Virus record (IMG/VR): IMGVR_UViG_3300027687_000051
Coordinates: 1-28,755 of that record
Reading direction: 5' to 3' (one strand)
Source of the DNA: a virus
DNA length: 28,755 nucleotides
In this document: piece after piece, positions 1 to 28,755 of the stretch
How the letters are laid out: every line of letters begins with the position of its first letter
Numbering within the stretch: position 1 is the stretch's first letter
The notes under the pieces: generated by a model
Told to the model about the DNA's origin: nothing
Database searches by the model: none
Seen by the model: the letters and a program-made list of their open reading frames with translations, nothing else
Translations under genes and position numbers: made by a program

Positions 1-390
1 TAATAATTCAATTATGTCATTAGATAATGGAGACCAAGCAGTTGTAAATGAGTATGTACCATCTTCCATTTCGTTGTCATAACATCCCCATTTTGTACCA
101 AGATGAAATATTGACCAATCGTACCAATTGTCATATTGATATTTGCTTTTTAAATCATCAGACATTTCTTGAGTTAGATAGCGTGACCAATGGTCTTCAG
201 CTTTACTCTCTTGATGTTTATCGTACTCTTCTTGAGTTACGATTCTTGCTGGAGATGTTGTGTTGTTCAATTCTTTAGGCATTGGCATTAAATATCCAGC
301 AATACCTCTATCGCCCTTAATCATTTTTTTAAGGGTTTCTACTCCTTCATCTGTTGAAGGAGTGATGTGGCAATAAACGTGGTTAGGCAT
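1..390 (-). CDS. api92/YubB-like ferredoxin-fold protein, 3' end missing
   Basis: This is the last gene visible in the leftward operon. 130 codons are open from the ATG at 388-390 to the window edge, with no stop. The N-terminus MPNHVYCHI and the later segment WSIFHLGTKWG (about residues 92-102) resemble the api92/YubB (DUF1281) family of phage and plasmid proteins, which usually begin MPNW and carry a W-GTKW motif. The segment LMPMPKEL (about 34-41) fits the family's LP-P-EL motif. The biochemical role of this family is not established, so no function is assigned. The ATG overlaps the stop of the upstream 59-residue gene by 8 nt, which suggests translational coupling. Family call is from recognition of motifs, not from a search. 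Confidence 0.72.
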   Translation of the reverse strand, partial: MPNHVYCHITPSTDEGVETLKKMIKGDRGIAGYLMPMPKELNNTTSPARIVTQEEYDKHQESKAEDHWSRYLTQEMSDDLKSKYQYDNWYDWSIFHLGTKWGCYDNEMEDGTYSFTTAWSPLSNDIIELL

Positions 391-562
391 AATTTTCTGA
401 TTTTAAGTTAATAATTAATTTATGATTAGCTATGTATTGGCTTCTATCGTTTTCAGTTTGAAAATACTGATACGAGGAACTACTTAAGTAATAGACATAG
501 AACATTACTTGCTTTCCGAGTTTGGAAAAGATTATTTCTCTTCCTAATTTGATTTCATTCAT
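383..562 (-). CDS. hypothetical protein, 59 aa
   Basis: Short open frame from the ATG at 560-562 to TAA at 383-385, ending MPNH-gene proximal with an 8-nt overlap. The protein begins MNEIKLGREIIFSKLGKQVM and contains FYVYYLSSSSYQYFQTENDR. It reads as a small mixed-charge cytoplasmic protein with no signal peptide or membrane segment. It fills an otherwise empty gap and its start lies 22 nt after the conserved hairpin at 585-628, the same arrangement as other genes of this operon. I do not recognise a family. Confidence 0.6.
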   Translation of the reverse strand: MNEIKLGREIIFSKLGKQVMFYVYYLSSSSYQYFQTENDRSQYIANHKLIINLKSENYA

Positions 563-584
563 ATAAATTATAGTTTGGTTTATA

Positions 585-628
585 CCTAGAAAACCCCACT
601 ACGTTTTATAGTAGTGAGGTAAACTAGG
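585..628 (-). ncRNA. conserved leader hairpin, copy S1
   Basis: Read on the minus strand: an outer stem CCTAG/CTAGG, an internal loop, an inner 9-bp stem CCTCACTAC/GTAGTGGGG with a U-G pair at its third position, and an 8-nt loop. It is followed by TTTT and then the motif GGTA. On the plus strand the U-G pair would be a C-A mismatch, so the functional RNA is the minus-strand transcript. Copies at 1899-1950 and 2241-2277 share this fold. It lies 22 nt before the start of the 59-residue gene. It resembles an intrinsic terminator but no promoter follows, so an attenuator or an RNA-processing element is also possible. Confidence 0.65.
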
Positions 629-650
629 ACTTAACAACAATTATTTATTT

Positions 651-848
651 TTATTTACTATTAAAGCATATGTCTGAAGGTTTTGTTGCTACTATTAGTT
701 TTGAATATATATCTTCCATGATAGCTTTCTGTTTATCTGCTTCCATGCTTATATCATCTCTCATGTCGTATAGCAAATAAGATTCTACTGATATTGTTAA
801 TAATTCTAATTCTTTTCTATTTAATGATAGTTCCGTTGATATTTTCAT
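651..848 (-). CDS. hypothetical protein, 65 aa
   Basis: Small, Glu/Leu-rich, predicted helical protein (MKISTELSLNRKELELLTIS at the N-terminus). It overlaps the upstream 60-residue gene by an ATGA stop/start overlap at 845-848, so the two are probably translated as a coupled pair. No signal peptide, metal-binding cluster or membrane segment is visible, and I do not recognise a family. It sits in the leftward operon between the methyltransferase module and the hairpin at 585-628. Confidence 0.65.
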   Translation of the reverse strand: MKISTELSLNRKELELLTISVESYLLYDMRDDISMEADKQKAIMEDIYSKLIVATKPSDICFNSK

Positions 849-1027
849 ATGTATAAATTTTTAGGGTTATGATTCTTATTGTCTTGATATTCTAGGATAG
901 CGTAGACATCTCCTTTGTTTTCGTATGCAAACTTCATTGCATCTTTTTTAGTTTCAAAGTCATAGTCATTTTCTATGTAATCTCCACTATCTGTGTACTC
1001 TCGTAACTCTACTATATAATTTGGCAT
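845..1027 (-). CDS. hypothetical protein, 60 aa
   Basis: Small acidic protein starting MPNYIVELREYTDSGDYIEN and rich in Asp, Glu and Tyr. The pattern FETKKDAMKFAYENKGDVYAI suggests an alpha/beta fold with an amphipathic helix, but no family is recognised. The start follows the methyltransferase stop after an 18-nt AT-rich gap without any structured element, and the end overlaps the next gene as ATGA. It probably belongs to the same processed mRNA as the methyltransferase. Confidence 0.65.
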   Translation of the reverse strand: MPNYIVELREYTDSGDYIENDYDFETKKDAMKFAYENKGDVYAILEYQDNKNHNPKNLYI

Positions 1028-1045
1028 TTTATTTATTTTAATTAA

Positions 1046-1882
1046 TTATAATTCTAGTTCTGACTCGTTAGCGTGTTCTATCCAATCTGTATCATCATAT
1101 TCAGATAAAAAAGGTTCTTCTAAATATCGTGGAAAGCCACTATTTAAATAATACTCTTTTACTTGCTTGACATTGTAGCCATTATGTGTTTCTGATTGTT
1201 CACAAAAGGTGTGAATCAAATCTAGCAGTTCCTCTGCTGACTCTATAAACTCACTACACAAATCCTTTGGTATCTTACTTCTTTCGTGATTACCTTTAAG
1301 ACCTTGTGTACCAGTCTGACTTCCTCTTGGTGCTGAAACGTGACATGGGTCTCCATTCTTACACATAGCTTTTGGATTCCAATGTGTGTCATTTGTCCAT
1401 ATGTCAGTTGGTTTCATTCTTGTATCTCCATACTGACAATAAGTTATAGTCTCTCTTCTGTGCTTGAATTTTGTCCAATGAGGTGCTTTACGCATTTTAC
1501 CTCTTGGGTTTTCTACATACCATATAAGACTAGGGTTTTTCTCTAAATAAAATTGTATAATTTCTAAAGTTTTCTCTAGGATCTTCAATCCTACTAAATC
1601 TTTATTTCTAGGTTTAAACTCGTGTCCACTTACCCATTTTTTACCTATACAAGCTACTGAAAAGTCTGTACAAGGTGGTGATGCCCAGATAACATCTGGA
1701 ACGTAGAATTCATCTAAGTCTCCTACTTGCATTTCATTTAATCTGTAGTCCCAATCTAAGATGTCTCCTACCCAATTAGTATTTGGGAAAGGCACATTGT
1801 CAACTGAGAATACAGAATGGTCACGTTGTTCAGCTACTTTGCCGATACTACGTGAGCCACTAAATAATTCTAGTATTTTCAT
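1046..1882 (-). CDS. DNA C5-cytosine methyltransferase-like protein
   Basis: 278 residues. It carries the AdoMet-binding motif I LELFSGSRSIG (residues 4-14) and the motif IV segment ASPPCTDFS (67-75), in which Cys71 would be the nucleophile attacking cytosine C6. VENP (123-126) stands in place of the usual ENV motif VI, and QYGDTRMKPTDIW (150-162) resembles motif VIII. The length is short for a bacterial C5 methyltransferase and the target-recognition region is small. This is common in phage orphan methyltransferases that protect DNA from host restriction. No restriction enzyme gene is adjacent. It is preceded by the conserved hairpin S2. The enzyme class is well supported; the target sequence cannot be read from the gene. 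Confidence 0.88.
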   Translation of the reverse strand: MKILELFSGSRSIGKVAEQRDHSVFSVDNVPFPNTNWVGDILDWDYRLNEMQVGDLDEFYVPDVIWASPPCTDFSVACIGKKWVSGHEFKPRNKDLVGLKILEKTLEIIQFYLEKNPSLIWYVENPRGKMRKAPHWTKFKHRRETITYCQYGDTRMKPTDIWTNDTHWNPKAMCKNGDPCHVSAPRGSQTGTQGLKGNHERSKIPKDLCSEFIESAEELLDLIHTFCEQSETHNGYNVKQVKEYYLNSGFPRYLEEPFLSEYDDTDWIEHANESELEL

Positions 1883-1898
1883 AATATATTTACGTTTT

Positions 1899-1950
1899 GA
1901 TTAGTACCCAAAAATCCCCAATGCATTTACGCATTGAGGCATTGGGAATC
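1899..1950 (-). ncRNA. conserved leader hairpin, copy S2
   Basis: Minus-strand reading gives three nested stems: GATT/AATC at the base, CCCAA/TTGGG, and an inner CCTCAATGC/GCATTGGGG closed by a 6-nt loop. The inner stem differs from S1 and S3 in four successive pairs that all remain complementary, while the U-G pair and the following T-run and GGTA are kept. The 3' flank TAATCAAAACG is identical to the sequence after the cleavage site of the hammerhead at 2715-2768. It precedes the methyltransferase start by about 16-24 nt. Confidence 0.68.
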
Positions 1951-1967
1951 AAACAATTCTTTATAGC

Positions 1968-2219
1968 TTATAGTGTGGGGATTGTATCATAATCTTCTAT
2001 GGTAGTGAATAACGCACCACCATCATTACCTTCATCATCTCTTGAAGAATACATCCAAAACTGCTCTCCATTTGGCTTTGACATTAACATACACAATGGA
2101 GATTTGTGCCACCCCATAGTATCTGTTTCTTTTTCTGACATATATTGTACTTTTAATATTTGACATCCTACTAAGTTATCCTTAGCTAGTTCAGTCCATT
2201 TTGTTTCAATCTTATTCAT
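1968..2219 (-). CDS. hypothetical phage protein, 83 aa
   Basis: Begins MNKIETKWTELAKDNLVGCQ and contains VQYMSEKETDTMGWHKSPL (about 24-42) and SSRDDEGNDGGALFTT (about 58-73). The combination of a YMS-E-GW stretch and a DDEGND-GAL stretch is a pattern I associate with a widespread small phage protein of unknown role, so I treat it as a conserved hypothetical. It is cytoplasmic by appearance. The start lies 21-28 nt after hairpin S3, and the methyltransferase leader S2 follows its stop. Confidence 0.7.
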   Translation of the reverse strand: MNKIETKWTELAKDNLVGCQILKVQYMSEKETDTMGWHKSPLCMLMSKPNGEQFWMYSSRDDEGNDGGALFTTIEDYDTIPTL

Positions 2220-2240
2220 AATAATTGTTGTTAGTTAGTA

Positions 2241-2277
2241 CCTAGAAAACCCCACTACGTTTGATGGTAGTGAGGTT
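2241..2277 (-). ncRNA. conserved leader hairpin, copy S3
   Basis: Minus-strand reading gives an 11-bp stem, AACCTCACTAC paired with GTAGTGGGGTT and including the constant U-G pair, closed by an 8-nt loop. It is followed by TTCTAGGTA. The inner stem and its 3' flank are nearly identical to S1, but the outer CCTAG strand is missing, so only one tier forms. It begins 6 nt after the stop codon of the 44-residue membrane protein and precedes the 83-residue gene. Confidence 0.65.
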
Positions 2278-2283
2278 ATTTGT

Positions 2284-2418
2284 TTAATGAAATATGTGCA
2301 TCATCATTATAAAGAAGCTGAACATAATAGTGAGGAATATAAGCCACGTAAAGGTCTCTAATGGATTCTTATATACTTGCTTTATCATATCTATGTGAAA
2401 CTTTATAAACTCTTTCAT
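2284..2418 (-). CDS. small membrane protein, 44 aa
   Basis: ATG at 2416-2418 overlaps the stop of the upstream gene (ATGA arrangement), with TAA at 2284-2286. The N-terminal half is amphipathic (MKEFIKFHIDMIKQVYKNPL). The C-terminal half, WLIFLTIMFSFFIMMMHIF (about residues 25-43), is a clear single transmembrane helix. The orientation is probably N-in because of the lysines before the helix. No family is recognised; a host-membrane or superinfection role would be a guess. Coupling with the upstream gene and exact fit into the gap support it as real. Confidence 0.62.
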   Translation of the reverse strand: MKEFIKFHIDMIKQVYKNPLETFTWLIFLTIMFSFFIMMMHIFH

Positions 2419-2702
2419 AGAGGGCAATTTCTGTCATATTCTAAATCTTTTGAGATTTCAAGTTCTATCTCTTCAATCATATGCTCTAGCAGTTCTGTAA
2501 CACAATCTCCATTTAGTTTCATTGAATCAACTTCTACTGACTCTGCAAATGATGGTGTATCATAATCTCCTTCTTGCTTTGGTATCACAGAATAATACAC
2601 ATCTACAATGTTATTTGGAGTCAATTCATATTTCCACACATTGGGTTTCTTTTGCACAATATTCATACATTCTGTAAGGTAACTATCTAATGTTCTTTTC
2701 AT
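2415..2702 (-). CDS. hypothetical protein, 95 aa
   Basis: An upstream in-frame ATG at 2727-2729 lies inside stem III of the hammerhead ribozyme, so I choose the ATG at 2700-2702 as the start. It lies 18 nt after the predicted cleavage site. The protein begins MKRTLDSYLTECMNIVQKKP and has an acidic C-terminal half (for example ELLEHMIEEIELEI). No catalytic motif or membrane segment is visible and I do not recognise it. The stop overlaps the start of the 44-residue membrane protein, so the two would share one processed mRNA. Confidence 0.7.
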   Translation of the reverse strand: MKRTLDSYLTECMNIVQKKPNVWKYELTPNNIVDVYYSVIPKQEGDYDTPSFAESVEVDSMKLNGDCVTELLEHMIEEIELEISKDLEYDRNCPL

Positions 2703-2714
2703 AATTTTCGTTTT

Positions 2715-2768
2715 GATTAAGACTAGCATCTCTGCTAGTTTCGGATATTAAATCCTCATCAGTTAATC
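2715..2768 (-). ncRNA. type I hammerhead ribozyme, copy E
   Basis: On the minus strand, 5' to 3': stem I GATTAA (2763-2768), CTGATGA (2756-2762), stem II GGAT/ATCC with a 5-nt loop (2743-2755), GAAA (2739-2742), stem III CTAGCA/TGCTAG with a GAGA loop (2723-2738), triplet GTC (2721-2723), stem I TTAATC (2715-2720). Every position of the standard catalytic core is present. Cleavage is expected between 2721 and 2720. The TAA in stem I at 2763-2765 is the stop codon of the upstream 94-residue gene. Confidence 0.93.
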
Positions 2769-3047
2769 TACATCATCTCCCATATATCTTTGAGTAAAAT
2801 CCCAAGAAAGTTCTTTTACCTTACTATCAAGTCTTTTTAACTTGGTTTCACATATCTTATATTCATTCTTCCATTTCTCACTTTCTTCTTTATAGTAATC
2901 TCTAGATAGTTTCATATCCTCATAGATTTCTAGTATATCTGCAACCACATACTTAATAATGTTATCTGAAGGTTTACCTTCTGTTTTAGCTATTCTTCTA
3001 TTAAGTGCTTGTTGTTCTAGAATTGTTTTTCTTGATTTATCTTCCAT
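2763..3047 (-). CDS. hypothetical coiled-coil protein, 94 aa
   Basis: Highly charged, Lys/Glu-rich and predicted almost entirely helical. The region DILEIYEDMKLSRDYYKEES to KICETKLKRLDSKVKEL (about residues 33-80) has heptad-like spacing consistent with a coiled coil. No enzymatic motif is seen. It follows the 90-residue gene after a 2-nt gap without a ribozyme, so those two form one segment. Its stop codon TAA lies inside stem I of hammerhead E. Confidence 0.68.
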   Translation of the reverse strand: MEDKSRKTILEQQALNRRIAKTEGKPSDNIIKYVVADILEIYEDMKLSRDYYKEESEKWKNEYKICETKLKRLDSKVKELSWDFTQRYMGDDVD

Positions 3048-3049
3048 AG

Positions 3050-3322
3050 TTATTTATTTTTATAATTAATAGTTGTACCATACTCATTAGTTTGAAAATA
3101 ACATTCTCCGTAGTAAAACTCCTTGACAAAATAATCATATAGTTTTTTAATACTATCTATTCTGTTGCGATATTGAGCATCTTGTGTTCTGTAATATATT
3201 TTTACTGGTAAAGGTGTTGTAATCTCTCTTATAACATTACCATCTGCATACCACTCTCTAAATTGGGTATAATAAGCTTTGCCTATTATATCTTGGTCTA
3301 TCTCGTTAAATTCTGTGTTCAT
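3050..3322 (-). CDS. hypothetical protein, 90 aa
   Basis: Begins MNTEFNEIDQDIIGKAYYTQ and is unusually rich in Tyr, Asp and Asn, with a basic stretch in the middle (VKIYYRTQDAQYRNRIDSIK). No signal peptide, membrane segment or known motif is seen. The start lies 18 nt after the predicted cleavage site of hammerhead D, and the gene is followed after 2 nt by the coiled-coil gene. Confidence 0.65.
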   Translation of the reverse strand: MNTEFNEIDQDIIGKAYYTQFREWYADGNVIREITTPLPVKIYYRTQDAQYRNRIDSIKKLYDYFVKEFYYGECYFQTNEYGTTINYKNK

Positions 3323-3334
3323 AATTTATGTATT

Positions 3335-3395
3335 GATTAGGACTATGCTAGTTGCCTAACATAGTTTCGGATATTGAATCCATCATCAGCTAATC
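3335..3395 (-). ncRNA. type I hammerhead ribozyme, copy D
   Basis: On the minus strand: stem I GATTAG (3390-3395), CTGATGA (3383-3389), one extra U (3382), stem II GGAT/ATCC (3369-3381), GAAA (3365-3368), a 9-bp stem III with GCAA tetraloop and one U-G pair (3343-3364), GTC (3341-3343), stem I CTAATC (3335-3340). Cleavage is expected between 3341 and 3340. Stem I changes from the A-U pair of copies C and E to G-C, and this keeps a stop codon (TAG instead of TAA) for the upstream gene. The extra U beside stem II is unusual and may slow or abolish activity. Confidence 0.82.
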
Positions 3396-3791
3396 TTCTT
3401 CTTCTTCCTCTTCTATTTCTACCTCAAAGTATTCACATAGATTCTCTCTATGCACTTCATCATCAATCCATTGGTCTTCTAGTTCCTCAAGGATTTCTTG
3501 GTCAAGATGTAAGATAGCATCTACCTCTATATTGAAATTGTAATTCTCTCCACTTAAGAATTCCCATAACGCTTCATGTAAATCGTAGTCTTCTAGATAT
3601 ACATTCTCTGCAAGATTTAGTCTGTCAGTGTCTTTTAAAATATATAAAGTGTTACCACACGCTGAATCTTCTGAGTGACAATAGTAGTCAGCAGTTGCTG
3701 ACCAATTGTCTTGGATTTTTACGTTTGCATACTCATGTAAGAACTCTTTAAGAGTTATAGTTGCAAACTGAGTTGTTGTAATTTTATTCAT
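3390..3791 (-). CDS. acidic hypothetical protein, 133 aa
   Basis: Strongly acidic protein ending in a poly-Glu/Asp tail (EVEIEEEEEED). The N-terminus is MNKITTTQFATITLKEFLHE. The middle holds YYCHSEDSACGN (about 36-47), which has two cysteines that could bind metal or form a disulfide. The acidic, DNA-mimic-like charge invites comparison with anti-restriction or anti-CRISPR proteins, but this is only a charge argument and no family is recognised. The start lies 25 nt after the predicted cleavage site of hammerhead C, and the TAG stop is part of stem I of hammerhead D. Confidence 0.68.
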   Translation of the reverse strand: MNKITTTQFATITLKEFLHEYANVKIQDNWSATADYYCHSEDSACGNTLYILKDTDRLNLAENVYLEDYDLHEALWEFLSGENYNFNIEVDAILHLDQEILEELEDQWIDDEVHRENLCEYFEVEIEEEEEED

Positions 3792-3810
3792 AATTGATAG
3801 TATTTTATTT

Positions 3811-3864
3811 GATTAAGACTAGTATCTCTACTAGTTTCGCATATTAAATGCTCTTCAGTTAATC
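3811..3864 (-). ncRNA. type I hammerhead ribozyme, copy C
   Basis: On the minus strand: stem I GATTAA (3859-3864), CTGAAGA (3852-3858; position 7 is the variable core base), stem II GCAT/ATGC (3839-3851), GAAA (3835-3838), stem III CTAGTA/TACTAG with a GAGA loop (3819-3834), GTC (3817-3819), stem I TTAATC (3811-3816). Compared with copy E, stem II swaps a G-C for a C-G pair and stem III swaps a C-G for a U-A pair, both compensatory. Cleavage is expected between 3817 and 3816. The UGA of the catalytic core is also the stop codon of the upstream 79-residue gene. Confidence 0.92.
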
Positions 3865-4094
3865 TTGAATTCCCCCAGTGAATTTACTGATGTCAATCCA
3901 TCTTTCATACTTAAGTAATACCCTTTATCTATTAGGTTATTCATTACAGATGCACAACAATCTATAATGTCTATTGTAAATTCTGTCGACCCTAGATTAC
4001 CAACATAACCATTATTTGGTTTATTGATTAGTATTTTAGTAGAGTGATTAATTGATAAGATGGTAATTGCTTTTAAAAATTGTGATTCTTTCAT
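3855..4094 (-). CDS. hypothetical protein, 79 aa
   Basis: Begins MKESQFLKAITILSINHSTK, with an N-terminal helix followed by a short segment NKPNNGYVGNLGSTEFTIDI. It is neutral to slightly basic, with two adjacent cysteines (CC, about residue 53). No family is recognised. Its stop codon TGA (3855-3857) is read from the conserved CUGAAGA core of hammerhead C. Its start lies 26 nt after the predicted cleavage site of hammerhead B. Confidence 0.66.
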   Translation of the reverse strand: MKESQFLKAITILSINHSTKILINKPNNGYVGNLGSTEFTIDIIDCCASVMNNLIDKGYYLSMKDGLTSVNSLGEFKIN

Positions 4095-4114
4095 GATATA
4101 TAATTTAGTTATTA

Positions 4115-4163
4115 AGTTAAGATGCCTCTCGGCATTTCGTCCTTATGGACTCATCAGTTAACT
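4115..4163 (-). ncRNA. type I hammerhead ribozyme, copy B
   Basis: The most compact copy, 49 nt. On the minus strand: stem I AGTTAA (4158-4163), CTGATGA (4151-4157), stem II GTCC/GGAC with a 4-nt loop (4139-4150), GAAA (4135-4138), stem III TGCC/GGCA with a GAGA loop (4123-4134), triplet ATC (4121-4123), stem I TTAACT (4115-4120). The AUC triplet pairs with U after GAAA in place of the usual G with C, another compensatory change. Cleavage is expected between 4121 and 4120. The upstream stop codon lies 3 nt before stem I. Confidence 0.92.
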
Positions 4164-4166
4164 AAC

Positions 4167-4400
4167 TTACCACTCGTTTTTAAAGTAGGTTGTACAATAT
4201 GCATGACCATATCCCTCACCAACTTGACAATTCATATTTGCAGTCATCTCTTTGCAAAACTTTGCATATGTCATACCTTTTAGACTATTCTCTACTCCAG
4301 ATTCTGCATAATTCCTTGCACATTCAAATGCTAACTTCTTGTTTGTGAATACTCCAAGTATCCCATCTTCACTACCTTGTACTACGATTAATTTACTCAT
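4167..4400 (-). CDS. hypothetical protein, 77 aa
   Basis: Begins MSKLIVVQGSEDGILGVFTN, with a beta-strand-like start and a later helix (KKLAFECARNYAESGVENSL). Four cysteines are spread through the chain without a recognisable zinc-binding spacing. The C-terminus is GHAYCTTYFKNEW. The opening pattern is like small phage proteins that carry a KLIVV strand, but I do not recognise the family. The start lies 31 nt after the predicted cleavage site of hammerhead A, and the stop lies just upstream of hammerhead B. Confidence 0.66.
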   Translation of the reverse strand: MSKLIVVQGSEDGILGVFTNKKLAFECARNYAESGVENSLKGMTYAKFCKEMTANMNCQVGEGYGHAYCTTYFKNEW

Positions 4401-4425
4401 AATTGTGTGTGTTATTATTTAGTTA

Positions 4426-4529
4426 TTAAGTGACTATCACTCTGTGATCAAATTATGTCTCTACTCTAGTAGAGGGGCATAAAAAGTGATAGTTTCGTAG
4501 GTGTTTAGACCTTTACTCATCAGACTTAA
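4426..4529 (-). ncRNA. type I hammerhead ribozyme, copy A, with expanded stem III
   Basis: On the minus strand: stem I TTAAGT (4524-4529), CTGATGA (4517-4523), an interrupted stem II GTA/TAC plus GGT/ACC (4497-4516), GAAA (4493-4496), an 8-bp stem III base CTATCACT/AGTGATAG (4434-4441 with 4485-4492), GTC (4432-4434), stem I ACTTAA (4426-4431). Stem III carries an extra domain with its own pairings TTATG/CATAA and CTCTAC/GTAGAG. Cleavage is expected between 4432 and 4431. The TAA stop of the upstream 26-residue reading frame is inside stem I. Confidence 0.87.
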
Positions 4530-4606
4530 CTTTGTAATAATACTACATCATATTCTGATGCGATATCTTTGATTGCTATTAGCAATGCTACGTGTGGATT
4601 CTCCAT
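4526..4606 (-). CDS. very small protein or leader peptide, 26 aa
   Basis: ATG at 4604-4606, TAA at 4526-4528. It reads MENPHVALLIAIKDIASEYD followed by VVLLQS. It is amphipathic-helical in appearance. It is the most promoter-proximal reading frame found in the leftward operon, and its stop lies in stem I of hammerhead A exactly as for downstream genes, which is the best argument that it is translated. The preceding sequence (4622-4642) resembles the leader of the 77-residue gene. A regulatory leader peptide is an alternative to a functional protein. Confidence 0.5.
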   Translation of the reverse strand: MENPHVALLIAIKDIASEYDVVLLQS

Positions 4607-4860
4607 TTTAGTGTGGTTTTATTTGTTATTAAGTTACTATCCGAGTGATTTATATTGACTTTCCCCCTCTTGTGTTTAATGTCATATAGCTAAACAATTT
4701 GTTTAGGTAACGTGGGCTAAGGTGCTGACAACCAGTTTGTTATCAATGTAAATCAGTATGTTTGGGAACGGGTATACCTCTCGGTATGATGTAAAAGTAC
4801 ACATAATTTATAAGATGACAATAACTTTATTAAACTATCTTCATAACTATATATAACCTG

Positions 4861-4896
4861 GTATCGTATTATCGCTGAGAAGCGATACAATGATAC
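4861..4896 (+). other. two-tier hairpin with GAGA loop
   Basis: Outer stem GTATC (4861-4865) with GATAC (4892-4896) and a 7-bp inner stem TATCGCT (4870-4876) with AGCGATA (4881-4887), separated by a symmetric 4x4 internal loop. The plus-strand loop is GAGA, a GNRA tetraloop, which suggests that the plus strand is the transcribed form if it is an RNA. Confidence 0.6.
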
Positions 4897-4931
4897 ATAG
4901 CAGTAAACATTCTCTCTCTCAAGGATTTAAG

Positions 4932-4943
4932 GTAGTATACTAC
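4932..4943. repeat. 12-bp perfect palindrome GTAGTATACTAC
   Basis: Perfectly self-complementary 12-mer in the non-coding region, a candidate operator or origin element. It shares the core GTATAC with the palindromes at 4771-4778 and 5047-5058. Confidence 0.6.
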
Positions 4944-4948
4944 ACTAG

Positions 4949-5035
4949 CTAACGTTTAAGCTTATGATGTACCGAACAGGGGTTATCCCTTCGGTCTTGA
5001 TGTGGTCATCACCTTGCTAGCTAGCAGTACGTTAG
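4949..5035. other. branched inverted-repeat fold
   Basis: A 7-bp closing stem, CTAACGT (4949-4955) with ACGTTAG (5029-5035), encloses three hairpins. These are ACCGAA/TTCGGT plus GGG/CCC (4971-4995), TGATG/CATCA with TGGT loop (4998-5011), and the palindrome TGCTAGCTAGCA (5015-5026). The nesting resembles a multi-branched structured RNA or a cruciform-forming origin. Function and strand are unknown. Confidence 0.5.
5015..5026. repeat. 12-bp perfect palindrome TGCTAGCTAGCA
   Basis: Perfect dyad inside the branched fold; a candidate protein-binding site or hairpin arm. Confidence 0.55.
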
Positions 5036-5046
5036 GGAGGGGCAGG

Positions 5047-5058
5047 TAGGTATACCTA
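5047..5058. repeat. 12-bp perfect palindrome TAGGTATACCTA
   Basis: Perfect dyad with core GGTATACC, the same 8-mer as at 4771-4778. Two copies of one palindromic core 276 bp apart in a non-coding region suggest paired operator sites. Confidence 0.58.
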
Positions 5059-5250
5059 ATACATAGACATATGTATACCCATCCTATAATAAAAAGTCGG
5101 AACATTTGCAGAAGTTTTTTTGAAATAAGTTATACAACACTATATATATATGACTTTCTTATAGGGGTGCATGCGTGTAGGATGGCACATAACCCTCAGG
5201 TTCATAGTATGTGAAATTTTTTTATTACCTTTACAAAAAAAATAATAGCC

Positions 5251-5430
5251 ATGCACGGATTAACAGTAAAAGAAGGAAGACTAATAAATGACAGACGTCC
5301 ATCTGAATCAGGAATAGCTCAACTGTGTCGTATTAAAAACTCAATAAGAAACGAGAAGAAGATCAACCAGGTGGCTGAGGGAATGGAAAGAGCTGAGTAT
5401 AAAAAGAATTATATCGGTAAAATATTCTAA
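5251..5430 (+). CDS. small basic hypothetical protein, 59 aa
   Basis: First rightward gene, ATG at 5251 and TAA at 5428-5430. It begins MHGLTVKEGRLINDRRPSES and contains a Lys/Arg-rich middle (RIKNSIRNEKKI). It is predicted to be soluble. The leader is A-rich (a run of eight A just upstream), typical of Bacteroidetes translation starts. It stands alone between the non-coding region and a strong terminator, so it is a single-gene transcript. No family is recognised; a small DNA-binding regulator is possible from its charge but not shown. Confidence 0.65.
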   Translation: MHGLTVKEGRLINDRRPSESGIAQLCRIKNSIRNEKKINQVAEGMERAEYKKNYIGKIF

Positions 5431-5460
5431 AGATAGTTTTGTGTGTTTTGATTTGTAGTG

Positions 5461-5495
5461 AAAAAAGAGTATCAAATGTTGGTACTCTTTTTTTT
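5461..5495 (+). terminator. rho-independent terminator
   Basis: Stem GAGTATC/GGTACTC with a 7-nt loop, extended on both sides by an A-run and a T-run of eight that pair with each other. It follows the 59-residue gene by about 30 nt. The flanking A and T runs make it potentially bidirectional. It insulates the chaperonin promoter from upstream transcription. Confidence 0.88.
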
Positions 5496-5528
5496 ATGTT
5501 GGTTTTATGTTGATTTTATGTTGATTTT
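5496..5528 (+). repeat. 11-bp tandem repeat, three copies
   Basis: ATGTTGGTTTT followed by two copies of ATGTTGATTTT, directly after the terminator. The 11-bp period is close to one helical turn, which would place each copy on the same face of the DNA. Confidence 0.75.
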
Positions 5529-5658
5529 AAATTAAAATATTATACTTAACTTATTGATTATTATACTATTAACTATTTACTATGTTGAAATGTTAATAAT
5601 AGAAGGGGAAATTTACCAGTAAAAAAAAATAAAAAGTAAATAATTTTACATAGTGTAG

Positions 5659-5670
5659 TTTTGGCCAAAA
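5659..5670. promoter_or_regulatory. 12-bp palindrome TTTTGGCCAAAA upstream of groEL
   Basis: Perfect dyad about 40 bp upstream of the groEL -7 element, followed directly by a run of A. Position and symmetry suit an activator or repressor site; no regulator is assigned. Confidence 0.45.
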
Positions 5671-5691
5671 AAAAACGACATTTTAACATAA

Positions 5692-5720
5692 AGTGTCATA
5701 TATTTATTATATTTGTCACT
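5692..5720 (+). promoter_or_regulatory. groEL promoter with overlapping dyad
   Basis: TATATTTG at 5708-5715 matches the Bacteroidetes -7 element TAnnTTTG and lies 22 nt before the groEL ATG. No good -33 element is seen. An imperfect inverted repeat, AGTGTCATATA against TATATTTGTCACT, spans the -7 element and could be an operator. Confidence 0.65.
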
Positions 5721-5737
5721 AATCTAATACACTTTAA

Positions 5738-7354
5738 ATGCAAACAGAATCAGGCTATATACCTAAGAATCTTGAGTTTAGCGACGCAGGAAGACAAAAA
5801 TTAATTAACGGAATTACCGCAATTTCGAAAGCTGTAAAATCAACATTAGGGCCGAGAGGTCGTACAGTTCTTATAGAATCCCCAACACACACTAACGGAA
5901 TCACAGTGACTAAGGACGGAGTAACCGTAGCCAGGTCAGTTGCTTTGTTAGATCCAGCAGAAAATCTTGCTATACAGATGATGCAAGAAGCTGCTAATAG
6001 AACTGCAACCTCAGCAGGAGATGGAACTACAACAGCTATAGTATTAACTGAAGCTTTAGTTTTAGCAGGTCAAAAGTACATAAAGAAAGAAACCAATGTA
6101 ACTGAAGTTATCAAGCATATAAATGATTTGACGGATAAGTTAATTGTAGTGTTAAAGAAAAATAGCAAGAAGGTTACACCGTCTAGACTAAAAGATGTTG
6201 CAGCTATATCTGCTAACAACGATAAGAACTTAGGGGGAATAATAGCTGAAGCATATAGACAGGTAGGAACCGATGGTATTGTTACTGTAGAGAAATCTAT
6301 GAATGCTGATACTTATTCAGAAGTAACAAATGGTATTAAAGTAGAAAGAGGATATACATCTCCTTTGTTTATTAATAACCAAAAGAAAGACGAGTGTATT
6401 TTAGAGGATGTTAAGATCCTATGTTGTGATCAGGAGATAAGTAACATACTACAAATTGAAAATATACTTAAACCAATTATACAGAAAGGTGAAAAGCTTT
6501 TGATTATAGGGGAATGTAATTCTAATGTAGTTAATACTCTTGCCGCTAATGTTGTTCGTAATGGATTAAAGTTCTGTAACATTACACCACCATCATTTGG
6601 ATATAAGACTCACGAGCTTATGCAAGACATAGCTTTGTCTGTAGGAGCAAAATACTATTCTGAAAAGACTGGTGATGATTTAAGCTTAATAACCGCAGAT
6701 GATTTAGGTCATGCAGATAAAATTATAATAGGAAAAGAAAGTTCTGTCTTAATTAAGAACACAGAGTTAAGTGAAGAGATAGGTGATAGAATCAAACAGC
6801 TAAGAGTTCAGCAGGAAAATACTAAACATTTAGGTGAAAGAAAGTTTATCAATGAAAGAATAGCTAGTCTTGCAGGTTCTATAGGTGCGATATATGTAGG
6901 AGGTAATAGTGATGTAGAGCAAAAAGAAAAATTTGACCGAGTTGATGACTCGGTATGTGCAGTACGTTCAGCATTACAAGAAGGCATTGTTGCTGGTGGA
7001 GGAATAGCTTTGTATAGATTAGCACTTAAGTTTAAGTGGATGTTATCAAGCGCAGGGTTAGAACATAACTCACGTGTTGCTTTAGAAATTATATTAGAAG
7101 CTTTAGAGTCTCCATTAAAACAAATTTTAATTAATGCAGGTTTTGATTATGTTGAGATATTAGAAACTTTATATGACATGAAAGATAACGAAGGGTATGA
7201 TGTTAAGAACGAAGTTTATGGAGACATGTATAAGATGGGAGTTATAGATCCTTTGAAAGTAACTAAGAACGCATTAATCAATGCTGTATCTGTGGCTACA
7301 ACTATTCTAAGTACAAATGCTATTATTACACATAAAAGATTAGGAGAAAACTAA
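5738..7354 (+). CDS. groEL: phage-encoded chaperonin GroEL (Cpn60)
   Basis: 538 residues, close to the usual 540-550. GPRGRTV (38-44) and GDGTTT (94-99) form the ATP site, with Asp95 corresponding to catalytic Asp87 of E. coli GroEL. Asp404 in RVDDSV corresponds to Asp398, and GGGIAL (about 420) is the family's C-terminal signature. The apical domain (about 190-370) includes GYTSPLF. The C-terminal Gly-Gly-Met tail is absent. It would form the folding ring that with the adjacent GroES assists folding of virion proteins. It has its own TAnnTTTG promoter and is followed after 10 nt by groES. Divergence is visible across the chain, as expected of a viral lineage rather than a recent host copy. 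Confidence 0.95.
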   Translation: MQTESGYIPKNLEFSDAGRQKLINGITAISKAVKSTLGPRGRTVLIESPTHTNGITVTKDGVTVARSVALLDPAENLAIQMMQEAANRTATSAGDGTTTAIVLTEALVLAGQKYIKKETNVTEVIKHINDLTDKLIVVLKKNSKKVTPSRLKDVAAISANNDKNLGGIIAEAYRQVGTDGIVTVEKSMNADTYSEVTNGIKVERGYTSPLFINNQKKDECILEDVKILCCDQEISNILQIENILKPIIQKGEKLLIIGECNSNVVNTLAANVVRNGLKFCNITPPSFGYKTHELMQDIALSVGAKYYSEKTGDDLSLITADDLGHADKIIIGKESSVLIKNTELSEEIGDRIKQLRVQQENTKHLGERKFINERIASLAGSIGAIYVGGNSDVEQKEKFDRVDDSVCAVRSALQEGIVAGGGIALYRLALKFKWMLSSAGLEHNSRVALEIILEALESPLKQILINAGFDYVEILETLYDMKDNEGYDVKNEVYGDMYKMGVIDPLKVTKNALINAVSVATTILSTNAIITHKRLGEN

Positions 7355-7364
7355 AACAATAATT

Positions 7365-7622
7365 ATGCAGCCAATAGGAAAATATATAGCAGTAAAACCG
7401 ATAGAGGAGGAAATAAAAACTAAGTCTGGTTTATTATTGTCAGCACAAGATGCTGATGATTTTAGATATAAGAAAGGTAAAGTAATAAAGCCTGGTAGCG
7501 ATGTAACAGTAATTAAAGCTGATGATGTAATCTATTACGATAAAAGTGCAGGACATTCTATGCTAGTCAACAATGAGTCTATGACCATTATTGAAGAGCG
7601 TAACGTGGTAATAGTGTTATAA
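7365..7622 (+). CDS. groES: co-chaperonin GroES-like protein
   Basis: 85 residues, slightly shorter than typical GroES (about 95). The start MQPIGKYIAVKPIEEE matches the first strand of the Cpn10 fold. SGLLLS (about 22-27) occupies the mobile loop, where the hydrophobic IVL tripeptide that docks onto GroEL is replaced by LLL. The segment KKGKVIKPGSDVTVIKADDV (about 35-54) is the family's G-V-x-x-G and V-x-x-GD region with the GD altered. It lies 10 nt after groEL and is plainly co-transcribed. It is adapted to the neighbouring phage GroEL, by context. Confidence 0.9.
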   Translation: MQPIGKYIAVKPIEEEIKTKSGLLLSAQDADDFRYKKGKVIKPGSDVTVIKADDVIYYDKSAGHSMLVNNESMTIIEERNVVIVL

Positions 7623-7632
7623 ATTAAATTCT

Positions 7633-7640
7633 TATCTTTG
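7633..7640 (+). promoter_or_regulatory. TAnnTTTG promoter element, copy 1 of AAATTCTTATCTTTG
   Basis: TATCTTTG ends 4 nt before the ATG of the next gene. With the usual distance from the -7 element to the start of transcription, the mRNA would be leaderless or nearly so. The 15-mer AAATTCTTATCTTTG containing it recurs upstream of 8622 and 9771. Confidence 0.75.
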
Positions 7641-7644
7641 TCTT

Positions 7645-8127
7645 ATGGCAGTGAAAAAAAAGAAAACAAAAGTTTATAGAAGCACAACAACTAGAAGGTC
7701 TAGGTCAAAACCTACGACAAGTACAGTTTTAAAAGACAAGAGAACACCTGCTGAAAAGAAAAAAGCAGCTACAATACTAGCAGCTAAGACTAGAGTTAAA
7801 GATAATACGGTTGTAAAAACAAGAACAAGAAACGGAAAACTCTCACAACAGTTTAGGTCTAAGTCAGATCTAAATAGTAAATCCGAAAGATCAAAATCTT
7901 CTTCTACTACCAACACCAGAAAAGGAAAACAAACATTTAGAAGTGCATCTGTTACTCAAAATAAAGAAACTGGAGAACAGTTTGCTACAAGAAACCGTAC
8001 TAATAAAAGAGGAAGAACCAGAACTACTTTTGTTACAGGCCCTAAAGCTTTTAAGAAATATAGTAAATGGGAAAAGAAAGATAATAAAAAAGCTGCAAGA
8101 CAAGCTAAGCGTGGTAAATTAAAATAG
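7645..8127 (+). CDS. Lys/Arg-rich basic protein, 160 aa
   Basis: Low-complexity, highly basic protein made mostly of Lys, Arg, Ser and Thr, starting MAVKKKKTKVYRSTTTRRSR and ending in a Lys-rich tail. A more ordered C-terminal part contains TFVTGPKAFKKYSKWEKKDN. It resembles protamine- or histone-like packaging proteins in composition only. Association with DNA inside the virion is the natural inference, because several similar genes follow, but it is unproved. Its end overlaps by 9 nt with the convergent gene at 8119-8568. The start follows a TAnnTTTG element very closely. Confidence 0.75.
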   Translation: MAVKKKKTKVYRSTTTRRSRSKPTTSTVLKDKRTPAEKKKAATILAAKTRVKDNTVVKTRTRNGKLSQQFRSKSDLNSKSERSKSSSTTNTRKGKQTFRSASVTQNKETGEQFATRNRTNKRGRTRTTFVTGPKAFKKYSKWEKKDNKKAARQAKRGKLK

Positions 8128-8568
8128 TTGTTTTCTTTCTTCGTTAATTTTAATTATTGATTGGCGATACACTTTATCCATAAACGAAGCATCTTTCCTA
8201 AATAAAGGATTAGTTCTATGGTCTTCTCCTATCTCCTCACCATTTAATTTCCTATAAATAAGATTAACTAATCGTTTAGCTTTATACGTTAGTTCGTATA
8301 AAGTCGTTTCCTTACCTCTTTTCTTTCTCCACACATGTATCCATTGATTTTTTAATAATTGATCAAAACGATTAACATCCCACGACATTAACTCTTCATA
8401 CTCTTTAAATTTTGTTTTATTAAAAATGTCTTCGCTATATAAAAAGAGAAGCATATCTATATCAGGCGTTCCTATTTTGTACTTGGCTTTAACCCAGTAC
8501 CTTATAACTCTCCAGTACTTTAAGTAGTCGTGAGAAGGAGTAAATTTGTCTTTGTTTATTTGTCCCAA
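8119..8568 (-). CDS. putative winged-helix DNA-binding protein
   Basis: 149 residues on the strand opposite to its neighbours. It has globular composition, unlike the antisense shadows nearby. KYWRVIRYWVKAKYKIGTPD (about 17-36), DMLLFLYSEDIF (38-49), MSWDVNRFDQLLKNQWIHVW (about 61-80) and ATLYxLTYKAKR-like text (TTLYELTYKAKRLV, about 88-101) follow the helix-helix-recognition helix-wing order of winged-helix proteins. I recall similar proteins from marine phages. The start codon is TTG at 8566-8568, because no in-frame ATG precedes the first conserved segment. A transcription regulator is likely, possibly of the neighbouring promoter block, but the target is unknown. Confidence 0.68.
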   Translation of the reverse strand: MGQINKDKFTPSHDYLKYWRVIRYWVKAKYKIGTPDIDMLLFLYSEDIFNKTKFKEYEELMSWDVNRFDQLLKNQWIHVWRKKRGKETTLYELTYKAKRLVNLIYRKLNGEEIGEDHRTNPLFRKDASFMDKVYRQSIIKINEERKQLF

Positions 8569-8587
8569 AATGATTTAATTAAATTCT

Positions 8588-8595
8588 TATCTTTG
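8588..8595 (+). promoter_or_regulatory. TAnnTTTG promoter element, copy 2 of AAATTCTTATCTTTG
   Basis: TATCTTTG preceded by the same AAATTCT as copies 1 and 3. It lies 26 nt before the ATG at 8622 and immediately upstream of the divergent winged-helix gene. Confidence 0.78.
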
Positions 8596-8621
8596 TAAAT
8601 ATAATTAATAAATTTAAAACT

Positions 8622-9101
8622 ATGCCACAAGGTAAAGGAACATACGGATCTAAAGTAGGAAGACCAAAGAAAAAAGGTAATCCTAAGAATAAAAATATTA
8701 TGGATACTCCTATGAGAAAAATCCCAGGAGCCTTAATGAAAAAAGCAAAACAAAAAGTAAAAAATGTTTTAAAGAACACTCCTAAACAAAATATAAGGAA
8801 AGCTATTCTTGGAGATGCTAACCCAAATGTAAAGGGTGCTTTAAAAATGAGAACAGCTTATAAAAACATGAAAGCAAAAACAGCACTAAAAAAAGGAGCA
8901 AGAGCAGGAGCAAGAGCAGCAGCAAGGGGAGCAATGGCAGGAGTAGGAGCAGGAGCATCAATAGGACGAGCAGCAGGAAAACTTAAAAAATCTAAAAAAG
9001 TGAGGGCAGGGATAATGCCTAAGTCACCAAAAAAGAAACCTACTTTAGTTCAAAGAAACAAAGCAAAAAGAAATAATCAAAAAAAATTCCTAAAAAAATA
9101 A
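8622..9101 (+). CDS. basic protein with Gly/Ala-rich segment, 159 aa
   Basis: The N-terminus MPQGKGTYGSKVGRPKKK is a recurrent opening of small phage proteins. The middle is Lys-rich. Residues about 98-125 form an Ala/Gly-rich stretch (ARAGARAAARGAMAGVGAG) that could form a membrane-active or interfacial helix, and the C-terminus is again strongly basic. This layout, basic ends around a small hydrophobic segment, is shared with the next gene. A virion protein that binds DNA or helps its ejection is plausible; this is inference from composition. The stop and next start overlap as TAATG. Confidence 0.75.
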   Translation: MPQGKGTYGSKVGRPKKKGNPKNKNIMDTPMRKIPGALMKKAKQKVKNVLKNTPKQNIRKAILGDANPNVKGALKMRTAYKNMKAKTALKKGARAGARAAARGAMAGVGAGASIGRAAGKLKKSKKVRAGIMPKSPKKKPTLVQRNKAKRNNQKKFLKK

Positions 9102-9724
9102 TGGCTATTAAAAAAAAAGTACAAGTTACCTCTACAACTGCAGTTAAAAGAAGAAGAAAAAGAAAAGGAGAAACTGTAGGAAGAGTAAAAAAAGCTACTA
9201 CTACAAGATCTGATGGAACTAAATCTGTTACTAAAACTAATAGAAGAGGCACGACTACAAGAACAAAAGACTATGGTGCTGGTAAATCAAAACCAAAAAA
9301 GGTAACGGTAAATAAGAAAGCGACTAGCATGCGTTATGCTTCTACAAAAGAAAAAACTTATAAAAAAGGCGTTAAAGGAGCTACTATAACAAAAGATAAA
9401 GGTACTAGATATGAGAGAACAACAACTCGTAAAGATAGAATAAAAAATACTAAAAGAGCAATCGGTAGAGGCGTGAAGAATGTTGCAGGAACAGCAGCAG
9501 TTACAGCAGCGATGTTATCTCCAGCAGGAACTATGCTTACAAAAGGAGCTTTAGCAGCAGGTGCAGGTTTGGTTGGTGCAGGTGGCGTACGATATGCAAA
9601 AAATACTGCAAAAGACATTGGAAGACGAGCTAAAAATGTTGGTAGTAAAATTAAAAAAGCAATTACAAAAAAAGTTAGCAAAGTTAAAGCTAACAGGAAA
9701 AAACCCAACAGAAAAAGAATATAA
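9101..9724 (+). CDS. basic protein with hydrophobic segment, 207 aa
   Basis: Begins MAIKKKVQVTSTTAVKRRRK. Basic Thr/Lys/Arg-rich sequence fills residues 1-125. The segment VAGTAAVTAAMLSPAGTMLT and ALAAGAGLVGAGG (about 128-162) is hydrophobic and Gly/Ala-rich, and a basic tail follows (KKAITKKVSKVKANRKKPNR). Composition and order match the preceding protein, so the two may be diverged paralogues. It could be a DNA-condensing or ejection-associated virion protein. The start overlaps the upstream stop by one nucleotide. Confidence 0.75.
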   Translation: MAIKKKVQVTSTTAVKRRRKRKGETVGRVKKATTTRSDGTKSVTKTNRRGTTTRTKDYGAGKSKPKKVTVNKKATSMRYASTKEKTYKKGVKGATITKDKGTRYERTTTRKDRIKNTKRAIGRGVKNVAGTAAVTAAMLSPAGTMLTKGALAAGAGLVGAGGVRYAKNTAKDIGRRAKNVGSKIKKAITKKVSKVKANRKKPNRKRI

Positions 9725-9732
9725 AAAATTCT

Positions 9733-9740
9733 TATCTTTG
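9733..9740 (+). promoter_or_regulatory. TAnnTTTG promoter element, copy 3 of AAATTCTTATCTTTG
   Basis: Third copy of the 15-mer, 30 nt before the ATG at 9771. It lies just after the previous gene's stop, so it starts a new transcript within the block. Confidence 0.75.
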
Positions 9741-9770
9741 GGCTGTAATAATAATTAAAAAAACAATATT

Positions 9771-9983
9771 ATGAAAAATGCAGGAATGGGCGGTCAAGGA
9801 TACAATTCAAGAATGGATGAATCTTTAGGAGCTAGAAACGGAAAAAAATCTCAGTCTATGAAATCTCGTAGAAATGAAAGTAAAGGAATGTCTAAAGCAA
9901 TGGGCAATCGTTCTTTTAGTGCGGTTAAGTCTATGGACTATCAACCATTATCTACTTGGAAAACTCATCATCATTTAAGCTAG
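9771..9983 (+). CDS. conserved small phage protein, 70 aa
   Basis: Hydrophilic and basic. The segment GYNSRMDESLGARNGKKSQS followed by MKSRRNESKGM and FSAVKSMDYQ is a pattern I have seen in many small proteins of uncultured tailed phages, where it lies near structural genes. Function is unknown. The distance to the next start (4 nt) shows that it is the first gene of a tightly packed series. A virion or assembly role is only inferred from position. Confidence 0.75.
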   Translation: MKNAGMGGQGYNSRMDESLGARNGKKSQSMKSRRNESKGMSKAMGNRSFSAVKSMDYQPLSTWKTHHHLS

Positions 9984-9987
9984 TTTA

Positions 9988-10203
9988 ATGAGCTTTAAAA
10001 GTGTACAAGCAAAAATAGCAAAAAAAGGAGGTTACTCTAAGAAAGCAGCAGGAGCTATATTAGCTTCAGCTTCTAGAAAAGCCTCACCAAGTGCTAAGCG
10101 TAAAAACCCTAAATTAAAAAAAGTTAAGGTTAGAACACGACCACAACCAAAGCCAGCTAGACGTGAAAAAGTAATGGGTGTATTAAAACGTAAACGTAAA
10201 TAA
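9988..10203 (+). CDS. conserved small basic phage protein, 71 aa
   Basis: SVQAKIAKKGGYSKKAAGAI (about 5-24) followed by LASASRKASPSAKRKNPKLK is a recurrent phage pattern: one predicted helix-turn-helix-sized alpha segment, then a disordered basic tail rich in Lys, Arg and Pro. Nothing enzymatic is visible. It lies 4 nt after the preceding stop and 15 nt before the next gene, so it is co-transcribed. The basic tail suggests nucleic-acid binding. Confidence 0.75.
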   Translation: MSFKSVQAKIAKKGGYSKKAAGAILASASRKASPSAKRKNPKLKKVKVRTRPQPKPARREKVMGVLKRKRK

Positions 10204-10218
10204 TTTAAATTTAATCGA

Positions 10219-10461
10219 ATGGCAAAAAAGAAAGTTGTAAAAAAAGCAAAAAAGAAAGTTGTCAAAGATATTAAGGTAGCAGAACCAGTTATTGTTAAGA
10301 CAAAGGTAAAAGATAAGGGCGTTCCTCAACAAGTTGTGTTAGAAAACCAAGTTTGTTATGTAGATTACGTGCCACCAAAAAGACCATCTTACGATAAACG
10401 TGTTCACTTTAACCCTAATGATCTTAAGAAAAAAATAACGCCTGGCAACCCTTTTGAATAA
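10219..10461 (+). CDS. small protein with Lys-rich N-terminus, 80 aa
   Basis: The N-terminus carries a repeated KKKVVKK pattern (MAKKKVVKKAKKKVVKDIKV). The C-terminal half (CYVDYVPPKRPSYDKRVHFN and PNDLKKKITPGNPFE) has more ordered composition. The two halves look like a nucleic-acid-binding tail joined to a small domain. No family is recognised. It belongs to the tightly spaced basic-protein series. Confidence 0.7.
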   Translation: MAKKKVVKKAKKKVVKDIKVAEPVIVKTKVKDKGVPQQVVLENQVCYVDYVPPKRPSYDKRVHFNPNDLKKKITPGNPFE

Positions 10462-10476
10462 AAAAATAAAAAAGAA

Positions 10477-10602
10477 ATGAAAAATTTAGGAATAAAATTA
10501 CAGCAATTATGGTGCAAATTCCAATGTTTATGGAATTGGTTAGTAGCTAAATTACTTTTCAGCGTAAAAGATTGTCCTAATAAGCTGTGTACGTGTAAGT
10601 AA
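10477..10602 (+). CDS. very small Cys/Trp-rich protein, 41 aa
   Basis: ATG at 10477, TAA at 10600-10602. It begins MKNLGIKLQQLWCKFQCLWN and ends in DCPNKLCTCK. Residues 5-31 make an amphipathic helix rich in Trp and Leu that could lie on a membrane. Five cysteines, with three in the last nine residues, could bind metal. The start lies 15 nt after the previous stop and the next ATG follows after 1 nt, so it fits the operon exactly. No known family. Confidence 0.6.
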   Translation: MKNLGIKLQQLWCKFQCLWNWLVAKLLFSVKDCPNKLCTCK

Positions 10603-10603
10603 A

Positions 10604-10777
10604 ATGAAAAGAACTAGAATTGAATCAAAAGGCCTAGGAGACACAGTACATAATGTAGCAAAAGCTATAGGTGCTGACAAACTAGCAAACAAAATAGCAA
10701 AAGCAGCAGGTAAAAGTGACTGTGGTTGTGGAAAAAGGAGGGATACGTTGAATCGTGTCTTCCCATATAGTAAATAA
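10604..10777 (+). CDS. conserved small phage protein, 57 aa
   Basis: ATG at 10604, TAA at 10775-10777. It begins MKRTRIESKGLGDTVHNVAK and ends in the motif DCGCGKRRDTLNRVFPY. The combination of an N-terminal helix, a CGC cluster and a LNR-FPY ending recurs in small proteins of Bacteroidetes phages and prophages. The cysteines may bind zinc or iron. Role unknown; its place just before a larger structural-looking gene suggests a virion-assembly connection. Confidence 0.68.
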   Translation: MKRTRIESKGLGDTVHNVAKAIGADKLANKIAKAAGKSDCGCGKRRDTLNRVFPYSK

Positions 10778-10806
10778 AGAGATTTTTAACCCTCAAAAAA
10801 ATAAAA

Positions 10807-11970
10807 ATGGCGTACCAAAAAATAGTAGTTAATACAAATGTAGCAAATGTAGTTAACTCATCAGATAATGCAAACATTCCAATGCCAAGCGCAAGGGTTT
10901 TTGCAGGAACACAAATATCAAAAGCACAAAGAGCAATAACATTCTCTAATAACACTGCTTTATTAACAAATACATTAATAGATACTACTCAAGCAGGTAA
11001 TAGTGAATTTAATGCAGCTTATGTAGGAACAAATGTAATGCCAATAGTAGCTGGAGTGCCTTTAGTAAACGCTGAGTTTGCTGCATCAGTTCAAACAGCA
11101 GCGGCAATTGGTGTTACTAAAGCATTAGCAACAACAACAAACAATACAGCTTCTGGTGGAGACATGACAGTAACAGTTTCATGTTCAGCTATAGGTGGAG
11201 TTGTTACAATGAAAGTGGTAACACAAGGATCAGGATATGTAGCAGGTGATGTTATATCATGTGCTAAAACTCTTATAGACACAGACGGAGCTATTGGTGC
11301 TGTGTCAGCAAACGTTACAGCTACTGTAGCTGCAACAGGATTTCTAGAAGTAAACTCGTATCAAGTATATAATGAAACAGTTACAGCAAATGCAGTAATA
11401 GTAGGTGTTGACAGTGGAACAAATTTATCTTTAGATAGTGATGCTTTTCCAACAACAGGAGCTATAGATGATGCATATACAATTATAAGAAGAAATGCAT
11501 TGGTAGATAAGTCGGTAAACTTTTTAGATACAGATCTTTACCCAGGATTAGAAGTTGGAGCCATTGTAAAAAACAATACTTCAGGAGAAAGTGCTTATGT
11601 AACTTCTTTAAATAATGTAGGTGCAGCAGGAAAAGTTTCTACATCACATCAACTAACATTATCGGCAGAAATATTTGGAACTCTTACAGAAGTAGTTGCT
11701 CCTTATACAATATATGTAAATGCTGCAAACCCTAAATCTAAATCCTCTGGATTAGACTCGTCTGAGTGTTGTTTACTTTATGTAGGTTCTGATGACACTA
11801 ATATGGCTACAGCAGACGCTTTTGTAAATGTTAGAGTTTTAACATGTGCAGATAATGATGTTATATTTACTAATTTTAGAGTAGGTGATTACTTACCTGT
11901 TCAAATAAAAAAAGTATTTAGAACTAACACAAGTCCAGCAGCACAAGACAATTGTATAGCAATTTGGTAA
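10807..11970 (+). CDS. putative virion structural protein, 387 aa
   Basis: Rich in Ala, Val, Thr, Asn and Gly, with many alternating beta-type stretches, as in phage shell or tail surface proteins. It begins MAYQKIVVNTNVANVVNSSD. A segment around residues 115-145 (SGGDMTVTVSCSAIGGVVTM and GSGYVAGDVI) looks like an inserted beta domain. The region SECCLLYVGSDDTNMATADA (about 319-338) is followed by a strand-rich end. No signal peptide or membrane helix is seen. A minor capsid, decoration or tail protein is possible; I do not recognise the family. Confidence 0.65.
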   Translation: MAYQKIVVNTNVANVVNSSDNANIPMPSARVFAGTQISKAQRAITFSNNTALLTNTLIDTTQAGNSEFNAAYVGTNVMPIVAGVPLVNAEFAASVQTAAAIGVTKALATTTNNTASGGDMTVTVSCSAIGGVVTMKVVTQGSGYVAGDVISCAKTLIDTDGAIGAVSANVTATVAATGFLEVNSYQVYNETVTANAVIVGVDSGTNLSLDSDAFPTTGAIDDAYTIIRRNALVDKSVNFLDTDLYPGLEVGAIVKNNTSGESAYVTSLNNVGAAGKVSTSHQLTLSAEIFGTLTEVVAPYTIYVNAANPKSKSSGLDSSECCLLYVGSDDTNMATADAFVNVRVLTCADNDVIFTNFRVGDYLPVQIKKVFRTNTSPAAQDNCIAIW

Positions 11971-11992
11971 TAACAATACTTTGAAGAAAGAA

Positions 11993-12157
11993 ATGAATAG
12001 CGATTTGAAAGACACACTTGAGGTAGTTCTGCCCAATGCAGGAGCTATAGGATTAAGCTTAGCAGATTTTAATGAAATTTTAACAATGATATCTTTAGTG
12101 CTAGCTATATCTATTTCATTATTTAAATTATATAACTGGAAGTTTAAGAAAAAGTAA
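11993..12157 (+). CDS. small single-pass membrane protein, 54 aa
   Basis: ATG at 11993, TAA at 12155-12157. An acidic N-terminus MNSDLKDTLEVVLPNAGAIG precedes one transmembrane helix, EILTMISLVLAISISLFKLY (about 28-47), and a basic tail KFKKK that should stay in the cytoplasm. It stands at the head of a run containing spanin-like genes and an amidase, so a holin or lysis-regulating role is a reasonable guess from position. Size and topology alone cannot prove it. Confidence 0.6.
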   Translation: MNSDLKDTLEVVLPNAGAIGLSLADFNEILTMISLVLAISISLFKLYNWKFKKK

Positions 12158-12171
12158 CATCAATAAAATTG

Positions 12172-12390
12172 ATGAAATTACCAATTAACTTTAAAGACTT
12201 TGCCGCCAACCCATTAGCAGGAGGATTGTTTTTTTGCATTATTGCAATAGGTTATTTATACATAGATAATAAAACTACTCTTACAAATCAAATAGAAGCT
12301 TTACAAGAAGAGGTAGTCGTATTAAGAAGTGATTATAAAAAATTAAACGACAAATTTATTGAAACATTAGAAAACTTAAATGAAGATTAA
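12172..12390 (+). CDS. i-spanin-like protein (membrane anchor plus coiled coil)
   Basis: I choose the ATG at 12172 (72 residues) over the TTG one codon upstream. PLAGGLFFCIIAIGYLYIDN (about residues 14-33) is a membrane anchor. The rest, from NQIEALQEEVVVLRSDYKKL onward, is a charged coiled coil, the layout of inner-membrane spanins of the Rz type. The end overlaps by 11 nt the start of a lipoprotein gene, a typical i-spanin/o-spanin arrangement, and an amidase follows. Sequence identity to a named spanin is not claimed. Confidence 0.62.
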   Translation: MKLPINFKDFAANPLAGGLFFCIIAIGYLYIDNKTTLTNQIEALQEEVVVLRSDYKKLNDKFIETLENLNED

Positions 12391-12820
12391 ATGTTTTATA
12401 TTATTACTTACACTAACATCTTGTTTGTCAGTTGAAAAAGAATTAGATAAATTAAGTGTAATCCCCAAAGATGTTGATAGTCTCTTTTTGTCAGTAGATC
12501 AAGCTGTTGAAAATATAATAAACAATAGAGAAGAAAAAGTTTTATTAGAACAAGACCTCTGGAGAAAGAAAAGAGATATAAAAAATATTCATAAAATTTA
12601 TACAGATAGTATATGGAACTTAAGTAATATGTATGAGTTAAATACTATAAAACTAGATAGTAATAACATTGAATATAATTACAGAATAGTTTTAAGAGAA
12701 ATTGTTGATACTGTAAGAATAGTTGTTACTGATTCTATTTGTAACGTTTGTGAAACAAAACAAAACAAAAGGGATAATAGATGGTACAAAAGAACTTTTA
12801 GGTGGATTAAAAACATATAA
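12380..12820 (+). CDS. o-spanin-like lipoprotein, 146 aa
   Basis: The N-terminus MKIKCFILLLTLTSC is a lipoprotein signal: a positive start, a hydrophobic stretch and the lipobox LTSC with Cys15 as the lipidation site. The mature part is a charged, mostly helical chain with a later strand-rich region (IVLREIVDTVRIVVTDSICN) and a basic end. It overlaps the coiled-coil membrane protein by 11 nt and precedes the amidase by 5 nt. This fits an outer-membrane spanin that with its partner fuses the membranes of a Gram-negative host. At 146 residues it is long for an o-spanin, so another lipoprotein role remains possible. Confidence 0.6.
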   Translation: MKIKCFILLLTLTSCLSVEKELDKLSVIPKDVDSLFLSVDQAVENIINNREEKVLLEQDLWRKKRDIKNIHKIYTDSIWNLSNMYELNTIKLDSNNIEYNYRIVLREIVDTVRIVVTDSICNVCETKQNKRDNRWYKRTFRWIKNI

Positions 12821-12825
12821 TTACA

Positions 12826-13239
12826 ATGAGAAAAATAGATAAAATTATTGTTCATTGTTCAGCAACTCCCAGAAATAAAGATTTTAGTGCTGAAGATATA
12901 AGAGACTGGCATGTTAAAGGTAATAACTGGGATGATATAGGATATCATTATGTTGTGCGACTTGACGGATCTTTAGAATATGGTAGGCCAATAGAAATAC
13001 CTGGAGCGCATTGCCGAGGTCATAATAAGTCAAGTATTGGAATTTGTTACATAGGAGGAATGGATAGGCACATGGAAGAATGGGAAGACACCAGGACAGA
13101 AAAACAATCAGAATCTTTGTTATCTTTGTTAAAAGTCTTAAAACTTTTTCATGGAGATGCCATCATTCATGGACATCGTGATTTTTCTAAAAAAGCGTGT
13201 CCAAGTTTTGACGCTTCACAAGAATATAAAAATATATAA
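12826..13239 (+). CDS. N-acetylmuramoyl-L-alanine amidase, T7-lysozyme type (endolysin)
   Basis: 137 residues, a single catalytic domain without a cell-wall-binding module. IIVHCSAT (7-14) supplies zinc ligand His10. HGHRDFSKKACPSFD (115-129) supplies His117 and Cys125, spaced as in T7 lysozyme (His122 and Cys130), with Lys123 as the catalytic lysine. Tyr40 in IGYHYVV corresponds to the T7 active-site tyrosine. It cleaves the amide bond between N-acetylmuramic acid and L-alanine of peptidoglycan at lysis. There is no signal peptide, so release depends on a holin; one is encoded at 13803. The stop overlaps the next start as TAATG. Confidence 0.93.
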   Translation: MRKIDKIIVHCSATPRNKDFSAEDIRDWHVKGNNWDDIGYHYVVRLDGSLEYGRPIEIPGAHCRGHNKSSIGICYIGGMDRHMEEWEDTRTEKQSESLLSLLKVLKLFHGDAIIHGHRDFSKKACPSFDASQEYKNI

Positions 13240-13367
13240 TGGCAAAGAAATTTAAAATTCATAACATGTACAGTAAGACTGGAACTAAGAAAGTTGCTAA
13301 AACTATGAAGGATCATTTGGCATTAAAGAAAAAAGGTTACAATCATACTCCAAAGAAAAAGAAGTAA
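13239..13367 (+). CDS. very small basic protein, 42 aa
   Basis: Starts one nucleotide inside the amidase stop (TAATG) and ends by the same overlap with the next gene, so it is part of a translationally coupled chain. It begins MAKKFKIHNMYSKTGTKKVA and ends in PKKKKK-type lysines. It contains an H-N-M-Y-S-K-T-G-T stretch seen in small phage proteins. Composition suggests nucleic-acid binding; function is unknown. Confidence 0.68.
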   Translation: MAKKFKIHNMYSKTGTKKVAKTMKDHLALKKKGYNHTPKKKK

Positions 13368-13648
13368 TGTCAATACCTAAAACTACTAAAGGCTCTGGAG
13401 CAAATTACAGGCCGACTAAGTCAGGGGCTGGTATGACACCAAAAGGTGTTGAGGCATACAAACGTGCAAATCCAGGTAGTAAATTAAAAACTGCTGTTAC
13501 AGGAAAGGTAAAAGCAGGAAGTAAAAGTGCAAAAAGACGTAAATCTTATTGTGCAAGAAGCGCAGGACAATTAAAGTTAAGTAGTAGAAAAACTAAAAAC
13601 AATCCTAACTCTAGAATAAGACAAGCTAGAAGAAGGTGGAAATGTTAA
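13367..13648 (+). CDS. conserved basic phage protein (DUF6321-like), 93 aa
   Basis: The segments GAGMTPKGVEAYKRANPGSK (about 21-40), LKTAVTGKVKAGSKSAKRRK (40-59) and SYCARSAGQ (60-68), ending RQARRRWKC, form a pattern widespread in marine phages and some large DNA viruses (I associate it with DUF6321). It is strongly basic and has an unknown role, often beside structural or DNA-packaging genes. The family label is from memory of the motif and not from a search. It sits in the lysis-structural block in a TAATG-coupled series. Confidence 0.78.
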   Translation: MSIPKTTKGSGANYRPTKSGAGMTPKGVEAYKRANPGSKLKTAVTGKVKAGSKSAKRRKSYCARSAGQLKLSSRKTKNNPNSRIRQARRRWKC

Positions 13649-13662
13649 ATTAAATAAAAAAA

Positions 13663-13803
13663 ATGGCAAAGAGAAAAGGACTATACGCAAACATAAATGC
13701 TCGTAAAAAAGCAGGGACATCAAGAACTAAATCTTCATCAACTATAACGGCTAAAGCTTATAGTAATATGAAAAAAGGATTCCCTAAGAGTAGAAAAAAA
13801 TAA
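13663..13803 (+). CDS. conserved very small basic phage protein, 46 aa
   Basis: ATG at 13663, stop TAA overlapping the holin ATG at 13803. It begins MAKRKGLYANINARKKAGTS and contains TITAKAYSNMKKGFPKS. The pattern KRKGLYANI-A-R---G-S--KS is a common small phage protein whose role is not known. It is highly basic and probably disordered. Its TAATG overlap with the holin supports translation. Confidence 0.75.
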   Translation: MAKRKGLYANINARKKAGTSRTKSSSTITAKAYSNMKKGFPKSRKK

Positions 13804-14213
13804 TGAACGAAATATTTAATAAAATATTTGGTTCTGTAGGCATAGGTGTTGCGGATAAATTATCAAGTATAGTAGACAAGTTTGTTCATACTAAAGATGA
13901 GAAGGTAAAATTTCAAAAAGAAATTACTCAAGTATGGATAGAGGCTGAAGCTGCTATGGAAAAAAATGTTACAGACAGGTGGAATGCTGACATGACAAGC
14001 GATAATAAATTAAGTAAATCTGTTAGACCTTTAGTTTTAATATTTTTAATTATAGTTACAATGCTGCTTATTTTTGTTGATTCTGGATTCATTACCTTTG
14101 TAGTTGATGATGATTGGAAAGAATTGTTAAAAGTTCTTTTAGTTACTGTTGTTGCTTCATACTTCGGTGGACGCTCATATGAAAAAGGACAAAAAATAAA
14201 AAATAAGAATTAA
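13803..14213 (+). CDS. 3TM-type phage holin (GTA holin family)
   Basis: 136 residues. The segment DRWNADMTSDNKLSKSVRPL (about 60-79) is the hallmark of the Holin_3TM (gene-transfer-agent holin) family. It is followed by membrane helices LVLIFLIIVTMLLIFVDS (about 79-96) and LLKVLLVTVVASYFGG (about 108-123), and a basic tail. The N-terminal part contains a helix that may insert as the remaining segment. It would form the inner-membrane lesion that releases the upstream amidase at the end of infection. Confidence 0.85.
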   Translation: MNEIFNKIFGSVGIGVADKLSSIVDKFVHTKDEKVKFQKEITQVWIEAEAAMEKNVTDRWNADMTSDNKLSKSVRPLVLIFLIIVTMLLIFVDSGFITFVVDDDWKELLKVLLVTVVASYFGGRSYEKGQKIKNKN

Positions 14214-14942
14214 ATGGCTAGAATAAGTACATACGTCAAGGACTTAACTATTAATCCTGGCGATAAATGGATAGGAACAGATGTTGATTTTTTAAATGCA
14301 ACTAAAAATTTTACTGCTGGTGCAGTAGCTAATTGGATTGCTAATTTAAATTATATAGATAGTCCCTATCCTAGATATACTTATAAAGACATGACAATAG
14401 CCGCTAACTCTCCAAGAGAATGCGGAACAATCACACAAGATCCTCCTACTGCTGGAGTAAGACCTTTCGCTACATTAACAGATTTTATGTTAAGTGAAGC
14501 TCAAAAAAATAGATGTTCAGTAAACATATCAGGATATTATGTTTCACCATTACAAACATCCAGTGTAATAATAACTAAGTGTGAAGATATTTCACAATGG
14601 GCGATATACACTTGGAACACAGCAACACAAGATGCGGTAGAACCAGCGTTTTGGGATGTTAATTTAACTTATCAAGCAGGCAATGGGGGGTTTGAAAATG
14701 ATGTTGATTATTTTATATCTTTGTTGGACTACGGAGCAAGTGGTGGTGATAAGAATTTTGTTGCTAATTTAACAGGTGCATCTACCTTTGTTGTTAATCA
14801 TGGGTTAAACAAGTTTTCATCTTGTACTATTGTAGATGCGAATGACGATATAGTAGAAGCAGAGGTAGAATATACAAGTAACACGCAGGTAGAGATAACG
14901 TTTTCTGAAATTGTAACTAATTTTAGAGCGTTTTTTAACTAA
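14214..14942 (+). CDS. putative tail-fibre or adsorption protein, 242 aa
   Basis: The N-terminus ISTYVKDLTINPGDKWIGTD (about 3-22) matches a recurrent opening of phage tail-fibre-associated proteins. The centre is beta-rich. The C-terminal part, from FVANLTGASTFVVNHGLNKF to ITFSEIVTNFRAFF (about 183-241), resembles the C-terminus of the following 889-residue fibre (HG-N, AEVE-TS spacing), which suggests a shared surface-exposed domain. It starts 1 nt after the holin stop. Precise place in the tail is unknown. Confidence 0.66.
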   Translation: MARISTYVKDLTINPGDKWIGTDVDFLNATKNFTAGAVANWIANLNYIDSPYPRYTYKDMTIAANSPRECGTITQDPPTAGVRPFATLTDFMLSEAQKNRCSVNISGYYVSPLQTSSVIITKCEDISQWAIYTWNTATQDAVEPAFWDVNLTYQAGNGGFENDVDYFISLLDYGASGGDKNFVANLTGASTFVVNHGLNKFSSCTIVDANDDIVEAEVEYTSNTQVEITFSEIVTNFRAFFN

Positions 14943-14967
14943 ATAAAAAAAGAAAAAAGATAAAGAA

Positions 14968-17637
14968 ATGGCAAACATAAATTTTTACGGAGATATAAAT
15001 CTCAAAAATAACCAACTAAAGGAATTTAAGGTTTATAATGTAGCAGGTGGTGGTTCAGGTAATCCAGGAGGTGAGGGTCAGTTAGTATATGACACAACTG
15101 GAAATGTTCTTCAATATCACGTAGGTGGTGGAACATGGGTTACTCTACAAGCTTCTTCTGGTGCAGGAACTGTAACTAGCGTAGGTTTAACAATGCCAGC
15201 TGCATTTACAGTTACAAATTCTCCTATAACAACAGCGGGAACATTAGCGGTAACTGGAGCAGGTACTACATCTCAGTATATAAGAGGAGATGGTACTTTA
15301 GCAACATTCCCAGCAATACCTCAAGGTGATATTACATCTGTATTAGGTGGAGCAGGAATTACAGTAACAAACTCAACAGGGCCTTCGCCTTCAGTTGCGG
15401 TTGATTACTTAGGTTCTGATAATGTTATCTTAGCTTCTGCTAATGGTACTGCAATTGCAGTAGCTGCTGGAGATAGAGTTTTACTTTCAGATACAAGTGA
15501 CAGTGGAAACGCTAAATATGTAAACATTTCTCAATTAACAGCTGCTGTAGGTGGAGGTACAGTGACTTCAGTAAGTGCATCAACAGCTGGAAACGCTTTA
15601 GATGTTGCAGTAACAAACGCTACAACCACTCCTGCTTTAGGATTTACATGGGCTGGAGCAGCATCACAATATGTAGATGGGGCTGGAGATTTAACAACAT
15701 TCCCTACAATACCAAGTGGAGCATTTACAGTAGACGCTCCAAACGGAACTGGTACTATGACAATCTCTTCTGGAGATACATTTGATTTTGATAATTCATT
15801 CTACGGTGGTGTTAATATAGAAAAAGTTCCAGCTTCAGACCAATTATTACTTGGTATGGATATTTCATCTATGATAACAGTAGGTGCAATTTCACCACTT
15901 GATTATATCGCAATACAAGATGCGAGTCAATCAAATAATTCTTATAGAGTATTAGTATCTACATTAACAGGTTCATTAAGTTGGACTTTAGCAGCAGACG
16001 CTGGTTCAAATCAAACGATAACAAACGGAAACACAGCTACTTTTGAAGGTGGTGCAAATGGAATTATATCAACAAATTCTTCAGCAACTGATACATTAAC
16101 CATTACTCACGCATTACAATCTCAATCGGATACTGTAAGTACATTAACACCAGGTTCTGGTGGAACATTTACAGCAATTGATTCTGTTTCAAGAAACGCA
16201 ACTGGTCACGTTACAGCATTAAACACTAAGACTGTAACAATGCCAACATCACCTACTGTATACAGTGGATGGTTATTAACTGGAGATAGTGGTACATCAG
16301 CAAACGTAACGGCTGGTTCAACTGCTACATTCCAAGGAGGAACAGGTATTACTACAAGTTCTAATGGATTTATACTTGATATAGCGAATGATGGTGTTCT
16401 TACCAATGTTGCAGGAACTGGAATAGGCGTAAGTGGAGCAACAGGTAATGTAACAATAAGTAACACAGGTGTTACTTCATTAATAGCTGGATCAAACATA
16501 GGTGTTTCAGCAGCAACTGGAGCGGTAACTGTATCTTACACAGGTGGAACTGGTACAATGTCTTCATTTGTTTTAGCAGGAGACACTGGTTCAAATCAAA
16601 CTATATCTAATGGTAATACATTAAGTATATTAGGTTCTGTAGGAATAGATACTGCTGCAAGTGCAACAGATGATTTAACTATTACTTTAGACTTAAACGA
16701 ATTACCAACAACTGGAACATGGACAGATTCAGCAGATACATTTGCTGTTGTTGACGGAACTGCCAATGCAAGAATAAAATCAACTGATATTGATTTAGGA
16801 AACTTTGGTACTTCAATGAACAATACGGCTGGTACAAGTCAGAAAATAACTAATCTTGCTCCTGGAACCGCAGGAACAGACGGGGTTAACGTAAATCAAT
16901 TAAACGCAGCAGTAATTGGACTTCTAGAATTTAAAGGAGGATTTAATGCAAATACAGGTGCTATTGATGGAGCGGCAACTAATTTAACAGTAGGAGCAGC
17001 GAGGGTTGCAATAGCTGTCGGTGATTTCTACGTATGTACTACCGCTGGTAATTTCTTTGGAAATGCAGCAACACCTTTAACACCTGGTGATCAGGTAATA
17101 GCAACTGAAGCAGCAGTAGCAGGAGCTTCTGTAGAATCTGATTTCGTAATAGTTCAGTCTGATACAGATTTAGCAACTGCAACAACAGTAGGTTTAGCTA
17201 GCTTCCCAACAGCTGGAGGGTTAGTTGTTTCAACTGGTGCAGTAAGCATGGCAACTGTCGGAGGTGCAGGTTCTGTAGGTTCAGCAAGTCAATCTTTATC
17301 AATGACAACAAATGACAAAGGAATTGTTACAGCTAAGTCAGCACAATCAATACAGATTGGAGCTGGTCAAGTAACAAACTTTTGTACTGAAGTTGAAGAC
17401 TGTGTTAACGCTGGATTCTTCTATCAAGTAACATTTGGAAATACATCTGATTTAAATTACACGATTAGTCATGGGTTTAACACAACAGATGTTATGTGTC
17501 AGATATATGAAGTATCTAGTGGGGACACTATATACGCAGAAGTTGAAAGAACATCTGCAACAGCTGTAACGGTTAGAACTAATACTGTTCCTGGAACAAA
17601 CGCCTGGAGAATATTAGTAACAAACGTATCAGCATAA
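14968..17637 (+). CDS. repetitive tail fibre protein, 889 aa
   Basis: A long, Thr/Gly/Ser/Ala-rich protein with almost no charged clusters. It carries repeats such as GTVTSVG and TTAGTLAVTGAGTTSQYIRG near residues 70-110, and TGVTSLIAGSNIGVSAATGA later. Each looks like a beta strand-turn module of a trimeric fibre. The N-terminus MANINFYGDINLKNNQLKEF would attach it to the tail. The last 70 residues contain a domain (FNTTDVMCQIYE and YAEVERTSATAV) resembling the end of the 242-residue protein. The fibre would bind the host surface. It lies 25 nt after the previous gene without a promoter. Confidence 0.85.
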   Translation: MANINFYGDINLKNNQLKEFKVYNVAGGGSGNPGGEGQLVYDTTGNVLQYHVGGGTWVTLQASSGAGTVTSVGLTMPAAFTVTNSPITTAGTLAVTGAGTTSQYIRGDGTLATFPAIPQGDITSVLGGAGITVTNSTGPSPSVAVDYLGSDNVILASANGTAIAVAAGDRVLLSDTSDSGNAKYVNISQLTAAVGGGTVTSVSASTAGNALDVAVTNATTTPALGFTWAGAASQYVDGAGDLTTFPTIPSGAFTVDAPNGTGTMTISSGDTFDFDNSFYGGVNIEKVPASDQLLLGMDISSMITVGAISPLDYIAIQDASQSNNSYRVLVSTLTGSLSWTLAADAGSNQTITNGNTATFEGGANGIISTNSSATDTLTITHALQSQSDTVSTLTPGSGGTFTAIDSVSRNATGHVTALNTKTVTMPTSPTVYSGWLLTGDSGTSANVTAGSTATFQGGTGITTSSNGFILDIANDGVLTNVAGTGIGVSGATGNVTISNTGVTSLIAGSNIGVSAATGAVTVSYTGGTGTMSSFVLAGDTGSNQTISNGNTLSILGSVGIDTAASATDDLTITLDLNELPTTGTWTDSADTFAVVDGTANARIKSTDIDLGNFGTSMNNTAGTSQKITNLAPGTAGTDGVNVNQLNAAVIGLLEFKGGFNANTGAIDGAATNLTVGAARVAIAVGDFYVCTTAGNFFGNAATPLTPGDQVIATEAAVAGASVESDFVIVQSDTDLATATTVGLASFPTAGGLVVSTGAVSMATVGGAGSVGSASQSLSMTTNDKGIVTAKSAQSIQIGAGQVTNFCTEVEDCVNAGFFYQVTFGNTSDLNYTISHGFNTTDVMCQIYEVSSGDTIYAEVERTSATAVTVRTNTVPGTNAWRILVTNVSA

Positions 17638-17650
17638 TATTAATTTTACA

Positions 17651-17658
17651 TATATTTG
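17651..17658 (+). promoter_or_regulatory. TAnnTTTG promoter element before the giant fibre gene
   Basis: TATATTTG ends 6 nt before the ATG at 17665, in the 27-nt gap between two fibre genes. As for the gene at 7645, the predicted transcript would be nearly leaderless. Confidence 0.68.
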
Positions 17659-17664
17659 TAATGC

Positions 17665-20600
17665 ATGGCTTACTCTAATCATTATAATGACCTAGTACTA
17701 CCATCTGGAACGAAATTACGTCTAGATGGTAGTAGCTCAGGTACTACTTACATCTCCAAAGTTGGGGCAGGTGCATCTATTACTATAACTACAGGAGGAA
17801 CATCGGCAGCAACTTTTTCAGCGACCAGTCAAACTTTTGCAGGCGATATAACTGTTTCAGGTGGAGACATAACATTAAGCGGCACAGGACGTATACAAGG
17901 AGTAGATACAGTATCTTCTAATACAGATGCGGCTAATAAATTATATGTAGACAATGCTGTTGCAGGTGTACCACAAGGGGATATTACAGCAATAACTGTA
18001 ACAAGCCCAATAACAGGAGGTGGAACAAGCGGATCAGTAGGAGTTGCAATTCAACAATCAAGCGGTTCTCAGTCTGGATACTTAAGTTCAACAGATTGGA
18101 CTACATTTAATGCCAAGACTACAAACACAGGAACAGTAACAGGAGTATCAGGTACCGCTCCAGTTTCTGTAACTACTTCAAGTACAGCTCCAGTAGTGTC
18201 TATGGCAGCAGCCTCTACTAGCGTAGATGGTTATTTGACAAGCGGTAATTTTACCACCTTTAATAACAAAACAACTAATACAGGTACAGTAACAAGTGTA
18301 GCTGCAATAACATTAGGAACTACTGGAACAAATTTAAGTTCTTCTGTAGCTAACGGCTCTACTGCGGCAGTAATAACTTTAAATGTTCCTACCGCTTCAG
18401 CAACAAACAGAGGAGCTTTATCTTCAACAGATTGGACTACATTTAACAACAAAACAACTAACACAGGTACAACTACAGCTAGCAACGTTCAAACATTTAC
18501 TAATAAGTCAGGAAGTAATAATCAATGGACAAATGATGCAGGGTATATAACATCAGCATCATTACCAACTGTAGGTAACGGAACGCTATCTATGACCACT
18601 AGTACAGGACTTGATGGTAGTGCAACATTCACAGCTAATCAATCTGGTAATTCATCATTTGCTGTTACATTAGATTTAACTGAAATAAGTTTAGGCGCTG
18701 GTCTAGATTCAACAGCAACAGGATTAACTTTAGATTTATCTGAATTTACAGATATGACTGCGACAATGATTGGTACTGATCAGTTTATTGTATTAGACTC
18801 AAATGCTGAAAGAAGAAAAGCAGCTAATGAAATAGGGTTAAGTATATTTAATAATGATGCTGGGTTTATAACATCAAGCAGTATACCTTCAGTTGGCAAT
18901 GGAACATTAACTGTTGAAGGAGGAACGGGAATGAGTGGCTCAGGGACATTCACTGCAAATCAATCAGGAAATACTACAATTACTCTTAATAATAGTATAA
19001 CAAACAATAATCAGTTAACTAACGGGGCAAATTATACAACTAATACAGGTACAACAACAGCATCTAACTCACAAACGTTTACTAATAAATCAGGTAATAA
19101 TACTCAATGGACTAATGGCGCAGGATATATTACATCAAGCAGTATACCAACAGTTAACAATTCTATTATAACTATAAATACTGGAACGGGGTTAACTGGA
19201 GGTTCTTCATTTACTTTAAACGGTTCAGCTGCAACTATAAATTTAGTAAATTCATCACCAGACACAGGTGTACCAGCTATTTTATCTAACGGTTCAACAC
19301 CAAGTTTAAACACTGGTATATCACAACTTGAAATAAGAACTTTAATTGGGGCGGGAACTTCAAGTACAACAGGTACAGTAACTGGAGTATCAGGTACTTC
19401 TCCAATATCTTCTTCAGGAGGAACAACACCAACAATATCTATTACTCAAGCAGGAGCAACTATATCTGGTGCTTTATCAAATACAGACTGGAACACATTT
19501 AACAATAAAACATCAAACACAGGTACGGTAACGGGAGTATCAGGCTCATCACCTATATCTTCTACAGGAGGAACGTCACCACAAATATCAATAGCAACGG
19601 CAAGTGGTTCTGTATCAGGAGCTTTGTCAAGTACAGACTGGACAACGTTTAATAATAAAACAACAAATACAGGAACAGTAACAAGTGTTAGTGGAACTGC
19701 TAACAGAGTATCGGTTACAGGAGGAAATTCTGCTGTAGTAAATGTTGTTACAGGTACGGTAACAGGTAGTTCAACAAATTTAGCAACAGGAGCGCAAATA
19801 CAAACAGCTATTGACACAGCTGTAACAGGAGTATTAAAATATGAAGGAACATGGAACGCAAGTACAAACTCACCAACATTAACAAGTGGGTCAGGAACAG
19901 TAGGAGAATACTATATAGTATCTGTAGCTGGATCTACTAACCTAGACGGCATAACAGATTGGGCCGTAGGAGATTGGGCAGTGTTTTCTGATCAAGCAAC
20001 AGATGCTTGGCAGAAGATAGATAATACTCAAGTTGGTAATGTAACAGGTAGTGGTTCATCAGGAAGAGTAGCATATTGGAACAGTGCTAGTAATATAACA
20101 AGTGATGCAGGATTTACATTTAATGGCAGTACAAATGCTTTAACTGTTACTGGTGCAATGACTTGGAGTGGTGGCGGATCAACAGAATCTAATTCTGCAT
20201 ATGATAATATGGTTACAGGTTTTGGTAATTCTGGTTCTTCTACAAAATTACTTACATTAACACAACAAGATGGTGGTACTTTAACTACATCTTTTAGTAT
20301 ACCTCAAGGTACAGTAACAACTGTTGGTGGAACAGGAACTGTTAGTGGACTTACACTTACAGGAAGCGTATCATCTACTGGTAATTTAACATTAGGAGGT
20401 ACTTTAAGTTTAACAAGCGGTAATGTTACAGGGGCTTTAGGGTTTACTCCTTATAGTAATGCGAACCCAAGTAGTTTTACATCATTTGCAGAGCCAGGAA
20501 TATTTTCAGGAGGTGGTACACCAACTTTAGCATCTGGTGTTACACAACTTGAAATAAGAACATTAATAGGAGCAGGAACAAGTTCTTCTTCTGGAGTTAC

Positions 20601-22251
20601 AGGTGTATCAGGAACAACACCTATATCATCAAGTAATACGGGAAGTGGCGCAACAACTATATCTATTGCTACAGCAAACGCTTCAACAACTGGAGCTTTA
20701 ACAGGAACAGATTGGAATACGTTTAACAACAAAACAACAAACACAGGAACAGTAACAGGAACAGGTACATCAGGAAGAGTATCTTTTTGGAGCGGAGGAT
20801 CATCAATATCAAGTGACGCTGATTTTACATATGATACTACTGATGACTCATTAACAGTAGACAGGATAAAAGTAGAAAATGGAAGTGCGGCTGCACCAAC
20901 TTTAACTTTTAGACAAGACTCAGACACAGGATTTTATATGCCTGGTGCTGGGCAAGTAAGTTTAAGTATAAACGGATCACAAGTATTTGGATTTGGAACA
21001 GGTGGAATAGGAGTTTTTACTAGTAGCCCAACAGCCCCAAACCCAGCAACCAATGATTTATCTACAAAATTAGCAACAACAGCATTTGTAAAAAATCAAC
21101 AATACATAACCGCATCTTCTACTAATACACTTACAAACAAAAGTGGTAACATATCTCAATGGACTAATGATAGTAATTATATAACAGCTTCATCTTTACA
21201 AGGAGTTCCTGCAATTTTATCTAATGGCTCATCGCCATCTTTAAACACAGGCATATCAGCAGCAGAGATAAGAAGTTTAATAGGCGCAGGTACAAGCTCT
21301 ACAGCTGGAACAGTAACTTCTGTTACTGCTGGAACTGGTATGACTCAAACTGGTACCAATACTGTCAACCCAACATTAAATGTAATTGGTGGTGATGGTA
21401 TAAATGCTAATACAAATGATATAGAAGTTGATACAACTGTTATAAGAACTACAGGGGTTCAGTCTATGAATGGGGAAAAAACATTTGGAACAGTACCTGT
21501 TGTAGGAACCAAAGGAACGTCTGATGATTCAACATATGCTGCTTCTACTGCTTATGTACAAAATCAAGGATATATAACTTCTTCTTCAGTAGGAAATGGC
21601 ACTATAACAATAGATGCTGGAACAGGATTAACAGGAGGTGGTACTTTTACTACAAATCAAAGCGGAAACACTACTATTACTTTAAATGCAAGTAGTAGTG
21701 GAACGGTTACAAGTGTTTCAGGAACAAGTCCTATAGTATCAAGTGGAGGAACTACACCAACGATTTCTATAAATACAAGCTTAATAACTGGGCTTACTAA
21801 TCTTGTATCAACGGGTAGGATTCTTACTGGAACTTGGGGTTCTAATACTCTGATGACCGTTACAGGAGTTACTGACTATTCTTTTCAAGGAGAGGTAATA
21901 AATACTGGAACAGGAACTGTAGTTCAAGGAAAAGTTTATAATTTTAATTCAGGAGGCTCATGGGTAGCGGCAAGTTCTGACGAAGAAACTTCTGCAAAAG
22001 GATTATTAGGTATTGCTACAAATTCAGGAACAATGCCTAATGCAGGTATGATGACAAGAGGAATGTATACACTTGCGATTGACCCAGGAACAATAGGAAA
22101 CCAATTATTTTTAACATCAGTAGCAGGTAATTTAGAAGATGGTGCGCCTACAGCATCTGGTGCTGTAGTTAGAATAGTAGGTACGGTTATGGATTCAACT
22201 AACGGTCAAGTATTCTTTCATCCAGACAATACTTACATTACACTAGCTTAA
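17665..22251 (+). CDS. giant repetitive tail fibre protein, 1528 aa
   Basis: The largest gene in the window. Six copies of a module ending TFNNKT-NTGTVT occur near 18095, 18255, 18430, 19490, 19640 and 20710, and three FTNKSG-QWTN-YIT modules near 18500, 19080 and 21130. The N-terminus contains NTDAANKLYVDNAVAGVPQG (about 92-111), common in phage fibre proteins. GFYMPGAGQVSLSINGSQVF (about 1091-1110) is another known fibre element. The last 140 residues, with QGKVYNFNSGGSWVAASS, look like a separate globular C-terminal domain. It would form a long trimeric adhesin that recognises the host surface. Module number probably changes by recombination between repeats. Confidence 0.86.
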   Translation: MAYSNHYNDLVLPSGTKLRLDGSSSGTTYISKVGAGASITITTGGTSAATFSATSQTFAGDITVSGGDITLSGTGRIQGVDTVSSNTDAANKLYVDNAVAGVPQGDITAITVTSPITGGGTSGSVGVAIQQSSGSQSGYLSSTDWTTFNAKTTNTGTVTGVSGTAPVSVTTSSTAPVVSMAAASTSVDGYLTSGNFTTFNNKTTNTGTVTSVAAITLGTTGTNLSSSVANGSTAAVITLNVPTASATNRGALSSTDWTTFNNKTTNTGTTTASNVQTFTNKSGSNNQWTNDAGYITSASLPTVGNGTLSMTTSTGLDGSATFTANQSGNSSFAVTLDLTEISLGAGLDSTATGLTLDLSEFTDMTATMIGTDQFIVLDSNAERRKAANEIGLSIFNNDAGFITSSSIPSVGNGTLTVEGGTGMSGSGTFTANQSGNTTITLNNSITNNNQLTNGANYTTNTGTTTASNSQTFTNKSGNNTQWTNGAGYITSSSIPTVNNSIITINTGTGLTGGSSFTLNGSAATINLVNSSPDTGVPAILSNGSTPSLNTGISQLEIRTLIGAGTSSTTGTVTGVSGTSPISSSGGTTPTISITQAGATISGALSNTDWNTFNNKTSNTGTVTGVSGSSPISSTGGTSPQISIATASGSVSGALSSTDWTTFNNKTTNTGTVTSVSGTANRVSVTGGNSAVVNVVTGTVTGSSTNLATGAQIQTAIDTAVTGVLKYEGTWNASTNSPTLTSGSGTVGEYYIVSVAGSTNLDGITDWAVGDWAVFSDQATDAWQKIDNTQVGNVTGSGSSGRVAYWNSASNITSDAGFTFNGSTNALTVTGAMTWSGGGSTESNSAYDNMVTGFGNSGSSTKLLTLTQQDGGTLTTSFSIPQGTVTTVGGTGTVSGLTLTGSVSSTGNLTLGGTLSLTSGNVTGALGFTPYSNANPSSFTSFAEPGIFSGGGTPTLASGVTQLEIRTLIGAGTSSSSGVTGVSGTTPISSSNTGSGATTISIATANASTTGALTGTDWNTFNNKTTNTGTVTGTGTSGRVSFWSGGSSISSDADFTYDTTDDSLTVDRIKVENGSAAAPTLTFRQDSDTGFYMPGAGQVSLSINGSQVFGFGTGGIGVFTSSPTAPNPATNDLSTKLATTAFVKNQQYITASSTNTLTNKSGNISQWTNDSNYITASSLQGVPAILSNGSSPSLNTGISAAEIRSLIGAGTSSTAGTVTSVTAGTGMTQTGTNTVNPTLNVIGGDGINANTNDIEVDTTVIRTTGVQSMNGEKTFGTVPVVGTKGTSDDSTYAASTAYVQNQGYITSSSVGNGTITIDAGTGLTGGGTFTTNQSGNTTITLNASSSGTVTSVSGTSPIVSSGGTTPTISINTSLITGLTNLVSTGRILTGTWGSNTLMTVTGVTDYSFQGEVINTGTGTVVQGKVYNFNSGGSWVAASSDEETSAKGLLGIATNSGTMPNAGMMTRGMYTLAIDPGTIGNQLFLTSVAGNLEDGAPTASGAVVRIVGTVMDSTNGQVFFHPDNTYITLA

Positions 22252-22252
22252 A

Positions 22253-23170
22253 GTGGCAAAAAATATAGACGAAATAAATTCAGTAGAAATAGATAACAGT
22301 TCGAGAATTTCTGGAGTTGTTCCTTCTACTGTAGTAGTAGGTTTATTAGGTATTGATGATGTAAATGGAGTTGATAATTCTGCTCCTGGATTTAGCACAG
22401 ATTATTCTTTAGATTTAAATGGTTCAAATCAATTAGCTAATTTTGGAAACTTAGCAGGAACTGATGTTCAGCCAACTCAGTCTACAATGAATACTAATGG
22501 CTACACAATGGCTGCATGGTGTTATTTTGACGCTTTGTCAGGAGGAGAGTGTATTATAAATGTAGGAAGCTCAGGAACTAACAACTACTATGGCCCAAAA
22601 ATATTTGTTAATGGAAATGGTGCTTTTGTTTTTCATATGATGGGTTTAAACGGTAGTTCACCAGGGGCAGGGTCAAACAATAGAAATTCTACAAGAACAT
22701 CAAATGGTGCGATATCATCAGGACAATGGTATCATTTAGCGTTAGTTATTCCTTCAGGATCAATGGGGTCAACACAAAATAGAAATGCTTGGTTAATGTA
22801 TATTAATGGAACGGCATATAGTGGTACATATGTAAGGTCGGGAAATGCAAATTGTAACTTAGCCTATTCAGGAAATACAAGTATTGGTTCTTGGACAAGA
22901 GCCAGTAATCAATCATTTTTTGATGGCGAAGTAAATAATGCAGCAATATGGAAAACTGCATTAAGCGCAAATAATATTGGAGCAATATATAACTCAGGAA
23001 GTCCAACAGATATAAGCATAAACGCTGGTCTTTATACTGAGTCTGCTAATCTTGCAGCATGGTGGAGATTTAACACTGGATCAGGAACTTCATACACAGA
23101 TAGTTCTGGTAATAATCTTACAGGTACAGGAGTTAATTCTCCAGGCTGGAGTTCCAATGTTCCAACATAA
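22253..23170 (+). CDS. LamG/concanavalin-fold adhesin, 305 aa
   Basis: Starts with GTG at 22253, one nucleotide after the fibre stop. After a short N-terminal linker, residues about 70-300 follow the LamG-like jelly-roll order: SLDLNGSNQLANFG, YTMAAWCYFDAL, WYHLALVI, WLMYINGTAYSG, GEVNNAAIWKTALSANNIGA and LAAWWRFNTGSG. Such domains bind carbohydrate or protein and are frequent at phage tips. It is in the fibre gene cluster, so it is probably a receptor-binding or fibre-tip protein. The exact ligand cannot be predicted. Confidence 0.84.
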   Translation: MAKNIDEINSVEIDNSSRISGVVPSTVVVGLLGIDDVNGVDNSAPGFSTDYSLDLNGSNQLANFGNLAGTDVQPTQSTMNTNGYTMAAWCYFDALSGGECIINVGSSGTNNYYGPKIFVNGNGAFVFHMMGLNGSSPGAGSNNRNSTRTSNGAISSGQWYHLALVIPSGSMGSTQNRNAWLMYINGTAYSGTYVRSGNANCNLAYSGNTSIGSWTRASNQSFFDGEVNNAAIWKTALSANNIGAIYNSGSPTDISINAGLYTESANLAAWWRFNTGSGTSYTDSSGNNLTGTGVNSPGWSSNVPT

Positions 23171-23189
23171 ATATTTTAAAAAAAATATG

Positions 23190-23197
23190 TATATTTG
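23190..23197 (+). promoter_or_regulatory. TAnnTTTG promoter element before the 23228 gene
   Basis: TATATTTG in the 57-nt gap after the LamG gene, 30 nt before the next ATG; flanks are A- and T-rich, and it would start the packaging-side transcript. Confidence 0.7.
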
Positions 23198-23227
23198 TTT
23201 TTATATATTAATTTTAAATAAAATCAA

Positions 23228-23533
23228 ATGAAAAATTTAACACAAGAAGAATTACAATCAGTACAAGACATACACAACGGATTTAATAAAGCAAAAATTG
23301 ACTTAGGAGATCACGTTTTACAAAGAGAAGCTTTAATAAAAAACGTAGAAAACATAAGAGTAGAGTTTGCACAAATTGAAAAAAATCTAATAGACAAGTA
23401 TGGACAAGACTCTGTTATTGATTTAATGACAGGTGAGGTAAAGTCTAAAGAGGAAGTTGATGCAACTGCTAAAATAGTAGAAAAAGCAAAAGTTGATACA
23501 GCAGAACATAATAAAAATCTTAAAAAAGCATAA
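23228..23533 (+). CDS. hypothetical coiled-coil protein, 101 aa
   Basis: Highly helical, charged protein (MKNLTQEELQSVQDIHNGFN at the start; NVENIRVEFAQIEKNLIDKY in the middle), with heptad-like spacing over most of its length and no membrane segment. It could be a tail-assembly chaperone or structural adaptor given its position between fibre and packaging genes, but no family is recognised. The stop overlaps the next start (TAATG) at 23533. Confidence 0.7.
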   Translation: MKNLTQEELQSVQDIHNGFNKAKIDLGDHVLQREALIKNVENIRVEFAQIEKNLIDKYGQDSVIDLMTGEVKSKEEVDATAKIVEKAKVDTAEHNKNLKKA

Positions 23534-24057
23534 TGTCTAAAATAAGCAATCAAGCTGCATATCCTGCTCTATTACAACCAACACTAGATGATTATTTAGT
23601 AATAACTGATTACGATAATAAATTAAGAACTAAAACTGTTAATTTAAGTACAGTTAAAAATTTATTTGACGTTAGCTATTCTGATGTAACAATAGGAATA
23701 AGTTCGGCAGAATTAAAGGCTTTATTAGCGACACCTAAAACTTTAATAGCTGCGCCAGGCGTAGGAAAAGTACTTGAGGTGTTCAGCATTTTTGCTTACA
23801 TGGACGTTGGAGTTACGGCTTATGATTTTGCTGACCCTGTACAAGTAAAAATGGGTGTGTCAGTTTGGGCTGATATTCCTACATCAACAGTAATGAATTC
23901 AGCAGTTGACGCATCTGCACATTTTTCTAAAACATTTCTTTCTTGTCCAGAAAACACAGCTATTGTGTTTCAAGCACAAGGTCAAAATGCTACAGTAGGA
24001 ACTGGTACTATGAAAATAAATTTACGTTTCAGAACAATAGATTTACAAACATTTTAA
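23533..24057 (+). CDS. putative virion or tail-associated protein, 174 aa
   Basis: The N-terminal segment NQAAYPALLQPTLDDYLVIT (about 6-25) is a pattern seen at the start of phage tail or fibre-associated proteins. The rest is beta-rich with small hydrophobic strands (GVGKVLEVFSIFAYMDVGVT). This resembles the opening of the 242-residue protein, which suggests similar attachment ends. A tail or head-surface component is likely; its identity is not established. Confidence 0.66.
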   Translation: MSKISNQAAYPALLQPTLDDYLVITDYDNKLRTKTVNLSTVKNLFDVSYSDVTIGISSAELKALLATPKTLIAAPGVGKVLEVFSIFAYMDVGVTAYDFADPVQVKMGVSVWADIPTSTVMNSAVDASAHFSKTFLSCPENTAIVFQAQGQNATVGTGTMKINLRFRTIDLQTF

Positions 24058-24282
24058 ATGGTAATAAGAAAGATTTCTATAGGGGCCGATTATAAATCTG
24101 GTGCTATGCACTACATTGTTGGACAAGAAGTCTTAGGTGGTAAACACAAAATTCATCTTATTCAAAATGATGCAATAACAGATTCTTATAGAATTTGGGT
24201 TGAAAAAAATTCTGAAGTTTTAGTTTGGAAAGAATTTAAAACAACACTACCTATATCTTTAGAGTACAACATAAACTTTTAA
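24058..24282 (+). CDS. hypothetical protein, 74 aa
   Basis: Begins MVIRKISIGADYKSGAMHYI. A compact beta-rich protein (GAMHYIVGQEVLGGKHKIHL and IWVEKNSEVLVWKEF) without membrane segment. The pattern YKSGAMHY-VGQ is one I associate with small uncharacterised phage proteins. It starts immediately after the previous stop and overlaps the next gene by one nucleotide. Confidence 0.7.
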   Translation: MVIRKISIGADYKSGAMHYIVGQEVLGGKHKIHLIQNDAITDSYRIWVEKNSEVLVWKEFKTTLPISLEYNINF

Positions 24283-24848
24283 TGAAGTCTCCATTTTCTT
24301 TTATAGTAAAGCCTATTAATAATAGACGTTATTCTAATATTAAAAATTGGGGAGTAGATTTTATAACAAGTACTTCAGAAGAAGACCATACGGTTTCAAA
24401 TAGATATGCAGAAGTTATAGAGACTCCAATAGATTATACTGGAGAAGTACAAATAGGAGATATTTTATTAGTTCACCACAATGTTTTTAAATTTTACAAC
24501 GACATGTATGGGCGAAGAAAAAGTGGTAAAAGTTTTTTTAAAGATGACTTATTTTTTATAGATCCAGATCAGTTTTTTTTATTTAAAAGAAATGGTAAAT
24601 GGAAAGGGTATCATAAGTATTGTTTTGTAAAGCCTAGTTCTGCTAAAGATACTTTTGTAAAAAAAGCAGGAGTTATTGAACCTCTTATGGGTGTTTTAAA
24701 ATACTCTAACTCACAACTTGAAAAGTTAGGTTTAAAGGTAGGAGACGAAATATCTTACCAGCCTGAAAGTGAATATGAGTTTGACGTAGATGGAGAAATA
24801 TTATACAGAATGTTTACTAACAATATAACTCTTAAATTAAATGGATAG
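24282..24848 (+). CDS. hypothetical protein, 188 aa, possible GroES-like core
   Basis: Begins MKSPFSFIVKPINNRRYSNI. The segment RYAEVIETPIDYTGEVQIGD (about 41-60), continuing ILLVHHNVFKFYND, has the order seen in GroES-fold proteins (strand, conserved Pro, G-V-GD, loop). It then continues with FFIDPDQFFLFKRNGKW and a C-terminal beta-rich part. That it is a second co-chaperonin-like protein is a weak inference from one motif and length, and I would not rely on it. Placed between virion genes and terminase. Confidence 0.62.
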   Translation: MKSPFSFIVKPINNRRYSNIKNWGVDFITSTSEEDHTVSNRYAEVIETPIDYTGEVQIGDILLVHHNVFKFYNDMYGRRKSGKSFFKDDLFFIDPDQFFLFKRNGKWKGYHKYCFVKPSSAKDTFVKKAGVIEPLMGVLKYSNSQLEKLGLKVGDEISYQPESEYEFDVDGEILYRMFTNNITLKLNG

Positions 24849-25116
24849 TAAAAGTATAAAACTTCAAATTATAAGCGCAGGAGAACAAGCTGTTGTACAG
24901 TTAATTAAAGTAGCAAAAGAAGATATAATAAAATTTGACTCTGAAGATGAGTTGGCAGCTGATAGATTAAAAAATGCAGCAGCAACTAAAAAGTTATGTA
25001 TTATGGATGCTTTTGAAATCATGAAAAAAATAGAAGAAGAAAAAGCCTTATTAGATGGTGTTGACATAAAAACAACTAATACCCCAAAAGGATTTGCAGA
25101 ATCAAGATCAAAATAA
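24841..25116 (+). CDS. small protein before terminase, possible small terminase subunit
   Basis: 91 residues, mostly helical (QAVVQLIKVAKEDIIKFDSE and AADRLKNAAATKKLCIMDAF), with no enzymatic motif. It overlaps the upstream gene by 8 nt and the large terminase frame by 23 nt. Position immediately before the large terminase and size fit a small terminase (TerS), but no helix-turn-helix DNA-binding motif is clear, so this remains a positional guess. Confidence 0.55.
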   Translation: MDSKSIKLQIISAGEQAVVQLIKVAKEDIIKFDSEDELAADRLKNAAATKKLCIMDAFEIMKKIEEEKALLDGVDIKTTNTPKGFAESRSK

Positions 25117-27334
25117 AATATATCACATAGTAAAGAATCTAATTCCTAAGTCTGTTATTTCTAATAAAAATAAAGCTAAGAATTGGCAATACGGATATAA
25201 TGACAAATACAATGTAGTTGTTATATCAAAAGATGGAACCATAGGTGATATATATAATATAAACAATTTATTAGTAGCTCTTCCTGCAACTCCTCGTTTA
25301 ACTTCCAAAGAAAAAAAAGAACAACAAGTTTGGGTTGCTAAGCCTATTGAAAAAGAATTAAAAAAAATTCAATCAATATTTCATTGGCATCAAACATCTC
25401 CTCAGTTTAAAGCTAGATGGGTTGAATATATAGAAGGCGAGTTTGATAAAAGAGAACAAGGGGAATGGTTTTTAAATAATGGCATTTCTACATATATAAC
25501 TGGAACACATTATATGTATTTGCAGTGGACTAAAATTGATGTTGGTAATCCAGATTTTAGAGAAGCTAATAGAATTTTTTATATATTCTGGGAAGCTTGC
25601 AAAGCTGATTCAAGAAGTTTTGGTATGTGTTATTTAAAAATAAGACGTTCTGGTTTTTCATTTATGAGTTCATGCGAAGGAGTAAATCAAGCTACTATAA
25701 CTAAAGATGCTCGTATAGGTATTCTGTCAAAAACTGGAGCTGATGCAAAAAAAATGTTTACAGATAAAGTTGTTCCAATTTCAAATAACTATCCATTCTT
25801 TTTTAAACCAATTCAAGATGGTATGGATAAACCTAAAACAGAATTAGCTTATCGTGTGCCTGCATCTAAGATTACTAAAAAAAATATGTATGATACAGGT
25901 GATGAAGAGCTAGAAGGTTTAGACACAACTATTGACTGGAAAAATACATCTGATAACTCGTATGATGGGGAAAAGTTGCAATATTTATTACACGATGAAA
26001 GTGGTAAATGGGAACGTCCTGAAAATATATTAAACAATTGGCGTGTAACTAAAACATGTTTAAGATTAGGAAGTAAAATAATTGGTAAATGTATGATGGG
26101 GTCTACATCAAACGCATTAGATAAAGGAGGGGCAAACTTTAAAAAATTATTTGAAGATTCAGACTGTAGCAAAAGAAATCAAAATGGTCAAACAAAATCT
26201 GGATTGTATAATTTATTTGTACCGATGGAATGGAACTTTGAAGGTTATATAGATAAGTTTGGAATGCCAGTATTAGAAACTCCAGATAATCCTATAATAG
26301 GAATTGATGGTGAAGCTATTACAATAGGAGCTATAGAATATTGGAGAAATGAAGTTGATTCTTTATCACAAGATGCTGATGCATTAAATGAATTTTACAG
26401 ACAATTCCCTCGTACAGAATCACATGCGTTTAGGGATGAATCAAAACAATCTTTATTTAATTTAACAAAAATATATCAGCAAATAGATTACAATGATTCT
26501 TTAATAATTGAACATCATGTAACAAGAGGTTCATTTCATTGGAAAGATGGTATAAAAGATTCAGAGGTAGTTTGGAGTCCAAATAGAAACGGAAGATTTT
26601 TTGTAACTTGGACACCAAGAAAGGAATTACAAAATCAAGTGATTGGTAGGAATGGAAAAAAATATCCTGGTAATGAACACTTAGGTTCTTTTGGTTGTGA
26701 CTCTTACGATATATCTGGAGTTGTTGTAGGTAAAGGTTCAAATGGATCATTACATGGAATGACAAAATTTAGTATGGAAAAAGTTCCAGCCAATCATTTC
26801 TTTTTAGAATATATAGCTAGACCTCAAACAGCAGAAATATTTTTTGAAGAAATATTAATGGCTTGTATATTTTATGGTATGCCTATTTTATGTGAGAACA
26901 ATAAACCTCGTTTATTATATCATTTTAAAAATAGAGGATATAGAGGTTTTTGTATGAACAGGGTAGATAAGCCTTTTAGTAAATTATCTAAAACAGAAAA
27001 AGAATTGGGAGGAATTCCTAACTCTTCAGAAGACATAAAACAATCACACGCTTCTGCAATAGAATCGTATATTGAAAAAAATGTTGGTTTAGATATGAGT
27101 GGAGATTATAGAGATAAAGATGATATGGGAGAATGTTACTTTCAAAGAACATTAGAAGATTGGGCAAAATTTGACATTAGTAATAGAACTAAACATGATG
27201 CATCTATTAGTTCTGGCTTAGCTATTATGGCTAACCAGAAGCACTTATATACACCGACTAAAGAAAAATCAAAAATAAGCATTAACTTTGCAAGATATAA
27301 TAACACAAGCTCAACAAGTCAATTATTGAAATAA
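25094..27334 (+). CDS. terL: terminase large subunit
   Basis: 746 residues. KIRRSGFSFMSS (182-193) is a Walker A variant. YLLHDE (297-302) is Walker B with acidic Asp301/Glu302, and GSTSN (336-340) fits the coupling motif. The nuclease half contains GSFGCDSYDISG (about 533-544), with the first metal-binding Asp, and RTKHDASISSGLA (about 703-715), with a late Asp. A long N-terminal part (1-170), including GDIYNINNLLVALPATP (51-67), precedes the ATPase. It packages DNA into the prohead using ATP and cuts concatemers. The start is TTG at 25094, overlapping the previous gene; no ATG precedes residue 141, so a later start would lose conserved sequence. Confidence 0.93.
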   Translation: MQNQDQNKIYHIVKNLIPKSVISNKNKAKNWQYGYNDKYNVVVISKDGTIGDIYNINNLLVALPATPRLTSKEKKEQQVWVAKPIEKELKKIQSIFHWHQTSPQFKARWVEYIEGEFDKREQGEWFLNNGISTYITGTHYMYLQWTKIDVGNPDFREANRIFYIFWEACKADSRSFGMCYLKIRRSGFSFMSSCEGVNQATITKDARIGILSKTGADAKKMFTDKVVPISNNYPFFFKPIQDGMDKPKTELAYRVPASKITKKNMYDTGDEELEGLDTTIDWKNTSDNSYDGEKLQYLLHDESGKWERPENILNNWRVTKTCLRLGSKIIGKCMMGSTSNALDKGGANFKKLFEDSDCSKRNQNGQTKSGLYNLFVPMEWNFEGYIDKFGMPVLETPDNPIIGIDGEAITIGAIEYWRNEVDSLSQDADALNEFYRQFPRTESHAFRDESKQSLFNLTKIYQQIDYNDSLIIEHHVTRGSFHWKDGIKDSEVVWSPNRNGRFFVTWTPRKELQNQVIGRNGKKYPGNEHLGSFGCDSYDISGVVVGKGSNGSLHGMTKFSMEKVPANHFFLEYIARPQTAEIFFEEILMACIFYGMPILCENNKPRLLYHFKNRGYRGFCMNRVDKPFSKLSKTEKELGGIPNSSEDIKQSHASAIESYIEKNVGLDMSGDYRDKDDMGECYFQRTLEDWAKFDISNRTKHDASISSGLAIMANQKHLYTPTKEKSKISINFARYNNTSSTSQLLK

Positions 27335-28755
27335 ATGAAAGAGGTAACTATAAATATAAAGTCAGCTGTATTTCCAGATCAATTTGCTTCCGACTCTGAT
27401 AAAAAAAGTTTAGAATTTGGATTACAAGTTGGACAGGCCATTCAGTATGAGTGGTTCAGAAAAGACGGTGGTAGTTGTAGATTTTATAATCAATGGACTC
27501 AGTTTAATAGACTAAGGTTGTATGCACGTGGAGAACAATCAACAGCAAAGTATAAAAATGAATTAGCAATAGATGGAGATTTAAGTTATTTAAATTTAGA
27601 TTGGACACCTATATCTGTTATTCCTAAGTTTGTAGATATTGTAGTAAACGGAATGTCTGACAGATTGTTTAAAGTAAAAGCTTATGCCGAAGACGCAATG
27701 TCGGCAGAAAAAAGAAATCAATTTCAAACAATGATAGAGGGGCAAATGATTGCTAAACCTTTATTAAGTCAAATATCTCAAGATTTTGGTGTAGATGTTT
27801 TTACAGTACCAGAAGAAACTTTACCAACAGATGATCAAGAGTTAGAACTTTACATGAATCTTAAGTTCAAGCCAGCTATAGAAATAGCTGAAGAAGAAGC
27901 TATTAATACTTTACTTGCAGAAAATCATTACGATGATACAAGAAAAAGAGTTGATATGGATTTAATGGTGTTAGGTATAGGAATGACTAGACATCAGTTT
28001 CAGTTAGGACAAGGAGTTGTTATAGATTATGTAGATCCAGCAAACGTTGTATATAGCTATACAGAAGACCCATATTTTAAAGATTGTTTTTATTGGGGTG
28101 AAATTAAAACAGTTGCGATTACTGAGCTTATAAAAATAGACCCTAAGATTTCTTTGGAAGAAATGGAAACAATCTCTAAATATAGTCAATCTTGGTATGA
28201 TTATTTTAATGTAGCTCAAATGTATCAAAACAGCATGTTTGCTAGAGACACATGTACATTATTATATTTTAATTATAAATCTACAAATACTTTTGTATAT
28301 AAAAAGAAAGAAACTTCTGAAGGAACATTTAAAACGGTAGAGAAAGATGATCAGTTTAATCCTCCACCAGAAATGATGGAAGAAGGAAACTTTGAAAGAG
28401 TTGAGAAAAGAATTGATGTATGGTATGAGGGTGTAATGGTAATGGGAACTAACATTATATTACAATGGAAAATGATGGAAAATATGGTTAGACCAAACTC
28501 TTCTAATCAATATGCATTACCTAATTACGTAGCTTGTGCGCCTAGGATGTACAAAGGAAACATAGAATCATTAGTTAGAAGAATGATTCCATTTGCAGAT
28601 TTAATACAAATGACACATTTAAAAATTCAACAAGTAGTTTCAAGAGTTGTTCCTGATGGAGTCTTTATTGATGCTGATGGTTTAAATGAAGTTGATTTAG
28701 GTACAGGAAACGCTTACAATCCTGAAGACGCTTTGAGACTATATTTTCAAACTGG
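27335..28755 (+). CDS. portal-like protein, 3' end missing
   Basis: ATG at 27335, directly after the terminase stop, and open for 473 codons to the window edge. It begins MKEVTINIKSAVFPDQFASD. RLYARGEQSTAKYKNEL (61-77) and YLNLDWTPISVIPKFVDIVV (85-104), followed by NGMSDRLFKVKAYAED, match the opening region of portal proteins in Bacteroidetes tailed phages as I remember them (clip and wing start, then a helix-rich part). Position next to the large terminase supports this. It would form the dodecameric DNA entry ring of the capsid. The identification is by motif memory and context. Confidence 0.78.
   Translation, partial: MKEVTINIKSAVFPDQFASDSDKKSLEFGLQVGQAIQYEWFRKDGGSCRFYNQWTQFNRLRLYARGEQSTAKYKNELAIDGDLSYLNLDWTPISVIPKFVDIVVNGMSDRLFKVKAYAEDAMSAEKRNQFQTMIEGQMIAKPLLSQISQDFGVDVFTVPEETLPTDDQELELYMNLKFKPAIEIAEEEAINTLLAENHYDDTRKRVDMDLMVLGIGMTRHQFQLGQGVVIDYVDPANVVYSYTEDPYFKDCFYWGEIKTVAITELIKIDPKISLEEMETISKYSQSWYDYFNVAQMYQNSMFARDTCTLLYFNYKSTNTFVYKKKETSEGTFKTVEKDDQFNPPPEMMEEGNFERVEKRIDVWYEGVMVMGTNIILQWKMMENMVRPNSSNQYALPNYVACAPRMYKGNIESLVRRMIPFADLIQMTHLKIQQVVSRVVPDGVFIDADGLNEVDLGTGNAYNPEDALRLYFQT

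Follow-up and report, generated by a model that had tools for sequence, protein, structure and literature searches.

The RNase III sites of phage T7 are imperfect hairpins situated between cistrons, at which the transcript is cut. Hammerhead ribozymes provide a second means of separating cistrons, as they occur in clusters that flank single prophage genes and have been proposed to cut long phage transcripts into gene-length mRNAs (PMC3088659). Other RNAs keep company with such ribozymes, among them the RAGATH class, which was named for its association with ribozyme-associated genes. In the phage operon described here, hammerheads share the intercistronic junctions with a hairpin of another kind, which we refer to as S.

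The operon and its junction elements

The DNA analyzed (the window) comprises an entire IMG/VR contig of 28,755 b from a tailed phage with genes for GroEL, portal and terminase. Its terminase has 71% identity to that of Caudoviricetes MW202828 and 44% to those of the Flavobacterium elemo phages, and Cellulophaga phages also match. A minus-strand operon spans from ~4500 down to position 1, and its junctions carry five hammerheads (CUGANGA..GAAA core) upstream and, at three more distal positions, S3, S2 and S1:

4428..4527, minus strand: hammerhead with long stem III, core 4493-4523, before ORF 4167-4400
4115..4163, minus strand: hammerhead, core 4135-4157, before ORF 3855-4094 (Rfam Hammerhead_3, E 0.11, below gathering)
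3811..3864, minus strand: hammerhead with the CTGAAGAG core variant, core 3835-3858, before ORF 3390-3791
3335..3395, minus strand: hammerhead, core 3365-3389, before ORF 3050-3322
2715..2768, minus strand: type I hammerhead, core 2739-2762, before ORF 2415-2702
2239-2275, minus strand: S3, CCTCACTAC..GTAGTGGGG, TTTT, CTAGGTA, without an outer-stem partner; before 83-aa ORF 1968-2219, 19 nt from GGTA to ATG
1905-1939 (stem through GGTA; 1905-1946 with the outer stem CCCAA/TTGGG), minus strand: S2, CCTCAATGC..GCATTGGGG, ATTT, GGTA; before 278-aa ORF 1046-1882, 22 nt from GGTA to ATG
583-619 (stem through GGTA; 583-628 with the outer stem CCTAG/CTAGG), minus strand: S1, CCTCACTAC..GTAGTGGGG, TTTT, GGTA; before 59-aa ORF 383-562, 20 nt from GGTA to ATG

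The first-pass annotation had described S1, S2 and S3 as minus-strand hairpins lying just upstream of start codons, and this description was borne out: their folds have z values of -4.1, -4.2 and -4.6, respectively, each better than all 200 of its dinucleotide shuffles, and the ATG follows GGTA at 20, 22 and 19 nt. The 11-nt flank TAATCAAAACG that S2 was said to share with the hammerhead whose core is at 2739-2762 is indeed present at both. The predicted cut of that hammerhead, GTC|TTAATCAAAACG, is between 2721 and 2720, 18 nt ahead of the ATG at 2702; a longer ORF start at 2729 falls within the ribozyme. Part of the 278-aa ORF behind S2 resembles, at the DNA level, a gene for a cytosine-C5 methylase in Bacillus phage BM15.

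Two further observations concern this phage and its relatives. Similar noncoding stretches at 4766-4792 and 4972-5003 (GAAC.GGG..TACC..TCGGT.TGATGT) lie between divergent operons, a likeness seen by eye between stretches that the repeat finder left unpaired. In a cultured relative of the window phage, Flavobacterium phage elemoF_6-3D (MT497071), there are hammerhead-like cores on the minus strand at 16072-16096 and 17870-17894, and this phage may serve as a laboratory model for intercistronic hammerheads.

S is absent from Rfam 15, which at gathering thresholds gave no match in the window or at the S positions of relatives, and at relaxed E-values gave no S family, only a chance-level mir-450 match over S2. 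S1-S3 are not hammerheads, as they have no CUGANGA...GAAA core and the scan that detects their hammerhead neighbors misses them. Pistol, twister, twister-sister, hatchet and other Rfam families were likewise rejected for want of a covariance model match. The twister-sister-like minimal ribozymes (PMC11620745) cut at a conserved CA in an internal loop, and S has no such CA. A literature search that covered little subscription content found no earlier description of S.

Sequence and structure of the S family

The possibility that S is a local feature of the window was dispelled by a scan of viral contigs with the pattern CCTCA-N(8-24)-TGGGG-NTTT-NNN-GGTA, which matched at least 118 stretches. 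Among the 86 distinct matches listed, 60 have a stem that continues for three or more additional pairs and a loop no longer than 10. A covariance model search recovered copies beyond the pattern, showing G-C as the closing pair (GCTCA..TGGGC), compensation in the outer stem (ACACG..CGTGT) and an unaltered U-G pair. S is defined by a stem whose base is rich in G and C and whose third pair is, by strong preference, a U-G wobble; N-UUU follows, and GGUA comes after it, with its end exactly 11 nt away from the base of the stem. Since the first scan forced this motif, we also located elements solely through the protein homology of neighboring genes, and GGUA ends 11 nt from the stem base in all 24 of them. 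Similarly, in a hairpin scan with neither a wobble nor a T requirement, the GTA of U-G hairpins peaked sharply at the 11-nt distance (19, versus at most 3 elsewhere).

The U-G pair had been described as invariant, which is correct within the window; family-wide it is a strong preference only, with C-G (L584) and U-A (L588) versions and a CCTTGC..GCGAGG subfamily in which the wobble is at pair four. When C-G replaced U-G in a complete control scan, there were 15 structured matches, some of them another repeated motif, versus at least 60 with U-G. While GUA and UUU are conserved, the apical loop and the size of the internal loop vary across the family, the latter being absent (L588), 1x1, 2x2, 3x3 or 2x4 in predicted folds. 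Helices are long and imperfect in the S elements of the capsid lineage described below, and S3 is the inner hairpin alone.

The covariation of stems claimed in the annotation is strong for the inner stem and weaker for the outer. In the unforced inner stem of 58 distinct elements, 97% of cells are paired versus 59% in shuffles, and 81 cells are double-changed versus 20, although the S elements are mutually related and the shuffles therefore overstate the significance. The outer stem is present in S1 and S2 and missing in S3; the L275 copy of S1 has a compensated version (TCTAA/TTAGG). Across the family it is weak at a fixed register, and the register shifts among elements; in free register it is supported, with a pairing score of 588.5 versus 533 +- 11 for 1000 permutations. 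Unforced inner pairs comprise 26 U-G/G-U versus 4 C-A/A-C on the transcript strand, and because the former far outnumber the latter, and covariation is strong, we agree with the original proposal that selection acts on the transcript. The same strand bias speaks against an element acting at the DNA level, such as a ssDNA hairpin or a promoter.

Many relatives (for example, L005 at ~9222-9236, L041 and L043) have a tiny second hairpin (GAGGAATAATCCTC, AAGGCAATAATGCC) directly 3' of GGTA. A different repeated motif, tgtaccccaaaaacccCCCCACCCTTTAGGGTGGGGGTTTGGGGGTAcaactgcggg, likewise has GGTA behind a hairpin in the viral contigs L629, L638, L670, L671 and L681.

Placement and distribution

An ATG-initiated ORF begins within 60 nt of 87 of 90 S elements, and 79 of the 90 are placed between co-directional genes, with an upstream stop and a downstream start both within 60 nt. 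Full contigs usually have one to four copies, spread over a few kb of the same strand and often interleaved with hammerheads. No fewer than three contexts can be distinguished: the window phage group's operon, in which the orthologs of the 59-aa S1 gene (L269-L275) likewise have S in the leader; the position after the major capsid gene in a siphovirus-like lineage (phrog_10); and the region upstream of DNA polymerase genes (contigs L007 and L072). Relatives of the capsid-gene lineage that lack S have plain hairpins, terminator-like hairpins or nothing at that place.

Cellular genomes are nearly free of S. The pattern scan of cellular genome contigs gave at least 117 matches, nearly all without a stem, and among the matches listed the only clearly genuine S is in L201, an Aliivibrio MAG contig with a phage-type GroEL. 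Covariance model searches of cellular genomes, in which few candidates were scored per genome and the known positive was recovered, were positive in 0 of 395 and 1 of 369. Short BLAST searches of INPHARED with S sequences gave no convincing cultured phage with S; the best match (E 2e-4), in Pseudomonas phage 10P302A, was rejected as a terminator-like hairpin without GGUA.

Replacement of S by hammerheads

To find orthologous pairs with different leaders, the genes behind S were compared with those behind hammerheads. In the slot where the window has S2 ahead of the 278-aa gene, L251-L253 have a hammerhead (~78% amino acid identity), and where it has S3 ahead of the 83-aa gene, L250-L253 again have a hammerhead (64-72% identity). 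S and hammerhead leaders also alternate ahead of an 87-aa gene (L010 versus L004, L041 and L095; 64-75%) and a 130-aa gene (L008 versus L251 and L253; 46-47%), and a weaker fifth case involves genes of 71-78 aa (L251 and L252 versus L250; 39%). These exchanges at orthologous genes lend good support to the suggestion that S may be equivalent to the hammerheads.

The two elements are also similar in their geometry. The distance from boundary to ATG is mostly 14-24 or 29-38 nt for S and mostly 18-32 nt for hammerheads, and the predicted products begin alike: GGTA|CTAATCAAAACG for S2 and GTC|TTAATCAAAACG for the hammerhead. For the 278-aa gene, the hammerhead product is predicted to start UUAAUCAAAAC, and that of S, if cut after GGUA, would start CUAAUCAAAAC.

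Other ribozyme-linked RNAs were found in the vicinity of S. On L201, which has two S elements, a pistol ribozyme (2367-2433, minus strand; 64 bits versus an Rfam cut-off of 34.5) is in the leader of a 95-aa gene, and S leads the adjacent gene on the same strand. RAGATH-24 is located upstream of S in L019 and L073. At ~1310-1450 of L004, S is fused to a hammerhead, GGTA being followed directly by ribozyme stem I. The predicted hammerhead products of L041 and L095 can fold a 5'-terminal hairpin (AGTATCATAAGATACC), comparable with the tiny one that follows GGTA in many relatives.

Possible functions of S

We think, with slightly better than even confidence, that S is an intercistronic RNA cleavage site that is equivalent to the hammerheads and is cut at or near GGUA, either by a nuclease or by itself. 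If exchange with hammerheads preserves function, as the sequence comparisons lead us to infer, that function would be a cut beside GGUA; the GUA boundary as the putative cut site is taken solely from the alignment with predicted hammerhead products. A polycistronic phage transcript would be cut at S, in GGUA or immediately next to it, 11 nt beyond the base of the stem. Each downstream cistron would thereby be left with a leader that is either A-rich and short (about 14-24 nt) or opens with a small hairpin, and a stable hairpin would remain at the 3' end of the upstream RNA, so that S would do at its junctions what hammerheads do at neighboring ones.

With regard to the agent of such a cut, we tentatively favor a broadly conserved, RNase III-like host endoribonuclease over self-cleavage, at a likelihood that we would set short of even, because the S helix is simple and has few conserved unpaired bases. 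An RNase III-type nuclease fits the use of S across different phage groups. However, the sequence conservation of S and the missing outer stem of S3 argue against RNase III, and an outer stem that is weak at fixed register, and absent in S3, is ill suited to an RNase III site of ordinary length. The S motif was not found in the T7 RNase III region R1.1 or in the gene 3.8 leader.

Self-cleavage would be a special case of the cleavage site, in which S is a new class of ribozyme that needs no protein, and we consider it unlikely. Its active site would then be made up of the U-rich internal loop together with the GUA that follows the outer stem on the 3' side, an arrangement of similarly low likelihood, and S would be a very small ribozyme (about 45 nt, one imperfect hairpin) interchangeable with hammerhead and pistol in the production of single-gene messages, which we also doubt. 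In its favor are the slot shared with hammerhead and pistol, the swaps at orthologous genes, the operons shared with RAGATH-24 (making three ribozyme-linked RNA classes associated with S) and the occurrence of S in several unrelated phage contexts. Against it, S has few conserved unpaired nucleotides and its internal and apical loops vary, whereas known nucleolytic ribozymes have conserved cores, and its near-continuous helix is unlike a classical nucleolytic ribozyme.

The annotation had also offered a terminator-like attenuator, and a hairpin that terminates, attenuates or pauses RNA polymerase and so sets the expression of the next gene is, in our estimate, rather unlikely. A stem rich in G and C that runs straight into UUU(U) is as expected of a terminator, and in some relatives the capsid gene is followed by a terminator-like hairpin in place of S. 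Hairpin-stabilized pauses have a hairpin spacing similar to the 11 nt between the S hairpin and GUA, which favors a pause. As a control, viral contigs were searched on both strands for hairpins whose stem was limited to CCTCACTA/TAGTGGGG or the corresponding Watson-Crick stems, with no constraint on the flanks. Many viral hairpins with the same stem proved to be ordinary terminators with T6 or more and no GGUA, a point for termination, as these stems do terminate elsewhere in viral contigs. However, TTT plus GGTA at the S spacing was found in 18 of the 96 hairpins with U-G, among which loci found earlier are overrepresented, versus 0 of 210 and 0 of 94 Watson-Crick hairpins. In addition, an ATG-initiated ORF follows within 60 nt in only 58 of 148 same-stem T-rich hairpins without GGTA, versus the 87 of 90 noted above for S. 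In place of an uninterrupted U-tract of about 6-8, S has N-UUU, mixed bases and GGUA. The short, fixed NTTT, the GGTA at 11 nt and the intercistronic placement thus disfavor the attenuator, for which a swap with hammerheads would be unexpected.

Least probable of the RNA-level readings, and quite improbable, is a protein-binding or barrier hairpin that acts without itself being cut, either by stabilizing the ends of mRNAs or by controlling translation of the gene that follows: the nearby start codon, the additional small hairpins that many relatives have immediately after GGTA and the simple hairpins that fill the same slot after the capsid gene are in keeping with it, but it leaves the hammerhead swap and the fixed 11-nt GGUA unexplained. 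The plain or terminator-like hairpins, or nothing, found after the capsid gene would also fit a role in 3'-end stabilization or termination.

S is a widespread RNA element of tailed phages, to be added to the short list of gene-junction RNAs that accompany ribozymes. Junctions at which orthologous genes have either S or a hammerhead amount to swap experiments made by nature, and therefore the purpose of phage intercistronic ribozymes is directly testable. Should S prove to cleave itself, it would be a new ribozyme class; should a host nuclease cut it, protein-made and RNA-made cuts would be interchangeable in phages.

Comparison with known systems

The closest described counterparts of S are the type I prophage hammerheads (Perreault et al., 2011, PMC3088659), with which it shares operons, strand, intercistronic slot, distance to the start codon and, through the swaps, genes. 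Unlike them, S has neither the CUGANGA/GAAA core nor a three-way junction, and its cleavage is a prediction. Pistol (RF02679) resembles S in leading a gene that adjoins an S-led gene in L201, but pistol has three stems and a pseudoknot (PMC4604425), and S does not reach the Rfam thresholds for pistol. RAGATH-24 (RF03049) co-occurs with S in L019 and L073, and the same guilt by association with ribozyme contexts applies to both, although S matches no RAGATH model in Rfam 15.

Intrinsic terminators are like S in having a GC-rich hairpin followed by U residues. S differs from them in having N-UUU only, often a paired segment, GGUA at a fixed spacing and a position directly before start codons. 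The T7 RNase III sites are, like S, intercistronic imperfect hairpins; R1.1, however, has no CCUCA/UGGGG, GGUA or 11-nt rule, whereas S is conserved in sequence and often shorter. S is a family absent from Rfam 15, and the role of separating cistrons is one already known for hammerheads and RNase III sites.

Follow-up and report, generated by a model that had tools for sequence, protein, structure and literature searches.

Type I hammerhead ribozymes in series at the gene boundaries of an environmental phage operon and their probable role in transcript processing

Clustered hammerhead ribozymes have been described in prophages, where they flank single genes or short blocks of genes (Perreault et al. 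2011, PMC3088659). In that study, three tandem arrangements cleaved in vitro and one triple arrangement cleaved in E. coli, the processing of long phage transcripts into single-gene mRNAs was proposed, and 4 of the 18 consensus-conforming hammerheads assayed gave no cleavage (PMC3088659). Another hammerhead, HHphage, immediately precedes a start codon within an early polycistronic unit of haloviruses HF1/HF2, and a halovirus 5′ end was mapped to the cut, within three nucleotides (PMC3088659). A 2017 review treated the role of phage hammerheads as an open question (PMC6155905), and a 2023 paper reported that ribozymes cluster near Mu-like phage genes for an unknown reason (PMC10085705).

Here, we analysed a window of 28,755 bases, which is a complete IMG/VR record and carries five hammerheads in one operon. 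Like the prophage clusters of C. scindens, A. caulinodans and A. tumefaciens (ardA), these are close-set and flank single phage genes, and the same processing was proposed for those clusters, so the statement of the sequence-only reading that a serial array was undescribed has to be withdrawn (PMC3088659). The arrangement detailed there is triple, whereas the window has five elements and a related record up to 14; in addition, one loop and stem subtype recurs here, and stop codons overlap the ribozymes ahead of leaders of fixed length, while the term 'stop codon' is absent from PMC3088659. HHphage, in contrast, has a variant core and occurs singly, in archaeal viruses (PMC3088659). Beyond the 2011 work, the sequences analysed here appear to add a recurrent subtype, its invisibility to Rfam, a fixed layout of stop, ribozyme, 24-nt leader and ATG, and single-strand arrays of up to 14. 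We found no report of the subtype, the stop-codon overlap or arrays of such length in the main text of openly readable journal articles, and some of the elements may already be within published datasets.

The large terminase of the window phage shares 71% identity with that of a podovirus from a spring and 44% with those of Flavobacterium phages, followed by Cellulophaga and other flavobacterial phages, and the hosts are probably Flavobacteria-like bacteria. GroEL and a GroES-like protein are both encoded in this one genome (5738-7354 and 24282-24848, plus strand). The leftward operon (4606-2244, minus strand) comprises a 26-codon ORF, the small-protein genes A to G and a terminator, judged by eye, at its end (Table 1). 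Hammerheads lie ahead of genes A, B, C, D and F, which bears out the serial intercistronic placement read from the sequence, at almost every boundary; the D/E junction (3050/3047) and the F/G junction are without one, and the reading frames there abut or overlap. A scan for sigma-70-type promoters gave scores no higher than those of shuffles, and the flavobacterial-type promoter (TTTG...TANNTTTG) was absent on the minus strand upstream of the operon. The region 4900-5080 was considered as a structured element and rejected, as its fold is ordinary (z -1.6). Two near-identical terminator-like hairpins (CCTCACTAC..GTAGTGGGGTTTT) with similar flanks were observed at 2244-2276 and about 590-625 on the minus strand, with different genes preceding each, which suggests duplicated gene-cassette boundaries. 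Queries for gene C by patterns returned no relatives, and tblastn later found this gene in hammerhead loci.

Table 1. Features of the leftward operon (all on the minus strand), with predicted cleavage sites and scores of covariance model R1
Feature	Positions	Predicted cut	First nucleotide after cut	Leader (nt)	R1 score (bits)	R1 E	Remarks
26-codon ORF	4526..4606						ends in HH1 stem I; putatively coding
HH1	4425..4530	4432/4431	4431	31			type I, long stem III; 0/500 shuffles comparable; missed by R1
Gene A (77 aa)	4167..4400						L239 homologue 86% identical
HH2	4115..4163	4121/4120	4120	26	36.3	1.6e-7	type I, 4-nt loop II (AUAA)
Gene B (79 aa)	3855..4094						
HH3	3811..3864	3817/3816	3816	25	60.2	5.9e-14	type I, UUAAU loop II
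Gene C (133 aa)	3390..3791						hammerhead-flanked also in L340 and relatives
HH4	3335..3395	3341/3340	3340	18	47.2	1.8e-10	type I, UCAAU loop II
Gene D (90 aa)	3050..3322						
Gene E (94 aa)	2763..3047						
HH5	2715..2768	2721/2720	2720	18	63.7	6.9e-15	type I, UUAAU loop II
Gene F (95 aa, counted from ATG after HH5)	2415..2702						
Gene G (44 aa, predicted)	2284..2418						small membrane-like protein; start overlaps stop of F
Probable intrinsic terminator	2244..2276						CCTCACTAC..GTAGTGGGG TTTTCT; closes unit; read from sequence

A strict grammar (core CUGANGA / GAAA / UH; stem I of at least 4 bp, stems II and III of at least 3 bp each) matched HH2 to HH5, all on the coding strand, while 200 dinucleotide shuffles of the whole window gave one match in total. 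HH1 was matched under a grammar allowing a long stem III (stem I at least 6, stem II at least 3, stem III at least 7 bp), with no match in 500 shuffles, and these controls rule out chance occurrence. Model R1, trained on 44 hammerheads of other phages and none from the window phage, recovered the same four as the strict grammar, its next-best match in the window scoring 11.7 bits (E 0.65). The type I core (C3 U4 G5 A6 N7 G8 A9 / G12 A13 A14 / A15.1-U16.1 / H17) is present in all five, and the layout of closed stems II and III and an open stem I was found by the grammar and R1. The minimum-free-energy folds agree in part: all three stems appear in HH3, HH4 and HH5, stems I, III and part of II in HH1, and the stem I region of HH2 pairs alternatively. 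These results confirm, by sequence and fold, five genuine type I hammerheads where the sequence-only reading had placed them, and its cut ends and leaders of 18-31 nt were reproduced exactly on recomputation. A core and stems so far beyond chance argue for transcript processing.

The expectation that the Rfam type I model would match all five was not borne out. The window elements share with RF00163 (Hammerhead_1) the core, the three stems and the open stem I, but they score under its gathering cut-off or are unscored: only HH2 was matched, with 25.9 bits (E 5.6e-6) against a cut-off of 34 bits, which is a property of that model and not of the fold. The Rfam scan of the window gave no confident match; weak matches to sR52, overlapping the first half of HH4, and to Arrc14 were dismissed as chance. 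Across 18 loci, Rfam at its cut-offs detected none of 64 elements.

We propose that these type I hammerheads probably cut the leftward polycistronic phage transcript at gene boundaries, giving an mRNA processing that is independent of the host. Each ribozyme would fold on emerging from RNA polymerase and then cleave after C17. The upstream message would end in the ribozyme, which keeps stems II and III and carries a 2′,3′-cyclic phosphate, its stop codon lying inside or beside the ribozyme, and the downstream message would begin with a 5′-OH and an A-rich leader of 18-31 nt. The predicted products are a leader fragment, A, B, C, D-E, and F-G plus the terminator. RNase III sites of phage T7 are places where polycistronic mRNA is cut between genes, leaving hairpin 3′ ends. 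A similar outcome would be reached here without a protein, with cistrons separated, 3′ ends protected by hairpins, and translation and decay unlinked; T7 requires a host protein, whereas the window RNA is predicted to cut itself, and the two are alike in working but not homologous. From the observed sequence, structure, placement, conservation and strand bias we infer cleavage in the cell, the end chemistry, stabilisation and uncoupling. Comparable phage arrays that cleave in vitro, one of them in E. coli, also argue for this processing (PMC3088659).

The stop codons of the upstream genes are closely tied to the ribozymes. HH1 includes the UAA (4528-4526) that ends the 26-codon ORF, U4-G5-A6 of the HH3 core is the UGA stop of gene B, stem I of HH4 holds the UAG of gene C and stem I of HH5 the UAA of gene E, while the stop of gene A sits 3 nt upstream of HH2. 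The same layout recurs in related loci. Among the matches listed, an upstream stop lay within -20 to +12 of C3 at 82% of 399 hammerhead junctions (random positions 12%), an ATG followed the cut at 6-60 nt at 79% (24%), and both occurred at 66% (3%); leaders there had quartiles of 21/24/29 nt and were 51% A. The low values of the random-position control show that dense genomes do not by themselves produce the layout, and start-codon rates were low in antisense controls. In 85 of 85 loci with at least two hammerheads, again among the matches listed, all lay on a single strand. Both the stop/cut/ATG layout and these one-strand arrays argue for processing.

Ribosomes terminating within a ribozyme could, however, block its folding. 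The elements might then be ribosome-gated switches, in which a ribosome ending the upstream gene prevents folding and cutting occurs only under sparse upstream translation, so that cutting would set how much message is joined and how much separate. At four of the five window sites the stop falls in stem I or the core, which fits such gating, as do the commonest stop positions across loci, with UAA of stem I at -3 and UGA of CUGANGA at +1. However, UGA belongs to the core and UAA to any UUAA stem, so that for a gene reading into the element some of this overlap is unavoidable; moreover, other stops lie 8-12 nt upstream, and that of HH2 is outside the ribozyme. We consider gating unlikely.

Counted over whole records, copy numbers reach 14 in G009, 9 in G003 and 8 in G007 (contig C748 of a binned genome). 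The 14 hammerheads of G009 (the record of L233) span 10942-35331 on one strand, across replication and nucleotide-metabolism genes. The DNA polymerase, primase/helicase and ligase of G009 mark it as T7-like, and this resemblance prompts the comparison with T7 RNase III sites. Single members occur in the cultured Flavobacterium phage elemoC, Methylophilales phage MEP301 and Pelagibacter phage HTVC019P. In elemoC, whose host is Flavobacterium sp. BAL314, the hammerhead occupies 16952-17009 of NC_062743.1, minus strand. Agrobacterium phage OLIVR1 (L341; cultured, Schitoviridae) carries one hammerhead-like element with a 13-nt stem-loop II at 3960-4009, upstream of a small gene.

HH3, HH4 and HH5 belong to a subtype defined by a UNANU pentaloop combined with A(-7)G(-6) and C(+6)A(+7) at the boundary of stem I, while HH1 and HH2 fall outside it. 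Pattern scans of IMG/VR returned at least 120 stretches for the UUAA-stem form and at least 120 for a second pattern with stem I free; these patterns select preferentially for type I elements, in which stem III is closed, and the UUAA pattern also for a UAA in stem I, so what is concluded about stops and boundary was rechecked on elements outside the UUAA pattern. Hundreds of environmental phages carry the subtype. A complete IMG/VR scan for the N7=A sub-pattern, which makes up 11% of the first sample, found 91 stretches, from which we roughly estimate about 800 stretches with the UUAA-stem form. Among the matches listed, the hammerhead loci, which were fetched with a type I bias, held 359 type I, 16 type III and 2 type II permutations. 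In the 359 distinct hammerheads among these matches, the boundary around a 6-bp stem I accompanied the UNANU loop (4-bp stem II) in 175 of 177 cases, compared with 64 of 168 without the loop (P 3e-40). The association persisted among the matches listed when UUAA stems were excluded (58/58 vs 27/111), and with one random element per nucleotide-homology cluster (39/41 vs 11/58, P 5e-15) or per protein-homology cluster (16/16 vs 5/35, P 3e-9). A tertiary contact between loop II and stem I makes hammerheads fast, and the association looks like a reflection of such a contact, as we infer from the sequences. HH2 is similar to a second class, whose loop has 4 nt and for which the evidence is weaker (P 0.007 after nucleotide-cluster thinning), and HH4 has one additional U between A9 and stem II (position 10.1), a variant seen again in other phages.

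In 138 distinct model matches, G5, A6, A9, G12, A13, A14, A15.1 and U16.1 were invariant while the stems vary, which argues for processing; it is supportive of selection on the catalytic core, though not independently, as the matching model rewards the core. The rare core variants were one U4C and one coordinated C3U/G8A, the latter in a hammerhead at L093:144-203. It is still less probable than gating that the elements act slowly or not at all as ribozymes and serve as folded 3′ caps or insulators, with messages protected or kept apart by the stem-loops and not by cleavage. At physiological Mg2+, cleavage by minimal hammerheads is slow, and stem I in the window has only six A/T-rich bp, as such caps would allow. 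Against them stand the invariant catalytic residues amid variable stems, the association of loop II with the stem I boundary, which points to a fast-hammerhead tertiary contact, and the coordinated C3U/G8A change, since C3/G8 covariation is reported as active (PMC3088659).

HH3 and HH5, which are evidently duplicates, differ at 5 of 54 bases, namely the free core position N7 and two complete compensatory pair changes; given four changes in stems, the chance of this paired pattern is about 3e-4. Two further compensatory pairs, in stem III, separate HH2 from the equivalent hammerhead that follows gene A in L239. The helices thus covary as expected of type I in both comparisons, in agreement with the compensatory stem variation first read from the sequence, and these differences argue for processing; covariation counts from the 44-sequence alignment arise partly by construction, as its rows were picked by pairing. 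HH4 is identical at 61 of 61 bases in L122, where sequence nearby is about 91-93% identical, while the homologous junction there is without HH5 and the neighbouring gene ends also differ. In L340, the element after gene C is closer to HH5 than to HH4, and the counterpart of HH1 (G030:20028-20066, 25.5 bits) is intact in its 5′ half and decayed in its 3′ half, apparently a dying ribozyme in a close relative. Hammerhead sites are thus gained as well as lost, and with HH5 absent and the counterpart of HH1 degraded among close relatives, no single one is essential. Of the kin of the window phage, G032 has six hammerheads, and G030 and G033 have three each, one per record being weak and partly decayed. 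MW202828.1, the nearest sequenced phage by terminase (71%), is without such a hammerhead, which shows that the array is not a constant feature of this group. At L239:180-520, AAATTCAACTACAATG is common to the gene A leader and the leader left after the next gene's hammerhead, and a cut end may thus mimic a promoter-derived leader.

The differences in HH5 and the neighbouring gene ends between the window and L122, and the HH5-like element after gene C in L340, would suit DNA-level linker repeats that promote gene-cassette exchange, with the ribozyme fold incidental. We regard this as very improbable, because compensatory stem differences, an orientation that tracks transcription in 85 of 85 loci and a free core position that varies are not expected of a DNA site. 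Same-strand hammerhead pairs could also release unit RNAs able to circularise, yet cleavage followed by re-ligation into circular or spliced RNAs is hardly credible, since such products were sought among those of phage arrays and none was found (PMC3088659).

Against transcript processing itself we count the 4 of 18 non-cleaving hammerheads (PMC3088659), the single sub-cut-off RF00163 match, the alternative pairing of HH2, the possible block to folding by terminating ribosomes, and the absence of HH5 and decay of the HH1 counterpart in close relatives. A bolder view, which we hold only tentatively and think rather unlikely as a whole, is that a large, database-invisible type I subfamily would carry out serial, co-directional mRNA processing at most operon gene boundaries in many environmental phages, replacing host RNase processing, with built-in stops making termination and cleavage mutually exclusive, that is, translation-gated. 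If active, the elements would be short natural parts for splitting operons, and annotation pipelines relying on Rfam cut-offs overlook the subtype. The regular layout at hundreds of junctions sharpens the processing hypothesis and makes it directly testable.
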